Position numbers and translations under genes: made by a program. Below, piece by piece: positions 1-64,000 of a DNA stretch of 64,000 nucleotides. Numbering within the stretch: the first letter of the stretch is position 1; each line of letters starts with the position of its first letter. Below the pieces are notes generated by a model. The model made no database searches. It was not told the DNA's origin and saw only the letters and a program-made list of their open reading frames with translations. The DNA is from Phyllobacterium myrsinacearum (GTDB lineage: Bacteria; Pseudomonadota; Alphaproteobacteria; Rhizobiales; Rhizobiaceae), in assembly GCF_002980555.1 (NCBI RefSeq), contig NZ_PVBT01000001.1, forward strand, positions 310,001-374,000. The letters are read 5' to 3'.

Positions 1-1959
1 CCGTCCTTTCTCGATGAGATCAGGGAGCGTGTACCGATTTCCAGTGTGATCGGCACGCGGGTGTCCTTCGACCGGAAAAAAACCAATGCGCCGAAGGGCG
101 ATTTCTGGGCGTGCTGCCCGTTTCATGGCGAGAAATCGCCAAGCTTCCACTGCGAGGACCGCAAGGGCCGCTATCACTGCTTCGGCTGCGGGGTGACGGG
201 CGATCACTTCAAGTTCCTCACGGAGCTTGAGGGGCTGAGCTTTCCCGAAGCGGTGCAGCGCGTGGCTGACATGGCGGGTATTCCCATGCCGGCGCGCGAT
301 GCCGAAATGGAAATGCGCGAGGCCAAGCGCGCCACGCTCTATGACGTCATGGACATGGCGACGAAATTCTTCGAGGAGCAGCTGCAGTCGGCTGCGGGCG
401 CCAAGGCGCGGGCCTACCTGCGTGACCGCGGCCTGTCGGCGGCGACGCAGCATGCCTACCGGCTGGGTTATTCGCCGGAGAGCCGCAATGCGCTCAAGGA
501 GCATCTGGCGCTGAAGGGCGCAACACGCGAACAGATCGAGGCCTGCGGCCTCGTGGTCTATGGCGACGACAAGCCGGTCTCCTATGACCGCTTCCGCGAC
601 CGCATCATGTTCCCGATCGAGGATCTGCGCGGGCGGGTCATCGCTTTCGGCGGCCGGGCGCTGACGCCCAATGCCCCGGCCAAATATCTCAATTCCAACG
701 AGACCGAGCTGTTTCACAAGGGCAAGGTGCTGTTCAACGCCCTGCGCGCGCGGCGCGCGGCGCAGCCGCAGGCGGGGCAGGCCGCCAAGGCCGTGATTGC
801 GGTCGAAGGCTATATGGACGTCATTGCGCTGGCGCAGGCGGGTTTCGGTCAGGCGGTTGCGCCGCTCGGCACGGCGCTGACGGAAGACCAGCTCGATCTG
901 CTCTGGCGCATGTCGCCGGAGCCGGTGCTGTGTTTCGACGGCGATCAGGCCGGGATCAAGGCGGCCTACCGCGCCATTGATCTGGCCATGCCGGCGCTGA
1001 AGCCGGGCCGGTCGCTGCGCTTTGCCGTGCTGCCGGAAGGCAAGGACCCCGATGACCTCGTCAAGGCATCGGGCCCGCAGGCCTTCCAGGCCGTATTGGA
1101 CGATGCCCGCCCATTGGCTGACATGCTGTGGGCGCGCGAGACCAGCGGCGGCGTTTTCGACACGCCGGAGCGGCGCGCCGAACTGGAATCCCGGCTCAAG
1201 CAGATGACGGCGCTGATTGCCGACGAGAATGTGCGCCGCCACTATGCCCAGGATGTGCGCGACCGTATCCAGCAGTTCTTCGGCTCGAACCAGCGCGGGG
1301 GCAACAACCGGCGCGATGGCGACCAGCGCGGCAATGGCCAGAATGGTTTTGGCGGCCAGAATGGCTATGGCCAGAGGGGCAGGGGTGCGGCCTCGGGGCG
1401 GCTCGCCGTTTCCGACAGTCTTGCCCGCTCGGTACTGGTGAAGACCACGTCGGCGGCGCCGCCGCTGCGCGAGACCGCCATATTGATGACCCTGTTCAAC
1501 CATCCCCGGCTGATCGAAGAGGATTTCGAAACGGTGGTGCGGCTGGAATTCAGCCACCCGGACCTGAAACGCTTTCATTCCGCCATGCTCAATGCCCTGG
1601 CCGAGCACCACGTGGTGGACGGGCTGGAAATGCGCAAGGCCATGGCCGATGCCGGACATGGCACGCTGATCGAGGCGCTCGAGGCGCTTGTGCGGCGCGC
1701 CCGCATGTGGACCGCCACGGCGGAAGCGGCGGAAGAGGATGCGCTGGAGGCCTTGCGGCAGGCCGTTCACTTGCATCAGCGCGCAAGCACACTACATAAA
1801 GAGCTGAAAGTAGCTGAAACCGCGTTGGCGACGGAAACGACCGACGAAAACCTCAACCGGCTGCTCGATATTCAGAACGACATCCGCAACGCCCAGGCGA
1901 CGGAAGCACTGATCGAGGGCTTTGGAATCCCGTCCGGACGGTCCGGAAAGGGTTTTTGA
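1..1959 (+). CDS. dnaG: DNA primase DnaG (5' end outside window)
   Basis: Primase makes the RNA primers for replication. The frame is open from base 1, so the true start lies a few codons upstream. The GTG at 46 is an internal codon, because the family motif PSFLDEIRERVPISSVIG is encoded before it. A CHC2 zinc finger (CPFHGEKSPSF, then CFGCG) lies at about 115-200. The TOPRIM core follows, with AVEGYMDVIALAQAGF (about 800-850) and CFDGDQAG (about 930-955). The C-terminal third carries the helicase-binding region. An odd feature is a Gly/Arg/Asn/Gln-rich linker at about 1275-1395 (RGGNNRRDGDQRGNGQNG...) between the RNA-polymerase core and the C-terminal domain. rpoD follows on the same strand, the usual macromolecular-synthesis order. 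Confidence 0.97.
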   Translation, partial: PSFLDEIRERVPISSVIGTRVSFDRKKTNAPKGDFWACCPFHGEKSPSFHCEDRKGRYHCFGCGVTGDHFKFLTELEGLSFPEAVQRVADMAGIPMPARDAEMEMREAKRATLYDVMDMATKFFEEQLQSAAGAKARAYLRDRGLSAATQHAYRLGYSPESRNALKEHLALKGATREQIEACGLVVYGDDKPVSYDRFRDRIMFPIEDLRGRVIAFGGRALTPNAPAKYLNSNETELFHKGKVLFNALRARRAAQPQAGQAAKAVIAVEGYMDVIALAQAGFGQAVAPLGTALTEDQLDLLWRMSPEPVLCFDGDQAGIKAAYRAIDLAMPALKPGRSLRFAVLPEGKDPDDLVKASGPQAFQAVLDDARPLADMLWARETSGGVFDTPERRAELESRLKQMTALIADENVRRHYAQDVRDRIQQFFGSNQRGGNNRRDGDQRGNGQNGFGGQNGYGQRGRGAASGRLAVSDSLARSVLVKTTSAAPPLRETAILMTLFNHPRLIEEDFETVVRLEFSHPDLKRFHSAMLNALAEHHVVDGLEMRKAMADAGHGTLIEALEALVRRARMWTATAEAAEEDALEALRQAVHLHQRASTLHKELKVAETALATETTDENLNRLLDIQNDIRNAQATEALIEGFGIPSGRSGKGF

Positions 1960-2264
1960 CGAAATTGATTCGCTTTTTTGCCGCGAATCAGTTGAGTCGG
2001 GGTTGACGTGGGTCAATAATGACGGAATCAGATTGCGCGGAATTGAAAATATTGGGTTGATGTTTGTAGGTTTGGCTGAAAAACCGGCAAATACGGCAAA
2101 TATACAATGTGCTCGCCATCGGAATAACAAGGTTAATCCGGCATTAACGGGATTTCGGCTAGTCGATCATTTATTACCTTGACGCTGTAGGGGAACCGGT
2201 GCGCCACCGCACTCGTTGGTTCCCATGCATGAACAAAGCGAAACGTCGCTTGGAGACATAGAAT
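1960..2264 (+). promoter_or_regulatory. dnaG-rpoD intergenic region with hairpin
   Basis: There is no gene in this 305-bp gap. An 8-bp inverted repeat (TGATTCGC at 1966-1973, GCGAATCA at 1983-1990) with a T-run in its loop lies just after the dnaG stop. It could be a weak terminator or a processing site. TTGAC-like boxes occur at about 2003 and 2178 (CTTGACG), but neither has a convincing -10 at proper spacing. The rpoD promoter is therefore probably here but is not pinned down. Confidence 0.35.
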
Positions 2265-4289
2265 ATGGCAACGAAAGCAAAGGAAAACGAAGAAGTAGAA
2301 GTCGAGCGCGAAGGCGCGCCGGACGGACCGCTTCTCGACCTTTCCGATGACGCTGTCAAGAAGATGATCAAGCTCGCCAAAAAGCGCGGCTATGTGACGA
2401 TGGACGAGCTCAATGCCGTTCTGCCGTCCGAAGAGGTCACTTCCGAACAGATCGAAGACACGATGGCCATGCTCAGTGACATGGGCATCAACGTTGTCGA
2501 AGACGACGAGCAGGATGCGGACGCCGAAGAAGCTGACAACAGCGACGACGAGAGCGATGCCCGCGAGCTTGCCGACGCAACCGGCACCGCCGTTGCACCG
2601 ACCACGACCAAGAAAGAGCCGACCGACCGCACCGATGACCCCGTGCGCATGTATCTGCGCGAGATGGGCACCGTCGAGCTTCTGTCGCGCGAAGGCGAAA
2701 TTGCCATTGCCAAGCGCATCGAGGCCGGGCGCGAGACGATGATATCCGGGCTGTGCGAAAGCCCGCTGACCTTCCAGGCCATCATCATCTGGCGCGATGC
2801 CTTGAACGACTCGCAGATTCTGCTGCGCGAAATCATCGATCTCGAAACCACCTATGCCGGCCCCGAGGCCAAGCAGGCTCCGGTGATCGAGCGCGTCGAG
2901 GAAGAAAAGCCGGCTGCCGGCAATGACCGCTCGCGCAGCCGCCGCGACGATGACGACATCACCAATGTCGGCGGCGATACGCCCGTTGAAGACGATGATG
3001 ACGAGGATGATGAAGCCAATCTGTCGCTTGCCGCGATGGAAGCCGAGCTGCGTCCGCAGGTCATGGAAACGCTCGACGTCATCGCCGACACCTACAAGAA
3101 GCTGCGCAAGCTGCAGGACCAGCAGGTGGAAAACCGCCTCGCTGCTTCCGGTTCGCTGTCGCCAAGCCAGGAACGCCGCTACAAGGAATTGAAGGATCAG
3201 CTGATCAAGGCGGTGAAGTCGCTGTCGCTGAACCAGAACCGCATCGAAGCACTGGTTGCCCAGCTCTATGACATCAACAAGCGTCTGGTGCAGAACGAAG
3301 GCCGCCTGCTGCGTCTTGCCGAATCCTATGGCGTGCGCCGCGAGGACTTTCTCAAGGAATATCAGGGCAACGAACTTGACCCGAACTGGCTGAAGGCTGT
3401 TTCCAACCTGACCACCCGTGGCTGGAAAGAGTTCACCAAGAACGAAAAAGACACGATCAAGAACCTGCGCACGGAAATCCAGAACATGGCGCAGGAAACT
3501 GCGATCTCGATTTCGGAATTCCGCCGCATCGTCAATCAGGTGCAGAAGGGCGAGCGCGAAGCGGCTCTCGCCAAGAAGGAAATGGTCGAGGCAAACCTGC
3601 GTCTCGTGATTTCCATCGCCAAGAAGTACACCAATCGCGGCCTGCAGTTCCTCGATCTCATTCAGGAAGGTAATATCGGCCTGATGAAGGCGGTCGACAA
3701 GTTCGAGTACCGCCGCGGCTACAAGTTCTCGACCTATGCGACCTGGTGGATCCGTCAGGCGATCACCCGTTCGATCGCCGATCAGGCCCGCACCATCCGT
3801 ATTCCGGTGCACATGATCGAGACGATCAACAAGATCGTCCGGACATCGCGTCAGATGCTGCATGAAATCGGCCGTGAACCGACACCGGAAGAACTGGCGG
3901 AAAAGCTGGCCATGCCACTGGAAAAAGTGCGCAAGGTGCTGAAGATCGCCAAGGAACCGATTTCGCTGGAAACACCGGTGGGTGACGAAGAAGATTCACA
4001 CCTCGGCGATTTCATCGAGGACAAGAATGCGCTCCTGCCGATCGATGCGGCCATCCAGGCCAATCTGCGCGACACGACAACCCGTGTTCTCGCTTCGCTG
4101 ACGCCGCGCGAGGAACGTGTCCTGCGCATGCGCTTCGGCATCGGCATGAACACCGACCATACGCTTGAGGAAGTCGGCCAGCAGTTCTCGGTGACGCGCG
4201 AGCGTATCCGCCAGATCGAAGCCAAGGCGCTGCGCAAGCTCAAGCATCCGAGCCGCTCGCGCAAGCTGCGCAGCTTCCTCGACAGCTAA
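2265..4289 (+). CDS. rpoD: RNA polymerase sigma factor RpoD (sigma-70)
   Basis: Primary sigma factor, 674 aa. The N-terminal region 1.1 has [19 protein letters not shown]-type sequence and is followed by a very acidic insert ([19 protein letters not shown]). A second acidic stretch ([11 protein letters not shown]) lies in the non-conserved region before region 2. Region 2 is complete ([21 protein letters not shown], then [14 protein letters not shown]), as are region 3 ([11 protein letters not shown]) and the region 4 HTH ([20 protein letters not shown]), ending in LRSFLDS. The ATG at 2265 has GGAG upstream and gives the expected alphaproteobacterial N terminus. A strong intrinsic terminator follows the stop. 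Confidence 0.98.
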
Positions 4290-4312
4290 GCTACGGGCAA
4301 TCGCTGGAAATG

Positions 4313-4345
4313 AAAACGGGATGGGTGAAAACCCATCCCGTTTTG
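4313..4345 (+). terminator. rpoD intrinsic terminator
   Basis: A perfect 14-bp stem has AAAACGGGATGGGT at 4313-4326, a GAAA tetraloop, and a complementary arm at 4331-4344 ending in TTTT. It sits 23 bp after the rpoD stop. Confidence 0.9.
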
Positions 4346-4389
4346 CTTTGCGGGACCAGCCGCCGGCGGAAAGGCGAGGGCAGACAAGA

Positions 4390-4415
4390 AAAAGCCCGGA
4401 AAAATCCGGGCTTTT
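4390..4415 (-). terminator. Terminator of the UPF0114 gene (bidirectional form)
   Basis: An 11-bp perfect stem (AAAAGCCCGGA / TCCGGGCTTTT) with a 4-nt loop lies just past the stop of the minus-strand gene ending at 4421. The A/T flanks let it work on both strands. Confidence 0.85.
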
Positions 4416-4420
4416 GATGG

Positions 4421-4945
4421 TCAGAGCGAAGGCTCGTTGGATTTTTTCCCGCCCTTGTCCTTGGCCATGATCTTGTCGATATAGGCGAGGAACAGCGCGG
4501 AGAAGACGAAAGCGAGGTGGATCACCGTGAACCACGTCAGCTGTTCCGTCGTGTATTTGGTCAGGTTGAGGAACACCTGCAGGAGATGGATCGACGAGAT
4601 GGCGACGATGGTCGATGCCACCTTGATCTTGAGCGAACCGGCGTCGATGGTCCCCAGCCAATGCACGTCATCGGCCTGGTCAAAGCGGCTGACAAAATTT
4701 TCGTAGCCGGAGATGATGACCATCACCACGAGGCTGGCGACCAGCGCGGCATCGATCAGCCCCAGCATTTTGAGGATCGTGTCGGTTTCGTCGAGGCTCG
4801 TCACCTTCATGACGAAGTCCAAGAGCTTTCCGGCAAAGGAGAAGGCATAGATGGCCAGAGCCACCGCAAGGCCGAGATAGAAGACGACAAGCAGCCAGCG
4901 CGACGCAAGGATGATGTTTTCGATGAATATTTCGATACGTTTCAT
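4421..4945 (-). CDS. UPF0114/YqhA family inner-membrane protein
   Basis: Conserved membrane protein of unknown function (TIGR00645/YqhA type), about 174 aa. Typical family features are the N-terminal FIENIILASRWLLVVFYLGL, the central MVIISGYENFVSRFD, and four predicted membrane segments (near residues 12-35, 55-80, 110-128 and 135-155). The tail is lysine-rich and cytoplasmic. The MKRIEIFIEN start is chosen because family members begin close to this point. An upstream in-frame ATG at 4972 would add nine residues and has no better ribosome site. The gene stands alone between two strong terminators. Confidence 0.85.
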   Translation of the reverse strand: MKRIEIFIENIILASRWLLVVFYLGLAVALAIYAFSFAGKLLDFVMKVTSLDETDTILKMLGLIDAALVASLVVMVIISGYENFVSRFDQADDVHWLGTIDAGSLKIKVASTIVAISSIHLLQVFLNLTKYTTEQLTWFTVIHLAFVFSALFLAYIDKIMAKDKGGKKSNEPSL

Positions 4946-5022
4946 AGGCAGGGTCCGGTTGATGTTGTGCATGAGATAGCGATGCCGGTGACGAACTCAA
5001 GACAAAACCGCCGGCAATCACA

Positions 5023-5050
5023 AAAAACCCGGACCGAAGTCCGGGTTTTT
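5023..5050 (-). terminator. Terminator of the OmpA-family gene
   Basis: A perfect 12-bp stem (AAAAACCCGGAC at 5023-5034, CGAA loop, complementary arm 5039-5050) is bounded by A and T runs. It lies 22 bp past the stop of the minus-strand gene ending at 5073. Confidence 0.9.
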
Positions 5051-5072
5051 GCATGACAGCCTGCGGATCAGG

Positions 5073-7424
5073 CTATTTGCTGGCCAGCGGCTGCACCAGC
5101 GGGGTGATGCGGCGGATGGCAACGCGGCGGTTCTGCTGCTCGGGACCGTCGGTCTTGATCTTGAGATAGCGTTCGCCGTAGCCCTGCGTCGCCATGTTTT
5201 CCGGCGGGATGCCGAAGACATTGGTCAGCGCCTGGGCGACCGATTCAGCCCGCTTGTCCGACAGCACGAGATTGGCCTGATCGGACCCGACGGCGTCCGT
5301 GTGGCCTTCGATCAGGAAGGTTTCCGCCGGGTTCTTCTTCAGGATCTCGGCCATGGCCTTGGCAACGCTGTCGAGATGCGGGATCTGGTCTTCGGTGATA
5401 TCGGCCGAACCGAACTTGAAGGTGATGGTGTCCAGATCGATGCGGCGGACCTTGTCGCGGATACGGGCCGAGCGCTTGACCTCGTCGACCGAGTAGATGC
5501 GTTCGACGCGCTCCACCGGCGGGCGGGAGAAGAAGTCATAGACTTCCGTTTCCGGCACCTGGTCGGCATCGAGGATATAGTCGGCGATCGGGATATCGAG
5601 CACGAGCGGCGGCAGATCAAGGCCGGGATCGCGCCATTCATAGCGCTCTTCGCGGTCGTAGTCCGGCGTGTAGCTCAGGAGAACCTCACGCCCGTCGGGC
5701 ATCACGCGCGAGCGCTGGATCACATCGCCATAGCGGTTGCGGATCGTGACGACCTGAACGCCATTGTCGCGCACAATGGTTTCGCGGGTACGGTTGCGCG
5801 GCAGGTTCTCATAATAGACGTCCTGCGCATCGCGCGACATGCGCGGACGGTCGGAGCTTTCCACGAAGATGTTGTTGTTGACTTCGACGATGGTGCGGTT
5901 GTCGATCTGCTTGATCACCTGCACGTCGGCCGGGCGCTCCTCGCGCGGCGCCTGCTTGATACGGGTGCCTTCCTCGGTGCGGATGGGCTCGATCTTGACC
6001 GGGACAAGTGCCTTCTGCACGTCCGCGTCGTTCTTGGGCGGCGGTGCGGGCGGGGTGGCCGGAACCTGAACAGCGGGCTGCTGGACAACCGGCTTTTCTC
6101 CAGCCGGCTTGTCGGCGGTCTGGCCGCCCGTGCCCTTGACCGGCGGTGCCGGTTTCTGGCTGTCGAGCACCGGCGCGGCATTTTCCGGCAAGGGCGAGGG
6201 TTCCTTCGGTGCGGGCTTTCCGGCTTCGACAGGGGTTGCGGGTTTTTCAACGGCTGGCTTTCCGGGCGCGGGTTGTTCGGCCGCAGGCTTCTGGCCTTCG
6301 ACCGGCTTGGCCGGCTTTTCGCCCGCTGCAGGTTCGGTGACCGGTGCGGGTTTTTCAGCAGTTGGTTTTGCGGGCGCGGGCTGTTCGGCCGCAGGCTTCT
6401 GGCCTTCGACCGGCTTGGCTGGTTTTTCGCCCGCTGCGGGTTCGGTGACCGGCGCAGGCTTTTCAACGGCTGGCTTTCCGGGCGCGGGCTGTTCGGCCGC
6501 AGGCTTCTGGCCTTCGACCGGCTTGGCCGGCTTTTCGCCCGCTGCAGGTTCGGTGACCGGCGCGGGTTTTTCAGCAGTTGGTTTTGCGGGCGCGGGCTGT
6601 TCGGCCGCAGGCTTCTGGCCTTCGACCGGCTTGGCCGGTTTTTCGCCCGCTGCAGGTTCGGTGACCGGCGCAGGCTTTTCAACGGCGGGTTGTTCCGGTG
6701 CAGGCTTCTGCGGCTTGGGCTGTGCCGGTTTTTCGGCGGGCTGTTCGGCGGCCGGGGCTTCCTTCGCCGCCTTGTCGGCTGCCTTCTTGCCCTGTTCAGC
6801 CTCTTGCGCAGCGGCGGCCTTGGCAGCCTGCGCCTCTTCAGCGGCCTTCTGCTTGGCCTCTGCTTCCTGGGCCTTTTGCTGCTCGGCTGCTTTCTGTGCT
6901 TCGGCCTGAGCGGCGCGCTTGGCCTGTTCGGCTTCCTGGGCGGCGGCTTTTTCGGCAGCCTTGGCGGCCTGCGCCTCTTCAGCCGCTTTCTGCTTGGCCT
7001 GCGCTTCTATCGCCTTCTGCTGCTCGGCCGCCTTCTGCGCTTCTTCCTGAGCGGCGCGCTTGGCCTCCTGGGCGCGTTCGGCTGCCTGCGCTTCGGCGGC
7101 ATGGGCGGCTTCCTCGGCCCGTTTCTTGGCCAGTTCTTCCGCCTGCTGCTGGGCATGGGCCGCAGCGGCAGCGTCCTTTTCCGCGCGCTGCTTAGCTTCT
7201 TCGGCACGGGCGGCGGCTTCGTGCTCGGCTGCCTTTTGTGCTTCTTCCTGATGCTTTTTCGCTTGCTCAGCAGCCGGATCCGCTTCGGCCTGGGCCATCA
7301 GCAACGGTGCTTCATTGGTGTTGGAGGAGATGTAGGGGCGAGGGAGAGGCGACTGTTCGGCCATCGCCGAGGGCGAGGAGAACAGGATTGCTGTCGAAGC
7401 AAAAAAGAGCGCTGTACGTTTCAT
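5073..7424 (-). CDS. OmpA-family outer-membrane/peptidoglycan-anchoring protein with long repeat region
   Basis: 783-aa exported protein. The start MKRTALFFASTAILF gives a clean signal peptide ending near SAMA-EQ. Its ATG (7424) lies 6 nt after AGGG; the ATG two codons upstream is too close to that site. The N-terminal part is a TolA-like Ala/Glu/Lys coiled coil (EEAQKAAEQQKA-type heptads). It is followed by four 36-residue Pro/Ala repeats, a middle domain (VQVIKQIDNRTIVEVNNN..., VVTIRNRYGDVIQRSRVMPDG), and a C-terminal OmpA-like peptidoglycan-binding domain (FKFGSADITEDQ, IEGHTDAVGS, LSDKRAESVAQAL, GYGERYLKI, NRRVAIRR). It probably tethers the outer membrane to peptidoglycan across the periplasm. 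The repeat number is likely to vary between strains. A terminator follows. Confidence 0.9.
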   Translation of the reverse strand: MKRTALFFASTAILFSSPSAMAEQSPLPRPYISSNTNEAPLLMAQAEADPAAEQAKKHQEEAQKAAEHEAAARAEEAKQRAEKDAAAAAHAQQQAEELAKKRAEEAAHAAEAQAAERAQEAKRAAQEEAQKAAEQQKAIEAQAKQKAAEEAQAAKAAEKAAAQEAEQAKRAAQAEAQKAAEQQKAQEAEAKQKAAEEAQAAKAAAAQEAEQGKKAADKAAKEAPAAEQPAEKPAQPKPQKPAPEQPAVEKPAPVTEPAAGEKPAKPVEGQKPAAEQPAPAKPTAEKPAPVTEPAAGEKPAKPVEGQKPAAEQPAPGKPAVEKPAPVTEPAAGEKPAKPVEGQKPAAEQPAPAKPTAEKPAPVTEPAAGEKPAKPVEGQKPAAEQPAPGKPAVEKPATPVEAGKPAPKEPSPLPENAAPVLDSQKPAPPVKGTGGQTADKPAGEKPVVQQPAVQVPATPPAPPPKNDADVQKALVPVKIEPIRTEEGTRIKQAPREERPADVQVIKQIDNRTIVEVNNNIFVESSDRPRMSRDAQDVYYENLPRNRTRETIVRDNGVQVVTIRNRYGDVIQRSRVMPDGREVLLSYTPDYDREERYEWRDPGLDLPPLVLDIPIADYILDADQVPETEVYDFFSRPPVERVERIYSVDEVKRSARIRDKVRRIDLDTITFKFGSADITEDQIPHLDSVAKAMAEILKKNPAETFLIEGHTDAVGSDQANLVLSDKRAESVAQALTNVFGIPPENMATQGYGERYLKIKTDGPEQQNRRVAIRRITPLVQPLASK
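6243..6674 (-). repeat. Four tandem 108-bp coding repeats (216-bp higher-order unit)
   Basis: Four in-frame copies of 108 bp start at 6243, 6351, 6459 and 6567. Copies 1 and 3 end in PAPGKPAV on the protein and copies 2 and 4 in PAPAKPTA. The array therefore looks like a 216-bp pair that was duplicated. A partial fifth unit starts at 6675. The repeats encode KPAPVTEPAAGEKPAKPVEG followed by QKPAAEQPAP, a proline-rich spacer. Confidence 0.9.
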
Positions 7425-7687
7425 TGTCATCCCTGTCTTGCGTTCCCTCTCAAGGAACCATGTCAAATGTTTGTGACCGCAGGTTGTGCCAGCTTTGTGG
7501 CAGCCGATTGTCCATCGCGGCCTTCTCACCAGATTCCTTGGGCCTTTCACCGGTACATATGTGATCCTGCCCGAATCCGATTACAGCAAGATTGCACGGG
7601 CGCGCCTGTATCCCGTGTGAAGGCACTGTTCATCTTGCGTTCATGCAAAACTCTGGACGCGGCGCCGCGGCCGATGTATTGCAGCGC

Positions 7688-8152
7688 ATGCCCAAGGAAC
7701 CATTCTGGAAAACCAAGACGCTCGACGAGCTGAACCGCTCGGAATGGGAGAGCCTGTGCGACGGCTGCGGCCGCTGCTGCCTGCACAAGATCGAGGATGA
7801 AGACACCGAAGAAATCTATTTCACCACCGTGGCCTGCACCCTGCTCGACGCGGGGACCTGCCAGTGCTCGGATTATGTGCACCGCAAGAAGAAAGTTCCC
7901 GATTGCGTCTTCCTGACCCCGGAAATCGTGCGCGAGGTCGACTGGCTGCCCGATACCTGCGGCTACCGGCTGATCGACGAGGGAAAAGACCTGTACTGGT
8001 GGCATCCGCTGGTTTCGGGCAGCATGGAAACCGTGCACGAGGCCGGCATTTCGGTGCGCGGCAAGGTTACCGCCTATGATCACGATCTGAAGACGGACGA
8101 AGATTATTTCGACCATATGATGATGGCGGAATCGCCTTCTTTGGAAAATTAA
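7688..8152 (+). CDS. UPF0260 (YcgN-like) cysteine-cluster protein
   Basis: 154-aa cytoplasmic protein of the YcgN/UPF0260 family, function unknown. The N terminus [20 protein letters not shown] and the cluster [17 protein letters not shown] match the family. Further cysteines ([28 protein letters not shown]) suggest an Fe-S or zinc site. The start at 7688 is chosen by family length. An in-frame ATG at 7643 would add 15 unmatched residues, and neither has a strong ribosome site. It is divergent from the OmpA-family gene. Confidence 0.85.
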
Positions 8153-8222
8153 TTCTACTGAACGGGAGATGAACGGCGCGTTGAAGCTTTGTTCAGGTGA
8201 ATAGTGGAACAAACGGTCACCT

Positions 8223-8242
8223 TCCGGACTTTCCCGTCCGGA
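8223..8242 (+). promoter_or_regulatory. 5' leader hairpin of small secreted protein gene
   Basis: A 7-bp perfect stem, TCCGGAC / GTCCGGA with a 6-nt loop, lies 27 bp before the ATG at 8270 and ahead of its AAAGGAG site. It may stabilise the leader or attenuate expression. Confidence 0.35.
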
Positions 8243-8269
8243 GTAACAACCAACAAAGGAGAAACGCCC

Positions 8270-8623
8270 ATGTCCCGCATGTCCATCAAGATGCTCGCCG
8301 TGACCGCTGCTCTCGGGCTCGGTTCCGTGTTTGGCGTGAGTGCCGCCTCGGCAGCGCCTGTCGCATCGTCCATGGCTGATGCCGCCGGTCCGGTGTCCAA
8401 TATCGTCAAGGCGGATCACCGCTATGGCCACCGCTATCATGGCGGCTATCGTCCCGTCCGCGCCTGCAGCGTCAACCAGGCCCTGAACAAGGCAAGCCGC
8501 ATGGGTATCCGCAACCCGCGCGCCGTCGTCAACCGCAACGTGGTCCGTGTCACCGGCTGGCGCTATGGTCATCGCTCGGCCATTGTCTTCGCCCGTGCAC
8601 CGGGTTGCCCGGTCATCCGCTGA
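8270..8623 (+). CDS. Small secreted basic protein, unknown function
   Basis: 117-aa protein with a signal peptide (MSRMSIKMLAVTAALGLGSV..., probable cleavage after SAASA). The mature part is rich in Arg, His and Tyr (HRYGHRYHGGYRPVRAC). It ends in a compact domain, SVNQALNKASRMGIRNPRAV with VVRVTGWRYGHRSAIVFAR. Two cysteines (RAC, APGC) could form a disulfide. The start is fixed by AAAGGAG 9 nt upstream. Short proteins of this kind are common in rhizobia and are annotated as hypothetical. No enzymatic motif is visible. Confidence 0.8.
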   Translation: MSRMSIKMLAVTAALGLGSVFGVSAASAAPVASSMADAAGPVSNIVKADHRYGHRYHGGYRPVRACSVNQALNKASRMGIRNPRAVVNRNVVRVTGWRYGHRSAIVFARAPGCPVIR

Positions 8624-8734
8624 TTTCATCTGCACATGTAATGTATGCGCAGGGCGAAAGTTGTACCTTTCGCCCTATTGCGCCCATAATCGGCTGCGAC
8701 GCAGCTGTGTCACTTCATCTTGGGGAGATCATCC

Positions 8735-9466
8735 ATGACACCAAAATTTCTAGCCGTGGCTTTTGCCGCAACCGCAATGATGGCCGTTCCGTTCGCTGCC
8801 ATGGCAGAGGAAGCACCGCGCCCGCGCATTACGGTAAGCGGGGAAGGCGAAGCCACTGCCGCGCCTGACATGGCTATCGTTTCACTCGTCGTGCTGCAGG
8901 AAAAGCCGACCGCTCGGGAAGCTTTGACCGCCAACAACGAGACCATGGCCATGGTTCTCGACGCGATGAAGAAGGCTGGAATCGCCGAGCGCGACCTGCA
9001 GACATCGGGTTTCAATATCGATCCGCGCTATGTCTATCCGGAAAACAAGCAGGGCCAGCCGCCGCAGGCACCGAAGATCGTCGGCTATGCCGTCTCCAAT
9101 TCGCTGTCCGTGCGGGTGCGTGACCTGAAGAAGGTCGGCGAGATTCTCGACCAGTCCGTCACATTGGGCGTCAACCAGGGCGGCAACCTGACATTCACCA
9201 ATGACAAGCCGGAGACTATCGTCGAGGAAGCGCGCAAGAAGGCCGTGGCCAATGCCATTGCCAAGGCGAAGACCCTGACAGCTGCGGCCGGCGTGGAAGT
9301 CGGCAAGGTCATCGAGATCAGCGAACAGACGTTCCAGCCGCGCCCCTATGGCGGTGCACCGCGCGCCAAGATGATGGCGGCCGAAGCCTCCGATTCGGTT
9401 CCGGTGGCGGCGGGCGAGAACAGCTACAACGTCACGGTCAATGTGACGTTCGAGCTGAAGAACTAA
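8735..9466 (+). CDS. bp26: BP26/Omp28-like SIMPL-domain periplasmic protein
   Basis: 243-aa exported protein of the SIMPL (DUF541) family. It is very close to the Brucella immunogenic periplasmic protein BP26/Omp28, sharing [40 protein letters not shown], the DLQTSGFNI segment, [23 protein letters not shown] and [15 protein letters not shown]26 forms a channel-like oligomer; its cellular role is unclear. The signal peptide ends near AAMA-EE. The ATG at 8735 has GGGGAG 7 nt upstream, and the TTG at 8720 overlaps that site and is rejected. A terminator follows. Confidence 0.93.
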
Positions 9467-9490
9467 ATCCGTCGACGAGCCAAAAAAATG

Positions 9491-9517
9491 AAAAGGGTGC
9501 CGTAAGGCACCCTTTTT
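9491..9517 (+). terminator. Intrinsic terminator between bp26 and HAD gene
   Basis: An 11-bp stem AAAAGGGTGCC / GGCACCCTTTT with a GTAA loop, followed by a T run. It lies between convergent genes and suits both. Confidence 0.88.
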
Positions 9518-9539
9518 GTTTGCGCGTACAAGCGGCCGG

Positions 9540-10217
9540 TCAATCGTTGGCGGCGCGCATCCAGTAGGAAATATCCTTCCAGTCGGCGAAGACGGCGCTC
9601 GCGCCCTTGTCGAGCAGGGTCTGGGCATGGGCCGTGTAGGTGTGGCCGCCCCCGGTATAGCCGATGGCCGTCATACCAGCCGCCACGGCGCCTTCGACAC
9701 CGTAGGGCGAATCCTCGATGACAACGCAGGCCGACGGTTCGTGGCCCATCTCCTTGGCCGCGTGCAGGAACAGGTCCGGCGCGGGCTTGCCGCGCTTGAC
9801 CATGGACGAGCTGTAGATCGCTTCGCCGAAATATCCGGCAAGGTCCGTGGTTTTCAGGCTGAAGTGAATGCGCTCCAGCGACGATGACGAGGCAACGCAG
9901 CGGGGCGTTTCCAATCCCGCGAGCAGGGCGGCTATTCCGGCCGTCGGCTGCAGGAACTGGCTGAAGACCTGTTTCGTCTCCGGCCACAGCCCGGCTTCAC
10001 CCGCATCGGACAGGTGAAAGCCGGTCAGCTCGCCGATTCGCCGGATGATATCGGCCTGCTTCATGCCGACACACTGGGCGATGGTGCCCGCGGGCAGGTC
10101 CATTCCATGGCTGGCGTAAACATTGTGATAGGCCAGTTCCGCCAGCGGCTCGCTGTCCACCAGCACGCCGTCACAATCAAAAACGATCAGATCAAACCTG
10201 TTTTGCGGCATTTTCAT
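9540..10217 (-). CDS. HAD-superfamily phosphatase (CbbY/phosphoglycolate-phosphatase-like)
   Basis: 225-aa haloacid-dehalogenase hydrolase, subfamily I with a helical cap. Motif I is DLIVFDCDGVLVDSEPLA (nucleophile Asp and the second Asp), motif II is ASSSSLERI, motif III is KRGKPAPDLFL, and motif IV is CVVIEDSPYGVEGAVAAGM. It probably dephosphorylates a small sugar phosphate or acts as a phosphomutase; the substrate cannot be read from sequence. The start MKMPQNRFD is preferred because GGAAGAG precedes it; an ATG at 10241 lacks such a site. It is divergent from the SAF-oxidoreductase operon. Confidence 0.88.
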   Translation of the reverse strand: MKMPQNRFDLIVFDCDGVLVDSEPLAELAYHNVYASHGMDLPAGTIAQCVGMKQADIIRRIGELTGFHLSDAGEAGLWPETKQVFSQFLQPTAGIAALLAGLETPRCVASSSSLERIHFSLKTTDLAGYFGEAIYSSSMVKRGKPAPDLFLHAAKEMGHEPSACVVIEDSPYGVEGAVAAGMTAIGYTGGGHTYTAHAQTLLDKGASAVFADWKDISYWMRAAND

Positions 10218-10297
10218 CTCTCTTCCGGGTCTGTGTTCCATGGGTCGACGCCGTTGTTACGGGATCATCCTTATCATCCTTATAATGCACATAGGTG

Positions 10298-10326
10298 TTG
10301 ACTAAAATACAAATGTTCAATATTCG
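10298..10326 (+). promoter_or_regulatory. Putative promoter/operator of the SAF-oxidoreductase operon
   Basis: TTGACT at 10298-10303, a 17-nt spacer, and TATTCG at 10321-10326. The motif ACAAATGTTCAATATT (10309-10324) covers the spacer and -10. A nearly identical copy lies before the PTS operon (15851-15866). Confidence 0.45.
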
Positions 10327-10388
10327 ATTGGCAGGATGAGAATGGTTTCCGGCATCGCACCGGAAGCCTTTTGAGGAGCGATTTCAGC

Positions 10389-11708
10389 ATGGCGAGCAAT
10401 GTAGCATTGACGGGACTGGCGCGGGACATGCAGGCGCGGGCGGATGCGGGGCGTCCGATCCGCATCGGGCTGATCGGCTCGGGCGAGATGGGCACGGACA
10501 TCGTCACGCGGGTGGCGCATATGCCGGGCGTCGAGATCGGCGCGATTTCCGAACTGAACCTGCCCAATGCGCTCAAAGCCGTCGATATCGCCTACCGGGA
10601 ACCCGGCCATGCCAAGGAAGTGAGCACCGCCTCGGCCCTGACCGCGGCGATGGAAGGCGGCAAGATCGCCGTCACCGGCAATGCCGACCTCATCCTCGAA
10701 AACGGCCTCATTGACGTGGTGATCGATGCGACGGGCGTTCCGGCGGTGGGTGCCGAGATCGGCCTTCGCGCCATGGAGCACGGCAAGCATCTCGTGATGA
10801 TGAATGTCGAGGCTGACGTGACCATCGGCGCGTATCTCAAAAGCGAGGCGGATCGCCTGGGCGTGACCTATTCGCTCGGCGCGGGCGACGAGCCGTCCTC
10901 CTGCATGGAGCTGATCGAGTTCGTCTCGGCCATGGGCCATCCGATCGTGGCCGCCGGCAAGGGCAAGAACAATCCGCTCAACATCGACGCCATTCCCGAC
11001 GATTACCAGGAAGAGGCGGCGCGCCGCCACATGAATGTGCGCATGCTGGTGGAATTCGTCGACGGCTCGAAGACCATGGTGGAAATGGCGGCCATCGCCA
11101 ATGCCACGGGTCTCGTGCCCGACAAGGCGGGCATGCACGGCCCCGCCGCCACGCTGGACCAGCTCAACAAGACGCTGATCCCGCAGAGGGATGGCGGGCT
11201 GTTGTCGCGCGTTGGCGTTGTCGACTATTCCATCGGCAAGGGCGTGGCGCCGGGCGTGTTCGTCGTTGCCGACATGTCGCATCCGCGCATTTCGGAGCGG
11301 ATGGAGGATCTGAAGATGGGCAAGGGCCCGTATTTCACCTTCCACCGGCCCTATCACCTGACGTCGCTGGAAGTGCCGCTGACCTGCGCGCGCGTCGTGC
11401 TCTACGGCAAGGCCGACATGGTGCCTTTGGCCAAACCCGTCGCGGAAGTCTGCGCCGTGGCGAAGAAGGACCTCAAGGTTGGCGACACGCTCGATGCGAT
11501 CGGCGAATATTGCTACCGCGCCTGGATCATGACGGCACCGGAGGCGCGCGCCGCCGGAGCCATCCCCTGCGGCCTCCTCCAGGGCGGCACGGTGACGGCG
11601 CCCATCGCCAAGGGCGCGCTCATCACCAGCGCCAACGCCGCCCCCATCCCCGGCTCGAAAATCGTCGAACTCAGACAGCGGCAGGACAAGCTCGTTTATG
11701 GCGCGTGA
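10389..11708 (+). CDS. NAD(P)-dependent oxidoreductase with C-terminal SAF domain (homoserine-dehydrogenase-like)
   Basis: 439-aa protein of the COG4091 type. The N-terminal Rossmann fold has IRIGLIGSGEMGTDIV. A catalytic-like region follows (LVMMNVEADVTIGAYLKSEAD, YSLGAGDEPSSCMELIEF). The C-terminal SAF domain starts near VCAVAKKDLKVGDTLDAIGEY. The true substrate is unknown. The family resembles homoserine dehydrogenase, but clustering with a 2-oxo acid dehydrogenase suggests carbohydrate or polyol catabolism rather than threonine synthesis. The ATG at 10389 is favoured because GAGGAG lies 10 nt upstream; the TTG at 10371 would overlap that site. It is first in an operon, with 46 bp to the E1-alpha gene. 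Confidence 0.85.
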   Translation: MASNVALTGLARDMQARADAGRPIRIGLIGSGEMGTDIVTRVAHMPGVEIGAISELNLPNALKAVDIAYREPGHAKEVSTASALTAAMEGGKIAVTGNADLILENGLIDVVIDATGVPAVGAEIGLRAMEHGKHLVMMNVEADVTIGAYLKSEADRLGVTYSLGAGDEPSSCMELIEFVSAMGHPIVAAGKGKNNPLNIDAIPDDYQEEAARRHMNVRMLVEFVDGSKTMVEMAAIANATGLVPDKAGMHGPAATLDQLNKTLIPQRDGGLLSRVGVVDYSIGKGVAPGVFVVADMSHPRISERMEDLKMGKGPYFTFHRPYHLTSLEVPLTCARVVLYGKADMVPLAKPVAEVCAVAKKDLKVGDTLDAIGEYCYRAWIMTAPEARAAGAIPCGLLQGGTVTAPIAKGALITSANAAPIPGSKIVELRQRQDKLVYGA

Positions 11709-11754
11709 CGTCCAGCAACCAGAATTCAGGGCAAACAGCTAAGGAGTGCCAAGC

Positions 11755-12780
11755 ATGGCTCCCGCCACAAACGCCAAATTCAAGGACGATGGCAGCAATC
11801 TTCCTTTCGCGTTCCGGCACTATTCTCCGGAGCAGCTGAAGGAGGCTCTGCGCAAGATGTATCTCATCCGCCGCTTCGAAGAGGGCGCGGAAGAATCCTA
11901 CACGCGCGGGCTTATCCACGGCACGATGCACCTGTCCATCGGGCAGGAAGCCAGCGCCGTCGGCATATCCCTGCCACTGCACGACGATGACATGATCACC
12001 TCGACCCATCGCGGCCATGGCCATTGCATCGCCAAGGGCGCGGAAGTGTCAAAAATGTTCGCCGAGTTCTTCGGCAAGGAAACCGGCTATTGCAAGGGCC
12101 GTGGCGGCTCCATGCATATCGCCGATGTGTCCAAGGGCAATCTCGGAGCGAACGGCATCGTCGGCGGCGGTATTCCGATTGCCGTCGGCGCCGCGCTGTC
12201 GGCGAAGAAACAGAAGAATGGCAAGGTCGTCATTTCCTATTTCGGCGACGGTGCCAACAATGAGGGTGCTTTTCACGAGGCGCTGAACATGGCGGCGATC
12301 TGGAAACTGCCGGTGGTTTTCGTCTGCGAGAACAATGGCTACGGCATGTCCACCTCGACCAAGCGGTCGACGGCGGTGCCGAATGTGGCGGATCGTGCCG
12401 CCGGCTACAACATGCCGGGCGTGATCGTCGACGGCAACAACCTGTCGGATGTGGCCGAGGCATCCAACGCGGCGGTCGAGCGGGCGCGGCGCGGCGAGGG
12501 CCCGACGCTGATCGAGTGCAAGACCTATCGCCACCGCGGCCATTCCAAGAGCGACCGCAACCGCTACCGCACCAAGGAAGAGATCGAGGACTGGATTGCC
12601 AATCGCGATCCCATCGACCTGTTCGAGACCCAGCTGAAGGAATTCGGCTTCGTCACCGATAGGGATATCGAAGCCATCCGCGCGGATGCGGAGAAGGAAA
12701 TCGCCGAGGCGATCGAATTTGCCAGGAACAGCCCATCCCCTGATCTGAACAATCTCACGCGCGACGTGTACACGGACTGA
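11755..12780 (+). CDS. TPP-dependent dehydrogenase E1 alpha subunit (acetoin/2-oxo acid type)
   Basis: 341-aa E1 alpha subunit. The TPP signature begins FGDGANNEGAFHEALNMA and ends VVFVCENN, giving the GDG...N spacing of TPP enzymes. Also present are RGHGHCIAKGAEVSKMFAEF and the phosphorylation-loop-like TYRHRGHSKSDRNRYRT. With E1 beta it decarboxylates a 2-oxo acid or acetoin and passes the acyl group to the lipoyl-E2. The ATG at 11755 follows AAGGAG (11741-11746). The complex-type assignment rests on the neighbouring E2. Confidence 0.92.
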   Translation: MAPATNAKFKDDGSNLPFAFRHYSPEQLKEALRKMYLIRRFEEGAEESYTRGLIHGTMHLSIGQEASAVGISLPLHDDDMITSTHRGHGHCIAKGAEVSKMFAEFFGKETGYCKGRGGSMHIADVSKGNLGANGIVGGGIPIAVGAALSAKKQKNGKVVISYFGDGANNEGAFHEALNMAAIWKLPVVFVCENNGYGMSTSTKRSTAVPNVADRAAGYNMPGVIVDGNNLSDVAEASNAAVERARRGEGPTLIECKTYRHRGHSKSDRNRYRTKEEIEDWIANRDPIDLFETQLKEFGFVTDRDIEAIRADAEKEIAEAIEFARNSPSPDLNNLTRDVYTD

Positions 12781-12792
12781 AAGACTTTCCAG

Positions 12793-13791
12793 ATGAATGA
12801 GACAATCCGCGAGCTGAGCTATTCGCAGGCTATCCAGGAAGCCATGGCGCTTGCCATGGAGGCCGATGACCGGGTGTTCCTGATGGGCGAGGATATCGGC
12901 GTCTATGGCGGCGCCTTCCAGGTCACGGGCGATCTCGTGCACCGCTTCGGCGAGGACCGGGTGATGGACACGCCGATTTCCGAGCTTGGCGGTGCGGGCG
13001 TTGCCGTCGGCGCGGCGCTGACCGGCATGCGGCCGATCTTCGAGTTCCAGTTCTCCGATTTTGCGGCGCTGGCCATGGAGCAGATCGTCAACCAGGCGGC
13101 GAAAATCCGCTACATGCTGGGCGGTGCCGTTTCGGTGCCGCTGGTCATGCGCTTTCCCGCCGGTTCCGGCACGGGCGCGGCGGCACAGCACAGCCAGAGC
13201 CTCGAAGCCTGGCTCGGCCACGTTCCCGGCCTGAAAGTCATCCAGCCTGCCACGCCCTACGATGCCAAGGGCATGCTGCTTGCGGCCATCGAAGACCCGG
13301 ACCCGGTGATGATCTTCGAGCACAAGCTGCTCTACAAGATGAAGGGCCCGGTGCCCGAAGGCTATTACACCGTGCCGATCGGCAAGGCGGCGGTCGTGCG
13401 CGAAGGCACGGACCTGACCATCGTTGCGTCGGCCATCATGGTGCACAAGGCGCTGGAAGCGGCCAAGGAGCTGGAAAAGGAAGGGATCAACGTTGAAGTC
13501 GTTGACCTGAGAACCGTCCGGCCGATGGACAAGGACACCATCATCGCCAGCGTCAAGAAGACGTCGAAGCTGATGTGCGTCTATGAGGGCGTGAAAACCC
13601 TCGGCGTCGGCGCGGAAGTCAGCGCCATGATCGCCGAAAGCGAGGCCTTCGATTATCTCGATGCGCCGATTGTGCGGCTGGGCGGGGCGGAAACACCCAT
13701 CCCCTATAATCCGGAGCTGGAAAAGGCCACCGTGCCGCAGGTGCCGGGCATTCTCGCCAGCGCCCGCGATCTCGTGAAGGGGGTGCGATAG
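12793..13791 (+). CDS. TPP-dependent dehydrogenase E1 beta subunit
   Basis: 332-aa E1 beta (transketolase central and C-terminal domains). Motifs include [77 protein letters not shown] and [13 protein letters not shown]. It pairs with the E1 alpha gene 12 bp upstream. No E3 (dihydrolipoamide dehydrogenase) gene is in the operon, so a shared E3 from elsewhere is implied. Confidence 0.92.
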
Positions 13792-13794
13792 CTC

Positions 13795-15117
13795 ATGCCT
13801 ACCGAAGTCATCCTGCCCAAGGTCGACATGGATATGGAGACCGGCCAGATCTCGCGCTGGTACGCCAAGGAGGGCGACAGCGTTTCCAAGGGCCAACTGC
13901 TGTTCGAAATCGAGACGGACAAGGCCGCCATGGAAGTGGATGCGCCAGCTTCCGGCATCCTGCGTGACGTCAAGGCCGGGGAAGGCGCGGTTGTGCCCGT
14001 CGGCCAGTGCGTCGCCTGGATTTTTGCCGAGGGCGAAACCTATGCCGCACCGGCAAGTCAGCCGGATGCGGTCGAGCCTGCCGTTCCCAGCAAGCCGCTG
14101 GAGGCCGCCATTGCCGCGCCGGTTGCCGCGGTCGCGCAAACCCTGCCTGCTGTCGCGGACGGTGTCCGCGCAACGCCGTTGGCGCGGCGGATCGCAAGGG
14201 AAAGCGGGATCGACCTTGCGTCCGTTGCGGGCTCCGGCCCCAAGGGCCGGATTCAGCGCAGGGACGTCGAAGCCAATGTTCCGCAGGCACGGCCGGCGGC
14301 GGCCAAACCGGCTGTCACTGTTTCCGTGCAGGCCAAAACCGGCGCGGCGCCGCTGCATGCGGTCTGGCTGCGGCAGGGCAATGATGCGACGCGCGCGCCT
14401 CTGGTGCTGATCCACGGATTTGGTTCCGATCTCAACAGCTGGCGGCCGATGCTGGCCGGAACAACACTGGATAGCCCGGTCCTGGCGATTGATCTGCCGG
14501 GGCATGGCGAATCACCGCGCGACATTCCGGCAGATATCGAAACCATCGCCGCGCGGGTCGAACAGACGATTGCCGCCCATCATGCGGGACCGGTCGTGGT
14601 GGCGGCGCATTCCTTCGGCGCGGCGATTGCAGCCAAGGTCGCGGCGCGCGGCAACCTCGATATCCGCGCCCTGACGCTGATTGCGCCTGCCGGGCTTGGC
14701 CCTGAGATCAACGGCGCGTTCCTGCAGGGGTTCGTCCGCGCAAGGGCGGAAGCCAGTCTCATCGCCTGGATGAAGCTTCTGGTGCAGGACGAGGGTCTCC
14801 TGACCAAATCCTTCGTCAAGGCAACACTTGCCCAGTCGCAGGACGAAGGGTTGCGTGAGGCGCAAAAGCTGGTGGCCGACCGCTTCTTTGCCGATGGCAC
14901 GCAGGTCTTCGATATCCGCAGAAACCTTGCTGCATTGGCGATGCCGGTTCGGGTGATTTTCGGCGCGGCGGACCGGATTATCCCTGCCACGCAGGCGTCA
15001 GGGCTGCCGGGCGAGATTGCCGTGCATATCTTTGCCGGAACGGGGCACATGCCGCAGCTGGAAGAGCGGGAAAAGGTCGTGCGGATCCTGCGCGAAATCA
15101 GCCGGTCGGCGGGGTAG
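13795..15117 (+). CDS. acoC: Acetoin-dehydrogenase-type E2: lipoyl + E3-binding + alpha/beta-hydrolase domains
   Basis: 440-aa E2-like subunit. The lipoyl domain (residues 1-78) has the lipoylation site ETDKAAMEVDAPASG. A peripheral-subunit-binding domain (about 122-160) reads TPLARRIARESGIDL with VAGSGPKGRIQRRDV. The C-terminal 260 residues are an alpha/beta-hydrolase fold (LVLIHGFGSDLNSW, nucleophile-elbow AHSFGAAIAA, FGAADRIIPA, GTGHMPQLEE), not the usual CAT catalytic domain. This architecture is that of AcoC in acetoin dehydrogenase. It lies 3 bp after E1 beta. The symbol is given by architecture; the physiological substrate is not proven. Its 3' end overlaps the convergent gene by 20 bp. 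Confidence 0.85.
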   Translation: MPTEVILPKVDMDMETGQISRWYAKEGDSVSKGQLLFEIETDKAAMEVDAPASGILRDVKAGEGAVVPVGQCVAWIFAEGETYAAPASQPDAVEPAVPSKPLEAAIAAPVAAVAQTLPAVADGVRATPLARRIARESGIDLASVAGSGPKGRIQRRDVEANVPQARPAAAKPAVTVSVQAKTGAAPLHAVWLRQGNDATRAPLVLIHGFGSDLNSWRPMLAGTTLDSPVLAIDLPGHGESPRDIPADIETIAARVEQTIAAHHAGPVVVAAHSFGAAIAAKVAARGNLDIRALTLIAPAGLGPEINGAFLQGFVRARAEASLIAWMKLLVQDEGLLTKSFVKATLAQSQDEGLREAQKLVADRFFADGTQVFDIRRNLAALAMPVRVIFGAADRIIPATQASGLPGEIAVHIFAGTGHMPQLEEREKVVRILREISRSAG

Positions 15118-15748
15118 TTGCGGTCAAGCGGCTGCCGCCTTTCGAAGCGATCAAAGCACGCTGGATGGCGCTGCGGGCGGATGCCAGGTTGGGCATGACC
15201 CAGTTTGGCTCCGCACCGAGGAACTTGTCGAGAAAGGCCACGGCATAGCCCGGCATTTCCGTGACATTTTCCTTGTAGGACCACCAGGTCCGCAGGTCGT
15301 TGGCGCAACTGGCGATTTGCGGCGCTGTACCGAATTCCTGTTCGTAGATGGCGGCAATCGTGCCGACGCAGAAATTGGTGTAGAGAAACCCTTCCGGCCA
15401 GAAGGCGATGATATCGGCCATTTCGGTGGCGTCGGCATTGGTCTGCGGCGTATGGCCCTCGACCCTGGCGGGCGCCTCGGCAATAAGTTCCTTTAGCACC
15501 AGACCGGCGGCGAAGATGATGAAATCCTTGCGGTCAATGCGGGAAAAGGATTTTTGCTGCTCGACGGTTTCGATCCAGTTGAGGAAGGCGGCCGTCAGCT
15601 TCGTTTCGTCAATGACGAAGCGATAGCCGTAATGCCCGGCAATGAGCGCGACATTCTTGCGAAAGGCCATGCGGAACCAGCGCAGCCGCCGCAGGCGGTG
15701 ACGCAGGTCGGGCGTATTCACCAGCTCATCGCGAAACAGAAAATCCAT
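15098..15748 (-). CDS. Conserved hypothetical protein, soluble
   Basis: 216 aa. No family is recognised. It starts MDFLFRDELVNTPDLRHRLRRLRW after an AGAGAG site. It has mixed helical character with several Trp and Cys residues (FWPEGFLYTNFCVGTIAAIY, IASCANDLRTWWSYKENVTEMPG) and no signal peptide or clear membrane segment. The reading frame is supported by its full length against a highly expressed neighbour and by the ribosome site. The last 20 bp overlap the E2 gene tail to tail. It is divergent from the PTS operon, so it may share that promoter region. Confidence 0.7.
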   Translation of the reverse strand: MDFLFRDELVNTPDLRHRLRRLRWFRMAFRKNVALIAGHYGYRFVIDETKLTAAFLNWIETVEQQKSFSRIDRKDFIIFAAGLVLKELIAEAPARVEGHTPQTNADATEMADIIAFWPEGFLYTNFCVGTIAAIYEQEFGTAPQIASCANDLRTWWSYKENVTEMPGYAVAFLDKFLGAEPNWVMPNLASARSAIQRALIASKGGSRLTATTPPTG

Positions 15749-15837
15749 GCCGTATCTCTCTGATCAGTTCCATCAATGTCTTACGCTTCAATGCGCAGGA
15801 AGCCAAGTTTTCAATGATACACGAAATCATACATATT

Positions 15838-15866
15838 GACATTGCAAAAAACAAATGTTCTATATT
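15838..15866 (+). promoter_or_regulatory. Putative promoter/operator of the sorbitol PTS operon
   Basis: TTGACA at 15838-15843 is followed by CTATAT at 15860-15865, with a 16-nt spacer. The motif ACAAATGTTCTATATT at 15851-15866 differs by one base from the one before the SAF-oxidoreductase operon. An ATGAT...ATCAT inverted repeat lies just upstream (about 15815-15831). Confidence 0.45.
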
Positions 15867-15919
15867 TTTCCGTTCCGGCATAGCATATGTTGCTGGCTGG
15901 ACAATGGGAGGTTGAAGAC

Positions 15920-16354
15920 ATGGCGATGTGGCAATGGGGATTGCTTGCCCTTGGAGTTCTCTGGGCTTTGCAGTCGCTGGGCGTCTGGTACCAGATGCGC
16001 CATTATGGCGATGTGATGAAGGGAATTACGTCGAAATACAACGACGGATATGTCGGTGCAGGCAATGTGCGCGGACGTTTCGGCAAAGGCGTCATCGCTC
16101 TCGTGGTGGTGACGCCGGATCTCGTGGTGCAGCGCTTCCTGGTGATGCGCGGCCGTTCGGTTTTCGCGAAGTTTGCGCGGCGGCCGGAGTTCGAGGGAAT
16201 CACGCTGAACGCCCTGCGCGCCGATCCGCTCCTATCCGGTGTGGAAGACCCGGCCCTGGCCAAGGCGGCAGAACGCGCCATCGAGCAGATCGACCGCGCG
16301 CGTGCCGAGCCGAAGCAGCCGGGGCTGGCAGGAATCAAGACAGTCAACGCATAG
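15920..16354 (+). CDS. gutM: Glucitol operon activator GutM/SrlM
   Basis: 144-aa GutM-family protein, described in enteric bacteria as an auxiliary activator of the glucitol operon. One N-terminal membrane segment (MWQWGLLALGVLWALQSLGV) is followed by the family core (GAGNVRGRFGKGVIALVVV, then FLVMRGRSVFAKF). The ATG at 15920 follows GGGAGG at 7 nt. It is first gene of the PTS operon, 55 bp before the IIC gene. The membrane anchor suggests a role at the permease rather than a classical DNA-binding activator; that is inference. Confidence 0.85.
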   Translation: MAMWQWGLLALGVLWALQSLGVWYQMRHYGDVMKGITSKYNDGYVGAGNVRGRFGKGVIALVVVTPDLVVQRFLVMRGRSVFAKFARRPEFEGITLNALRADPLLSGVEDPALAKAAERAIEQIDRARAEPKQPGLAGIKTVNA

Positions 16355-16409
16355 GGGCAAGCCCGGGGGTGGCCGTACCCAAGCAAATGGCCGATAAGGA
16401 GGAGGGAAC

Positions 16410-17168
16410 ATGTCAATTCTAACAATGTTGGCGCAGCATGCCGACGTCACCATGCACCATCTGTCGGTGGCAGGGTCGATGGTCTCGGATGCTGCGCTGC
16501 ACGGCAAACAGGCCATCCACCACACGGGCAATGACCTCGTGGTGCTGGCGCAATCCAGCGGCGATATTTCCGTCGAGGAATTCAAGAACAAGCTGCAGAA
16601 CGTGCAGAAGGAAGAGCAGCTCGGCTGGCTCACCAGCGCCGGTAAATACTTCATCGGTATTTTCCAGAAGGGCGGCGAAGTCTTTGCCGGTTTCGTCACC
16701 GGCATCATCCCGACACTGGTCGTGCTGATGACCGCTTTCTACGCGCTGACCGAGCTGGTCGGTGAAGAACGCGTCCATGGCATTGCGCGCGGCGCGGGCC
16801 GTATTGCCCTGACCCGTTACACCGTGCTGCCGCTGCTCTCGGTGTTCTTCCTGACCAATCCGATGGCCTATACGTTCGGATCGTTCCTCGAAGAAAAGCA
16901 CAAGCCGGCGTTCTATGACGCTGCCGTGTCCTATGTGCATCCGCCGCTCGGCCTGTTCCCGCATATCAATCCCGGCGAGTATTTCGTCTGGGGCGGCATT
17001 CTGGTGGCCCTGCTCGAATTGGAAAAGAAGGGCCTTGTTCCCGCCGGTTATCACATCCGGGTGGCGATCTGGTACGCCATTGTCGGTCTCGTGGTCATCC
17101 TCCTCAAAGGCATGCTGACCGAGCGCATCACCGCCATCATGGCGCGGCGCCAGGGCGTCGAGCTTTAA
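16410..17168 (+). CDS. srlA: PTS glucitol/sorbitol permease IIC subunit (SrlA)
   Basis: 252-aa integral membrane subunit. From about residue 72 it follows SrlA (GKYFIGIFQKGGEVFAGFVTGIIP, FFLTNPMAYTFGSFLEEKHKPAFYDAA, LGLFPHINPGEYFVW). Enteric SrlA is about 187 aa. Here there is an extra N-terminal stretch of about 65-70 residues (MLAQHADVTMHHLSVAG..., EEFKNKLQNVQKEEQ) that looks soluble and charged. The start is supported by AAGGAGGAGG upstream. The protein forms the sugar channel with the IIBC subunit encoded next. Confidence 0.93.
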   Translation: MSILTMLAQHADVTMHHLSVAGSMVSDAALHGKQAIHHTGNDLVVLAQSSGDISVEEFKNKLQNVQKEEQLGWLTSAGKYFIGIFQKGGEVFAGFVTGIIPTLVVLMTAFYALTELVGEERVHGIARGAGRIALTRYTVLPLLSVFFLTNPMAYTFGSFLEEKHKPAFYDAAVSYVHPPLGLFPHINPGEYFVWGGILVALLELEKKGLVPAGYHIRVAIWYAIVGLVVILLKGMLTERITAIMARRQGVEL

Positions 17169-17190
17169 GTCAGGGGTGGGGAGAAAAACA

Positions 17191-18207
17191 ATGTCGAAGA
17201 CCTATAAACCAGTCAAGATTTCCAAGGGCTCGAACGGTTGGGGCGGCCCGCTGACCATCCAGCTGACACCGCAGCGCAACAAGGTTGTTTCGGTCACGGG
17301 CGGCGGGATTCATCCCGTGGCGCGCCGCATCGCCGAACTCACCGGCGGTGAAGCCGTCGACGGCTTCAAGTCGCCGCCGGTCGAAGGCGAAATGGGCGTT
17401 GTCGTCGTCGATTGCGGCGGTACCGCCCGCTGCGGCGTCTATCCGCGCAAGCGCATTCCCACTGTCAATCTGACGCCGGTCGGCCAGTCCGGCCCGCTCG
17501 CGCAGTTCATCACCGAGGACATTTATGTCTCCGGCGTCAAGGAAGCCAATATCGAGCTGGCCGACGGGTCGCAGGACGCCGCGGCTGCCGGGGCGGCCGC
17601 AACGCCGACACCGGCGGAAATGGCCGCCGCCATGTCCAGCCGCACGGCTGCGGCATCGGACAACGGCGAGGGCGGCCTGATCGGGCTGATCAGTTCGGTT
17701 GGCCGGGTCATGGGCCGCGTCGTCGGCATTTTCTTCAATGCCGGCCGCCGCACGATCGATCAGGTCATCCGCAACGTCCTGCCCTTCATGGCCTTCGTGA
17801 CCATGCTCATCGGCTTCATCCTCTACACGGGGATCGGCGATGTGCTGGCTCAGCCGATGGGCCCGCTTGCCAACAACATCGTCGGCCTTCTGATCATCTC
17901 GGCCATTTGCGGCCTGCCGTTCCTGTCACCCATTCTGGGACCGGGCGCGGTGATTGCGCAGGTCATCGGCGTGGCCATCATCGGCCCGCAGATCGCCAAT
18001 GGCACGATTTCGCCCGCAATGGCCCTGCCTGCGCTGTTTGCCTACAATACGCAGGTTGGTTGTGATTTCGTGCCGGTCGGGCTGGCGCTGGGTGAAGCCA
18101 AGCCCAAGACAATCGAGATCGGTGTTCCCGCGGTTCTGATCAGCCGTCAGATCATGGGTCCCGTCTCGGTGCTGATCGCCTGGGTTGTCAGCCTGATCGT
18201 ATTCTAA
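17191..18207 (+). CDS. srlE: PTS glucitol/sorbitol IIBC subunit (SrlE)
   Basis: 338 aa. The N-terminal IIB domain (SKGSNGWGGPLTIQLTP, PPVEGEMGVVVVDCGGTARCGVYPRKRIPT) carries the phosphorylation cysteine in the DCGGT/RCG region. It is followed by an Ala-rich linker and a membrane IIC half (VLPFMAFVTMLIGFILYTGIG, SAICGLPFLSPILGPGAVIAQVIG, LFAYNTQVGCDFVPVGLALGEAKP). The ATG at 17191 follows GGGGAG; the GTG at 17176 precedes that site and is rejected. It works with SrlA and SrlB to import and phosphorylate glucitol. Confidence 0.94.
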   Translation: MSKTYKPVKISKGSNGWGGPLTIQLTPQRNKVVSVTGGGIHPVARRIAELTGGEAVDGFKSPPVEGEMGVVVVDCGGTARCGVYPRKRIPTVNLTPVGQSGPLAQFITEDIYVSGVKEANIELADGSQDAAAAGAAATPTPAEMAAAMSSRTAAASDNGEGGLIGLISSVGRVMGRVVGIFFNAGRRTIDQVIRNVLPFMAFVTMLIGFILYTGIGDVLAQPMGPLANNIVGLLIISAICGLPFLSPILGPGAVIAQVIGVAIIGPQIANGTISPAMALPALFAYNTQVGCDFVPVGLALGEAKPKTIEIGVPAVLISRQIMGPVSVLIAWVVSLIVF

Positions 18208-18236
18208 ACCCGATTAACAAGAAGAGGTTCGCCATC

Positions 18237-18614
18237 ATGTCAGTTCTTTTGAAAACACGGGTAACAGCCGTGGGTCCCGAGGTGGCGGACCTCGCAGAAG
18301 GAGGCGTTGTCATCCTGTTTGCCGATGGTGCACCGCCGGAACTCGCCGAAGTTTCGATCCTGCACCTGGTCGACGGTACGCCGTCGGAAGCAACGCCGCC
18401 TGTTGGCACGGTGATCCGCATCGGCGATCTCTCGGCCAAAATAACCGGTATCGGTGACTATGCCTGGCAAAAAGTCCGGGATATCGGCCATGTTGTCATC
18501 ACATTCAACGGGTCCGATCACGTTGACCGCCCCGGTGAAATCTGCGCATCGGAAGTGGATACCGGCGAACTGGTCTCAACCCTCAAGGTGGGGGCGACGA
18601 TCACCATCGGATAG
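18237..18614 (+). CDS. srlB: PTS glucitol/sorbitol IIA subunit (SrlB)
   Basis: 125-aa soluble IIA protein of the Gut family. The likely phospho-histidine is in VSILHLVDGTPSEATP; the rest follows the family (PVGTVIRIGDLSAKITGIGDYAWQKVRDIGHVVITFNGSDHVDRPGEI). It receives phosphate from the HPr domain of the fusion encoded next and passes it to the IIB domain of SrlE. AAGAGG precedes its ATG. The spacing to both neighbours (29 and 50 bp) fits one operon. Confidence 0.92.
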   Translation: MSVLLKTRVTAVGPEVADLAEGGVVILFADGAPPELAEVSILHLVDGTPSEATPPVGTVIRIGDLSAKITGIGDYAWQKVRDIGHVVITFNGSDHVDRPGEICASEVDTGELVSTLKVGATITIG

Positions 18615-18664
18615 GGTTCAGGACTGACGGCGGAAACAGAACGAAATACCAAAGAGAGTAAAGC

Positions 18665-20635
18665 ATGGAACGCTCGACGATTGTGCGGGTGCATGACGGA
18701 TTGCATGCGCGGCCGGCCACCCGGTTTGTCAAACTCGCCAAGAGTTTCGAATCCGATATCGAGCTGGTCAAGGATGACAGATCGGTCAGCGCCAAGAGCT
18801 CGGTCAAACTCATGCTGCTTGGCGTCAAGGAAAACGAGGAAATCACCGTCCGCGCGACCGGTGCCGACGCGATTGAAGCCATCGAGGCGCTGATCGGCTA
18901 TCTCGAAAACCCGCATGCGGGACTGGAAGACGACGGCGCGGTCCAGCCGCAGAAGCAGGACACCGGGAAGCCCGCGGCGCGCAAGCCTGCGCAAGGTCTT
19001 CCCGCCGATGGTGCCCTGCGCGGTGTCGCTGCAAGCGAAGGGGCGGCCATCGGTGCCGTCTACGGGTTTTTCCCCGCCGAGATCAAGCACGAGAACCGCC
19101 CGCTGGCGGCCAACGCGATCGCCGACGAGGTCTTGCGGCTGAAGCAGGCCATTGCCACCGTGCAGAAGCGCATGGACGCTTCGCTCGCGGAAACCGGTCT
19201 GGCTGAGAGCGACCGGGGCATCGTTGCGGCGCTGAAGGACATCGCCAATGACGACGAACTGACCGGCGGTGCGATTGCCATCGTCGAAGGCGGCATCGAT
19301 GCGGTTTCGGCGGTGATCGGGGCGACATCGAAGATCGCCTCCGATTTTGCCACCATGGACGATCCCTATCTCAATGCCCGCGCCGACGACGTGAATGCGG
19401 TCGGGCGACAGATCTGCCTGGCCCTTCTGGGGCAGGAAGACGTCAATCTCGACACCATTGCCGAGGGTTCGATCCTGGTTGCGGAGGATATCGGCGCCTG
19501 GGATCTCGCCCGCGCGCCCCTGAAGCGCATCGCCGGGGTGATCTGCGGCCATGGCGGCGCCACCTCGCATGTCGCCATCATCGCCCGTGCCCACGGCATT
19601 CCCGCCGTGCTTGGCCTCGGCCGCGCCGTGCTTGATCTGAAGCATGCGCGGACCGTTGCGCTCGATGGCGACAGCGGCGAGGTCTTTGCCGATCCGGATG
19701 CCGGTATCACAGGCCGTTTTCAGGCGGCCATCGCCAAGGCGGGGGCGGAAAAGCAGGCGCTGACCGCCTATAGGGACGTTACGCCCCGGCGTGCCGATGG
19801 CACGGTCATCGACATTGCCGCCAATATCGGCTCGCTTGAGGAAATCGATGCGGCAAAGGAAGCGGGCGCCATGGGTGTTGGCCTGTTCCGCACCGAACTT
19901 CTGTTCATGCGGCATATCCACCTGCCGTCGGAAGATTTGCAGGCGGAAACCTATTCCAGCCTCGCCCGGGCCTTCGCACCGCATGCGGTGATCGTCCGGA
20001 CGCTCGATATCGGCGGCGACAAGCCGATTGCCGGGGTCGACTTTCCCGATGAGGAAAACCCGTTCCTCGGCTGGCGCGGCATCCGCATGTGCCTGGACCG
20101 GCCGGACATCTTCAAGCCGCAGCTGCGGGCGCTGCTGCGCGCCGCCGTCCACGGCAACATCAAGGTGATGCTGCCGATGATCTCCGACGTTGGCGAGGTG
20201 CGGGCAACGAAGACGCTGATCGGGGAATGCGCCGCGGAACTGGCCGCCGCCGGCACAGCATTCGCACATTTCGATCTCGGCGTGATGATCGAGACACCGG
20301 CTGCCGTGCTGATTGCTCCGGCACTGGCCAGGGAAGTCGCATTCTTTTCCATCGGCACCAACGATCTGACGCAGTACATCATGGCTGCCGACCGGCTCAA
20401 CCCGACGGTGGCCAAGCTCAATGACGTGACCCATCCGGCCGTCATGGCCGCCATTGAACTGACGGCAAAAGCCGGGACCGATGCGGGCATCATGGTCGGG
20501 ATGTGCGGGGAAGCTGCCGGACGCCCGGATCTGATCCCGGCCTTCATCGCCATGGGGCTGACCGAGCTGAGCATGAGCCCGTCATCGATCCAGCGTGCCA
20601 AGAAGTGCGTTCTGGAAGGTTCTAAGGCAGATTAG
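18665..20635 (+). CDS. HPr-Enzyme I fusion (phosphoenolpyruvate-protein phosphotransferase)
   Basis: 656 aa. The N-terminal HPr domain (residues 1-85) has the active His14 in DGLHARPATRFVKLAK and a second motif KSSVKLMLLGVKENEE. A short linker leads to Enzyme I, with active-site His302 in CGHGGATSHVAIIARAHG, GLFRTELLFMR, MLPMISDVGEVRATK and FSIGTNDLTQYIMAADR. It supplies the whole PEP-to-IIA phosphate chain for the operon. There is no GAF domain, so this is not PtsP of the nitrogen PTS. No IIA domain is fused, unlike FruB-type multiphosphoryl proteins. It is the last gene of the operon. Confidence 0.95.
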   Translation: MERSTIVRVHDGLHARPATRFVKLAKSFESDIELVKDDRSVSAKSSVKLMLLGVKENEEITVRATGADAIEAIEALIGYLENPHAGLEDDGAVQPQKQDTGKPAARKPAQGLPADGALRGVAASEGAAIGAVYGFFPAEIKHENRPLAANAIADEVLRLKQAIATVQKRMDASLAETGLAESDRGIVAALKDIANDDELTGGAIAIVEGGIDAVSAVIGATSKIASDFATMDDPYLNARADDVNAVGRQICLALLGQEDVNLDTIAEGSILVAEDIGAWDLARAPLKRIAGVICGHGGATSHVAIIARAHGIPAVLGLGRAVLDLKHARTVALDGDSGEVFADPDAGITGRFQAAIAKAGAEKQALTAYRDVTPRRADGTVIDIAANIGSLEEIDAAKEAGAMGVGLFRTELLFMRHIHLPSEDLQAETYSSLARAFAPHAVIVRTLDIGGDKPIAGVDFPDEENPFLGWRGIRMCLDRPDIFKPQLRALLRAAVHGNIKVMLPMISDVGEVRATKTLIGECAAELAAAGTAFAHFDLGVMIETPAAVLIAPALAREVAFFSIGTNDLTQYIMAADRLNPTVAKLNDVTHPAVMAAIELTAKAGTDAGIMVGMCGEAAGRPDLIPAFIAMGLTELSMSPSSIQRAKKCVLEGSKAD

Positions 20636-21393
20636 GGCAGGACAGGAATGAGGAAAGCGAAAAGGCCGGACAGCGCATCTGTCCGGTTTTTGCCCTCAGT
20701 CGCCTCGATGAGACTGGTCTGGCGCGCCTTCAATGCCAAAAGCGCGCTCTCCACCAGTTTTTCGTCGCCCGGCTCTTCATTGGCGCTGTAGCTGGCAAGG
20801 CCGATGGCAAGCGCAATGGCGGAAAAGCACAGGAACTGGCTTGCTTTGTCTGGGGTGTTTTCCCCCGCCATGTGCGGCGGCAGCGGCTGGGCCTGGTGGC
20901 CCGACTGCAGTTCGAATGCCAGGATGGCGCAGGCGCTTGATATCTCGGCCAGGCCGTTCGTGCCGGTCGCCGCCTTGATCCGGCCGGCATGCCGGCGAAT
21001 CATGGCGGCATGGACCGCGGCGAAGGTGGCCTCGTGCACCAGCGGATTTTCACAACCGAGAATGGTAAAAATACGTTTCGCCAGGTAATAAACGTCGCGG
21101 CGGAACAATGCTTCGCCCTTGGCGCTGTCGCCGGGAAAATAGGCATTGAGGCTGCGCGCCTCGATGGTGGCGGAATGGGCCTTCGGGTCCTGGGAAACCA
21201 GTGAAATCGAGATTTTTTCGGCCACGGTCAGTGCCTTGTCGACGACACGGGCGGCGTGACCCAGCAGGACTTCCGGACCTTCGGGGGCGGTCGTTCTGAT
21301 CGTGTCACTGCGGCTCGCCCGGATCATGTGCCTGACATCGCGCAACCGGTCCTTGAGGCCAACGACAATCTCGTTTGAAATATCCCTGATCAT
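20632..21393 (-). CDS. Unknown conserved protein, convergent to PTS operon
   Basis: 253 aa. No family is recognised. It starts MIRDISNEIVVGLKDRLRDV with GAGG 8 nt upstream; the TTG at 21414 is rejected. It looks largely helical (ARVVDKALTVAEKISISLV, GEALFRRDVYYLAKRIFTIL, SQFLCFSAIALAIGLASYSANE). There is one weak hydrophobic stretch near the middle-C-terminus and no signal peptide. Its 3' end overlaps the HPr-EI gene by 4 bp and contains that operon's terminator hairpin. Its 5' end is divergent from the SorC regulator, suggesting it may share control with it. Confidence 0.7.
   Translation of the reverse strand: MIRDISNEIVVGLKDRLRDVRHMIRASRSDTIRTTAPEGPEVLLGHAARVVDKALTVAEKISISLVSQDPKAHSATIEARSLNAYFPGDSAKGEALFRRDVYYLAKRIFTILGCENPLVHEATFAAVHAAMIRRHAGRIKAATGTNGLAEISSACAILAFELQSGHQAQPLPPHMAGENTPDKASQFLCFSAIALAIGLASYSANEEPGDEKLVESALLALKARQTSLIEATEGKNRTDALSGLFAFLIPVLP
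20666..20691 (+). terminator. Terminator of the PTS operon, inside the convergent gene
   Basis: An 8-bp stem CCGGACAG / CTGTCCGG with a 5-nt loop and five T residues on the plus strand, 31 bp after the HPr-EI stop. It lies within the last codons of the minus-strand gene ending at 20632. Confidence 0.75.
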
Positions 21394-21553
21394 GTGGCAG
21401 ACCTCGACTTGCAAAGTGGATAATGCTTTGTATCTGCTTTTGGTGACTTGCTAAACAATATTCTGCGGGAGTGTAGTGTGCGCGGCGTTGTTTTGTCAGC
21501 ACACAAATCTGCTGCCGGCGGGAAATGGATACGAGCAATTAAGGGGATGTGAA

Positions 21554-22582
21554 TTGACCGATCGACGCAAGCGGGCGAACAGCGCGCCGAACAGTCCGAA
21601 AAAGGCCCCGCTGGATATCGGGCAGCCTGATACGAAAATCAGCCGCATGCGCATGCGCGCCGCCTGGATGTATTACATCGAGCAGATGACCCAGAACGAG
21701 ATTGCCGAAGTGCTCGGCGTCGGCCGCGTGACCATCGTGCGCATGCTGGCCGAAGCGCGTGCCCGCAACGAGGTCAAGATCGGCATCCAGGGATACCTGT
21801 CCGACCTGATTGCGCTGGAACGGCAGGTCGAGCAGCAGTTCGGGCTGGAGAAGGTGATCATTGCGCCGCTGTCGCAGGCGGACAATGACCCGATCCCGGC
21901 CATCAGCGCCGCCACCGGCGATTATCTCTCGGGCGTGGTGGCCAACGGCATGCGCGTCGGCGTCGGCTGGGGCCGCACGCTGCTCAGCACGTTGTCCTAC
22001 CTGGAAGCGCGGGCGCTGGATGATTTTACCGTGATTTCCCTGCTTGGCGGCATCAGCCAGCCGCGCCGCTTCAACCCGGCGGAATTCGCCTGGCAGTTTG
22101 CCCAGCTGTTTCAGGGCAATGGCTATCTCATTCCGGCTCCGGCGCTTGTGGACAGCGTCGAGACCCGTACGGCGCTGATCGAGCGCTGCGGCCTGAAAAG
22201 CGTGTTCGAGATGGCCGAGGATCTCGATCTCGTGCTGCTCAGCGTCGGCGCCATCGAAACGGCATCGAGCACGCCCTACCGCATCGGCTTCCTCAATGAA
22301 GAGCACCAGTCGTCCCTGGCGGAACGCGGCGCGGTCGGCGATATCCTGTTCCATTTCTACGACCAGCAGGGCCGTCTCGTCGATCACCCGATTCATGATC
22401 TCGTCATGTCGGTGGGCATCGAGACGCTGCAGAAGGTGCCGGTGCGCGTCCTGACCTCAGGCGGCAAGGAAAAGATCAATGCGCTGCTGGGCGCGATGAA
22501 ACTGATCCGGCCGACGGTTTTCATTACCGACGAGGAAAGCGCGCGCCAGCTGCTGGTTCTGGCCAGCAAGGAACAGCGCTGA
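21554..22582 (+). CDS. SorC/DeoR-type sugar-binding transcriptional regulator
   Basis: 342-aa SorC-family repressor/activator. The N-terminal HTH (YIEQMTQNEIAEVLGVGRVTIVRMLAEARA) is followed by a sugar-binding phospho-sugar-isomerase-like domain (GMRVGVGWGRTLLSTLSYL, VISLLGGISQPRRFNPAE, LVLLSVGAIETASSTPYR, PVRVLTSGGKEKINALLGAM). The TTG start at 21554 is chosen because AAGGGG lies 7 nt upstream; the earlier in-frame codon at 21476 has no site. Its position next to the PTS operon makes it the obvious candidate regulator of that operon. Its operator is not proven. Confidence 0.9.
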   Translation: MTDRRKRANSAPNSPKKAPLDIGQPDTKISRMRMRAAWMYYIEQMTQNEIAEVLGVGRVTIVRMLAEARARNEVKIGIQGYLSDLIALERQVEQQFGLEKVIIAPLSQADNDPIPAISAATGDYLSGVVANGMRVGVGWGRTLLSTLSYLEARALDDFTVISLLGGISQPRRFNPAEFAWQFAQLFQGNGYLIPAPALVDSVETRTALIERCGLKSVFEMAEDLDLVLLSVGAIETASSTPYRIGFLNEEHQSSLAERGAVGDILFHFYDQQGRLVDHPIHDLVMSVGIETLQKVPVRVLTSGGKEKINALLGAMKLIRPTVFITDEESARQLLVLASKEQR

Positions 22583-22589
22583 TCAAACG

Positions 22590-22618
22590 GGCACGCTGGC
22601 GCGCTGCGCCGGCGTGCC
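22590..22618 (+). terminator. Strong hairpin after the SorC regulator
   Basis: A 13-bp stem (one T-G wobble), GGCACGCTGGCGC / GCGCCGGCGTGCC with a GCT loop, 7 bp after the stop. It has no T run. Two further perfect hairpins follow, at 22631-22657 (10 bp, A-rich/T-rich arms) and 22666-22683 (7 bp). The 192-bp gap up to the tRNA holds no gene. Confidence 0.6.
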
Positions 22619-22774
22619 GTCCAAGCGCATGAAAATCCACGGGAGTTGTGGATTTTCGGCTCGAAATTGCCCTATCGGGCAATGAGATCAAATCGGGCAT
22701 TGCATTCGTGATTTTTCCCGCTATTGATCGCGGGGAAGACGGGCAGCGGCCATCAGGTTCGGTGCTTTCAGGTG

Positions 22775-22851
22775 GGGCCTGTAGCTCAATTGGTTAGAGC
22801 CGGCGGCTCATAACCGCTTGGTTGGGGGTTCGAGTCCCTCCGGGCCCACCA
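22775..22851 (+). tRNA. tRNA with CAU anticodon (Ile2 or elongator Met)
   Basis: 77 nt with encoded CCA. A 7-bp acceptor stem pairs GGGCCTG with CGGGCCC (one G-U). The D-loop is GTAGCTCAATTGGTTAGAG, the anticodon CAT lies at 22809-22811 in a TCATAA loop, and the T-loop is GGTTCGAGTCC. The CTTGGT sequence after the anticodon stem resembles tRNA-Ile2 (lysidine-modified) more than elongator Met, but the identity is not certain. Confidence 0.93.
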
Positions 22852-23289
22852 TTTTCCTATAAATTCAAATAGTTATATAGCGGTTGGTCCGAAGGCTCGC
22901 CAATCGGCCGGCCATTGCAGCCGGATATGCGAAACTGCGTTCACGACATTCAGCCCCGAGAATCAAGCCCTGTGAAAAAGCGCAGCGTCCAGGCAATCTC
23001 AGCCGGCGGCGGGGATGAGGCATGCTCCCGGCCATTTCCGCAGTGGCGGCTTGAAGACATAGTTTTTCTAATGACAGACAATAGAATTTACCATTTGTGT
23101 TATGAGGGGTATCCGGTTGAAATCCGGCCACCAGAGAATGCGCTGATCTGACCTACCGGACCTTGACAGAGGCACGGCCTGCTTCGCCAAACATGATGGC
23201 TGCCGCTGCGCCGACATTCGCTGGCATCGAAACATACAGATATAACAGATGCCCGCTGCGGTGAATCCGGCTGGCTTCACGGGTAAAAC
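22852..23289. other. 438-bp gap without a supported gene
   Basis: Short open frames exist on both strands (for example 22915-23151 plus), but they lack ribosome sites and recognisable composition. A perfect TTGACA box lies at 23164-23169, with no good -10, ahead of the PBP gene. No att-like repeat of the tRNA 3' end was seen. Confidence 0.5.
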
Positions 23290-25719
23290 ATGAAGAAAAT
23301 CATCGTTGGCTTTTCGTCGGATGCTGTTTCGCTGATGACCATTCTGACGTTGGGCGTCTCTCTCCTTTTGGCAACATTCGAAAAAACGCTGCCGGACTAT
23401 CGCGATCTGAAGGATTGGACGCCGCCCCTCCTGTCACGCTTCTATGACAGCCGCGGAGAACTGATCGCGGAAACCGGCATTGAGCGCCGGCTTTACACGC
23501 CGATCGGTGCCGTGCCGGACTTGGTCAAGGCGGCGTTTCTTTCAGCCGAAGATAAGAATTTTTATGAACACGGCGGGATAGAGTGGACCGGGCTCCTGCG
23601 CGCCGCCTGGTCAAATGCCCTCAATTATGGATCGGGCCAGCGGATGGCCGGTGCTTCGACCATCACCCAGCAGGTCGTGAAAAACCTGATCCTCTCGCCG
23701 GAGCGGACAGTCTCGCGCAAACTTCAGGAAGCGGTTCTGGCCATCAGGCTCGAGCATGTCTATTCAAAAGATCATATCCTCGAACTGTACATGAACAGTA
23801 TTTATCTCGGGCTTGGCTCCTATGGCGTCGCATCTGCCTCGCTGACCTATTTTGGCAAGCCATTGAACGAGCTGAGCATTGCCGAAGCGGCCTATCTGGC
23901 ATCTCTGCCGAAGGCACCCAACAATTACAACCCGTTCCTTTATCCGGAACGTGCGGTCAGCAGACGAAACTGGGTTATCCTGAGAATGGCGCAGAACGGC
24001 TACATCAATGCCGCCGATGCGGTCGCGGCAAGCCATGCCCCGCTCGGTACGACCGCAACCATCACGCGGCGGTTCGGGAATGATACGGAGTATTTCGCGT
24101 CCGAGGTACGCCGCCAGATTACAGCGGCTTTCGGGTCGGATGCCATCTATACCGCCGGCGTTTCCGTCAGAACGACATTGGACATGCCCCTGCAGACTGC
24201 TGCCGTGAAAGCTTTGCGGTCTGCATTGGTCAAATACGACCAGGAACAAGGCTACAGGGGCGCGCTCGGGCGGGTCGGCGAGCCCGACAGTGCAGCAGCC
24301 TTCGATGGTTTTGCCGAACTGGCCGACGTCCCGGAGTGGCGGCTGGCCATCGTCCGCTCGGTGAGCGCGGACAAGGCGACGCTCCGGCTTAAAGCCCGGC
24401 CCGATATGACCGATGTCAATGCAACGCTTTCCCTGTCCGGTTCGCGATGGGCCCTGCGAATGGTTGTCGCTGAAAAGAAACTGGTCGCACGGGCGCTCGA
24501 CACAGTCCTTTCGGTTGGCGATGTGGTTTTTGTCGAGAAGCAGGGGGAGGGTTACCTCCTGCGCCAGCGGCCCGCAATCCAGGGGGCGCTTGCGGCGATG
24601 GACCCGCACACGGGACGCGTGGTGGCTCTGGTCGGGGGATTTTCCTATGCGCAATCGGAATTCAACCGGGCAACCCAGGCCTATCGCCAGCCGGGCTCCG
24701 CGTTCAAGCCGTTCGTCTATGCCGCGGCGCTCGACAGCGGCTATACGCCCTCGACATTGGTTCTCGATGCGCCGTTCTCCATGCCGGACGGAACAGGCAG
24801 GGAATGGCGTCCAAAAAACTATGACGGGAAATTCTCGGGTCCGTCCACGCTGCGCGTCGGACTGGAACTCAGCCGCAATCTGATGACCGTGCGGCTTGCC
24901 AAACAGGTGGGGATCGATCTGGTTGCGCAATATGCCGAAAACTTCGGGCTTTACGACCATCTGGATCGCTATCTTCCCATGGCGCTCGGTGCCGGAGAAA
25001 CCACGTTGCTGCGCCTGGTGTCTGCTTATTCCGTGATTGCCAATGGTGGAAAGTCAGTCAAACCAAGCATGATCGACCGGATACAGGATCGAACGGGCAA
25101 GACCATTTACCGCCAGGATGAAACGGAATGCCTCCAGTGCAATGGTCCATGGAAAGGGCAAGCGGAGCCTGCGCTCGTCGACAAGCGCGAGCAGATTCTT
25201 GATCCGATGACCGCCTATCAGGTGACCTCGATGCTGCAAGGCGTCGTCGAGCGCGGCACGGGCCGTGCGGTCAGAGGGCTGGGGGTGCCGGTTGCGGGCA
25301 AGACGGGGACGACCAATGACGAGAAAGATGTCTGGTTCGTCGGCTTTACTCCGTCCCTGGTTGCCGGCATCTTCATCGGTTATGACAATCCCAGGCATTT
25401 GGGCGCGGGCGAATCCGGCGGCGGGCTTGCCGCGCCGGTGTTTCTCGACTTCATGAAAACCGCCGTGAAAGGCAAAGGGGCGGGGTCGTTTCCAATGCCT
25501 GACGGAATGACCTTCTACAGCATTGATCGCAATTCGGGCCGTGTTGTCGATGCCTCGACGCCGGGAGCGATCCGTGAGGCATTCAAGCCGGGGACAGCAC
25601 CCTGCAGCGCATGCGCGGTGATTGATGGCAGTGCGGACACCGGCGACCCGACCGCCGACAATACCGGTCCGGCCGCACGGCGCCGTGCCCTGCTGGAAAC
25701 GCATCAGGGGCTGTTTTAA
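23290..25719 (+). CDS. Class A penicillin-binding protein (PBP1A-type glycosyltransferase/transpeptidase)
   Basis: 809-aa bifunctional peptidoglycan synthase. A short cytoplasmic start and one membrane anchor (about 12-30) come first. The GT51 glycosyltransferase follows (FLSAEDKNFYEHGGIEW with catalytic Glu, AGASTITQQVVKNL, RKLQEAVLAIRLE, YMNSIYLGLGSYG). The transpeptidase has SxxK in GSAFKPFVYAAAL, SxN in ELSRNLMTVRLA, and KTG in VAGKTGTTNDEKDVWFVG. The protein ends in a short Cys-containing tail (PCSACAVIDG). Rhizobia normally carry an essential PBP1A elsewhere, so this may be an accessory copy; that is inference. Its ribosome site is weak (GGGTAA). Confidence 0.92.
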   Translation: MKKIIVGFSSDAVSLMTILTLGVSLLLATFEKTLPDYRDLKDWTPPLLSRFYDSRGELIAETGIERRLYTPIGAVPDLVKAAFLSAEDKNFYEHGGIEWTGLLRAAWSNALNYGSGQRMAGASTITQQVVKNLILSPERTVSRKLQEAVLAIRLEHVYSKDHILELYMNSIYLGLGSYGVASASLTYFGKPLNELSIAEAAYLASLPKAPNNYNPFLYPERAVSRRNWVILRMAQNGYINAADAVAASHAPLGTTATITRRFGNDTEYFASEVRRQITAAFGSDAIYTAGVSVRTTLDMPLQTAAVKALRSALVKYDQEQGYRGALGRVGEPDSAAAFDGFAELADVPEWRLAIVRSVSADKATLRLKARPDMTDVNATLSLSGSRWALRMVVAEKKLVARALDTVLSVGDVVFVEKQGEGYLLRQRPAIQGALAAMDPHTGRVVALVGGFSYAQSEFNRATQAYRQPGSAFKPFVYAAALDSGYTPSTLVLDAPFSMPDGTGREWRPKNYDGKFSGPSTLRVGLELSRNLMTVRLAKQVGIDLVAQYAENFGLYDHLDRYLPMALGAGETTLLRLVSAYSVIANGGKSVKPSMIDRIQDRTGKTIYRQDETECLQCNGPWKGQAEPALVDKREQILDPMTAYQVTSMLQGVVERGTGRAVRGLGVPVAGKTGTTNDEKDVWFVGFTPSLVAGIFIGYDNPRHLGAGESGGGLAAPVFLDFMKTAVKGKGAGSFPMPDGMTFYSIDRNSGRVVDASTPGAIREAFKPGTAPCSACAVIDGSADTGDPTADNTGPAARRRALLETHQGLF

Positions 25720-25806
25720 TGGTGAAAGGCGTCATTATTTCAACCCGCATCGCTGCTATCATGGTTTGGGCCGGGCGTAGTCCGGCAGCAAGGAGGAGCA
25801 GGCGGA

Positions 25807-25944
25807 ATGATCAAGATACTGGAAGAAAGCTGGATACTGATCATCGTCATTCTGGCCGCTGTTTTGACAACGGGCCTGGTGCTGACGGTGAGGAAACTGG
25901 AACGCGACGACAAGCACTGGCCGCGCAAAGGTCAGGATAAATAA
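25807..25944 (+). CDS. Small single-span membrane protein (45 aa)
   Basis: 45-residue ORF beginning MIKILEESWILIIVILAAV. It has one predicted membrane helix (about residues 9-28) and a charged Lys/Arg/Asp tail (RKLERDDKHWPRKGQDK). AGGAGG at 25791-25796 lies 10 nt upstream of the ATG. It is 87 bp after the PBP gene on the same strand and could be co-transcribed. The function is unknown. Confidence 0.5.
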   Translation: MIKILEESWILIIVILAAVLTTGLVLTVRKLERDDKHWPRKGQDK

Positions 25945-26008
25945 ACGCGCCGCGCTCGCGCCGAGCGCAGGCACCTTTCCGCCCTTCGCCGGGAGCGCGG
26001 CGGAACAG

Positions 26009-26224
26009 TCAGCTCCCGTTGAGAGCCCGGAAATGCGCAACCAGGGCGTTGGCGTGCCCATGGCCCATATTGTGCTGGGTTTTCAGGAAGGCGACCATCT
26101 CCATATGCTTCTGATCCCGCAAATCCGCCAAAAGTGTCAGCCAGTGGCCGATGGGCTTGGCGTACTTCTTTTCGATGGCCGGAAAGTATGAAGCGGGGCC
26201 CTTTACGGTGTTGTCCTCGGTCAT
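26009..26224 (-). CDS. DUF4287 domain protein
   Basis: 71-aa protein matching the DUF4287 pattern: VKGPASYFPAIEKKYAKPIG, HWLTLLADLRDQKHMEMVAFLK, GHGHANALVAHFRAL. The function is unknown. Small stand-alone proteins of this type are widespread in rhizobia and actinobacteria. The ATG at 26224 has GGGAG upstream. It is not in an evident operon. Confidence 0.85.
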   Translation of the reverse strand: MTEDNTVKGPASYFPAIEKKYAKPIGHWLTLLADLRDQKHMEMVAFLKTQHNMGHGHANALVAHFRALNGS

Positions 26225-26465
26225 GGCGCGATCTCCCTGTCGTCTGTCATGGATATGGCCGCAGGACGAACCGCAGAACCGACTCCCGACACTGTTGCAA
26301 ACTTTTTTGCATTCCCGCCGCGTTCAATCAATGGGAAATGACGGGCCGCTTGAACGGCGGCAAATGTGCGTTAGAACTGAAGCGGGCGAGGGAAATGCCG
26401 GGCAGAATGGAATGCCCGCAACCCGCCAACGGCCCGTCCCGCAGGTGAGAGGCAGAAGAACCGCG

Positions 26466-27107
26466 ATGAACACAGCCAGCGATGCCCGCTTCTGGGACCG
26501 CACGTCCCGCAAATATGCCAGGGGCGCGGTTGCCGATCCGGCCGGCTATGAGCGTACGCTGGACCGCACCCATGCACTGCTGGCGCCGGCCGGGCGGGTG
26601 CTGGAACTGGGCTGCGGAACGGGAACGACGGCGCTCCGGCTGGCGGCTGATGTGCAAACCTATCTTGCGGTGGATATTTCCGCCGGCATGATCGCGATTG
26701 CCGGAGAGAAACTGGCCGCCGGCCCTGCCATGCCGGCGCTTGCCTTCCGCACGGCGACCGCCGAGGATTTGGTGCCCGGCGTGGATGAATTCGACGCGAT
26801 CCTCGGATTCAACTACCTGCATCTCGTCCGCGATCTGCCCGGCACGCTGCGCCGTATCCATGCCCTGCTCGCAACGGAGGGCCTGTTCATTTCCAAGACG
26901 CCATGCGTCGGCGAGATGAACCCGCTCATCCGGCTGGCTTTGCTGCCTGCAATGCGGGCGTTGCGGCTGGCACCCTATGCGGGCGTGTTCCGGGCAGCGG
27001 AGCTGAACGGGCTTATATCTGCTGCCGGCTTTGACATTGTCGCGACCGAAAATCACGCAACCGGCGGTAATGACAACCGGCCTTATATCGTGGCGCGCAA
27101 GAGATGA
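26466..27107 (+). CDS. SAM-dependent methyltransferase (class I)
   Basis: 213 aa. Rossmann-type methyltransferase with motif I VLELGCGTGTTALRLA, motif II YLAVDISAGMIAIA, and motif IV-like VDEFDAILGFNYLHLV. The substrate cannot be predicted; the size and the LLATEGLFISKTPC segment resemble methyltransferase type 11/25. The ATG at 26466 (after GAGAGG) starts the conserved part, and the frame continuing upstream to 26151 is noise. It is single-gene, convergent with the GNAT gene. Confidence 0.85.
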   Translation: MNTASDARFWDRTSRKYARGAVADPAGYERTLDRTHALLAPAGRVLELGCGTGTTALRLAADVQTYLAVDISAGMIAIAGEKLAAGPAMPALAFRTATAEDLVPGVDEFDAILGFNYLHLVRDLPGTLRRIHALLATEGLFISKTPCVGEMNPLIRLALLPAMRALRLAPYAGVFRAAELNGLISAAGFDIVATENHATGGNDNRPYIVARKR

Positions 27108-27171
27108 CGGCAATGATGGTGCTGAAAAGGCCCAATCTCCATTGCCCTGTGGCAATCATCGCCGGTTCCGT

Positions 27172-27597
27172 TCACGTCAAAACCTTGACGAAGATCAGTT
27201 CGGGGTCGTGTTCATCCAGGTTGTGAATGTAGCCGCTCGCAATGAACCCGGCCCGGGCAATCAGGTTTTGCATGGGCTGGTTGGAGAGGTTGGTGGAGGT
27301 CCAGATTTTCGGTGTGGTGCAAATGTCTGAAAAATGCCGGAGCAGGGCGGCGCCTATGCCCTTTTTCCGGAAGTCCGCTCCGACCATGATCATTTCAATC
27401 ATGCCAGCGTGAAAGAAATGGTAGTTGAAAACGCCGTAGGCGGCGGTTTCACCGCCGTAGAGCGCAACAAAGCACTGGTTCGCGGCGATCCATTGTCTGA
27501 TTTCACCGATGCGTTGGGGGCGGGCGGCTGCGACGGTATCCAGCGATGCCAAGGCATCCAGATCCGTTGGAACGGCCGGTCTGATCTCAATTGCCAT
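27172..27597 (-). CDS. GNAT-family N-acetyltransferase
   Basis: 141 aa. The acetyl-CoA-binding motif is IEMIMVGADFRKKGIGAALLRHF (R/Q-x-x-G-x-G/A type). It is followed by WTSTNLSNQPMQNLIARAGF, as in many small-molecule acetyltransferases. The substrate is unknown. The ATG at 27597 lies 6 nt after GAGGG; the TTG four codons upstream overlaps that site and is rejected. It lies downstream of the porin on the same strand but beyond the porin terminator. Confidence 0.85.
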   Translation of the reverse strand: MAIEIRPAVPTDLDALASLDTVAAARPQRIGEIRQWIAANQCFVALYGGETAAYGVFNYHFFHAGMIEMIMVGADFRKKGIGAALLRHFSDICTTPKIWTSTNLSNQPMQNLIARAGFIASGYIHNLDEHDPELIFVKVLT

Positions 27598-27712
27598 CTG
27601 TTCCCTCAAGCCTCAGAAATCCAATCTGCTGCCAGGCTGATACCATGTTCAGCGTACACTATCGCAAAATGTCCTGATCCGGCGCATCGTTTTCAGGGGC
27701 CCGCCAAACGCC

Positions 27713-27738
27713 AAAAAACGGCGGGCCTTCGGCCCACC
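27713..27738 (-). terminator. Porin intrinsic terminator
   Basis: Read on the minus strand: an 8-bp stem GGTGGGCC / GGCCCGCC (one G-U) with a GAA loop, then GTTTTTT. It lies about 150 bp past the porin stop. Confidence 0.8.
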
Positions 27739-27847
27739 GTTCTAAGGTAATGACGTGACTGGAGATCTCATCATCGAGATCCGGACATGCAGTCCTTCTA
27801 CATGGCCAGATGCAATTGATAAATGCTTTTTGGGCCGTAGCCGTATA

Positions 27848-27867
27848 CCCGGGGGCGTGCCCCCGGG
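27848..27867. repeat. GC-rich palindrome after the porin gene
   Basis: Perfect 9-bp arms CCCGGGGGC / GCCCCCGGG with a 2-nt centre, 21 bp past the porin stop and without a T run. It may protect the mRNA 3' end or slow polymerase ahead of the terminator at 27713-27738. Confidence 0.6.
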
Positions 27868-27888
27868 ATCTCTCCAAATCGTGGTCGA

Positions 27889-29022
27889 TTAGAAGTTGCG
27901 CTGGAAGCGGATCATGCCACCGAATGCATCGTCGTTGCCGCCATTGGCAATCGAAGCCGCCTTACGCAGGCCATCGAACTTGGTGTATGTGACTTCAGGA
28001 GTGATCGTGAAGCCTGGAACCAGTTCGTAAGCCAGGTTCAAAGTACCCGAGTAGGTGCCTTCGGATTCGTAAGCAAGCTGTGCGTTGACGGTTGCCTTGT
28101 CGGAAACCTTGGCGGACAGACCACCCCAAACAGCCCAGTCACCGGTCCATGTACCGAACCAGTTCTGATTCCTGCCAGTGTCATCAAAGTTCGACTGATA
28201 ACCGCCCATGACGAAGGCTTTGACAGTGTCGGTGAACTTCACATCCAAACGGACCTTACCAGCCCATTCTTCGATGACGGAGTCATAACCGACGACGCCC
28301 GAAATACCGCCCCAAGCCTGTTCATACTTCGCACCGGCGAGAACATGCGGCATGTAATCGTCGATCTGGTAGGAACGGCTGGTCCCGCCAATCGCAAGGC
28401 CAGTTACAGGATCAATGGCGCTATAGCTGCCCGAACCCTGCTCCGCAGCGATGATTGCCGAGAAACCGTTGCCGCCAGTGAATGTGTAGCTGACCTGGTT
28501 GGACTGGCCGGACTGGTAGTTGATGACGTCGTCGTTCATGACGTCGCCGGCATAACCGGTCCACGAACCGAAGATTTCATCGGTCGTACCGACGCGGAAG
28601 CCGCCAAGTTCGATATAGGCGTGAGGAAGGGACGCGCCTTTGTTTGCTCCGTTGTCGTAGTTGAACTGTGTTTCAATGTACGAACGCAGCGTGCCGAGTT
28701 CGGTTTCCGAACGGGCATCGAAACGCACGACAGCGCGCGAGCGCTTGAAGTATGTGCCGTCACCGTTGGGATCGCTGCCATTGTTGACGTGGCCGCCGGA
28801 GTACACGTCATCGCCGCCCTTGGCGTCGTAACGGACATAGCCGCTGATCTTCAGGCAAGTCTCTGTGCCTGGAATGTAGAAGAAGCCTTTGCCGTATGCA
28901 TCGCAAACGCGAACATATTCGACGGCTTCCGGTTCGGCGACGACAACTGCGTCAGCAGCGCGGGCGCCGGTTACTGCAACGAGAGCTGCAGCTGAGCCCA
29001 GTAGAATACTTCTCATAGTCAT
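27889..29022 (-). CDS. Omp2b-like general porin
   Basis: 377-aa outer-membrane porin, the main sieve for small hydrophilic solutes. The signal peptide MRSILLGSAAALVAVTGARA is followed by ADAVVVAEPEAVEYVRVCDAYG and IPGTETCLKISGYVRYD, the hallmark of the Brucella Omp2a/2b family. Further matches are GSWTGYAGDVMNDDVI, SYTFTGGNGFSAIIA, VVGYDSVIEEWAGKVR, YELVPGFTITPEVTYTKF and the C-terminal MIRFQRNF with terminal Phe. The first ATG (29022) has GGGGGA upstream; MRSIL starts two codons later. It has a long AT-rich leader and a proper terminator, as expected for an abundant protein. Confidence 0.95.
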   Translation of the reverse strand: MTMRSILLGSAAALVAVTGARAADAVVVAEPEAVEYVRVCDAYGKGFFYIPGTETCLKISGYVRYDAKGGDDVYSGGHVNNGSDPNGDGTYFKRSRAVVRFDARSETELGTLRSYIETQFNYDNGANKGASLPHAYIELGGFRVGTTDEIFGSWTGYAGDVMNDDVINYQSGQSNQVSYTFTGGNGFSAIIAAEQGSGSYSAIDPVTGLAIGGTSRSYQIDDYMPHVLAGAKYEQAWGGISGVVGYDSVIEEWAGKVRLDVKFTDTVKAFVMGGYQSNFDDTGRNQNWFGTWTGDWAVWGGLSAKVSDKATVNAQLAYESEGTYSGTLNLAYELVPGFTITPEVTYTKFDGLRKAASIANGGNDDAFGGMIRFQRNF

Positions 29023-29422
29023 ATTGGTCCCCCAAAAGGTCTTGATTGACCTATACTGCTTAGTGCAGTTTTATCGAGGACAGCAACTACCAACTCGGAG
29101 TTGTGCTCCGGTTGGGCTTGCGTCGTTGCAATTATGTCACAAATTTGATGTGATTCCGCAGTTGCAACATTAAACCATTGTAAAATAAATGGAAATAATT
29201 GGTTCCATTTTTGAGATTCCATCAGAAACCTCGCTTTCTGCGTCGCATCAGTTCGAATCACGATATTGGCGGTTTCATTATACAACTTAAGACTGTGTAT
29301 AAATCCTCATATATACTTAGGTGAGGTATTTTATCCGGCATAAATTCCCGAAAAACGGGATGCGGGCGTCTGTGCCGTCCCGTTGCTTCAAGTTTTGGAC
29401 AAATCTGGTTTTTTCTTGCTAC
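29023..29422 (-). promoter_or_regulatory. AT-rich upstream region of the porin
   Basis: 400 bp without a supported gene, clearly richer in A/T than the surroundings. A TATAAT-type -10 for the porin is possible at 29278-29283 (read on the minus strand). No good -35 is seen at 17 bp, and the leader would be about 250 nt long. Confidence 0.4.
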
Positions 29423-29635
29423 TCAGTCCTCGCCGCTCCGCCACCCCCGCAAGAAATCGAAGGGTTCCAGGCCGTCCCAGTTTTGCGGCGTCTGCCCATC
29501 GGCGGCACGCCGCCCGAGGCAGTGCAGGGCCGAATAACCGGTAAGGTCGAGCAATCGTTGCCACAACCGGGGCACGGGAGAAGGTGTGAAAGCCGCCTCG
29601 CACCCGGTCAAATCATGTTCGCGCTGGTCAGACAT
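29423..29635 (-). CDS. Small hypothetical protein divergent to a TetR regulator
   Basis: 70 aa, starting MSDQREHDLTGCEAAF, with PRLWQRLLDLTGYSALHCLG and QNWDGLEPFDFLRGW. GGGAGA lies 6 nt before the ATG, better than the upstream in-frame starts. It has no signal peptide or membrane segment. It faces the TetR gene across an operator-like palindrome, so it may be that regulator's target. The function is unknown. Confidence 0.55.
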   Translation of the reverse strand: MSDQREHDLTGCEAAFTPSPVPRLWQRLLDLTGYSALHCLGRRAADGQTPQNWDGLEPFDFLRGWRSGED

Positions 29636-29661
29636 CGGTCGTCTCCCGGATAGTGCCATCT

Positions 29662-29712
29662 GTTCTATGGCAATCGCCATAGAACGTAGCACTAGACCGA
29701 TCGCCATACAAC
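29662..29712. promoter_or_regulatory. Palindromic operator between small gene and TetR gene
   Basis: Perfect 10-bp arms GTTCTATGGC (29662-29671) and GCCATAGAAC (29676-29685). A second half-site, ATCGCCATACAAC, lies at about 29700-29712. It sits between divergent starts and is the probable binding site of the adjacent TetR protein. Confidence 0.6.
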
Positions 29713-29728
29713 ATGCATAATGCGCACC

Positions 29729-30292
29729 ATGCCACGTCCATCAGATGCCAAGACCCGCTTCATCGATACCGCCGTCATCCTGTTCCAGGCGCACGGCTAT
29801 CATGGTGTGGGGCTGTCGGAGATCATTGCCCAGGCAAAGGCGCCGAAGGGGTCCTTCTATTTTCATTTCCCCGGCGGCAAGGAAGAACTGGCCGAGCACG
29901 CGGTGCGCAGTGCGGGCGGCTACATCATTCACGTCCTCGACAAGAGTTTTCGCGATGCGCCGACGTTCCGGGCCGGGGCGGAACTGATGATCGCACGGCT
30001 CTACGATTCGTTCGAGGCGTCCGGCTGGACGCTTGGCTGTCCCATCACCAGCGTGCTTCTGGATACCACGCCAAAATCCGAGCGGCTGTCGCTGGCGATC
30101 AAGGAGGTCATGGAAAGCTGGATCGGCAGTTTTGCCGAACAGATCACGCGGTTCCATCCGGAGAAGGATGGAAGGGCATTCGCAATGAAGATTCTGGTGT
30201 CGCTGGAAGGCGCCTGGATATTGGCGCGGATGCTGCGCTCGCGTGAGCCGTTTGAGCAGGTGATGAACGTCATTGCCTTGAACGAGGAATAG
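29729..30292 (+). CDS. TetR/AcrR regulator, LmrA/YxaF type
   Basis: 187 aa. The N-terminal HTH FIDTAVILFQAHGYHGVGLS, with IIAQAKAPKGSFYFHFPGGKEELAEHAV, matches the LmrA/YxaF subfamily. The C-terminal ligand domain has GCPITSVLLDTTPKSERL. The start MPRPSDAKTRF is preferred by comparison with that subfamily; an ATG at 29720 adds three residues. No ribosome site is clear for either. It is a likely autorepressor via the palindrome upstream. Confidence 0.88.
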   Translation: MPRPSDAKTRFIDTAVILFQAHGYHGVGLSEIIAQAKAPKGSFYFHFPGGKEELAEHAVRSAGGYIIHVLDKSFRDAPTFRAGAELMIARLYDSFEASGWTLGCPITSVLLDTTPKSERLSLAIKEVMESWIGSFAEQITRFHPEKDGRAFAMKILVSLEGAWILARMLRSREPFEQVMNVIALNEE

Positions 30293-30308
30293 CGTCCGGT
30301 TGGCCGTT

Positions 30309-31064
30309 CTAGGCCACCGTCACGCTCACCCCGGCCGCAGGATAGGCCGCCATGGTTTCGTCCCGTGTGCCGCGTTCAACGATCAAACCCTGTATTTCAT
30401 TCATCGGTAAGATCACGTAAGGCGATGCCGCCCCCAGTTTTTCTGACGAGGCGAGAACGATGGTTTCCGCGGCATGGCGCGACAAGGCGCGCTTGACCGC
30501 CGCCTCTTCGGAATCGCCCGTTGTCAGGCCGGTTTCCGGGTGAATGCCAGTGACGCCCATAAAGTAGATGTCAGCGCGGTACCGCGCGATGGCCTCGATG
30601 GCCGATGCGCCCACGGCGACGACCGAGTGCTTGAACAGCCGCCCGCCGATCAATTCTACCGTGATGCGGGGATGGCTCACGAGCTCAACCGCGATGCTGG
30701 GGCTGTGGGTAATGATGGTTGCCTCGAGTTCCGGCGGCAGATGGCGGACAAGCTGCACGGTCGTCGTGCCGCCATCGACAAAAACCACCTGGCCCGGCCG
30801 GATCATGGCCGCTGCCGCACGGCCGATGGCTTTCTTTCCATCGGTGGCAATCGCCTGGCGACCGGAGAAGTCGGCAAGGGCGGGGGACGCAGGCAGAGCC
30901 CCGCCATGCACCCGCTGCAACAGTCCTTCCGCCGCAAGCTCGCGCAAATCCCGGCGGATCGTATCTTCCGACAGGTCGAGTTGCTCGCTGAGAGACTTGG
31001 CGACGACCTGTCCCGTTTGCTTCAAAACCGCGAGAATATGCGCCTTGCGCTGTTGCGTCAGCAT
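30309..31064 (-). CDS. DeoR/GlpR-family transcriptional regulator
   Basis: 251 aa. The DeoR HTH reads RKAHILAVLKQTGQVVAKSL, then LDLSEDTIRRDLRELAAEG and LLQRVHGGAL. The effector domain has VVFVDGGTTTVQLVRHLP, VELIGGRLFKHSVVAVG and DIYFMGVTGIHPETGLTTGD. The ATG at 31064 follows GAGG at 6 nt; the earlier in-frame codon at 31115 lies inside the promoter region. It is divergent from the NUDIX-DUF4406 operon and probably controls both directions. Confidence 0.9.
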   Translation of the reverse strand: MLTQQRKAHILAVLKQTGQVVAKSLSEQLDLSEDTIRRDLRELAAEGLLQRVHGGALPASPALADFSGRQAIATDGKKAIGRAAAAMIRPGQVVFVDGGTTTVQLVRHLPPELEATIITHSPSIAVELVSHPRITVELIGGRLFKHSVVAVGASAIEAIARYRADIYFMGVTGIHPETGLTTGDSEEAAVKRALSRHAAETIVLASSEKLGAASPYVILPMNEIQGLIVERGTRDETMAAYPAAGVSVTVA

Positions 31065-31080
31065 GGGTTCCTCAAAATTG

Positions 31081-31116
31081 TGCACGATATTTCTTGACTC
31101 TGCACGAAGTTGCACG
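31081..31116. promoter_or_regulatory. Phased direct repeats in the DeoR-NUDIX promoter
   Basis: TGCACG occurs at 31081, 31101 and 31111, in the same orientation and 20 and 10 bp apart, so all lie on one face of the helix. TTGACT at 31094-31099 is a likely -35 toward the NUDIX gene. It is a plausible operator for the DeoR protein. Confidence 0.6.
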
Positions 31117-31152
31117 TTTTATCAAGCCTATCCTGTCCCATGGTGGTGCCCA

Positions 31153-31737
31153 ATGACAAAGCTTGCCGACCGTGTCCGTGTCCGGACCGTAAAAATTCTT
31201 GCCGATGACTGGTTCGTGCTGAAAAAGACGACATTCGATTATCTGCGCCGTGACGGCACGTGGCAGACGCAGAACCGGGAGACCTATGACCGGGGCAATG
31301 GCGCGGTGATCCTGCTCTATGACAGGGCGCGGCGCACGGTCATCCTGACGCGCCAGTTCCGCTATCCCGCCTTCGTCAACGGCTGCACGGAACTGTTGAT
31401 CGAGGCACCCGCCGGGCTGCTCGACAATATCTCGCCGGAGGAGCGCATCCGCAAGGAAGCGGAGGAGGAGACCGGTTATCGCGTGCAGCATGTGCGCAAG
31501 GTGTTCGAGGCTTTCATGAGCCCGGGATCGGTGACCGAAAAGCTCTATTTCTTTGCCGGAGAATATACCTCGTCGGACCGGGTTTCGGATGGCGGCGGCG
31601 AGGCAGCCGAGGGGGAGGATATCGATGTCCTCGAACTGCCCTTTGACGAGGCACTGGCCATGATCGGCCGCGGCGCCATCGAGGACGGCAAGACAATCAT
31701 GCTGTTGCAGTATGCAGCCCTGCACATTTTCGCTTAA
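31153..31737 (+). CDS. NUDIX hydrolase (NudK-like)
   Basis: 194 aa. The NUDIX box is AGLLDNISPEERIRKEAEEETGY with the REAEEETG core (here RKEAEEETG). N-terminal strands (ETYDRGNGAVILLYD, VILTRQFRYPAFVNG) are as in GDP-mannose/ADP-ribose pyrophosphatases of the NudK/NudF group. FMSPGSVTEKLYFFAGEYTS is also typical. It probably hydrolyses a nucleoside-diphosphate sugar. It forms an operon with the DUF4406 gene 26 bp downstream, under the DeoR-type repeats. Confidence 0.9.
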   Translation: MTKLADRVRVRTVKILADDWFVLKKTTFDYLRRDGTWQTQNRETYDRGNGAVILLYDRARRTVILTRQFRYPAFVNGCTELLIEAPAGLLDNISPEERIRKEAEEETGYRVQHVRKVFEAFMSPGSVTEKLYFFAGEYTSSDRVSDGGGEAAEGEDIDVLELPFDEALAMIGRGAIEDGKTIMLLQYAALHIFA

Positions 31738-31763
31738 CCCACACAAATCCTGCGGAGAAGACC

Positions 31764-32138
31764 ATGCTTATTCTGATCGCCGGGCCATACCGGTCCGGAA
31801 CCAATGACGATGCCGGCAAGATGGCTGACAATCTCAAGCGGCTGGAGGAAGTGTCCTGGCCGCTGTTTCAGGCGGGGCATCTGCCGATGATCGGCGAATG
31901 GGTGGCCTTGCCCGTATGGCATGCGGCAGGCGGCAAGCACATCGGCGATGCGCTCTACGACAAAATATTCCATCCGGCTGCCGGGCGGCTGATCGCGCTG
32001 TGCGATGCGATCCTGCGCTTGCCCGGCGATTCAAAGGGGGCGGACAATGATGTCCGCCTTGCCCATGAGCGCGGTATCCCGGTCTATTACCGGCTGGAGG
32101 ACGTGCCGGGCTGCGGGGCTTTGGCGGCCTCGCACTAG
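31764..32138 (+). CDS. DUF4406 protein (nucleoside deoxyribosyltransferase-like fold)
   Basis: 124 aa. The N terminus MLILIAGPYRSGTNDD and the later LCDAILRLPGDSKGADNDVRLAHERGIPVYY match DUF4406, which is related to nucleoside 2-deoxyribosyltransferases (the IAGPY and D-N-E-type sites). It is co-transcribed with the NUDIX gene, so a nucleotide or nucleoside-sugar salvage role is reasonable but unproven. It ends 1 bp before the convergent MFS gene. Confidence 0.8.
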   Translation: MLILIAGPYRSGTNDDAGKMADNLKRLEEVSWPLFQAGHLPMIGEWVALPVWHAAGGKHIGDALYDKIFHPAAGRLIALCDAILRLPGDSKGADNDVRLAHERGIPVYYRLEDVPGCGALAASH

Positions 32139-32139
32139 T

Positions 32140-33360
32140 TTATGTGGCGGGCACCAGCACGGCGCGCTTTTCCGTGGTGAAATAGAGAAGCGCCAGCGCC
32201 GGAAGGGCAAAGCCGATCCAGGAGGTCAGCCACCAGCCGCCATGGGCAAAGGCCCAGCCACCGACGGCCGAACCGATGGCGCCGCCGGCAAAGAATGTCG
32301 CCATGTAAAGCCCGTTCAGGCGGTTGCGGTATTCCGGTCCGAGCGAGAAAATCGCCCGCTGTCCCAGCACGAGATTGGTGGTGACGCCAAAGTCGAGCAG
32401 GATGGCGGCAGCGGTGAGCAGGCCGAGCGCCAGTGTCGAGCCATGCGGCGCCAGATGCGTCATCAGAAACGATGCCGATACCAGCAGCATGGCGAAGACC
32501 GTTGCCGGGCGCGTCAGGCCGCGATCGGCCCAGCGTCCGGCAATGGGGGCTGCGATGGCACCGGCAACCCCTGCCAGCGCAAACAGGGCAATGCCGCCCT
32601 GCGACAGGCCGAATTCCGGTCCGGCGAGCAGCAGCGGTGTTGTGGTCCAGAACACACTGAAGGCTCCGAACATGCAGGCCTGATACAGTGCGCGGCGCTG
32701 CAGGATTGGCGTTGTCACCGCCAGGCGGCCCATGGATGACAACAAATGGCGGTAGGTGAGTTTCGAGGCGGGAACCCGCTTCGGCAGCGCCAATGCCAGC
32801 ACGATCATCAGGGCGATCATCGCGGCGGATGAGAGGTAGAACACCACGTGCCACGAGGAAAACTGCGCGATGAAGCTGGAGACAGGGCGCGCCAGCATGA
32901 TGCCCAGCATCAGGCCGCTGACGACATTGCCGACAACCTTGCCGCGGGCGGCTTCCGGCGCCATGTGGGCGGCATAGGGGACGAGGATCTGCACGGCAAC
33001 CGAGCCGAGCCCGATGAACAGGGCGGCGGCGAGGAACGGCAGGGGATGGGTGACCAGTCCGGCAGCGAGCAGGGCGGCGGCACCGGCGAAAATGACGGTC
33101 AAGATCAGGCGGTGGTTTTCGAAGAGATCGCCCAGCGGCACGATCAGCAGCAGGCCAAGGCCGTAGCCGATCTGCGTCAGCGTGACGATGAGACCAGCCG
33201 CTGCCGGCGACATGCCAAGTTCCGCGCTGATGGGGCCAGCCAACGGCTGCCCGTAATAGAGGTTGGCGGCGATCAATCCGCAGGCGGTCGCCAGCAGCAG
33301 CGTCAGCCATGGGGAAATGGCCGGATGATCAGACGGGGCGTCTGAATGGGGGGAGGACAT
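32140..33360 (-). CDS. MFS transporter (drug-efflux type)
   Basis: 406 aa with about 12 hydrophobic segments. The first-loop motif is replaced by GLLLIVPLGDLFENHRLI, close to the MFS motif A (G-x-L-x-D-x-x-x-R). The second half carries GRWADRGLTRP. The N terminus is short and cytoplasmic. It lies 45 bp downstream of a TetR gene on the same strand, the usual arrangement for a regulated exporter. The substrate is unknown. Confidence 0.88.
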   Translation of the reverse strand: MSSPHSDAPSDHPAISPWLTLLLATACGLIAANLYYGQPLAGPISAELGMSPAAAGLIVTLTQIGYGLGLLLIVPLGDLFENHRLILTVIFAGAAALLAAGLVTHPLPFLAAALFIGLGSVAVQILVPYAAHMAPEAARGKVVGNVVSGLMLGIMLARPVSSFIAQFSSWHVVFYLSSAAMIALMIVLALALPKRVPASKLTYRHLLSSMGRLAVTTPILQRRALYQACMFGAFSVFWTTTPLLLAGPEFGLSQGGIALFALAGVAGAIAAPIAGRWADRGLTRPATVFAMLLVSASFLMTHLAPHGSTLALGLLTAAAILLDFGVTTNLVLGQRAIFSLGPEYRNRLNGLYMATFFAGGAIGSAVGGWAFAHGGWWLTSWIGFALPALALLYFTTEKRAVLVPAT

Positions 33361-33405
33361 GGATAACTCCTTGGGAGGGAATTGAGAATTTTCCGATGGA
33401 TGCGA

Positions 33406-34023
33406 TCAGGTCAGGGTTTTCATGGCCACGCCGACGGCGGCCACCATTTCATCGCGCGTCCGGCCGGTTTTTCCGACAACGCGCATGCCCTGGACCAGAC
33501 AGAGCAGCAGCCGCGCCGTCGCCCTGCCATCGATATGGGCAGGCACCGAGCCGTCTTTCTTGCCCTGCTCGATCAGGTCCCGCAGCACAGCTTCATTGGT
33601 ATCCATGGCTGCCGCGACCTTTTTCGCGACTTCCGGATCGAACGTTGCCAGCTCGCTGGCACAACTGACGACAAGGCAGCCCAATTTCCCAGCCTGGCCA
33701 TGCGAGACATCGGCATAAAGGGTCAAGGCGTCGCGGATGCGTTCATAGCCTGTCTTGTCCGTATCGGCGACGGCGCGCAGCTTGCCGCTGCGCACGGCCC
33801 GGTAGCGGTCAAAGGCGGCCAGAAACACGCCGCGCTTGTCCTTGAACGCCTTGTAGACGCTGCCTGAAGCCAATTGCATGGCGTCGGTCAGATTGCCGAT
33901 CGAGGTGGCGTGGTAGCCGCGTTCGCTGAAGACGCGCAAAGCCCTGTCGAGCGCTTCGTTCATATCGAATTCGCGGGGGCGGCCACGGCCGCGCATGGTT
34001 TTCGATGCGGTGATTTCGGTCAT
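33406..34023 (-). CDS. TetR/AcrR-family regulator of the MFS gene
   Basis: 205 aa. The N terminus has GRGRPREFDMNEALDRALRV, then FSERGYHATSIGNLTDAMQL and ASGSVYKAFKDKRGVFLAAF, a typical TetR HTH. The C-terminal ligand domain has GCLVVSCASELATFDPEVAKK, of the YcdC/TetR_C type. It is first gene of a two-gene unit with the MFS transporter and has a strong palindrome directly upstream of its start. Confidence 0.9.
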   Translation of the reverse strand: MTEITASKTMRGRGRPREFDMNEALDRALRVFSERGYHATSIGNLTDAMQLASGSVYKAFKDKRGVFLAAFDRYRAVRSGKLRAVADTDKTGYERIRDALTLYADVSHGQAGKLGCLVVSCASELATFDPEVAKKVAAAMDTNEAVLRDLIEQGKKDGSVPAHIDGRATARLLLCLVQGMRVVGKTGRTRDEMVAAVGVAMKTLT

Positions 34024-34032
34024 GCCTCAATA

Positions 34033-34052
34033 TAGGGAAAGATCATTCCCTA
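34033..34052. promoter_or_regulatory. TetR operator palindrome
   Basis: TAGGGAA / TTCCCTA arms around AGATCA, 10 bp upstream of the TetR start. The layout is that of TetR-family autoregulatory operators. Confidence 0.7.
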
Positions 34053-34087
34053 AATCAAGTGTTATCTCCGATATCCCGCCTTTTGCT

Positions 34088-35392
34088 CTATTGCGTACGT
34101 GCCTTGGCCACATCCGCCGGGGTAATGGCCGATTGCTTGCCGCCGAAATGCCCCAGCACATAATTGCTCAGCGCAGCGATCTCGACATCCGAATAGGCGG
34201 TGGCAAAGGCTGGCATGGACTGCCTGCCTTGCGGGGTGGTCATGTGGGCGCCTTTGAGGATGACCTGGATGAGATTGGTGCCATCGGGGTCGTTGACGGT
34301 CCGGCTGCCTTTCAGCGCGGCATAGGGCGTTTGCAGTCCTTCGCCGTTCCAGCCGTGACAGCTGGCGCAGGCGCCCTGGAAAAGCTTGAGACCAAGCCCG
34401 TCCTGCGTTGCCGCGTCCGCAGCAGGGGCATAGGCGGTGGATGCCGTGAGCGCAGCGGGTTCTGCTTCAACCACAGCCTTGTCGGTGGACGTCTGCGGCG
34501 GTACCGATTTGACATAGGTGACGATGGCCTTGATGTCTTCCGGCGTCAGATGGCGCAGGCTGAAGTCGACGGCTTCTCCCATGCTGCCGGTGGCGGCGCC
34601 GCGATTTTCCGCATGGCCCTTCGACAGGTAGTCGAAGAGCTGCTGGTCGCTCCAGCCGCCGATGCCGGTGCGCTTGTCCGAGCTGATATTGTAGGCCTTC
34701 CAGCCCTGCAGTTCGGCCCCGGCGAATTTCCGGCCATTGTCGACGGCGTAAAACAGGTTGCGCGGCGTATGGCACTCGCCGCAATGGGCCATGGCTTCGA
34801 CCAGATAGGCGCCGCGGTTCCATTCAGCTGTCTGCGCCGGGTCCGGCTGCAAGGGGCCGCTGGGCACGAAAAGCAGGTTCCAGAAGCGCATCACATAGCG
34901 CTGGTTGAAGGGGAAACCCAGTTCGTTCTTCGGCGCGTCGGCTTTGACCGGCGGCAGGCTGAACAGATAGGCCTTGATGGCCAGCGCATCTTCCGTCGTC
35001 ATCTGGGCATAGGCGGCGTAGGAGAATGCCGGGTAGAGATTCTGGCCGTCCTTATCGATGCCCTGATGCAGCGCGCGCACAAATTCCGCATCGCTCCAGT
35101 TACCGATGCCGGTATCCTTGTCCGCCGTGATGTTGGGCGAATAGATCGTGCCGAACGGCAGTTTGAAGGCGAGGCCGCCGGCATAGGGCTTGTCACCGGC
35201 GGTGGTGTGGCAGGCAACGCAGTCGGCGGCGCGGGTGAGATATTCGCCCCGATCGATCAGTGCCTGACCCGCCGGCAGCTTTGCCTGTGCTGCGGAAACA
35301 TCCGGCAGCGAGGCCGGTTTGAACAGGAAGATCGCGACACCCGCTGCAATGACAACCACGGCGGCGAGAAGGAGGAGGCCGAGTCTTTTCAT
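34088..35392 (-). CDS. Triheme c-type cytochrome subunit of dehydrogenase
   Basis: 434 aa. An N-terminal membrane anchor/signal (MKRLGLLLLAAVVVIAAGVAIF) precedes three heme c sites: CVACH, CGECH and CASCH. Met/His ligands are in PAFATAYSDVEI-type segments. This is the family that accepts electrons from periplasmic alcohol/aldehyde dehydrogenases and passes them to the respiratory chain. It is the last gene of the molybdenum-hydroxylase operon, 11 bp after the large subunit. Confidence 0.93.
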   Translation of the reverse strand: MKRLGLLLLAAVVVIAAGVAIFLFKPASLPDVSAAQAKLPAGQALIDRGEYLTRAADCVACHTTAGDKPYAGGLAFKLPFGTIYSPNITADKDTGIGNWSDAEFVRALHQGIDKDGQNLYPAFSYAAYAQMTTEDALAIKAYLFSLPPVKADAPKNELGFPFNQRYVMRFWNLLFVPSGPLQPDPAQTAEWNRGAYLVEAMAHCGECHTPRNLFYAVDNGRKFAGAELQGWKAYNISSDKRTGIGGWSDQQLFDYLSKGHAENRGAATGSMGEAVDFSLRHLTPEDIKAIVTYVKSVPPQTSTDKAVVEAEPAALTASTAYAPAADAATQDGLGLKLFQGACASCHGWNGEGLQTPYAALKGSRTVNDPDGTNLIQVILKGAHMTTPQGRQSMPAFATAYSDVEIAALSNYVLGHFGGKQSAITPADVAKARTQ

Positions 35393-35403
35393 GATTCAGG
35401 GTC

Positions 35404-37695
35404 TCACAGCTTTTCGAGTTCGGTATCGGCCGGTTTCACGCTTGCCAGTGCTGCCGCGATGGGTGCCGCGAGCGGCGGAATCATCGACACGCTTTTCTTG
35501 TCGGCGCCGTCGGTCTTCAACGCGTCCCGGTTGAAGGGAAGCGTGCGCAGGCGTTTGCCGGTGGCCGCAAAGATGGCATTGGCGAGAGCGGGCGCCGCCG
35601 AAACCGTCGCGGTCTCGCCGATACCTCCGGGGGATTCGCTGCTCTTGACGTGATAAATCTCGATCTTTGGCGCCTCATTGTTGCGCAGGATGCGGTAGTC
35701 GTGAAAATTGCTCTGGTCGACGCGGCCATCGGTGAAGGTGATGCCGCTGTAGAGCGCCGCGGAAAGACCGAAGATCAGCCCACCTTCGATCTGCGCTTCC
35801 ACCGTGTTCGGATTGATGGTGATGCCGCAATCCACCGCCACAACCGCGCGGTGCAGGGTGATTTCGCCAGCCGGTGACACGGAAATTTCCAGCACCGCGG
35901 CCATGTAGCTGCCGAAGGCATCGTGCAGGGAGATACCCCGGCCCATGCCAGCGGCAAGCGGCGTGCTCCAGCCGGATTTCTCGGCGGCAAGTTCAAGCAC
36001 GCCCGCTGCCCGCGGCTGGTTTCTGGTCAGGGTGCGGCGGTATTCCACCGGGTCCTTGCCCGCCGCATGGGCGAGTTCGTCCATGAAGCTTTCAACCACG
36101 AAGACATTGTGCGTGGGGCCAACCCCGCGCCACCAGGTGATGGGAACGGGCGGGTCCTCGCGCACCCAGTCGACCTGGATGACAGGGAGGTCATAGGGCG
36201 GTTTGGCCGCGCCTTCGACCGCATCATCGTCCAGCTTGTCCTCGGGCCAGCCGCCCGGAATGTAATTTCCGAGCACCGAGCCGCCAGCCACATGGTCGAC
36301 CCAGACGGTTGGCAATCCGTCGGCACCCAGACCAGCGGATATGCGGTCGTAATAGGCGGGGCGGTAGAGGTCGTGCTGGATATCCTCTTCGCGGGTCCAG
36401 ATGACCTTGACGGGATAGCTCACCTGCTTGGCGATGGCGGCAGCCTGCGCCACGGATTCGGCCACGAGACGCCGTCCGAATCCGCCGCCGATGAGCTGGT
36501 TGTGCAGGATGACCTTGTCGAGCGGCAAGCCCGTCACCTGTGCGGCGAGGCCCTGCGCGATAGCCGGGACCTGCGTGCCGACCCAGATTTCGCATTCATC
36601 CGGCCGCACATGCACGACGCAGTTGATCGGTTCCATCGGTGCATGGGCAAGGAACGGCAACTCGTATGTCGCCTCGACCTTCGTGGCGGCGGCTTTCATC
36701 CTGCCGTCCACATCGCCTTCCTGCCGCGCCATGATCGGCTTCTTGCGCTCGGACGCTGCTTTCAGCGCCGCCATGATATTGGCGCTGGCAAGGTTGGCGT
36801 TCGCCCCGTCGACCCAGCTGATGTCGAGGGCTTCCAGGCCCTTTTTTGCCGCCCAGAAATGATCGCCGATGACGGCAACGGCATTGTCCAGCCGGACGAT
36901 GTCGCGCACGCCGGGAACGGCGCGGGCCGCCCTGTCGTCGACATCCCCGAGCTTGCCGCCGAGGACGGGGCAGGCGGCGACGGTTGCGACCTTCATATCG
37001 GGCACGCGGATATCGATGCCGTATTTCACCGCGCCGTTGACCTTGCCCGGCGTATCCAGCCTGCGGCTCGACTTGCCGATCAGCTGGAAATCCTTCGGGT
37101 CCTTCAGTGTGACCTGCGATGGAACCGGCTGCCGGGCGGCCGCGTCGGCAAGCGCCCCATAGGCAAGCTGGCGTCCGGTTGGCTGGTGGGTTACCACGCC
37201 GAGCCTGGCCACGCATTCGCCCGCGGGTACGGACCATTCTGCTGCGGCTGCTGCAATCAGCATCATCCGCGCGGTTGCACCGGCCTTGCGCAGGGGCTCC
37301 CACGTGGCCCGCATGGAGGTGGAGCCGCCGGTCGCCTGTCCGCCCAAAGCTGCGGTGGCGTAGAGCTTGTCGTTCGGCGGCGCATCGACGGCCTTCACCT
37401 GGTCAAGGCCGACTTCCAGCTCCTCGGCAATCAGCGTGGCTTCGCCGGTATGGGTGCCCTGACCCATTTCGATATTGGGAAGGATGAGGGTGATCAGCCC
37501 GTCAGTACCGATGCGGATGAAGGCGTCGGGTGCAAAGGCGGCGGTGACATCGCCGTCGACCGGCTGCGCGGTGCTCGCTGCAAGCACGGGTTTGATACCT
37601 GCGCCGAACAATGCAAATCCCAGAAGCAGTCCGCCGCCCTGCAGGAAGGCGCGGCGGGAGGTGGCTGTTGTCGGGGAGGAGGATGGCTTGCTCAT
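35404..37695 (-). CDS. Molybdopterin-binding aldehyde/isoquinoline oxidoreductase large subunit
   Basis: 763 aa, xanthine-oxidase family (IorB-like). The twin-arginine signal is TSRRAFLQGGGLLLGFALF, so it is exported folded with its cofactor. Further motifs are GQGTHTGEATLIAEELEV, HAPMEPINCVVHV, GGGFGRRLVAESVAQAA, WWRGVGPTHNVFVVESFMDE and the catalytic Glu loop SPGGIGETATVSAAPALANA. It oxidises an aldehyde or N-heterocycle; the substrate is not readable. It works with the 2Fe-2S subunit upstream and the triheme cytochrome downstream. Confidence 0.92.
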   Translation of the reverse strand: MSKPSSSPTTATSRRAFLQGGGLLLGFALFGAGIKPVLAASTAQPVDGDVTAAFAPDAFIRIGTDGLITLILPNIEMGQGTHTGEATLIAEELEVGLDQVKAVDAPPNDKLYATAALGGQATGGSTSMRATWEPLRKAGATARMMLIAAAAAEWSVPAGECVARLGVVTHQPTGRQLAYGALADAAARQPVPSQVTLKDPKDFQLIGKSSRRLDTPGKVNGAVKYGIDIRVPDMKVATVAACPVLGGKLGDVDDRAARAVPGVRDIVRLDNAVAVIGDHFWAAKKGLEALDISWVDGANANLASANIMAALKAASERKKPIMARQEGDVDGRMKAAATKVEATYELPFLAHAPMEPINCVVHVRPDECEIWVGTQVPAIAQGLAAQVTGLPLDKVILHNQLIGGGFGRRLVAESVAQAAAIAKQVSYPVKVIWTREEDIQHDLYRPAYYDRISAGLGADGLPTVWVDHVAGGSVLGNYIPGGWPEDKLDDDAVEGAAKPPYDLPVIQVDWVREDPPVPITWWRGVGPTHNVFVVESFMDELAHAAGKDPVEYRRTLTRNQPRAAGVLELAAEKSGWSTPLAAGMGRGISLHDAFGSYMAAVLEISVSPAGEITLHRAVVAVDCGITINPNTVEAQIEGGLIFGLSAALYSGITFTDGRVDQSNFHDYRILRNNEAPKIEIYHVKSSESPGGIGETATVSAAPALANAIFAATGKRLRTLPFNRDALKTDGADKKSVSMIPPLAAPIAAALASVKPADTELEKL

Positions 37696-37714
37696 GCTGG
37701 CTATCTCCCTTTTC

Positions 37715-38167
37715 TCAGGCCTTCGCGGCCTGCTTTATCGCCGCTCGGATCCGGGTATAGGTGCCGCACCGGCAGATATTGCCGGACATGGCGGCGTCGA
37801 TATCCCGGTCGCTGGGGGCGGGGTTGCGGTCGAGCAGGGCCGAGGCGGACATGATCTGCCCGGACTGGCAATAGCCGCACTGGATGACCTCGAGGTCAAG
37901 CCAGGCGTCCTGTATCTTCTTGCCCGCGGGCGTCGTGCCGATGGCTTCGATCGTCGTGACCTTGCGGGCGCCGACGGAAGCGACAGGCAGGACGCAGGAG
38001 CGGACAGGCCGCCCGTCGAGCTGTACCGTGCAGGCGCCGCACTGGGCGATACCGCAACCGAACTTGGTGCCGGTCAGGCCAATGACGTCACGCAGCACCC
38101 AGAGCAGAGGCATATCCTCCGGCACATCCACATTGCGTTCTTCGCCGTTTACATTCAGGGCTATCAT
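37715..38167 (-). CDS. (2Fe-2S)-binding small subunit of molybdenum hydroxylase
   Basis: 150 aa, IorA-like. The plant-type ferredoxin cluster has [15 protein letters not shown] and a following Cys (RSCVLPV). The second cluster has [12 protein letters not shown] and [12 protein letters not shown]. It transfers electrons from Moco to the cytochrome. It is first of the three-gene operon; no maturation (XdhC/MocA-type) gene is present in the window. Confidence 0.93.
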
Positions 38168-38400
38168 TCGGCCGCTCCTCGGTTATCCGCATCCCGTGGG
38201 ACAGGTGTCAAAGTCAACGCAGCATAGATGATTGTTGGCACAGAAAAGCAGTGCTTACCAGAGGTAGTAACGGGAAGGTGATAAATGCCGGCCGCAAGGG
38301 CGCTGCCATGGAGCGCCGGAATGCGCCGGCAAAATACAACCGGTGGCGTTACGCCTGCTCGCGTATCGCCAGAGATAGATTTCCAAGGTTCACCGGATGA

Positions 38401-38502
38401 TCAGATGGCGAGGATAACCGCAGTCACCATCAGTGCGCCGAAAAAAATGACCGAGCATGTCATCCAGTTGGATAAATCGCCATTTTCTTTAACGTGTCGC
38501 AT
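38401..38502 (-). CDS. Small membrane protein (33 aa)
   Basis: 33-residue ORF MRHVKENGDLSNW followed by one hydrophobic helix to the C terminus. The ribosome site AGGAGG lies exactly 6 nt before the ATG, which is better than most sites in this window. Its function is unknown. Flanking DNA from 38168 to 38776 has no other supported gene. It may be transcribed with or independently of the NtrY-type kinase gene 274 bp upstream. Confidence 0.55.
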   Translation of the reverse strand: MRHVKENGDLSNWMTCSVIFFGALMVTAVILAI

Positions 38503-38776
38503 CGCCTGCCTCCTGTTGAGCGTAGCCGGATAATCCAGCGCGTTCTCAAGGATCACGAACACCCGCCGCTGACTCTGATGGTCAACGATCATTTTTGCCC
38601 GGAGTGATTCATGTCCTGCTGCCGGAGCGTGCGGAACGGGTGTTCAGCCATCCGGATTACAGCGAATGGACTATAACACTTTCAGCTGTGCCGCTCAATT
38701 TGTTGTCCGCCACGCAATCATCACATTTGATATCGAAGCCGTGAAATTGCGTTAACTTTTCGTTAAAATCGCGTGA

Positions 38777-40951
38777 TCAGGTCACGCGCGGAAAGACCAT
38801 GCGCACCAGGGCACCGCGCCCTTCATGGAAACTCGCCGGTGCATCGTGCATCTCCAATTGCCCGCCGTGATCCTCGACAATCTTCTTGACGATGGCCAGG
38901 CCAAGGCCGGTTCCCTTTTCGCGGGTTGTCACATAGGGCTCCAGCAACTGGTGACGGTTTTCCGCTGGCAGCCCCTTGCCGTTGTCCAGCACCTCGGCAA
39001 CGATGGAAGGACCGTCGGCCATGGCCCGCACCAGGATGTGTCCTTCGCTGATGACGCCGGTCTGCAGCACCGCATCGATGGATTCCGATGCGTTCTTGAT
39101 GATATTGCCGAATGCCTGCCCCAGGAGGCGGCTGTCGAAATTGCCGATCAGCGGTTCGCCGGCGAATTCGTGGGCAAATTTGATCTGGCTGTTGCTGATT
39201 TCGACAAGGAAGGATGCATCGCGCAGAACATCGCGGATGTCGGTCGCCGCCAGTTGCGGCTTGGGCATGCGCGCGAATTCGGAAAACTCGTCCACCATGC
39301 GGCCGATATCCCCGACCTGCCGGATGATGGTCTCGGTGCACTGGTCGAAAACTTCACGGTCCTCGGTGATAACCTTGCCATAGCGGCGGCGCAGCCGTTC
39401 GGCGGAGAGCTGAATAGGTGTCAGCGGATTCTTGATCTCGTGGGCGATGCGCCGGGCCACATCGGCCCAGGCGGAGGAGCGGTGCGCAGCCACCAGATCG
39501 GTGATGTCGTCGACGGTCACCACGTAGGAGGTGTTGTGCGTATCCGCATCTTCCCGGGTGATCTGGACATTGAAGGAGCGGGCAACGCCGTTACGGGTCA
39601 TGGCGATCTGCTTGCGGCTGGACGAGCGGCCGCTGTCGCGCGCCGTGGTGAACACTTCGCCGAACTCCGGCACGAGTTCCGTCAGGTTGCTGCCGATGGT
39701 GGAGACGTGGTCACCCAGCAGCATGGTTTCGGCCGGCCGGTTGATAACGGCGATGTCGCCTTCCGTGTTGACGCTGATCACTCCGGCGGTCACCCCCGAA
39801 AGCACGGCTTCGGTAAAGCGCCGGCGCTCGTCGATCTGCTCCTTGGCTGAAATCAGGTCGGTATGCTGGGTCTTCAGCTGCTGCACCATATTGTTGAAGG
39901 TGAGGGACAGCGAGCCGATGTCGCCATCGGAGCCGCGCACGGGAACCGAGACGTCGAAATCGCCGGTTGCCACCTCTTCCGCCGCGCCGATGAGCAGGCG
40001 GATCGGCTGAACCACGCGGTTGGCCACGGCGATGCCCGTCCAGACGGCGGTGAGCAGCAAGAGCAGCGTGAGTTCGATATAGAGCAGCGCATAGGCGATC
40101 TGCGTGTTCTTGCGGTTGCTGGCCAGCGATTGATATTCGCTGTTGTTGTCGGTCATGATCCGCATATTGTTGAGGGCCGAGGGATCGATGGTGCGCACGG
40201 TGTAGAGATAGAGATCGGGCAGGGCCTGCGTCTTGATGACGGCACCGACGAGATTGGTGGCACCTGGCGGGATCAGCACCGGCCGGTCGCCGGCGGCGCC
40301 GCGCAGCGCCGACAGGGGAACCGGCGGCAAGGTATGGTCATTGATGAGGCTGGCGCTGACGACGGGTGTGCCGCTCGAATCGACCAGGGATGCGCCCAAG
40401 AGGTTGTTGCGGCCGGCATCATAGGTCAGCCAGTCGGAAAAGGCGCCGCGATCCAGGCTGAAAAGCATGCGCCGCTGGTCGAGCTCGATGACCATGGACA
40501 GGGTCGTGGTCAAAAGATTCTGCGCATTGTCCTCGGTATAGGACTGCGCTGCTTTGATGGACATGTCGATGATCTTGTTGTTGTCGACATTGATCCATGA
40601 ATTCAGCCGGTTGTCGAGGATGATCAGGGAAAAGCACGCCACGATGATCGACGGAATCGATGCGATCAGCGCAAAGATGAAGGCAATGTTGGTGTGCAGA
40701 TTATTGTGCTTCTCCTTGTTCTTGAACAGGAAGAGTTTTCGTACCGTCGCATAGGACAGGTAGACCAGCAGCAGGATCGAAACGGTGTTGGCGGCGATGA
40801 TGAGCTGGGTGATCTCTTTTGTCGGCGAGATGCTGGTGATGCCCATCATGACGATGAACGAGGCAATCGTCGTGGCCAGAGCCAGCAGCGTCATATAAAG
40901 CGCGCCCCTGGGCAGAACCTGTTGTTTGATCTCGGTTTCGCTGGAGGACAT
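38777..40951 (-). CDS. NtrY-type membrane sensor histidine kinase
   Basis: 724 aa. Three N-terminal membrane helices (about 17-112) are followed by a periplasmic domain (to about 285), a further helix (about 288-310), HAMP (VVQPIRLLIGAAEEVATGDFDV), PAS (FTEAVLSGVTAGVISVNTEG), HisKA with phospho-His near 505 (ARRIAHEIKNPLTPIQL), and HATPase (NIIKNASESIDAV, EVLDNGKGLPAENR, EKGTGLGLAIVKKIVEDHGG). The layout and LTPIQLSAERLRRRYG are those of NtrY, which controls nitrogen/redox responses through NtrX. There is no NtrX or other response regulator beside it, so the partner is elsewhere or this is a paralogue. Confidence 0.92.
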   Translation of the reverse strand: MSSSETEIKQQVLPRGALYMTLLALATTIASFIVMMGITSISPTKEITQLIIAANTVSILLLVYLSYATVRKLFLFKNKEKHNNLHTNIAFIFALIASIPSIIVACFSLIILDNRLNSWINVDNNKIIDMSIKAAQSYTEDNAQNLLTTTLSMVIELDQRRMLFSLDRGAFSDWLTYDAGRNNLLGASLVDSSGTPVVSASLINDHTLPPVPLSALRGAAGDRPVLIPPGATNLVGAVIKTQALPDLYLYTVRTIDPSALNNMRIMTDNNSEYQSLASNRKNTQIAYALLYIELTLLLLLTAVWTGIAVANRVVQPIRLLIGAAEEVATGDFDVSVPVRGSDGDIGSLSLTFNNMVQQLKTQHTDLISAKEQIDERRRFTEAVLSGVTAGVISVNTEGDIAVINRPAETMLLGDHVSTIGSNLTELVPEFGEVFTTARDSGRSSSRKQIAMTRNGVARSFNVQITREDADTHNTSYVVTVDDITDLVAAHRSSAWADVARRIAHEIKNPLTPIQLSAERLRRRYGKVITEDREVFDQCTETIIRQVGDIGRMVDEFSEFARMPKPQLAATDIRDVLRDASFLVEISNSQIKFAHEFAGEPLIGNFDSRLLGQAFGNIIKNASESIDAVLQTGVISEGHILVRAMADGPSIVAEVLDNGKGLPAENRHQLLEPYVTTREKGTGLGLAIVKKIVEDHGGQLEMHDAPASFHEGRGALVRMVFPRVT

Positions 40952-41123
40952 GCATCAGCCTCGTTGGGTCAGTCCGTTCGATAACGGCGACCGCAGTATT
41001 TCCCCTCGTGGATTATCGGGCGGGGTGGCGCTTGTAAAGCAAGCTTGCATTCAGGCACCGGTTTGAGGCAACAGGAAGTCCGTGCGTTGCTGATCTGCCA
41101 CGCGGCCCGGCTGGAGTATCGAT

Positions 41124-41630
41124 ATGACGATCCGCAGGATTCTGAAATTCCCCCATCCCGATCTGCGGGCGAGGGCGGAGGTTGTCACCGTGTTTGATGA
41201 CGGTTTGCAGCAGCTTGTTGCCGACCTTCTCGACACGATGCGCGATGCGCCCGGCATCGGCATAACCGCGCCGCATGTCGGCGTCCTCAAGCGCGTTGTC
41301 GTCATCGAGCTTGCGGATGGTCAGGGCGTGCGGTCCTATATCAATCCGGCGATCGAGTGGGCGTCGGATGTTCTGGTCAGGAACATGGAGGGCAGCGTAT
41401 CGATGCCCGGCATGAATGACGAGGTCGAACGTCCGGCGGCAATCCGCATCCGCTATCAGGATGTATCGGGCACGGCGCAGACGCAGGAGGCGGACGGGCT
41501 GCTTGCCGTTTGCCTGCAGCACGAAATCGATCAGCTCGACGGCATTTTCTGGCTGTACCGGCTGTCGAGGCTTAAGCGCGACCGGCTGATCAAGCGGTTC
41601 GAAAAGCAGCAGCGCATTCAGATCGCTTAG
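41124..41630 (+). CDS. Peptide-deformylase-like protein with altered active site
   Basis: 168 aa with the full deformylase fold length. All three signatures are changed: motif 1 GxGLAAxQ reads GIGITAPHVG, motif 2 EGCLS reads EGSVSMPG (metal-ligand Cys lost), and motif 3 HExxH reads HEIDQ (second His lost). So two of three metal ligands are absent and normal deformylase activity is unlikely. It may bind formylated or N-terminal peptides without cleaving, or act in another way. GGAG precedes the ATG. It is divergent from the NtrY-type kinase and followed by a PAS-GGDEF gene. Confidence 0.88.
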   Translation: MTIRRILKFPHPDLRARAEVVTVFDDGLQQLVADLLDTMRDAPGIGITAPHVGVLKRVVVIELADGQGVRSYINPAIEWASDVLVRNMEGSVSMPGMNDEVERPAAIRIRYQDVSGTAQTQEADGLLAVCLQHEIDQLDGIFWLYRLSRLKRDRLIKRFEKQQRIQIA

Positions 41631-41775
41631 CCCACCGATGTTTGAGTGTAGCATAGGGTTGAACGGGTGACCGATAATTAACCTTAGATTGCAGTATTTG
41701 ACTTGACGCTCCGGCTCTCCCGTCGCCAAAGTAGGCATGCTGCGGCGATGACCGCAGAGGAGCGAAGATTGCGTA

Positions 41776-43173
41776 ATGCCATCGAGTAAGTCGCGAAACT
41801 CACCATTCGATACTCAAAATGAGCGTGGTGGCGACCGCTTGCTCCAGATTGAAGCCGTCTACGACAAGGTCCCGGTCGGGCTGTGCTATCTCAATCGCGA
41901 CGGCATCTTCGTGACGGTCAACGACCAGCTTTCCCGCATGCTTGGGGTCAGCAGCGATCATGCGGCTGGCCGGTCGGTGGAGGATGTCGTGCCCGACCAC
42001 GCTGCCCTGCTGCGCGCCAGCCTGGTCGCGGCCCTGAAGGAAAAGCCCATTCCCGATCACAAGATGCAGCGGGGGACTGAAACGCTGATGATTTCCGCCG
42101 CTCCGGTGACCAATGACCTTGGGGAAGTGGCGGGAATTTCGGTGGCCTATACCAATATCACCAATATGACGCAGATTTCCGAGCGCTTGGCCGAAATCGA
42201 ACAGCGAACGACCTATGCGCTTGAAAGTGCCGGGCAATGGATATGGGACATGAACATCGCCACGAACCGGGTCTGGCGTTCGCCGCAATACCGGACGCTG
42301 CTTGGGCTGGACCCGGCTAGCCCGGCGGCGGAGAACGTGGCGTGGGATATCGTTCATCCCGATGACAAGGCCCGGACAATCGAGGCATTCGAAGATGTCG
42401 TCAGCGGCCGGAAGCCGCATTTCGAAGCGGTTTACCGGGTGCAGCGCGGCAGCGGCGGCGAGGCGTGGATACTCAGCCGCGGCAAGATCGTCGAATATGG
42501 TCCCGATGGATCACCGCTGCGGCTGCTTGCCACCAGCGTCGATATCAGCAGCCAGAAACAGATCGAAGAAGAGCTTTCCCTGACCGTCCGGCTGCGGATG
42601 GAACTGGAGCGCAAGCTGCTTGAAGCCAACCGGAAACTGAAAAAACTGTCGGAAAGCGATCATCTGACGAGCCTGCCGAACCGGCGCAAGTTCAGCCGCC
42701 TGCTCAAGCGGGAATATGAGCGGGCGCGCGATGACGGGCAGCCGCTGGCCTTGCTGATGATCGATATCGACTACTTCAAGGCCTATAATGATGTCTATGG
42801 TCATCTGGCCGGGGACCGGTGCCTTGTGCAGGTGGGGCGTGTCCTCAGCAAGGTGATCGGGAAGGGGACCGGCGTTGTCGCGCGTTTCGGCGGTGAAGAG
42901 TTTGCGGCACTGCTGCCCGGCGCCAGCGTCGATGAGGCGGCGGATATTGCTGCGACTTTGCTGGAGGCGGTTACCGGCCTGCAACTGGATCATGAGGATG
43001 TTCCGGCTGGCCGGACATCGGTGAGCATCGGCATCAGCGCGCTTGCGCAATTGCCCCCCTCGACCCAGGACGGTGCGGATGCATTGGTGAACCTGGCTGA
43101 CCGGGCTCTCTACGAAGCAAAACGCGCCGGGCGCGGCAGGGTGCGTGTCTGGGGCAGTTTTTCAACCGATTAG
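41776..43173 (+). CDS. PAS-PAS diguanylate cyclase
   Basis: 465 aa, cytoplasmic. Two PAS domains (about 25-140 with YDKVPVGLCYLNRDGIFV; 150-270 with ALESAGQWIWDMN, WDIVHPDDKART) precede a coiled linker and a GGDEF domain (about 295-460: DHLTSLPNRRKFSRLL, LLMIDIDYFKAYNDVYGHLAGD, ARFGGEEFAALLPG). The GGEEF signature is intact, so it should make cyclic di-GMP. The inhibitory RxxD site before GGEEF is missing (KGTG there). The input signal is unknown. Confidence 0.92.
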   Translation: MPSSKSRNSPFDTQNERGGDRLLQIEAVYDKVPVGLCYLNRDGIFVTVNDQLSRMLGVSSDHAAGRSVEDVVPDHAALLRASLVAALKEKPIPDHKMQRGTETLMISAAPVTNDLGEVAGISVAYTNITNMTQISERLAEIEQRTTYALESAGQWIWDMNIATNRVWRSPQYRTLLGLDPASPAAENVAWDIVHPDDKARTIEAFEDVVSGRKPHFEAVYRVQRGSGGEAWILSRGKIVEYGPDGSPLRLLATSVDISSQKQIEEELSLTVRLRMELERKLLEANRKLKKLSESDHLTSLPNRRKFSRLLKREYERARDDGQPLALLMIDIDYFKAYNDVYGHLAGDRCLVQVGRVLSKVIGKGTGVVARFGGEEFAALLPGASVDEAADIAATLLEAVTGLQLDHEDVPAGRTSVSIGISALAQLPPSTQDGADALVNLADRALYEAKRAGRGRVRVWGSFSTD

Positions 43174-43177
43174 GGGT

Positions 43178-44227
43178 TTACCGGCCCGGCGTGCGGATGG
43201 TTTTGCGCCAGATCATCGACGCGTGCAGATTAACGGACCGGTTGGCGGCATCAACATCGCCGGTGCCGCTTGTCAGCCAGGCGACACTGGTCCTGACGAT
43301 GTCTTCGACCGGCTGGGCAAATGTCGTCAGCGCATAGGATGACCAGTCTGCCTGGGGGATGTCGTCGAAACCGGTGACGCAGAGCTCCTCCGGAATGCGC
43401 AGGCCGAAATCGTGACGCGCGCTGTCCATGAGCCCGAACGCCATGAGATCGTTGACGCAGAAAACCGCATCGGGGCGGGCGGTTTCGGTGAACAGCATCC
43501 GGGCAATGTGCTGCCCGCTCTCATACACCGTATTGCCATGGCGTATGACCGTCACCTCGAGCCCGAATTCGGCGGCGGCGGCGGTGAAACCGTGCTCGCG
43601 CGCCATCAGGCTTGGCGTGCCGACGGCCGAATTGGCAAAGGCCAGACGGCGGCAGCCGGCGCGCAGGAAGGCATTGACGGCGGCCCGCGCGGCGCGCCTG
43701 TCGTCGAGATTGATGCGGAACGGCCCTTCGATCTCGTCATCCCGGTTGATCAGGACAATGCGCTGCCCGCTGTCGAGGCAGAGTTTGGTGATCGCCTTGT
43801 CGGGCAGGCCGGAGAGCAGGATCGAGGCGTCCGCCCGGTAATTGAGCGTCTGCCGCAGAGCGGCATCGACACTGCCGTCGGAGCGGTCCGTGTTGATGAT
43901 CATGCACACCTTGCCGGCCTTCTGCAGCGCATGGGACAGTTCCCGCACCAGCCGGGCGCGGTAGGGCGTGTCCATTTCCGAGGCAACGAGACAAACGATG
44001 CCGCTTTCGCTGCGCATCAGGCCGCGGGCGAGCTGATTGACGTGATAGCCGAGGGCATCGGCTGCCTCGATCACGCGGCGGCGCGTCTCGTCGGATACGC
44101 TGGCACCAGGCGTGAACGTGCGTGAAACCGCCGAGCGCGATACGCCGGCTCTTTTCGCAACGTCCTCGGCGCTGATGAATGATTTGTTCAACGAGATTTC
44201 CACCCGGGCAACATTCGGCTTTTCCAT
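43178..44227 (-). CDS. LacI-family transcriptional repressor
   Basis: 349 aa. The N-terminal HTH and hinge read SAEDVAKRAGVSRSAVSRTF, VSDETRRRVIEAADALGYHV and NQLARGL. The periplasmic-binding-protein-like effector domain has IVCLVASEMDTPYRARLV, ILLSGLPDKAITK and PDAVFCVNDLMAFGLMDSAR. The start MEKPNV is 3-17 bp from an operator copy, fitting autoregulation. It is divergent from the ABC importer operon, so it is almost certainly its regulator. The inducer is unknown. Confidence 0.92.
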   Translation of the reverse strand: MEKPNVARVEISLNKSFISAEDVAKRAGVSRSAVSRTFTPGASVSDETRRRVIEAADALGYHVNQLARGLMRSESGIVCLVASEMDTPYRARLVRELSHALQKAGKVCMIINTDRSDGSVDAALRQTLNYRADASILLSGLPDKAITKLCLDSGQRIVLINRDDEIEGPFRINLDDRRAARAAVNAFLRAGCRRLAFANSAVGTPSLMAREHGFTAAAAEFGLEVTVIRHGNTVYESGQHIARMLFTETARPDAVFCVNDLMAFGLMDSARHDFGLRIPEELCVTGFDDIPQADWSSYALTTFAQPVEDIVRTSVAWLTSGTGDVDAANRSVNLHASMIWRKTIRTPGR

Positions 44228-44230
44228 AGA

Positions 44231-44244
44231 TTGCACACGATTGC
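44231..44244. promoter_or_regulatory. LacI operator copy 1 (at the repressor start)
   Basis: TTGCACACGATTGC, differing by one base from the copy at 44330-44343. It lies just upstream of the repressor start codon. Confidence 0.6.
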
Positions 44245-44327
44245 CTATCTCTGCAAGCCGGATACATCCAAATTTTATCGGGCAAATATCCTAAGTCGAC
44301 TTGACATGAACTGTCTGCTTGTGAAAC

Positions 44328-44347
44328 TTTTGCACACGCTTGCAAAA
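44328..44347. promoter_or_regulatory. LacI operator copy 2 (ABC operon promoter)
   Basis: TTTTGCA and TGCAAAA arms around CACGCT, close to the consensus of LacI-family sugar repressors. It is 46 bp before the substrate-binding-protein start. The copies are 99 bp apart centre to centre, so a repression loop is possible. Confidence 0.7.
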
Positions 44348-44393
44348 ACAAGCAGCGGCATGGAGGTGCCGTTTTTTCAGGGAGGAGAAATTC

Positions 44394-45422
44394 ATGCGTT
44401 CAGTCTTTGCCATTGCTGCTGCTTTTGCCGCCGGTCTCTCGATGATGCCGGTGGAGGCACGTGCGGCGGACAATCTCAATCTGATCTGCTCGGCCGATGT
44501 TGTCATCTGCGAGCTGATGAAGGGCATGTTTGAGAAGGATACGGGCATTCAGGTCAACATGGTGCGTCTGTCGTCGGGCGAAACCTATGCGAAAATCCGC
44601 GCCGAAGCGCGCAACCCCAAGACCGATATCTGGTGGGCGGGCACCGGCGATCCGCATCTGCAGGCGGCATCGGAAGGCCTGACGCAGGAATATAAATCGC
44701 CGCTGCTCGACCAGTTGCAGGATTGGGCCAAGAAGCAGGCGGAAAGTTCGGGCTACAAGACCGTCGGCGTTTATGCCGGGGCGCTGGGATGGGGCTACAA
44801 CACCGATATCGTCAAGAAAAAGGGCATGAAGGAAGCCAAGTGCTGGGCCGATCTGCTCGATCCGTCCTACAAGGGCGAAATCCAGATGGCCAATCCGAAC
44901 TCGTCGGGAACGGCCTATACGGCGCTTGCATCGCTGGTGCAGATCATGGGCGAGGACAAGGCCTATGACTACCTGAAGAAGCTCAATGCCAATGTCTCGC
45001 AATATACGAAATCCGGTTCCGCTCCGGTGAAGGCAGCGGCGCGCGGTGAAACGGCGCTCGGTATCGTCTTCATGCACGATTCGGTGGCCCAGACCGTCGA
45101 AGGTTTTCCGGTCAAAACCGTCGCGCCATGCGAGGGCACGGGCTACGAGATCGGCTCCATGTCGATCGTCAAGGGTGCGCGCAATCTCGATGCAGCGAAG
45201 AAATGGTATGACTGGGCGCTGTCTGCCGAGGTGCAGTCGCACATGAAGGAAGCAAAATCCTTCCAGCTGCCTTCGAACAAGGCGGCGGTCGTACCGCCGG
45301 AGGCGCCGAAATTCGAAGACATCAAGCTCATCGATTATGACTTCAAGACCTATGGCGATCCAGCCAAGCGCAAGGAACTGCTTGACCGCTGGGACAAGGA
45401 AATCGGCGCCAGCGCCAATTGA
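44394..45422 (+). CDS. ABC importer substrate-binding protein (FbpA/AfuA-like)
   Basis: 342 aa, periplasmic. The signal peptide MRSVFAIAAAFAAGLSMM ends near ARA-AD. Fold markers are LNLICSADVVICELMKGMF, KTDIWWAGTGDPHLQAA, YAGALGWGYNTDIVKKKG, MANPNSSGTAYTALASL and EIGSMSIVKGARN. It belongs to the cluster that includes ferric-iron and hexose-phosphate (AfuA) binding proteins. The tyrosine pair of iron-binding members is not clear, and the phosphatase in the operon favours an organic phosphate. GGAGGAG precedes the ATG. Confidence 0.88.
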   Translation: MRSVFAIAAAFAAGLSMMPVEARAADNLNLICSADVVICELMKGMFEKDTGIQVNMVRLSSGETYAKIRAEARNPKTDIWWAGTGDPHLQAASEGLTQEYKSPLLDQLQDWAKKQAESSGYKTVGVYAGALGWGYNTDIVKKKGMKEAKCWADLLDPSYKGEIQMANPNSSGTAYTALASLVQIMGEDKAYDYLKKLNANVSQYTKSGSAPVKAAARGETALGIVFMHDSVAQTVEGFPVKTVAPCEGTGYEIGSMSIVKGARNLDAAKKWYDWALSAEVQSHMKEAKSFQLPSNKAAVVPPEAPKFEDIKLIDYDFKTYGDPAKRKELLDRWDKEIGASAN

Positions 45423-45508
45423 CCTGAGTTCAGCAGTTTCGCGTGCCCGCTATTTCCATGCGGGCACGCCGACCATTTCCACCATTGAAGACAGTATTGG
45501 GTAGCACA

Positions 45509-47737
45509 ATGGAACGTAGCGACCGGAGATTGAACATTGCTCTCGGTATAGGCCTTGCCGGGTTTGCACTTGTGCCGTGGTACAGGATCGAAAGCGGATT
45601 CTACGGCCTTGGCTGGCTGGGCAAATTCCCGTCCGGTTCGGCGGAAGCGCCGGGCCTTGTGCAGATCGCCAGCCATGGCCGCTGGTCGCTGGCCGTCATT
45701 GCCCTGCTGTTCGCGCTGGGACTGGCTGCACGGGCGTTCCGGGTGTCGCCGCTGCGTGCCAATCTGCTTGTTGGTGCAGGGGCCGCGGGCATTGTCTTTC
45801 TGGTTCTGCAGGGACTTGCCATCGGCTTCACCGGCTGGACATGGGGCATCAGCGAAAGCCTGTTCGGGCCGCTTGCGGGCGGGCAGCCATCCATGGGAGC
45901 GGGCGCCGGTCTGGTCGCGCTGTCCTTCGTCCTGATGTTCTCCTTCGGGCTGGCAGAGCGCGGCGTGCTGCGCGGCGACGCCTTTGTCGTCGCGTCGATT
46001 GCGCTTCTCATCTTCCTTGTTGCCATCTTTGTGTTCTATCCCGTCGGCAGCATGCTCATCGGCTCGGTTCAAAGTGTTGACGGTTCGTTCGACCCTTCCG
46101 GTTTCGTGCGCAATATCCAGGACCCGTCGATCTGGAGTCTGGATTGCGTGGTGGGCGGCAACCGCTGCGGCATTGCCTGGCGCACGCTGTTCCTCGCCAT
46201 CCTCGCCGCGTCGGGGTCCACGCTTCTCGGCCTGTGTTTTGCGCTGGTCGCCACCCGCACCCGGTTTCCGTTCAAGAAGGGCCTGCGTCTTCTGACGATC
46301 CTGCCCATCATCACGCCGCCCTTCGTCATCGGCCTCGCGCTGATTCTTTTGTTCGGCCGCGCCGGTGTCGTAACGCAGCAATTGTCTGAGCTTTTCGGCA
46401 TCGAACCCGGCCGCTGGCTCTACGGCCTCACCGGCATATGGATCGCGCAGGTCCTGTCATTCACGCCAATCTCGTTCCTCGTCCTGATCGGCGTCGTCGA
46501 GGGCGTCAGCCCGTCGATGGAAGAGGCGTCGCAGACATTGCGTGCCGACCGCTGGCGCACGTTCTGGCGGGTTTCCCTGCCTCTGATGAAGCCGGGTCTC
46601 GCCAATGCGTTCCTCATCGGCTTCATCGAAAGCATGGCGGATTTCGGCAATCCGCTGGTGCTCGGCGGCAGCCACGGCGTTTTGTCGACGGAAATCTTCT
46701 TCGCCGTCGTCGGTTCGCAGAACGATCCGTCGCGGGCAGCGGTGCTTGCGATCATTCTCCTGTTCTTCACGCTCTCGGCGTTTCTCGCCCAGCGCGTCTG
46801 GCTGGCAGGCAAAAGCTTTGCCACGGTCACCGGCAAGGGTGATTCCGGCGCGCATATCGCCCTGCCGCGCTCCCTGTCGATTGGTGTCCACGCCATTGTC
46901 ATTCCATGGATCCTGTTCACGCTCGTCATCTACGGCATGATCCTGTTCGGCGGCTTCGTGCGCACCTGGGGGCTCGACAACACGCTGACGCTGGAACATT
47001 ACCAGCGGGCGTTCTCCTTCAGTTTCAACAATGGCGCCATTGCCTGGACCGGCGTTGCCTGGAACTCGTTCTGGACGACGATCAAGATCGCGCTGATTTC
47101 AGCGCCGCTGACCGCAGCCGTCGGCCTGCTCACGGCCTATCTCATCGTGCGCCAGCGTTTTGTCGGCCGCAATGTCTTCGAATTTGCCCTGATGATGAGC
47201 TTTGCCATTCCCGGCACGGTCATCGGCATCAGCTACATCATGGCGTTCAACCTGCCGCCGCTTGAGATGACCGGCACCGCGCTGATCCTGATCGCCTGTT
47301 TCGTCTTCCGCAACATGCCCGTGGGCGTGCGCGGCGGGGTGGCGGCGATGAGCCAGCTCGACAAGAGTCTCGATGAAGCGTCGCTGACGCTGCGGGCAAC
47401 CAGCTTCCGCACCATCCGCAAGGTGATCCTGCCGCTGTTGCGTCCGGCCATCGTGGCGGCGCTGGTCTATTCCTTCGTGCGCGCCATCACCTCGATCAGC
47501 GCTGTCATATTCCTTGTAAGTGCCGAATATAATATGGCGACTTCCTATATTGTCGGGCTCGTCGAAAACGGCGAGTACGGTGTGGCGGTGGCCTACTCCT
47601 CGATGCTGATTGTCGTCATGATCGTCATCATCACCTGTTTCCAGCTTCTGGTGGGTGAACGAAAACTGCGCCGCGAAAACCGCGTTGCGACAGCTTTCGT
47701 TCCCTCCGCCGCTCCACAAGAAAAGGCCGCATCATGA
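45509..47737 (+). CDS. ABC importer double permease (two fused permease domains)
   Basis: 742 aa with about 14 hydrophobic segments. Two EAA loops show two fused BPD-type permease domains: EEASQTLRADRWRTFWRVSL near residue 338, and DEASLTLRATSFRTIRKVIL near 622. An extra N-terminal membrane part (about 10-190) precedes the first domain. The start MERSDRRLN is taken; the frame is open 22 codons further upstream but lacks a site. The single-chain permease resembles AfuB/FbpB. It pairs with the ATPase gene that overlaps its stop by 4 bp. Confidence 0.9.
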   Translation: MERSDRRLNIALGIGLAGFALVPWYRIESGFYGLGWLGKFPSGSAEAPGLVQIASHGRWSLAVIALLFALGLAARAFRVSPLRANLLVGAGAAGIVFLVLQGLAIGFTGWTWGISESLFGPLAGGQPSMGAGAGLVALSFVLMFSFGLAERGVLRGDAFVVASIALLIFLVAIFVFYPVGSMLIGSVQSVDGSFDPSGFVRNIQDPSIWSLDCVVGGNRCGIAWRTLFLAILAASGSTLLGLCFALVATRTRFPFKKGLRLLTILPIITPPFVIGLALILLFGRAGVVTQQLSELFGIEPGRWLYGLTGIWIAQVLSFTPISFLVLIGVVEGVSPSMEEASQTLRADRWRTFWRVSLPLMKPGLANAFLIGFIESMADFGNPLVLGGSHGVLSTEIFFAVVGSQNDPSRAAVLAIILLFFTLSAFLAQRVWLAGKSFATVTGKGDSGAHIALPRSLSIGVHAIVIPWILFTLVIYGMILFGGFVRTWGLDNTLTLEHYQRAFSFSFNNGAIAWTGVAWNSFWTTIKIALISAPLTAAVGLLTAYLIVRQRFVGRNVFEFALMMSFAIPGTVIGISYIMAFNLPPLEMTGTALILIACFVFRNMPVGVRGGVAAMSQLDKSLDEASLTLRATSFRTIRKVILPLLRPAIVAALVYSFVRAITSISAVIFLVSAEYNMATSYIVGLVENGEYGVAVAYSSMLIVVMIVIITCFQLLVGERKLRRENRVATAFVPSAAPQEKAAS

Positions 47738-48795
47738 CCACCCATCGCACCGGCTCCGTCGTCTTCTCCAATGTCAGAAAGCAGTTCGGCAATTTCACGG
47801 CCATTCACGATCTCTCGCTGACGATCGAGCCTGGCACGCTGGTCACGCTGCTCGGCCCGTCGGGCTGCGGCAAGACCACGACCCTGCGCATGCTGGCGGG
47901 GCTGGAGCATCCGTCCGCGGGCCGTATCCTGATCGGCGGCAAGGATGTGACGATGCTTCCCGCCAATGAGCGCGATGTCTCGATGGTGTTCCAGTCCTAT
48001 GCGCTGTTTCCGCATATGTCGGTTGCGGAAAACGTCGCCTATGGCCTTGAATCCTCGGGCATGAAGAAATCCGACGCACGGGAAAAAGCGGAGGAGGGGC
48101 TCAAGCAGGTTGGCCTTGCCGGCTACGGCCAGCGCCTTCCCGCCGAACTGTCGGGCGGCCAGCAGCAGCGTGTGGCGGTTGCGCGGGCGCTGGTTCTGGA
48201 GCCGCAGGTGCTGCTCTTGGATGAACCCCTGTCCAATCTCGATGCACGGCTGCGCCGCCGCGTGCGCACCGAAATCCGCGAGTTGCAGCAGCGTCTCGGG
48301 TTCACGGCGGTTTACGTCACGCACGATCAGGAAGAAGCGCTTGCGGTGTCCGACCAGATCATCGTCATGCAGGAGGGCGTCATCGCCCAGCAGGGCTCGC
48401 CGCGCGAGCTTTACGAAGCTCCGGCTTCCTCCTTCATCGCCGACTTCATCGGCGAAGCCAATGTCGTGCCGTGTGAGGTGCTGCGCAGTGACGGTGGCAA
48501 TGCCATCATCCGTGTCGGCACGCTGGAACACGCCGTACCGGGCCGCAACGCCCGGCCGGGACCGGCGAAGCTCGCGGTCCGGCCCAATGCGATCACGCTG
48601 GAGCCGGGCGGCAATGGTGCCTTCGCCGGAAGCATCCGGCACGCTGCCTATCTCGGCGATCACGTCGAGTATGAAGTGGAAACCGCCTCCGGAACGCTCT
48701 TCGTGGTCGATCCGGCTGTTGACCGCAATCTTCCTCCCGCAACCCGTGTCAGCATTGGCTTCCACCATCGCGGCATCGCCATCATCAACAACTGA
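47734..48795 (+). CDS. ABC importer ATP-binding protein
   Basis: 353 aa. Walker A is GPSGCGKTTTLRML, the Q-loop VFQSYALFPHMSV, the signature LSGGQQQRVAVARAL, Walker [15 protein letters not shown], and the H-loop YVTHDQEEALAVSD. A C-terminal TOBE/regulatory domain follows (RPNAITLEPGG). It starts within the permease stop (ATGA overlap), so the two are translationally coupled. It powers the importer with the double permease. Confidence 0.94.
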   Translation: MTTHRTGSVVFSNVRKQFGNFTAIHDLSLTIEPGTLVTLLGPSGCGKTTTLRMLAGLEHPSAGRILIGGKDVTMLPANERDVSMVFQSYALFPHMSVAENVAYGLESSGMKKSDAREKAEEGLKQVGLAGYGQRLPAELSGGQQQRVAVARALVLEPQVLLLDEPLSNLDARLRRRVRTEIRELQQRLGFTAVYVTHDQEEALAVSDQIIVMQEGVIAQQGSPRELYEAPASSFIADFIGEANVVPCEVLRSDGGNAIIRVGTLEHAVPGRNARPGPAKLAVRPNAITLEPGGNGAFAGSIRHAAYLGDHVEYEVETASGTLFVVDPAVDRNLPPATRVSIGFHHRGIAIINN

Positions 48796-48818
48796 AACTG
48801 CATTTTCAAAGGACTATC

Positions 48819-49619
48819 ATGACATCGCATGCCGAAGCCGAGTTGCAGGGCCGTTTTGCTCTTGCCCAGGAAATGGCCGTGGAAGCCGGCGCCGTGGCAC
48901 TCGCGCATTTCAATGCGCGCGAGCGGCTGGTCATCGAGACCAAGGCCGATCCGCAGGACGTGGTTTCGATTGCCGACCGGGAAGTGGAAGAACTGATCCG
49001 CGCCCGCATCGCGGCGGCCTTTCCCGCTGATGCGGTGCTTGGCGAAGAGTATGGCGTGAGCGCGGGAACCTCCGGTTTCACCTGGGTCGTCGATCCGATC
49101 GACGGCACCAGCCCGTTTGTCAACGGCATGCCGACCTGGTGCATTTCGATTGCAGCGCTGCGCGGTGAGGAAATCGTCGTCGGAGTCATCTATGTCCCGT
49201 GCAATGACGAACTCTATGCGTCGGCGCTGGGGATGGGGGCGACCTTGAACGGCAAGGCACTTGCCATTGATCCGGACAAGACCATTCGCAATGCGGTGAC
49301 GGGTATCGGTGCCAATCATCACGTCACCCCCGCCGTCGTTGCCGCGCTGGTGGAAAAGCTGCTGGAGGCCGGCGGTAATTTTATCCGCAACGGATCAGGC
49401 GCACTCATGCTGGCCTATGTCGCGGCAGGCCGTCTCGTGGGCTATTACGAACCCTATATGCATGCATGGGACTGCATGGCGGGTTACTGCCTCGTCAAGG
49501 AAGCGGGCGGCTGGCACCATCCATTCCCGGCAAAGGGCGATGCGCTGACCAGGGGCGCACCGGTTCTTGCCGCCGGTACGGGCGCAGTCGATGATCTCAG
49601 GAAGATCGCGGGTCTTTGA
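48819..49619 (+). CDS. Inositol-monophosphatase-family phosphatase
   Basis: 266 aa. Metal-binding motifs of the IMPase/FBPase/BPNase superfamily are all present: VLGEEYG (Glu-Glu), WVVDPIDGTSPFVNG (DPIDGT) and HAWDCMAGYCLVKEAGG (WDxxAG). It probably hydrolyses a phosphomonoester such as inositol, histidinol or sugar phosphate. It is 23 bp after the ABC ATPase and the last gene of the LacI-controlled operon, so it likely acts on the imported compound. Confidence 0.92.
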   Translation: MTSHAEAELQGRFALAQEMAVEAGAVALAHFNARERLVIETKADPQDVVSIADREVEELIRARIAAAFPADAVLGEEYGVSAGTSGFTWVVDPIDGTSPFVNGMPTWCISIAALRGEEIVVGVIYVPCNDELYASALGMGATLNGKALAIDPDKTIRNAVTGIGANHHVTPAVVAALVEKLLEAGGNFIRNGSGALMLAYVAAGRLVGYYEPYMHAWDCMAGYCLVKEAGGWHHPFPAKGDALTRGAPVLAAGTGAVDDLRKIAGL

Positions 49620-49633
49620 TCCGGCAACACACT

Positions 49634-49653
49634 GCCGGCGCCTTCGCGCCGGC
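49634..49653 (+). terminator. Hairpin ending the ABC-phosphatase operon
   Basis: An 8-bp stem GCCGGCGC / GCGCCGGC with a CTTC loop, 15 bp past the stop. No strong T run follows, so termination efficiency is uncertain. Confidence 0.5.
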
Positions 49654-49889
49654 GGTCTTGATGCCATTTCAACCAGATTTTATGAGTGTACGGCTGCATT
49701 CGCGCAGTATTTCCGGTGTTTCGCTGGGTAAAGATACCGGCAAAGGCTGCTTGCATTCGCAACGGGAAAGAAAGCAAAAATGTTGAATCTTTCCGCAACT
49801 GCGAAGAGCAGATCATTGACTTATTACAGCGAATAACGTGGATTAAAGTTGGTGTTGTCGATCACCGACTCTCGTAAAGCTGGATAGAT

Positions 49890-51707
49890 ATGACGTTCGT
49901 GCGAAATCTGATGTGGGCGCCTACAATTGGCCTGTCCTGGCTGTGGGGACTGGGTTTTTTCTATTCCATCCACGTCACCCTGACCTATGGCTGGCTCGGT
50001 TTCTTCGGTTTCGCGATCTCGAATGTTGGCGGTCTGTGGCTGTTCGGCTTTATTCTCGGCCGCAGCAAGCGTACGCCGGACCAGATCATGAAAGACATCG
50101 AGAACCGCTATGTCGGCGTCTTTCTGTTGTTCCAGATGGCGGCGCTCGTGGTGACGATTTTCGGCTTCGTCGCCTATTTGTGGCAGCCGATTGTGGGTGA
50201 GGGCGCGACAATAGGCGTTGCCTTCCTGCTTCTGGCTTCCTGCGCCATCGGGCACGCACTGTCGCTGCAGCAGATCAAGACGCTGCATATCCTCTACACC
50301 GTTGTCGGTGTTGCCGCCGGGCTCGTGCTGCTTTTCGGCCTGCGGCAGACATCGGATTACCCCGGGGTCCCGCTCCAGCAGTTCGACGGGCGTTTTTACG
50401 GGCTTGTCATGCCGACGGTGATCGGCTTCCTGCTTGGCCCATGGCTCGATATCCAGCATTGGCAGCGGGCCGTCTATATCAAACGCGAGGGCGGGTCGGT
50501 CGGCATCGCCTATGGTGCGGGCGCATTGCTGTTCTTCGGTTTCCTTCTGCTCAACGCGGCGATCGCATCGACGGTCGGCCCCATCGGCAGCATCATTTCC
50601 ATGGATGGCCTGCCGAGCGCGCAGGGTTCGGTTTCCGCGGCCGTTGTTCTGGCCGCGGAAAACGGCGCCCCCTATCTGGCGATTGCCTTTGCGATCTGGA
50701 CGATTGCGGCGCTCACGTCGACGGTCGACAGTTTCTATTGCGCGACGAACTGGTATCTGCGCGGCAAGAACATGCGCAGCAACAGCCCGCTGCTGGCGCT
50801 TATTCCCGATGGTATTGCCTCGTCGCCGTTGTGGCTGCTGATCGGCGCGACCTGGGTTGCCTATGCCGCAGTACCGGCAAACTTTTCGCTCATGTATTTC
50901 ATGATGCCTTTCGCGACGCTCTTCGTCAGCGCCTCCGCCAATCTGGTCTGCGAGGCACTGGGCGCGAAACCGAAATTCGATCCGGTCCTGAGTTTTCTCA
51001 TCGGCTGCGGATCATCGCTGATCTTCGTTCTCGGTTATATCCAGCCTGTCCCTGGCTTCCTGTTCCTGTCGCCTTTCATCGGGCTGATCGGCGCTTTGCC
51101 TGTCATCGTTGAATTGGTCGGTCCCCGTTCAAAGGCGATACCGGTTGAAATCGTCGACCAGCCTATCCGCATGATGAGCGCCGCGCCGCTGACAAACGCA
51201 TCCGGCGGCGAGGAAATAACACAATCGCATGGTTTCGATGGCGAATGGTTCGTCATGCACCTCACACCGACCTATGACGACACCAATTCGGTCGGCAATG
51301 TCTACTTCGCCAATTATGTGCGCTGGGTGGGTAAGGCGCGCGAATTGTTCTTCAATGTCTGCATGCCGGATTTCGATCTGGCGACGACACGCTTCTATAT
51401 TCTCACGCGCTCCTTCACCCATGATTACCGGCGGGAATCGAAGGAGTTCGAACAGATCAGCGTTCGCATCAAGATCGCCCGGCACAACCGCAAATTCGTC
51501 ACGCTGCAGCATGAAATCCACAGCGCAGCGCAAGGCCTGCTCGGCCATGGCGAACAGTCGCTGATGTTTGTGGACCGGGATCAGTACAATCCGCTCGATA
51601 TTCCCGGCGAAGTCATCAAGGGGTTCCTGGCTTACTGGCCGAAGGATTCTCGGCTGTCACCGAGCTATCGCCCGCCCGTTCAGGACAAGACGAAGCGGCA
51701 GGCCTGA
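49890..51707 (+). CDS. Fusion of multi-span transporter-like domain and hot-dog thioesterase
   Basis: 605 aa. Residues about 1-420 form about 11-12 membrane segments resembling sodium:solute-symporter-type proteins (QMAALVVTIFGFVAYLW, MPTVIGFLLGPWLDIQHWQRAVYI, SAAVVLAAENGAPYLAIAFAIW, STVDSFYCATNWYLRGKN). Residues about 450-590 form a cytoplasmic 4HBT hot-dog domain (MHLTPTYDDTNSVGNVYFAN, YVRWVGKARELFFN), close to the enediyne-type thioesterase pattern (TN-x-x-GNVYF/Y-x-x-YxxW). It may couple transport or membrane sensing to hydrolysis of an acyl thioester; this is inference. It stands alone, upstream of and convergent with the GGDEF-EAL gene. Confidence 0.8.
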   Translation: MTFVRNLMWAPTIGLSWLWGLGFFYSIHVTLTYGWLGFFGFAISNVGGLWLFGFILGRSKRTPDQIMKDIENRYVGVFLLFQMAALVVTIFGFVAYLWQPIVGEGATIGVAFLLLASCAIGHALSLQQIKTLHILYTVVGVAAGLVLLFGLRQTSDYPGVPLQQFDGRFYGLVMPTVIGFLLGPWLDIQHWQRAVYIKREGGSVGIAYGAGALLFFGFLLLNAAIASTVGPIGSIISMDGLPSAQGSVSAAVVLAAENGAPYLAIAFAIWTIAALTSTVDSFYCATNWYLRGKNMRSNSPLLALIPDGIASSPLWLLIGATWVAYAAVPANFSLMYFMMPFATLFVSASANLVCEALGAKPKFDPVLSFLIGCGSSLIFVLGYIQPVPGFLFLSPFIGLIGALPVIVELVGPRSKAIPVEIVDQPIRMMSAAPLTNASGGEEITQSHGFDGEWFVMHLTPTYDDTNSVGNVYFANYVRWVGKARELFFNVCMPDFDLATTRFYILTRSFTHDYRRESKEFEQISVRIKIARHNRKFVTLQHEIHSAAQGLLGHGEQSLMFVDRDQYNPLDIPGEVIKGFLAYWPKDSRLSPSYRPPVQDKTKRQA

Positions 51708-51733
51708 GCGCCTTCCGCTTCCATTGCCACGCC

Positions 51734-54076
51734 TCAGCTGGCGACCTCGTAACGGTCGCGGTCGAAGGACATGAGGCCTGCGGTCTTCTCGAACGGTTCG
51801 GCGGGGCTGAACAGGAAGCCTTGTACCTGATCGCAGCCTTCCTTTTGCAGGCAGGCGAGCTGTTCGCGGGTCTCTACGCCCTCGGCGGTGATCTTCATGC
51901 CCATGCTGGCGCCAAGGCCCATCACCGCACGGATAATGGCAAGGCTTCCCCGGTTGTGCGGCAGATCGCGCACAAAGGACTGATCGATCTTGATCTTGTC
52001 GAACGGCATCTTGCGCAGATAGCTCAGGCTGGAATAGCCGGTGCCGAAATCATCAAGCGCGATGCTTACGCCCATCGCCCGGAACTGCCGCAGCAGGGAA
52101 ATCGCCGCGACATTGGCTTCAAGGAACACGGATTCGGTGATTTCGAGTTCGAGGCGGTTGGGTTTCAGCTTGTTGGTTGTCAGGGCATCGCGCACGATGG
52201 AAGCCAGATCCGAATGACGGAACTGAATCGCGGAAATATTGATGGCCACGTGGATATCATCGGGCCAGGATACCGCTGTCTTGCAAGCCTCCTGGATGAT
52301 CCATTCCCCGAGGGGAATGATATTGCCGGTTTCTTCCGCAATCGGAATGAAGATGGCCGGAGAGATATACCCGTGCACCGGATGCTTCCAGCGCAGAAGG
52401 GTTTCAAACCCGACGGTCTTGAGCGTTATGGCCGACACGATCGGCTGGAAATGCAGAATGAATTCCTGCCGCGCCAATGCGCCGCGCAAGTCCATTGCCA
52501 GTGCCCGCTTGGCCTCGATCCGCGCATCCATTTCGACTTCGTAGAAGCGATAGCTATTCCGGCCCTCGTTCTTGGTGCGGTACAATGCCAGATCGGCGCA
52601 GCGCATGATGTCGCTGACGCTGTCCATGGGCGCAAGCGCGATGCCGATGCTGATATGAATGTTGATCTGGATACCGTCGATCCAGAAAGGCTGCGATACG
52701 CGCTGCACGAGATCTTCCGCCAGCGCCGTGGCTTCAGCCTGGCCCGCACCGGGTGCCAGAATGGCAAACTCATCGCCGGAAAGGCGCGCCACGATATAGC
52801 GGGCAGGCGATGTGCTGCGCAAGCGTTCGGCCACCTGCTTCAGCAACTGGTCGCCGATACCGTGACCGAAGCTGTCATTGACGGTCTTGAATTCATCGAG
52901 GTCGATGCAGAAAACGGCAAAACCGGTGAGGCCCGTTTCCAGTTCCTTGGTTGCCTCAGAGAGCTGATCGGAGAACAGGGTCCGGTTCGGCAGGTCGGTG
53001 AGCACGTCATAGCGGGCGAGGTAGGACAGCTTGTCTTCCGACTGTTTTGCCGCTGTCACGTCGGAACCAACGCCGCGATAGCCGCAGAACTGCCCGGCAT
53101 TGTCAAAGATAGCCTTGCCGGTCAGCGACCACCAGCGGGTTTCGCCCTTTATATTGATCGGCAAGATGTGGTTGCGGAAGGTCGTGCGGTTTTCAATGGC
53201 CTGCCAGATCGATCCGACCTTCACGGCCTCTTCGGCGTGGGACTGGTCGACCTTGAACAGTTGGGCGAAGGGCATGCCCTGCAATTGCTTGGTGGTTTTC
53301 TCGGCGATCTGTGCCAGCCGCGGCGAGGTATGCTGAAGTTTCAGATCGGCGTCGGTTTCCCAGATCCAGTCACTGGCATTCTCTTCGAAATCGTAGAGAA
53401 GCAGGCTGATAACCTCCTTCTGCTGCTCGACCTTGATCTGGTCGAGCGTGCGCATGACAATCAGGTTGCTCATGTGCACGATGGTGAAGAGGATGAACAG
53501 TGCATAGATCGCCAGCAGAATCGCGATGAAAAGAAAGAAATCCTCGCCGGTCGAGGCGAGGGCAAAGAACGAGCCGGTGATGATCGCGCCGGAATAGGCA
53601 ATGGCCGCCAGCGGCACCACGGCAACGCCGATACCCGTTGCCATCAGGCCGGCCGCCGTACAGGCGATCAGCAGCCTATGGTAAGCATCGGCTTCCAGAA
53701 AAAGCATGAGCGGGATACTGGCCAGACACAGGCCGTAACACGCGGATATGATGATCAGGTATTTTATGCCGGCGAAGCCGAGCTCCTTGACCTTCGGCAC
53801 CTTGTACCATTGCCAGCAGGCAAAGAGCGACGCGGCGGTCATGATTGTGACGATGGTGGCCAGGCTGCCCAGATACAGGCTATGTCCCCGATCCCAGAAG
53901 ACAAATGCCACCACGAACACAACGCTCATGGCGACGATGACGGTAAAGGGCGCCAGTCGCAGCGCCACATCCATCTGTTCAGCATAGACCCGCCGCTTGA
54001 CGGCAGGATTTATCGTTCCCCGCATGCCGAACATGGACCGGATAGCGTCAGGCGTATGGAAATTCGACAGTTGCAC
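51734..54076 (-). CDS. Membrane GGDEF-EAL cyclic-di-GMP protein
   Basis: 780 aa. It starts with GTG (GAGG 8 nt upstream). N-terminal 5-6 membrane helices (about 35-200) are followed by PAS (about 225-345: YDFEENASDWIWETDADL), GGDEF (about 350-510: YDVLTDLPNRTLFSDQL, FCIDLDEFKTVNDSFGHGIGD, ARLSGDEFAILAPG) and EAL (about 520-770: FILHFQPIVSAITLKTVGFE, TLLRWKHP, VAINISAIQF, LDDFGTGYSSLSYLRKMPFD, KIKIDQSFV, AEGVETREQ). EAL reads ETL, keeping the metal-binding Glu. GGDEF reads SGDEF. It probably acts as a phosphodiesterase with a regulatory or weak cyclase domain. Confidence 0.92.
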   Translation of the reverse strand: MQLSNFHTPDAIRSMFGMRGTINPAVKRRVYAEQMDVALRLAPFTVIVAMSVVFVVAFVFWDRGHSLYLGSLATIVTIMTAASLFACWQWYKVPKVKELGFAGIKYLIIISACYGLCLASIPLMLFLEADAYHRLLIACTAAGLMATGIGVAVVPLAAIAYSGAIITGSFFALASTGEDFFLFIAILLAIYALFILFTIVHMSNLIVMRTLDQIKVEQQKEVISLLLYDFEENASDWIWETDADLKLQHTSPRLAQIAEKTTKQLQGMPFAQLFKVDQSHAEEAVKVGSIWQAIENRTTFRNHILPINIKGETRWWSLTGKAIFDNAGQFCGYRGVGSDVTAAKQSEDKLSYLARYDVLTDLPNRTLFSDQLSEATKELETGLTGFAVFCIDLDEFKTVNDSFGHGIGDQLLKQVAERLRSTSPARYIVARLSGDEFAILAPGAGQAEATALAEDLVQRVSQPFWIDGIQINIHISIGIALAPMDSVSDIMRCADLALYRTKNEGRNSYRFYEVEMDARIEAKRALAMDLRGALARQEFILHFQPIVSAITLKTVGFETLLRWKHPVHGYISPAIFIPIAEETGNIIPLGEWIIQEACKTAVSWPDDIHVAINISAIQFRHSDLASIVRDALTTNKLKPNRLELEITESVFLEANVAAISLLRQFRAMGVSIALDDFGTGYSSLSYLRKMPFDKIKIDQSFVRDLPHNRGSLAIIRAVMGLGASMGMKITAEGVETREQLACLQKEGCDQVQGFLFSPAEPFEKTAGLMSFDRDRYEVAS

Positions 54077-54380
54077 TCACGGACCTCAGAACGGCGAGTT
54101 CATATTTCCCTATGCTATTTTTATTGCGTTCGGCATTGGTTAATTTGCTTACCATTTTTTATAATAGTTACCAATGTCTTTATGGTTGTATGGTTTATGC
54201 CTGAGTAATATGAAGTTATTTGTATGAAATTCTGTAATTTCTCTGCGTTTAATGCGAATTGAATATGAATATTCAAATATAAAAGATCGCGCCGATGTCT
54301 TATATTATTAAATTCATGTAAGAATCAAAGTCGTTTCTATGTATAAAGCGGGCGTTTTTGCCAGCTGCGTGGCGGATCAT
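54077..54380. other. AT-rich 304-bp gap
   Basis: No gene. The stretch 54105-54350 is strongly A/T-rich compared with its neighbours (for example AATATGAATATTCAAATATAA near 54262). It probably holds the GGDEF-EAL promoter and ends near the ArsR stop. No clear binding motif was found. Confidence 0.5.
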
Positions 54381-54710
54381 TCAAGAGGTCCATTCTGCCA
54401 CGTTGTTCTTGCTCCGGACAGCGAGAATTGCCGGCAGGAGGCCCGGAAAAACCTCGGCCAGTTCATCGTCGCGCAATTCGTTGATCCGCGAGGTGCCGTC
54501 GTTGCGTGTCTTGATGATCCCGGCTTCCCGCAGCACGCGGAAATGATGCGACATGCTGGATTTCGGGCGCCCGTTCTCAAGCGCGGCACAGGTTGCCTCG
54601 CCCTCGCGGGCCAGTTGCCGGACAATCGACAGACGGATGGGGTCGCTCAGTGCATAGAGCACGGACTCAAGCTGCACTTCGGTGATCTGGGGATGGCGAT
54701 ATTCTCTCAT
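54381..54710 (-). CDS. ArsR-family HTH repressor
   Basis: 109 aa. The winged HTH is VLYALSDPIRLSIVRQLARE, then RPKSSMSHHFRVLREAGIIK. The metal-site cysteines of ArsR/SmtB (CVC) are absent; there is only one Cys in helix 3 (GEATCAAL). It therefore probably senses an organic or redox signal. The start MREYRHP is 7 nt after AGGA. It is divergent from the old-yellow-enzyme gene and probably represses it. Confidence 0.9.
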   Translation of the reverse strand: MREYRHPQITEVQLESVLYALSDPIRLSIVRQLAREGEATCAALENGRPKSSMSHHFRVLREAGIIKTRNDGTSRINELRDDELAEVFPGLLPAILAVRSKNNVAEWTS

Positions 54711-54723
54711 GCACATGTCCTAG

Positions 54724-54772
54724 CACAAAATTTTGTGTATTGCTATTGTTCGAATAATATCGAACTATCGAA
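54724..54772. promoter_or_regulatory. Operator region between arsR-like and OYE genes
   Basis: A perfect 14-bp palindrome CACAAAATTTTGTG lies at 54724-54737. An inverted repeat TTCGA-ATAATA-TCGAA lies at 54749-54764, with a further TCGAA at 54768-54772. All sit between the divergent starts. Confidence 0.6.
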
Positions 54773-54820
54773 ATGAAAGCGGACCCGAATGTCTGCGGCA
54801 CCCCATCTTGGAGTAAACAT

Positions 54821-55918
54821 ATGGCCTCTCTATTCGACCCCTTCACCTTGAAGGATGTGACATTGCGCAACCGAATCGCCGTCTCCCCCATGTGCCAGTA
54901 TTCGGCAAATGACGGCGTGATCAATGACTGGCATCACGTCCATCTCGGCGGATTGGCGCGCGGCGGTTCCGGACTGGTGATTGTCGAGGCCACCGCTGTG
55001 TCGCCGGAAGGCCGGATCACTCCGGGTTGCGCAGGACTGTGGAATGATGAACAGGCCAAGGCATTCGCACCGGCGGTTCAAACCATCAAGAATGCCGGCG
55101 CCGTTCCGGGCATCCAGATTGCCCATGCCGGGCGCAAGGCCAGCGCGAACCGGCCATGGGAAGGCGATGACCATATTGCGGACGATGATCCGCGCGGCTG
55201 GGAAACCATTGCCCCTTCGGCTATTGCCTATGGCGGCGGGCTGTCGAAGGTTCCGCGTGAAATGACCAAGACCGATATCGAGCGGGTAAAGCAGGCCTTT
55301 GTCGACAGCGCCAAGCGGGCGCTCTCGGTCGGGTTCGAATGGCTCGAACTGCATTTTGCCCATGGCTATCTCGCCCAGAGTTTTCTGTCCGGGCATTCCA
55401 ACAAGCGTACCGACGAATATGGCGGCAGTTTTGAGAACCGCAGCCGGTTCCTGATCGAAACGGTTCAGGCCGTGCGGGCCGTCTGGCCGGACAACCTGCC
55501 GCTGACCGCGCGCCTCGGTGTCATTGAGTATGACGGACAGGACGAGAAGACCCTCAGCGAAGCCATAGAACTTGTCAAACTGCTGAAGGCCAATGGGCTC
55601 GACTTCATCGATGTCAGCATGGGCTTTTCTCTCGGCAAGACCAACATTCCATGGGGGCCGGCTTTCCTTGGGCCTGTTGCGGAACGTGTCCGCCGCGAAA
55701 CCGGCCTGCCAGCCTCGACATCCTGGTACATCAGCACCCCGCATGAGGCGGATGGTCTTATCCGCGATGGAAAGGTCGATCTTGTCATGCTGGCCCGTCC
55801 GCTGCTGACCGATCCGCACTGGCCGTTCCGCGCCGCCAAGGAACTGGGCGTCGAGAAGGCGGCCTGGGTTCTGCCTTCACCGTACGCCCATTGGCTGGAA
55901 CGCTATCGGGCTGCCTGA
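54821..55918 (+). CDS. NADH:flavin oxidoreductase (old yellow enzyme, NamA/XenA type)
   Basis: 365-aa FMN enzyme with a TIM-barrel fold. Typical motifs are LRNRIAVSPMCQYSANDG (Cys near FMN), GIQIAHAGRKAS, the substrate-binding pair in LELHFAHGYLAQSFLSGHSN (His-x-x-His replaced by HFAH), GGSFENRSRFLIE and LVMLARPLLTDPHWP. It reduces activated alkenes and electrophiles using NAD(P)H. The ATG at 54821 has GGAG 8 nt upstream; the upstream in-frame ATG at 54773 lies in the operator region. An ArsR repressor gene is divergent, suggesting electrophile-induced control. Confidence 0.92.
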   Translation: MASLFDPFTLKDVTLRNRIAVSPMCQYSANDGVINDWHHVHLGGLARGGSGLVIVEATAVSPEGRITPGCAGLWNDEQAKAFAPAVQTIKNAGAVPGIQIAHAGRKASANRPWEGDDHIADDDPRGWETIAPSAIAYGGGLSKVPREMTKTDIERVKQAFVDSAKRALSVGFEWLELHFAHGYLAQSFLSGHSNKRTDEYGGSFENRSRFLIETVQAVRAVWPDNLPLTARLGVIEYDGQDEKTLSEAIELVKLLKANGLDFIDVSMGFSLGKTNIPWGPAFLGPVAERVRRETGLPASTSWYISTPHEADGLIRDGKVDLVMLARPLLTDPHWPFRAAKELGVEKAAWVLPSPYAHWLERYRAA

Positions 55919-56129
55919 GCGCTACGGGTCAATACCGTGGAGCCGGGAATGGAATTCTCCGTACCCGGCCCCATCGCTGCCTGACTGGCATAAAGTGGGG
56001 CGTTGCGCAGCGCTTTTAGCATGGGATTTCCCGAATGCGCTGAAATAAGCAACGGCCTGCGTATTCCCTCTTTGCAACTTCTCCTAGTGTTCAGGGTGAT
56101 CATTCCGCACCAACACGAGGACGAAAACC

Positions 56130-57437
56130 ATGGCAGTCCATTTGCATCCCGAGACCATCGCCCTGCATGCCGGCTGGCGGGCGGATCCCGCAACCGGCGC
56201 CGTGGCTGTGCCAATCTACCAGACCACCTCCTACCAGTTCCGCGATACGGAACACGCCGCCAATCTCTTCGCGTTGAAGGAACTCGGCAATATCTACACG
56301 CGTATCGGCAACCCGACCACCGATGTCCTGGAGAAGCGTGTTGCCGCGCTCGATGGCGGTATCGCTGCGCTGGCGGTGTCGTCGGGGCAGGCGGCGTCTG
56401 CCCTTGCCATCCAGAATCTTGCGCGGGCTGGCGACAATATCGTCAGTTCCACCGATCTCTATGGCGGCACATGGAACCTCTTCGCCAATACGCTGAAGGA
56501 TCAGGGCATCGAGGTGCGGTTTGTTGACCCCCGAGACCCCGAAGCGTTTCGCCGGGCCACGGACGAGCGGACCCGCGCCTATTACGCGGAAACGCTGCCC
56601 AATCCGAAACTCACCGTGTTTCCCATTGCTGAAGTGGCTGCCATCGGGCGCGAATATGGCATTCCGCTGATCGTCGACAATACGGCGGCGCCGCTGATCG
56701 CGCGTCCCTTGCAGCACGGCGCTGCCATTGTCGTCTACTCGACCACCAAATATCTCGGCGGCCACGGCACCTCCATCGGCGGCATCATCGTTGATGGCGG
56801 CCAGTTTGACTGGGAGAAATTCCCGCAGCGCCAGCCAGCGCTGAACACACCCGATCCAAGCTATCACGGCGCGGTCTGGACCGAAGCGGTGAAACCCATC
56901 GGACCCGTCGCCTATATCATCAAGGCGCGCGTCACGCTGCTGCGCGACCTTGGTGCGGCGCTGTCGCCCTTCAATGCCTTCCAGACCATTCAAGGCATCG
57001 AGACGCTGTCGCTGCGCCTTGAGCGTCATGTCGAGAATGCGCAGAAGGTTGCCGAGTTCCTGGCCAAGCGTCCGGAGATCGCCAAGGTCATCCATCCATC
57101 GCAGCAGAGCGGTCTTGATCGTGAACGGGCGGAAAAGTATCTTTCGGGCAGTTTCGGCGGTCTGGTCGGTTTTGAGCTTAAAGGCGGTCTGCAGGCAGGA
57201 CGCAAATTCATCGAAGCGCTCGAACTCTTCTATCATGTGGCCAACATCGGCGATGTCCGCAGCCTCGCCATCCACCCGGCAACGACAACACACTCTCAGC
57301 TCTCACCGGACGAACAACGCGCGAGCGGCGTTTCCGAAGGCTATATCCGGCTCTCGGTCGGCATCGAACATATCGATGATATCCTCAACGATCTGGAGCG
57401 CGGCCTGAACGCATCGAAACTTGCACTCGCTGCCTGA
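56130..57437 (+). CDS. metY: O-acetylhomoserine sulfhydrylase (MetY)
   Basis: 435-aa PLP enzyme of the Cys/Met-metabolism family. It makes homocysteine from O-acetylhomoserine and sulfide. Motifs are YQTTSYQFRDTEHAANLFAL, YTRIGNPTTDVLEKRVAALD, SSGQAASALAIQNL, LIVDNTAAPLIARPLQ, PLP-lysine STTKYLGGHGTSIGG, and HPATTTHSQLSPDEQ with GYIRLSVGIEH. The length fits MetY rather than MetB/MetC (about 390). GAGGAC precedes the ATG. A hairpin (57487-57513) follows. It is placed upstream of the methionine importer, so both serve methionine supply. Confidence 0.93.
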   Translation: MAVHLHPETIALHAGWRADPATGAVAVPIYQTTSYQFRDTEHAANLFALKELGNIYTRIGNPTTDVLEKRVAALDGGIAALAVSSGQAASALAIQNLARAGDNIVSSTDLYGGTWNLFANTLKDQGIEVRFVDPRDPEAFRRATDERTRAYYAETLPNPKLTVFPIAEVAAIGREYGIPLIVDNTAAPLIARPLQHGAAIVVYSTTKYLGGHGTSIGGIIVDGGQFDWEKFPQRQPALNTPDPSYHGAVWTEAVKPIGPVAYIIKARVTLLRDLGAALSPFNAFQTIQGIETLSLRLERHVENAQKVAEFLAKRPEIAKVIHPSQQSGLDRERAEKYLSGSFGGLVGFELKGGLQAGRKFIEALELFYHVANIGDVRSLAIHPATTTHSQLSPDEQRASGVSEGYIRLSVGIEHIDDILNDLERGLNASKLALAA

Positions 57438-57486
57438 AACCCAGGGTTGGTTGGAATCATCGATTAAATGTTGTAAGTTCTGGAGT

Positions 57487-57513
57487 GAGAGGCGGGCTTT
57501 CGCCCACCTCTCA
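57487..57513. terminator. Hairpin between metY and the minus-strand small ORF
   Basis: Inverted repeat GAGAGGcGGGC / GCCCaCCTCTC with a TTTC loop. It lies 49 bp past the metY stop and 5 bp past the stop of the convergent small ORF. It has no T run on either strand. Confidence 0.5.
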
Positions 57514-57517
57514 TGGT

Positions 57518-57607
57518 CTAGTTCGAGAATTGAATCCGGACTATCAGCTGCCAGCCGGTCCGGGTTCTTTTCGCGACTAGCGTGATGCTAGCCGGCAAAT
57601 TCCGCAT
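57518..57607 (-). CDS. Basic 29-residue ORF with near-perfect ribosome site
   Basis: ORF MRNLPASITLVAKRTRTGWQ... of 29 codons ending in TAG. GGAGGTGATCT directly precedes it, almost the full anti-SD complement, with 6 nt between GGAGG and ATG. The peptide is basic and unlike any protein I recognise. It follows a predicted structured RNA (57622-57706). It could be a leader peptide, a small protein, or part of a dispersed repeat. There is no computational conservation evidence here. Confidence 0.4.
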   Translation of the reverse strand: MRNLPASITLVAKRTRTGWQLIVRIQFSN

Positions 57608-57621
57608 AGATCACCTCCAGT

Positions 57622-57706
57622 TTTGAGAGCAAGGCCATTGCCGTGGTCGGGGAGGCCCATCTCCCCGATACACCGGCTGGCTCGGTGTGTCTGCTTCGCC
57701 CTCAAA
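57622..57706 (-). ncRNA. Candidate multi-branch structured RNA leader
   Basis: On the minus strand a 9-bp closing helix (TTTGAGGGC at 57706-57698 with GCTCTCAAA at 57630-57622, one G-U) encloses two perfect hairpins: ACACCG/CGGTGT (57670-57688) and CGGGGAG/CTCCCCG (57648-57667). The closing helix ends 3 nt before the GGAGG of the small ORF. On the plus strand the G-U becomes an A-C mismatch, so the fold favours minus-strand transcription. CCTCC in one hairpin could pair with the ribosome site. Confidence 0.4.
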
Positions 57707-57796
57707 TGGATCGCGTGTGAAACGCCTGTTCAATTCATTGCCCGTTTTCACAGAGCACCGCTAGAAATGCAGAGTTGAATCATTTGAGGTAAGTGG

Positions 57797-57825
57797 TTGT
57801 TTTAAATAGGAATTTGCAACTATAG
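57797..57825 (+). promoter_or_regulatory. Putative metNIQ promoter
   Basis: TTGTTT at 57797-57802, a 17-nt spacer, and CTATAG at 57820-57825. The -10 is close to the alphaproteobacterial CTATAT form. It lies 171 bp before the metN start. Confidence 0.4.
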
Positions 57826-57995
57826 TCGAATGCGCTTGGCGTGATCTTGACGAATAGTTTCGGCTGCCGGCCGATGAACCCGAGATTTCCACCATCGAAA
57901 ATGTTCATGCTTGCCCGTAAGCCCTATCGAAAAGTCGACCAGATCGGTATAGACGGTCGCAAACAGACAACAGGGCGGCTGCACGGGCGGCGCAA

Positions 57996-59120
57996 ATGGT
58001 TATGACGGTTGTGACACGAAAGACAGGAGAAGCGGCGGGAGCGGCTGCGGGCGACGGATTGGCCAAGGCAGCTGACCCGATGGTGGCGTTTGAAGGCGTT
58101 TCCAAGCGCTTTGCGGCAGGACGCACCAGCGCGGAGGTTGCTGCGCTCGATGGCGTCGATCTGATTGTCCCGCGCGGTTCCGTCACTGGCATTATCGGCC
58201 GGTCCGGTGCGGGCAAGTCCACCCTGATCCGCCTGGTCAACGGACTGGAAAAGCCGACGAGCGGCCGCGTCGTTGTTGATGGGGTGAATATTGCCGGGCT
58301 CGATGAAAAGAAGCTGCGCGATGTGCGCCGCTCCATCGGCATGATCTTCCAGCATTTCAATCTGCTCGCGTCGCGAACAGCGTTCGACAATATCGCCCTG
58401 CCGCTGGAGATTGCCGGTATCGACAGGCCGACCATTGAAAAGCGCGTGACACCGCTGCTTGATCTTGTCGGGCTGTCGGACAAGCGCGATCGCTATCCCT
58501 CGGAATTATCAGGCGGGCAGAAGCAGCGCATCGGCATCGCGCGGGCTCTGGCAACGGAACCGAAACTGCTTTTGTCGGATGAAGCGACGTCGGCACTCGA
58601 CCCGGAAACAACCCGCTCGATCCTGGCCTTGCTCAAGACCATCAACAAGGAACTTGGCCTTACGGTTCTCCTGATCACCCATGAAATGGAAGTGATCAAG
58701 ACCATCGCCGATCACGTGGCGGTTATCGATGGCGGGCGCATCGTCGAACAGGGTCCCACCTTCGACGTGTTCACCGGGCATACCCATGCGACCACCCGCT
58801 CGCTCCTTGGCGGACTGGCGGGCCTGCATTTGCCGGAGTTCCTCACACGGCAGATGGTGGAGAAGCCGGAACCGGGCCTGCGGACGATCCTGCGCATCAT
58901 CTTCAAGGGCGAGAATGCGACGGAGCCCATGCTGGCGCGGCTCGGCAGCGATCTCGGCATCGAGGTCAACATTATGGCCGGTGCGGTCGACGAGATTGCC
59001 GGGCGTCCCTTCGGCATGCTGGTTGTGTCCTTGCTTGCCGATGAAGCGAAGATAACCCACGCCCGAAGCTTTCTTGCCGATCACGGCCTGTCATCGGAGG
59101 TTGTCGGCTATGTCCGCTGA
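57996..59120 (+). CDS. metN: Methionine ABC importer ATP-binding protein MetN
   Basis: 374 aa. Walker A is [20 protein letters not shown], the Q-loop [20 protein letters not shown], the signature [16 protein letters not shown], and Walker [17 protein letters not shown]. The C-terminal NIL domain (about 300-374) binds methionine for feedback inhibition. The first 28 residues precede the conserved [11 protein letters not shown] and are not typical, so a start at 58080 is possible. No ribosome site decides between them. The stop overlaps metI by 11 bp. It is first of metNIQ. Confidence 0.94.
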
Positions 59121-59775
59121 TATTTTTGCACTGCTGGTGAAATCCACGGGCCAGACGTTGTATATGGTCGCCGTGGCGGGCCTGATCGGTTCGCTGTTCG
59201 GCATTCCGCTCGGTGTTTTTCTGGCGACCAGCGGGCGCGGCGAGCTTTTTGCCGCGCCGTCGGTCAACAAGGTGCTCGGCCTTGTCGTCAACGCGGCCCG
59301 CTCGACGCCCTTCATCATTCTGGTCGTCGCCATCATTCCCTTTACACGCATGATTGCCGGAACCTCGATCGGGACCACCGCCGCGATTGTGCCGCTGACC
59401 ATTGCAACCATTCCCTTCATCGCACGTCTGGTTGAATCGGCAATCCGCGAGGTCGATCCGGGATTGACCGAGGCTGCCCGCGCGATGGGCGCAAGTCCCG
59501 CCCAGATCGTGTTCAAGGTTCTGCTGGCGGAAGCGCGTCCCGGCATCACGTCGGCCCTGACGCTCACCATTGTCAGCCTGATCGGCTATTCAGCCATGGT
59601 CGGTGCCGTTGGCGGTGGCGGGCTTGGCGATCTCGGCATCCGCTACGGCTATCAGCGCTTCATGCCGGATGTGATGGCCATCGTGGTTCTGGTGCTGATC
59701 GTGCTCGTTCAACTCGTCCAGAGCGCCGGTGACCGGCTGGCGCGGCAGTTCGATAAGCGCATCCGTCCCCGCTGA
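59110..59775 (+). CDS. metI: Methionine ABC importer permease MetI
   Basis: 221 aa with five predicted membrane helices. The EAA loop is [20 protein letters not shown]; also present are [20 protein letters not shown] and [21 protein letters not shown]. The ATG at 59110 follows GGAGG at 8 nt and lies inside the end of metN. It forms the channel with MetN and receives methionine from MetQ. Confidence 0.94.
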
Positions 59776-59805
59776 GAACAGTTCAAGGTAAAACAGGAGA
59801 CTACA

Positions 59806-60588
59806 ATGTTGAAGAAAATCCTCGCCACCGCCGCGCTGGCGGCCATCCTGAGCGCGACAAGCGCTCTGGCCGAAACGATCAAGATCGGCGTGACGCCGGG
59901 CGAACACGCCCAGATCATGGAAAAGGTCAAGGAAATCGCCAAGCCGAAGGGCCTCGATATCGAGATTTTCGAATTTTCCGACTATGTCGTGCCGAACCAG
60001 GCGCTGAACGATGGCGAGCTTGACGCCAACTCGTTCCAGCACAAGCCCTATCTCGACAACCAGATCGCCGACCGCAAGTTCGATCTCGTTGATGTCGCCA
60101 ACACCGTGAATTTCCCGATGGGCGTTTATTCGAAGAAGGTGAAGAGCTTCGATGCGCTGGCCGACGGCGCCACGATTGCCATTCCGAACGATCCGACCAA
60201 TGGCGGTCGTGCGCTGCTGATCCTTGCCGACAAGGGCGTGATCAAGCTGAAGGAAGGTTCAGGCCTCAAGGTAACGCTCGCGGACATCGTCGAAAACAAG
60301 AAGAACTTCAAGTTCGTTGAGCTTGACGCCGCCCAGCTGCCGCGTTCCATCGACGATGTGGATGCCGCTGCCATCAACACCAATTACGCGCTTGAGGCCG
60401 GTCTTGATCCGATGAAGGACCCGATCCTGAAGGAAGGTGAAAAGGCGCCTTACGTCAACCTGATCGCCGTGCGCAAGGCCGACAAGGACAAGCCCTGGGT
60501 CAAGACGCTGATCGAATCCTACCATTCCGATCCGGTCAAGCAGTTCATCCTCGACAAGTACAAGGGTGCGGCTGTTCCAGCCTGGTAA
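59806..60588 (+). CDS. metQ: Methionine-binding periplasmic protein MetQ (NlpA family)
   Basis: 260 aa. The signal peptide MLKKILATAALAAILSATSALA is not a lipoprotein type (no lipobox Cys). The core matches MetQ: IKIGVTPGEHAQIMEKVKEI, YVVPNQALNDGELDANSFQH, ATIAIPNDPTNGGRALLIL, and AAAINTNYALEAG. It is last gene of metNIQ, 30 bp after metI. A hairpin follows at 60599-60630. Confidence 0.95.
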   Translation: MLKKILATAALAAILSATSALAETIKIGVTPGEHAQIMEKVKEIAKPKGLDIEIFEFSDYVVPNQALNDGELDANSFQHKPYLDNQIADRKFDLVDVANTVNFPMGVYSKKVKSFDALADGATIAIPNDPTNGGRALLILADKGVIKLKEGSGLKVTLADIVENKKNFKFVELDAAQLPRSIDDVDAAAINTNYALEAGLDPMKDPILKEGEKAPYVNLIAVRKADKDKPWVKTLIESYHSDPVKQFILDKYKGAAVPAW

Positions 60589-60598
60589 TCGGCACTTT

Positions 60599-60630
60599 CA
60601 CGCCCCTTCACCGGTGGGTGGAGGGGCGTG
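60599..60630. terminator. Hairpin between convergent metQ and ugpC
   Basis: CACGCCCCT / AGGGGCGTG outer 9-bp stem, extended inward by CACC/GGTG pairing around a short loop. It has no T run. It lies in the 59-bp gap between the two stops. Confidence 0.55.
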
Positions 60631-60647
60631 GTATGCTTTGAATGTCT

Positions 60648-61718
60648 TCAGATGCGTTTGCCGTTGCCGCCGAAAAGATGCAGCTTTTCCTTGGGGATGA
60701 TCACCCTGAGATGATCGTCGGGTTGGGAGACGGAGCGGCCGGCAACCCGCACGACAACCCGCTCCCCGCCGATGATGCCATAGACATAGCTTTCCGCGCC
60801 GACCGGCTCGACACCGAGCACTTTCAGGTCGAGCAGCAGGCCGCCAATGTGGCTTTCCGTTCCTGTGGCAACCTCCAGATCTTCCGGACGGAACCCGATG
60901 ATCGCGTCTTTATCGGATACGACGATACCTTGAGCACCGATCCGCGTGCCGTCTTTCAGGATCAGGCCGGATTCATCCGCCGTGACCGGAATGAGGTTCA
61001 TGGGCGGGGCGCCGATGAAGCTGGCAACGAATGTGCTGGCAGGCTTTTCGTAGATATCGAGCGGCGCGCCGATCTGCTCGACCGCACCGGCATTCATCAC
61101 CACGAGAATATCGGCGAGCGTCATGGCCTCCAGCTGGTCGTGGGTGACATAAACGCTGGTCACGCCGAGCTGGCGCTGCAGATTCTTGATTTCCACCCGC
61201 ATCTGGCCGCGCAGCTTGGCGTCAAGGTTGGACAGCGGTTCGTCGAAGAGGAACACTTTCGGGTTGCGCACGATGGCGCGGCCCATGGCGACGCGCTGAC
61301 GCTGGCCGCCTGAAAGCTCGCGCGGGCGGCGTTCGAGCAGATGCGTCAGCTCCAGCGTTGCCGCGGCCTCGCGCACACGCTTGTCGATCTGATCCTTCGG
61401 CATGCCGCGGTTGCGCAGGCCGTAGGCCATGTTGTCATAGACCTTCATGTGCGGATAGAGCGCATAGTTCTGGAAGACCATGGCGATGTCGCGCTCGGCA
61501 GGGCCGAGATCGTTGACCACCTTGTCGTCGATCTCAACGGTGCCGCCGGTGATGGATTCCAGTCCCGCGATCATGCGCAGCAAGGTGGACTTGCCGCAGC
61601 CCGATGGGCCGACAAGCACGCACAAGGCGCCGTCCTTGATGTCGATGTCGACGCCTTTGACCGCCTCGACACCCCCGGCATAGACCTTGCGGACATTTGT
61701 AAGTTCAACACTTGCCAT
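60648..61718 (-). CDS. ugpC: sn-Glycerol-3-phosphate ABC importer ATPase UgpC
   Basis: 356 aa. Walker A is [18 protein letters not shown], the Q-loop [20 protein letters not shown], the signature [15 protein letters not shown], Walker [14 protein letters not shown], and the H-loop [14 protein letters not shown]. The C-terminal TOBE part is GFRPEDLEV. The UgpC identity comes from the ugpB-A-E-C order. The start overlaps no neighbour; it is 6 bp after ugpE. Confidence 0.93.
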
Positions 61719-61724
61719 ATGGGA

Positions 61725-62573
61725 TCATTTCTCCGTTTCGACCAGGCCGCGCACGAACCAGCGTTGCATCAGCACAACGACGAGGATCGGGGGGAGGATG
61801 GCCAGAATGCAGGTCACCATCACCAGATGCCATTCGGTGTCGGCATCGGCGAAGGAAATCATTTTGCGCAGACCGATGACAATGGTCGTCATGTCGTTGC
61901 GGTTTGTCATCAGCAGCGGCCAGAGATACTGGGTCCAGCCGTAAATGAAGAGGATGACGAACAGCGCTGCGATGTTGGTTTTGGACAGGGGCAGGAGGAT
62001 GTCCTTGAAAAAACGCCATGGGCCCGCACCGTCGACGCGTGCCGCTTCCACCAGTTCGCCGGGTATGGTCATGAAGAACTGCCGGAACAAGAGCGTTGCT
62101 GTGGCCGACGCCATCAGCGGAACCGTCAGGCCGGTATAGGTATCGATGAGGCCGAGGTCGACCATGACCTTGTAGGTCGGCAGGATGCGCACTTCGACCG
62201 GCAGCATCAGGGTGATGAAGATCAGCCAGAAGAAGACCATGCGGCCGGGAAAGCGGAAGAACACGATGGCATAGGCCGAGAGGATCGAAATGATGATCTT
62301 GCCGACGGCAATCGCCAGCGCCATGATCGTGCTGTTGATGAGCAGGCGGCCGACACTCACGCCGCCGATACGGCCGATGCCGCCGAAAAGTGCCGTTGTA
62401 TAATTTTCCCAGAAATGTCCGCCGGGCAGCAGCGATAGCGGCGGCCGCATGATGTCCTGCAGCGACTGGGTCGAGGCGACGAAGGCGTAGTAGATCGGGA
62501 AGGCCACGATCAGAATGCCGACAATCAGGATGATGTGGGCGACGAGACGGCCGATGGGATTGTTCTGGATCAT
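61725..62573 (-). CDS. ugpE: sn-Glycerol-3-phosphate ABC importer permease UgpE
   Basis: 282 aa with six predicted membrane helices. UgpE/MalG-type EAA loop: PGELVEAARVDGAGPWRFFK with ILLPLSKTNIAALFVI. The N terminus MIQNNPIGRLVAHIILIVG and GWTQYLWPLLMTNRNDMTTI are typical of UgpE. GAGGAG precedes the ATG. It pairs with UgpA encoded 11 bp upstream. Confidence 0.93.
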   Translation of the reverse strand: MIQNNPIGRLVAHIILIVGILIVAFPIYYAFVASTQSLQDIMRPPLSLLPGGHFWENYTTALFGGIGRIGGVSVGRLLINSTIMALAIAVGKIIISILSAYAIVFFRFPGRMVFFWLIFITLMLPVEVRILPTYKVMVDLGLIDTYTGLTVPLMASATATLLFRQFFMTIPGELVEAARVDGAGPWRFFKDILLPLSKTNIAALFVILFIYGWTQYLWPLLMTNRNDMTTIVIGLRKMISFADADTEWHLVMVTCILAILPPILVVVLMQRWFVRGLVETEK

Positions 62574-62584
62574 CTCTGCGCTCC

Positions 62585-63475
62585 TCAGCCGTAATGGACT
62601 TTGCGTTCGACGTAACGGAACTGGATCGCCGTCAAGCCGATGACGATGACCATGAGGATCACGGACTGCGCGGCGGAGTCGCCGAGGATCAGGTTGACGA
62701 AACCGTCATTGTAAACCTTGTAGACCAAGGTCTCCGTCGCCTTGCCGGGGCCGCCGCCGGTGACGGCATGAATGATGCCGAACGTGTCGAAGAACGCGTA
62801 GACGGTGTTGACGACCAGTAGGAAGAACGTGGTCGGGGCAAGCAGCGGGAAAATGATGGTCCAGAAGCGCTTGGTTTCGCCGGCGCCGTCAATGGCCGCT
62901 GCTTCAATCAGTGATTTGGGAATGGACTGCAGTCCGGCAACGAAGAACAGGAAATTGTAGCTGATCTGCTTCCATGCGGCGGCTGCAACCACCAGCAGCA
63001 TGGCCTGGTTGCTGTTGAGCAGCGGGTCCCAATTGTAGCCGGCGGAGCGGATCATATAGGCGAAGGTGCCCATCGAGGGATTGAACAGGAACAGCCAGAG
63101 CATGCCGGCAATGGCCGGGGCCACGGCGTAGGGCCAGATCATCAGGGTGCGGTAGACGCCTTTGCCGCGGATGACCTTGTCGGCCATGACGGCAAACAGC
63201 AGCGCGAAGCCCATGGCGATGACTGCCGTTGCAATGGAGAAGACAATCGTGACCTGCAGCGAGTTCAGGTAGTTGGGATCGCTCAGGATGCGCTTGAAAT
63301 TGCCGAGGCCCACGAACTGGGTCGACAGGCCGAACGGATCCTCGCGCAGCACCGACTGGCGGATCGCCTGGGATGCGGGCCAGTAGAAAAAGACAATCGT
63401 AATGGCAAGCTGCGGTGCCAGCAGCAGGTAGGGCAGGACCTTGTTCGGAAAAGTGACGCGCGTTGACGATGCCAT
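62585..63475 (-). CDS. ugpA: sn-Glycerol-3-phosphate ABC importer permease UgpA
   Basis: 296 aa with six helices. EAA loop: [20 protein letters not shown] with [36 protein letters not shown] and [20 protein letters not shown] are typical of UgpA. The start MASSTRV (63475) follows AGAGGGG; the upstream in-frame codon at 63508 precedes that site and is rejected. It is 65 bp after the ugpB stop. Confidence 0.93.
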
Positions 63476-63540
63476 GATTGCCCCTCTTGAAAAGAAACCC
63501 GTCCGCATGCCATGCGGACGGGGCGTTCATGAACCGGCTC

Positions 63541-64000
63541 TTACTGGCCGTTTGCCTGTTTGATGGCTGCATTGCCGCGCTTGACGGCATTGTCGAGGGC
63601 CTGCTGGGCCGTCTGCTTGCCGGAGAGCATGTTCTCGAACTCTTCGTTCTCGATATCACGCACCTGCGGCAGGTTCGGCAGGCGCACGCCCTTGGAGTTT
63701 TCCGTCGGAGCCTTGCCCATCATCTGCTTGATCGGAATCTCGCGGGCAGGGTTCTTGTCGTAGAAGCCGGACTTCTTGGTGTCCTCATAGGCGGCAAGGG
63801 TCACCGGCAGATAGCCGGATACCTGATGCAGGCGGGCCTGGATGTCGGTGCGCGACAGGAAGGTGAAGAAGGCGGCAACGCCCTTATATTCCGCGTCGGA
63901 CTTGCCGGCGAACACCCAGAGGCTGGCGCCGCCCGGTGTCGTGTTCTGCGGCGCACCCTTGGCGTCGGGGTCATAGGGAAGCTGGCCGGTGCCGTAATTC
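63541..64000 (-). CDS. ugpB: sn-Glycerol-3-phosphate-binding protein UgpB (N-terminal part outside window)
   Basis: C-terminal 152 residues only; the frame runs open to the window edge (...YDPDAKGAPQNTTPGG, then ASLWVFAGKSDAEYKGVAAF). FFTFLSRTDIQARLHQVSGY and LPVTLAAYEDTKKSGFY match UgpB. It is first gene of the ugpBAEC operon, delivering glycerol-3-phosphate or glycerophosphodiesters to UgpAE. Confidence 0.9.
   Translation of the reverse strand, partial: NYGTGQLPYDPDAKGAPQNTTPGGASLWVFAGKSDAEYKGVAAFFTFLSRTDIQARLHQVSGYLPVTLAAYEDTKKSGFYDKNPAREIPIKQMMGKAPTENSKGVRLPNLPQVRDIENEEFENMLSGKQTAQQALDNAVKRGNAAIKQANGQ

What the first reader, a model, noticed from the sequence alone, without database searches (positions are those of the whole stretch)
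49890..51707. Transporter-like membrane domain fused to a hot-dog thioesterase
About 420 residues of symporter-like membrane sequence are joined in one frame to a 4HBT domain with the TNSVGNVYFANY pattern of enediyne-type thioesterases. No frameshift or internal start is evident. Such a fusion suggests acyl-CoA hydrolysis linked to transport or membrane sensing.
Basis: partly seen in the sequence, partly recalled or inferred. Interest (0 to 1): 0.7.

Follow-up and report, generated by a model that had tools for sequence, protein, structure and literature searches.

The report
Shortened symporter domain fused to thioesterase
A soil and plant bacterium carries one long gene that joins a shortened relative of sodium/solute symporters to a thioester-cutting enzyme predicted to face the cell interior; the joined form has been kept by evolution in several bacterial genera, but what it does has not been tested.

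Summary
Window 49890-51707 (+) is one 605-codon frame in a Phyllobacterium genome. Residues 463-576 are a 4HBT_2 hotdog domain, closest among solved structures to enediyne-type thioesterases; Asn466 and Arg484 align with CalE7 Asn19 and Arg37 and are invariant in 14 of 14 fusions. Residues 1-412 match nothing of note in Pfam or the PDB, but their profile finds two unfused SSF (SLC5) symporters among 385 genomes and aligns with that subfamily far above reversed and shuffled controls. It is a divergent SLC5-like domain without the leading helix TM0; charges put the thioesterase in the cytoplasm. All 21 Phyllobacterium genomes searched have it, one with a broken frame, as do scattered other genomes of the order. 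Both halves are under purifying selection. A GGDEF-EAL gene lies tail-to-tail with it in one clade; elsewhere it sits behind a PKS. Most likely a membrane-tethered thioesterase served by an SLC5-type ligand or transport module. Transport, substrate and activity are untested.

The parts
49890..51707 (+). whole fusion gene, 605 aa
   Evidence: single open frame; orthologues
49890..51125 (+). residues 1-412: divergent SLC5/SSS-like membrane domain, about 12 helices, no TM0
   Evidence: hydropathy and charge; profile hits to unfused SSF proteins; hhalign probability 98.6 with controls
50436..50468 (+). residues 183-193 GPWLDIQHWQR, end of core helix 6 and following loop, with G183, P184, D187, Q189, W191 and R193 invariant in 14 fusions; the bridging SSF proteins read GSLSDQQHWQR and GPVSDQMQWQR
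50718..50732 (+). residues 277-281 STVDS, core helix 8, presumed place of the Na2 hydroxyls of SSS transporters; T278 14 of 14, S or T at 277 in 10 of 14
   Evidence: the mapping onto PutP is recalled
51126..51224 (+). residues 413-445: variable cytoplasmic linker
   Evidence: alignment; median dN/dS 0.19
51225..51629 (+). residues 446-580: 4HBT hotdog thioesterase domain (Pfam match 463-576)
   Evidence: a low-confidence model matches hotdog thioesterases; median dN/dS 0.011
51285..51287 (+). codon of Asn466, aligned with CalE7 Asn19
   Evidence: alignment; invariant 14 of 14
51339..51341 (+). codon of Arg484, aligned with CalE7 Arg37 and with the residue that is Ala in the EspE7 R35A structure 9ccr
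51734..54076 (-). convergent neighbour, 780 aa, membrane part with PAS-GGDEF-EAL; candidate functional partner
   Evidence: domains; synteny

Best explanation
It is a two-domain inner-membrane protein. Its N-terminal half is a divergent module of the SLC5/SSS kind (LeuT fold by kinship, not seen directly) that lacks the leading helix TM0; its C-terminal half is a hotdog thioesterase of the enediyne type held on the cytoplasmic face. Shown here by computation: the single frame, its conservation, the kinship of both halves, the invariant active-site residues and a charge pattern that puts the C-terminus inside. Inferred: the thioesterase hydrolyses an acyl or polyketide thioester (on ACP or CoA) at the membrane, and the SLC5 module binds the released acid or a related small molecule and moves it across the membrane or senses it. 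My single most likely version is hydrolysis coupled in place with transport of the acid, since the transporter-type motifs stay under purifying selection rather than decaying as in a mere anchor. In one clade its action may be tied to a neighbouring c-di-GMP enzyme; in another genus it may serve a capsule-lipid type polyketide pathway.
For: One frame (20 of 21 genus genomes). 4HBT_2 at E 1.2e-13; the C-domain profile hits 5vpj, DynE7, EspE7, CalE7 and 4i4j at 2.8e-16 to 3.9e-15; N466 and R484 match CalE7 N19 and R37, invariant in 14 of 14. The N-domain profile in 385 class genomes finds, besides the window's own, only G1010 (E 7.4e-11) and G911 (E 1.6e-5), both Pfam SSF. hhalign with four proteins of that subfamily: probability 98.6, score 120, 368 columns; reversed profile 14.8; 20 block-shuffled profiles at most 50.2; ABC permease set 19.2. 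Nineteen positions stay invariant when the two SSF proteins are aligned with six fusions. K/R means over 14 sequences of 4.4, 3.0, 2.0, 1.7 and 3.1 in five inside segments against at most 0.93 in six outside ones. Median dN/dS 0.043 for the N-domain and 0.011 for 4HBT. Trees of the two halves give the same two main groups.
Against: No experiment; transport, substrate and thioesterase activity are untested. The N-domain is not recognised by Pfam SSF or by PDB sequences and shows nothing against four sets of ordinary SSF proteins. Block shuffles reached probability 69 and 83 in 2 of 20 runs, so the probability alone is not decisive; the score gap is. Two inside segments carry little charge: residues 124-127 none, residues 1-8 a mean of 0.93 K/R. 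The residue at the first Na2-type position is alanine in 4 of 14. Structure prediction of the whole protein failed (pLDDT 41.4). No PKS lies beside the window gene, and the PF00109 hits of this genome are in frames of 404-459 aa, none of type I PKS length.
Confidence: 0.45

Rival explanations
1. Transceptor: the SLC5 half only senses a ligand, and its conformational state switches the thioesterase or displays it to partners, as SLC5 domains fused to histidine kinases do. The tail-to-tail GGDEF-EAL gene would be part of the same signalling unit.
For: SLC5 domains fused to cytoplasmic signalling domains are established (PMC7918813 and PMC13022988, passages). CbrA lacks PutP's Na2 residues and is driven by protons (passage); here one Na2-type hydroxyl is lost in 4 of 14 and His133, near core helix 5, is invariant. 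All 6 of 199 family genomes with a close GGDEF-EAL orthologue (E <= 1.7e-80 over 315 residues or more) carry the fusion, and the two genes are neighbours in every fetched locus of that clade long enough to show it.
Against: A thioesterase is an enzyme, not a known signalling output; Pfam finds no PAS or kinase domain in the fusion. G019, G121 and G191 have no match to the GGDEF-EAL membrane-PAS part, and it is not found in the fetched loci of G314 and M. extorquens. CbrA both senses and transports, so this rival overlaps with the main reading.
Confidence: 0.3
2. Anchor only: the SLC5-like half is a decayed symporter that merely tethers a housekeeping or proofreading acyl thioesterase to the membrane.
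For: TM0 is missing and recognition by the SSF model is lost. 4HBT is more strongly conserved than the membrane half.
Against: 44 positions of the membrane half, the start included, are invariant over 14 sequences as low as 31% identical, many of them in core helix 1 and at the motif sites shared with SSF proteins, and its median dN/dS is 0.043.
Confidence: 0.2
3. The fusion is an accident of annotation or assembly.
For: None found beyond one genome, G855, with the frame broken.
Against: 20 of 21 Phyllobacterium genomes and nine genomes or records outside the genus carry it in one frame.
Confidence: 0.01

Closest known systems
Enediyne-type hotdog thioesterases (CalE7, DynE7, SgcE10, EspE7)
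   Same: 4HBT hotdog domain, best solved relatives of the C-domain by sequence, same Asn and Arg at the active-site places
   Different: solved members are free proteins of 142-180 residues from enediyne pathways; this one is fused to a membrane domain, and the window has no PKS beside it
Sodium/solute symporters, SSS or SLC5, PF00474
   Same: long profile alignment with a bridging SSF subfamily; shared motifs after core helix 6 and in core helix 8
   Different: no TM0, about 412 residues against 467-503 in the four bridging proteins, below detection by the Pfam model, extra cytoplasmic enzyme domain
SLC5/STAC histidine kinases (CbrA, CrbS, RpuS)
   Same: an SLC5 module followed by a cytoplasmic working domain in one chain (listing, passages)
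   Different: hotdog thioesterase instead of STAC and kinase domains; short variable linker
Fused 3-hydroxyacyl-CoA dehydrogenase-4HBT proteins, as in G118 (L067)
   Same: a 4HBT domain fused behind another domain
   Different: dehydrogenase partner; its 4HBT_2 domain is only a weak match to the window protein (28%, E 3.3e-4)

Membership tests
SSS/SLC5 symporters (PF00474) | Pfam SSF score over the curated cut-off | tested here: not met
   0 of 14 members match SSF
SSS/SLC5 symporters (PF00474) | homology over most of the membrane domain to accepted members | tested here: met
   hhalign 368 columns, probability 98.6, against four proteins of the L107/L108 subfamily, of which L107 and L108 were checked to be Pfam SSF; no signal against four sets of ordinary SSF proteins
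SSS/SLC5 symporters (PF00474) | leading helix TM0 before the ten core helices (definition recalled) | tested here: not met
   frame opens four codons before the ATG; alignment with SSF starts at core helix 1
SSS/SLC5 symporters (PF00474) | hydroxyl residues of the Na2 site in core helix 8 | tested here: inconclusive
   T278 14 of 14; S or T at 277 in 10 of 14, A in 4; site mapping recalled
SSS/SLC5 symporters (PF00474) | LeuT fold | tested here: inconclusive
   model of pLDDT 41.4 is unusable
SSS/SLC5 symporters (PF00474) | ion-coupled solute transport | not testable with these tools
   needs an uptake assay
Enediyne-type hotdog thioesterases | 4HBT_2 domain with these proteins as nearest solved relatives | tested here: met
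   fold search on a pLDDT 60.8 model agrees but ranks YbgC-type enzymes level with them
Enediyne-type hotdog thioesterases | active-site Asn and Arg (CalE7 N19, R37; their role is recalled) | tested here: met
Enediyne-type hotdog thioesterases | free-standing protein beside an iterative PKS (recalled) | tested here: not met
   fused in all cases found; a PKS neighbour seen only in G314 and G1211
SLC5/STAC histidine kinases | kinase domains behind the SLC5 domain | tested here: not met
   Pfam finds only the 4HBT families

The most novel reading that the evidence does not exclude
An enzyme-type transceptor: an SLC5 module whose ligand state gates an attached thioesterase, working as one unit with the convergent membrane GGDEF-EAL enzyme, so that an external or released acid is read into both acyl-thioester turnover and c-di-GMP level. 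This would extend SLC5 transceptors from signalling kinases to metabolic enzymes.
Probability: 0.15. Interest if true: 0.75.

Novelty: new variant of a known kind. Interest (0 to 1): 0.5.

Why it matters
SLC5 domains fused to a cytoplasmic working domain are described with kinases and other signalling domains (PMC7918813, passages). A conserved SLC5-thioesterase chain would be a tractable case of hydrolysis coupled to transport or sensing, and it points to a membrane module that Pfam does not recognise. I found no description of such a fusion in three full-text searches of an open-licence library, judged from their listings; subscription papers and database annotations were not searched.

Tried and rejected
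Whole-protein structure prediction from 18 close sequences: pLDDT 41.4, not used for any fold claim; I glanced at its helices, with hydropathy and alignment, when I set helix limits. Searches of Pfam and the PDB with the N-half: nothing of note. hhalign against ordinary SSF sets from related genomes: nothing; kept as evidence against an easy assignment. For one search five of 30 SSF loci (L077, L080, L097, L103, L104) were left out as wrongly framed or odd, 25 kept. For one search I picked 18 loci (L107, L108 and 16 of the 30 that one search gave); L133, L134 and L137 then dropped out as shorter than 401 aa after the script's frame choice, 15 kept; only L107 and L108 were checked with Pfam. 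In one search pairs with dS outside 0.05-2 were dropped: 96, 83, 79 and 63 of 153 pairs were used for the four segments. Gene calls are mechanical and some are surely wrong. A PKS partner in the window genome was looked for and not found. Terminator-like sites lie inside coding sequence and were ignored. A paper search for the M. extorquens gene gave nothing.

Full report
WHAT IS THERE. The window lies in a Phyllobacterium genome: 15 of 17 loci found with the protein are titled Phyllobacterium and two 'Rhizobiales bacterium', at 84-98% identity, and contig lengths tie G063 and G149, of the window's own genus, to Phyllobacterium sp. YR531 and OV277. The gene is a 605-codon frame from 49890 to 51707 on the + strand; its frame opens four codons upstream of the ATG.

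C-TERMINAL HALF. Pfam gives 4HBT_2 at residues 463-576. A profile of 14 fusions finds 12 PDB sequences at E <= 0.001. The first six are 5vpj, DynE7 (two), 9ccr, CalE7 and 4i4j, followed at 2e-9 and weaker by HP_0496, YbgC-type enzymes and others. In the printed alignment Asn466 falls on CalE7 residue 19 and Arg484 on residue 37; both are invariant in 14 of 14 rows. Their catalytic role in CalE7 is recalled; the CalE7 paper was not held. A review passage says that two hotdog thioesterases were shown to end chains in enediyne synthesis (PMC4147253). A separate model of this domain has pLDDT 60.8. The 50 Foldseek matches shown are all hotdog thioesterases, YbgC- and CalE7-types mixed at similar E, which agrees but adds little.

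N-TERMINAL HALF. None of 14 members has an SSF match in Pfam; the only match of any kind is one member to SpoIIIAC at E 0.2. The profile has no PDB match below E 0.68. Searching 385 genomes of the class with the profile gave three genomes: the window's own, G1010 (E 7.4e-11) and G911 (E 1.6e-5). Their proteins are unfused and SSF by Pfam at 1.5e-21 and 6.9e-27. Against four proteins of this subfamily hhalign gives probability 98.6, score 120 and 368 columns; against 15 relatives of L107 it gives 97.5 and 95. Controls: reversed profile 14.8 and 18.6 against these two sets; 20 block-shuffled profiles 27.7-50.2 against the first; an ABC permease set and the GGDEF protein's membrane part 19.2 each. 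Four sets of ordinary SSF proteins gave nothing, so the kinship is remote and seen only through the bridge. The alignment starts at core helix 1, so TM0 is absent. Shared marks are D...W.R after core helix 6 and T.DS in core helix 8. With twelve helices, K/R residues lie mostly in the inside segments (means 4.4, 3.0, 2.0, 1.7, 3.1; two further inside segments 0.93 and 0) and hardly in the outside ones (0 to 0.93), which puts both ends in the cytoplasm. The helix limits are my assignment.

DISTRIBUTION AND SELECTION. Genus: 21 of 21 genomes, G855 with a broken frame. Family sample: 13 of 199 matched, 9 of them fusions, the window genome and two more Phyllobacterium included. Order sample: 6 of 297 matched, fusions in the window genome and G314. 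Phylum sample: 45 of 398 matched, fusions in the window genome and G020, the other 43 in the 4HBT part. Family of G314: 2 of 20, G314 and G1211. Plasmid collection: 2 records of 72,556, one of them a full-length fusion on the M. extorquens AM1 megaplasmid. Median dN/dS in 18 Phyllobacterium-type sequences is 0.043 (N-half), 0.19 (linker), 0.011 (4HBT) and 0.10 (tail), on the 63-96 of 153 pairs with usable dS. Trees of the two halves agree on two main groups, one of G314, G1211, G191, G019 and G121, the other of Phyllobacterium, G137, G020, G122 and M. extorquens. This is what a single old fusion predicts; several inner forks are open, and the place of M. extorquens is unsure because of its long branch.

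NEIGHBOURS. The gene at 51734-54076 (-) encodes a PAS-GGDEF-EAL protein with a membrane part, tail-to-tail with the fusion and 26 bases away. Its orthologue holds the same place in G137, G020 and G122 at 45-52% identity and in 16 of 17 Phyllobacterium-type loci; the seventeenth, L026, ends too early to tell. Other flanking genes turn over more: the upstream phosphatase gene is seen in 11 of 17 of these loci. Of 199 family genomes 82 matched its first 345 residues. Six do so at E <= 1.7e-80 with 44-100% identity over 315 residues or more, and all six carry the fusion; the next best is E 1.4e-45 at 31%, and most weaker ones are short PAS stretches, up to 45% identical over 60 residues. G019, G121 and G191 have the fusion but no such match in the genome; the fetched loci of G314 and M. 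extorquens have none. In G314 and G1211 the fusion lies downstream of a reducing type I PKS and a BioF-like enzyme, and directly in front of an SDR. G1211 has about 5 kb more between them, with a second SDR, two Capsule_synth proteins and a polysaccharide export protein. This gene content recalls the rhizobial rkp-1 region, which a passage describes as making and moving a lipophilic molecule that may be a carrier or anchor for capsular polysaccharide (PMC3557214); no rkp sequence was compared. In M. extorquens a response regulator and a LuxR and LuxI pair lie 3-7 kb downstream.

READING. The anatomy is firm. The function is inferred: a cytoplasmic thioesterase placed at the membrane by an SLC5-type module that is kept under selection. 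Coupling to transport, to sensing, or to both is open. SLC5 fusions to signalling domains are known (PMC7918813 and PMC13022988, passages; PMC5715377 and PMC9100948 seen only in a listing with the start of the abstract). I found no paper on an SLC5-thioesterase fusion in searches.

Noticed in passing
window 51734-54076 (-): PAS-GGDEF-EAL gene 26 bases tail-to-tail from the fusion; the pair is kept in Phyllobacterium and in G137, G020 and G122 while other flanking genes vary.
   Followed up: partly
L065 19-11710; L167 2-14367: PKS and BioF-like genes upstream of the fusion and an SDR directly behind it; G1211 holds about 5 kb of extra capsule-type genes that G314 lacks between them.
   Followed up: partly
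L058 17128-23793: On the M. extorquens AM1 megaplasmid a response regulator and a LuxR and LuxI pair follow the fusion; two ORFs of 554 and 557 aa before them match no Pfam or NCBIfam family, and the second overlaps the regulator's frame.
   Followed up: no
L066 4160-10230: In G064 a type I PKS is followed directly by a free-standing 4HBT protein, 33% identical over about 100 residues to the fusion's C-domain.
   Followed up: no
L067 9745-11244 (-): Another kind of 4HBT fusion: 3-hydroxyacyl-CoA dehydrogenase with a C-terminal 4HBT_2 domain.
   Followed up: no
L061 7834-9108: A glycosyltransferase with similarity, far below the cut-off, to rifamycin-inactivating Rgt lies tail-to-tail with the fusion in G191; a like gene has the same place in G019.
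   Followed up: no
G855:C5:2288546-2290364 (no window coordinates): The only Phyllobacterium copy broken into two overlapping frames, near residue 500; sequencing error or decay not decided.
   Followed up: no
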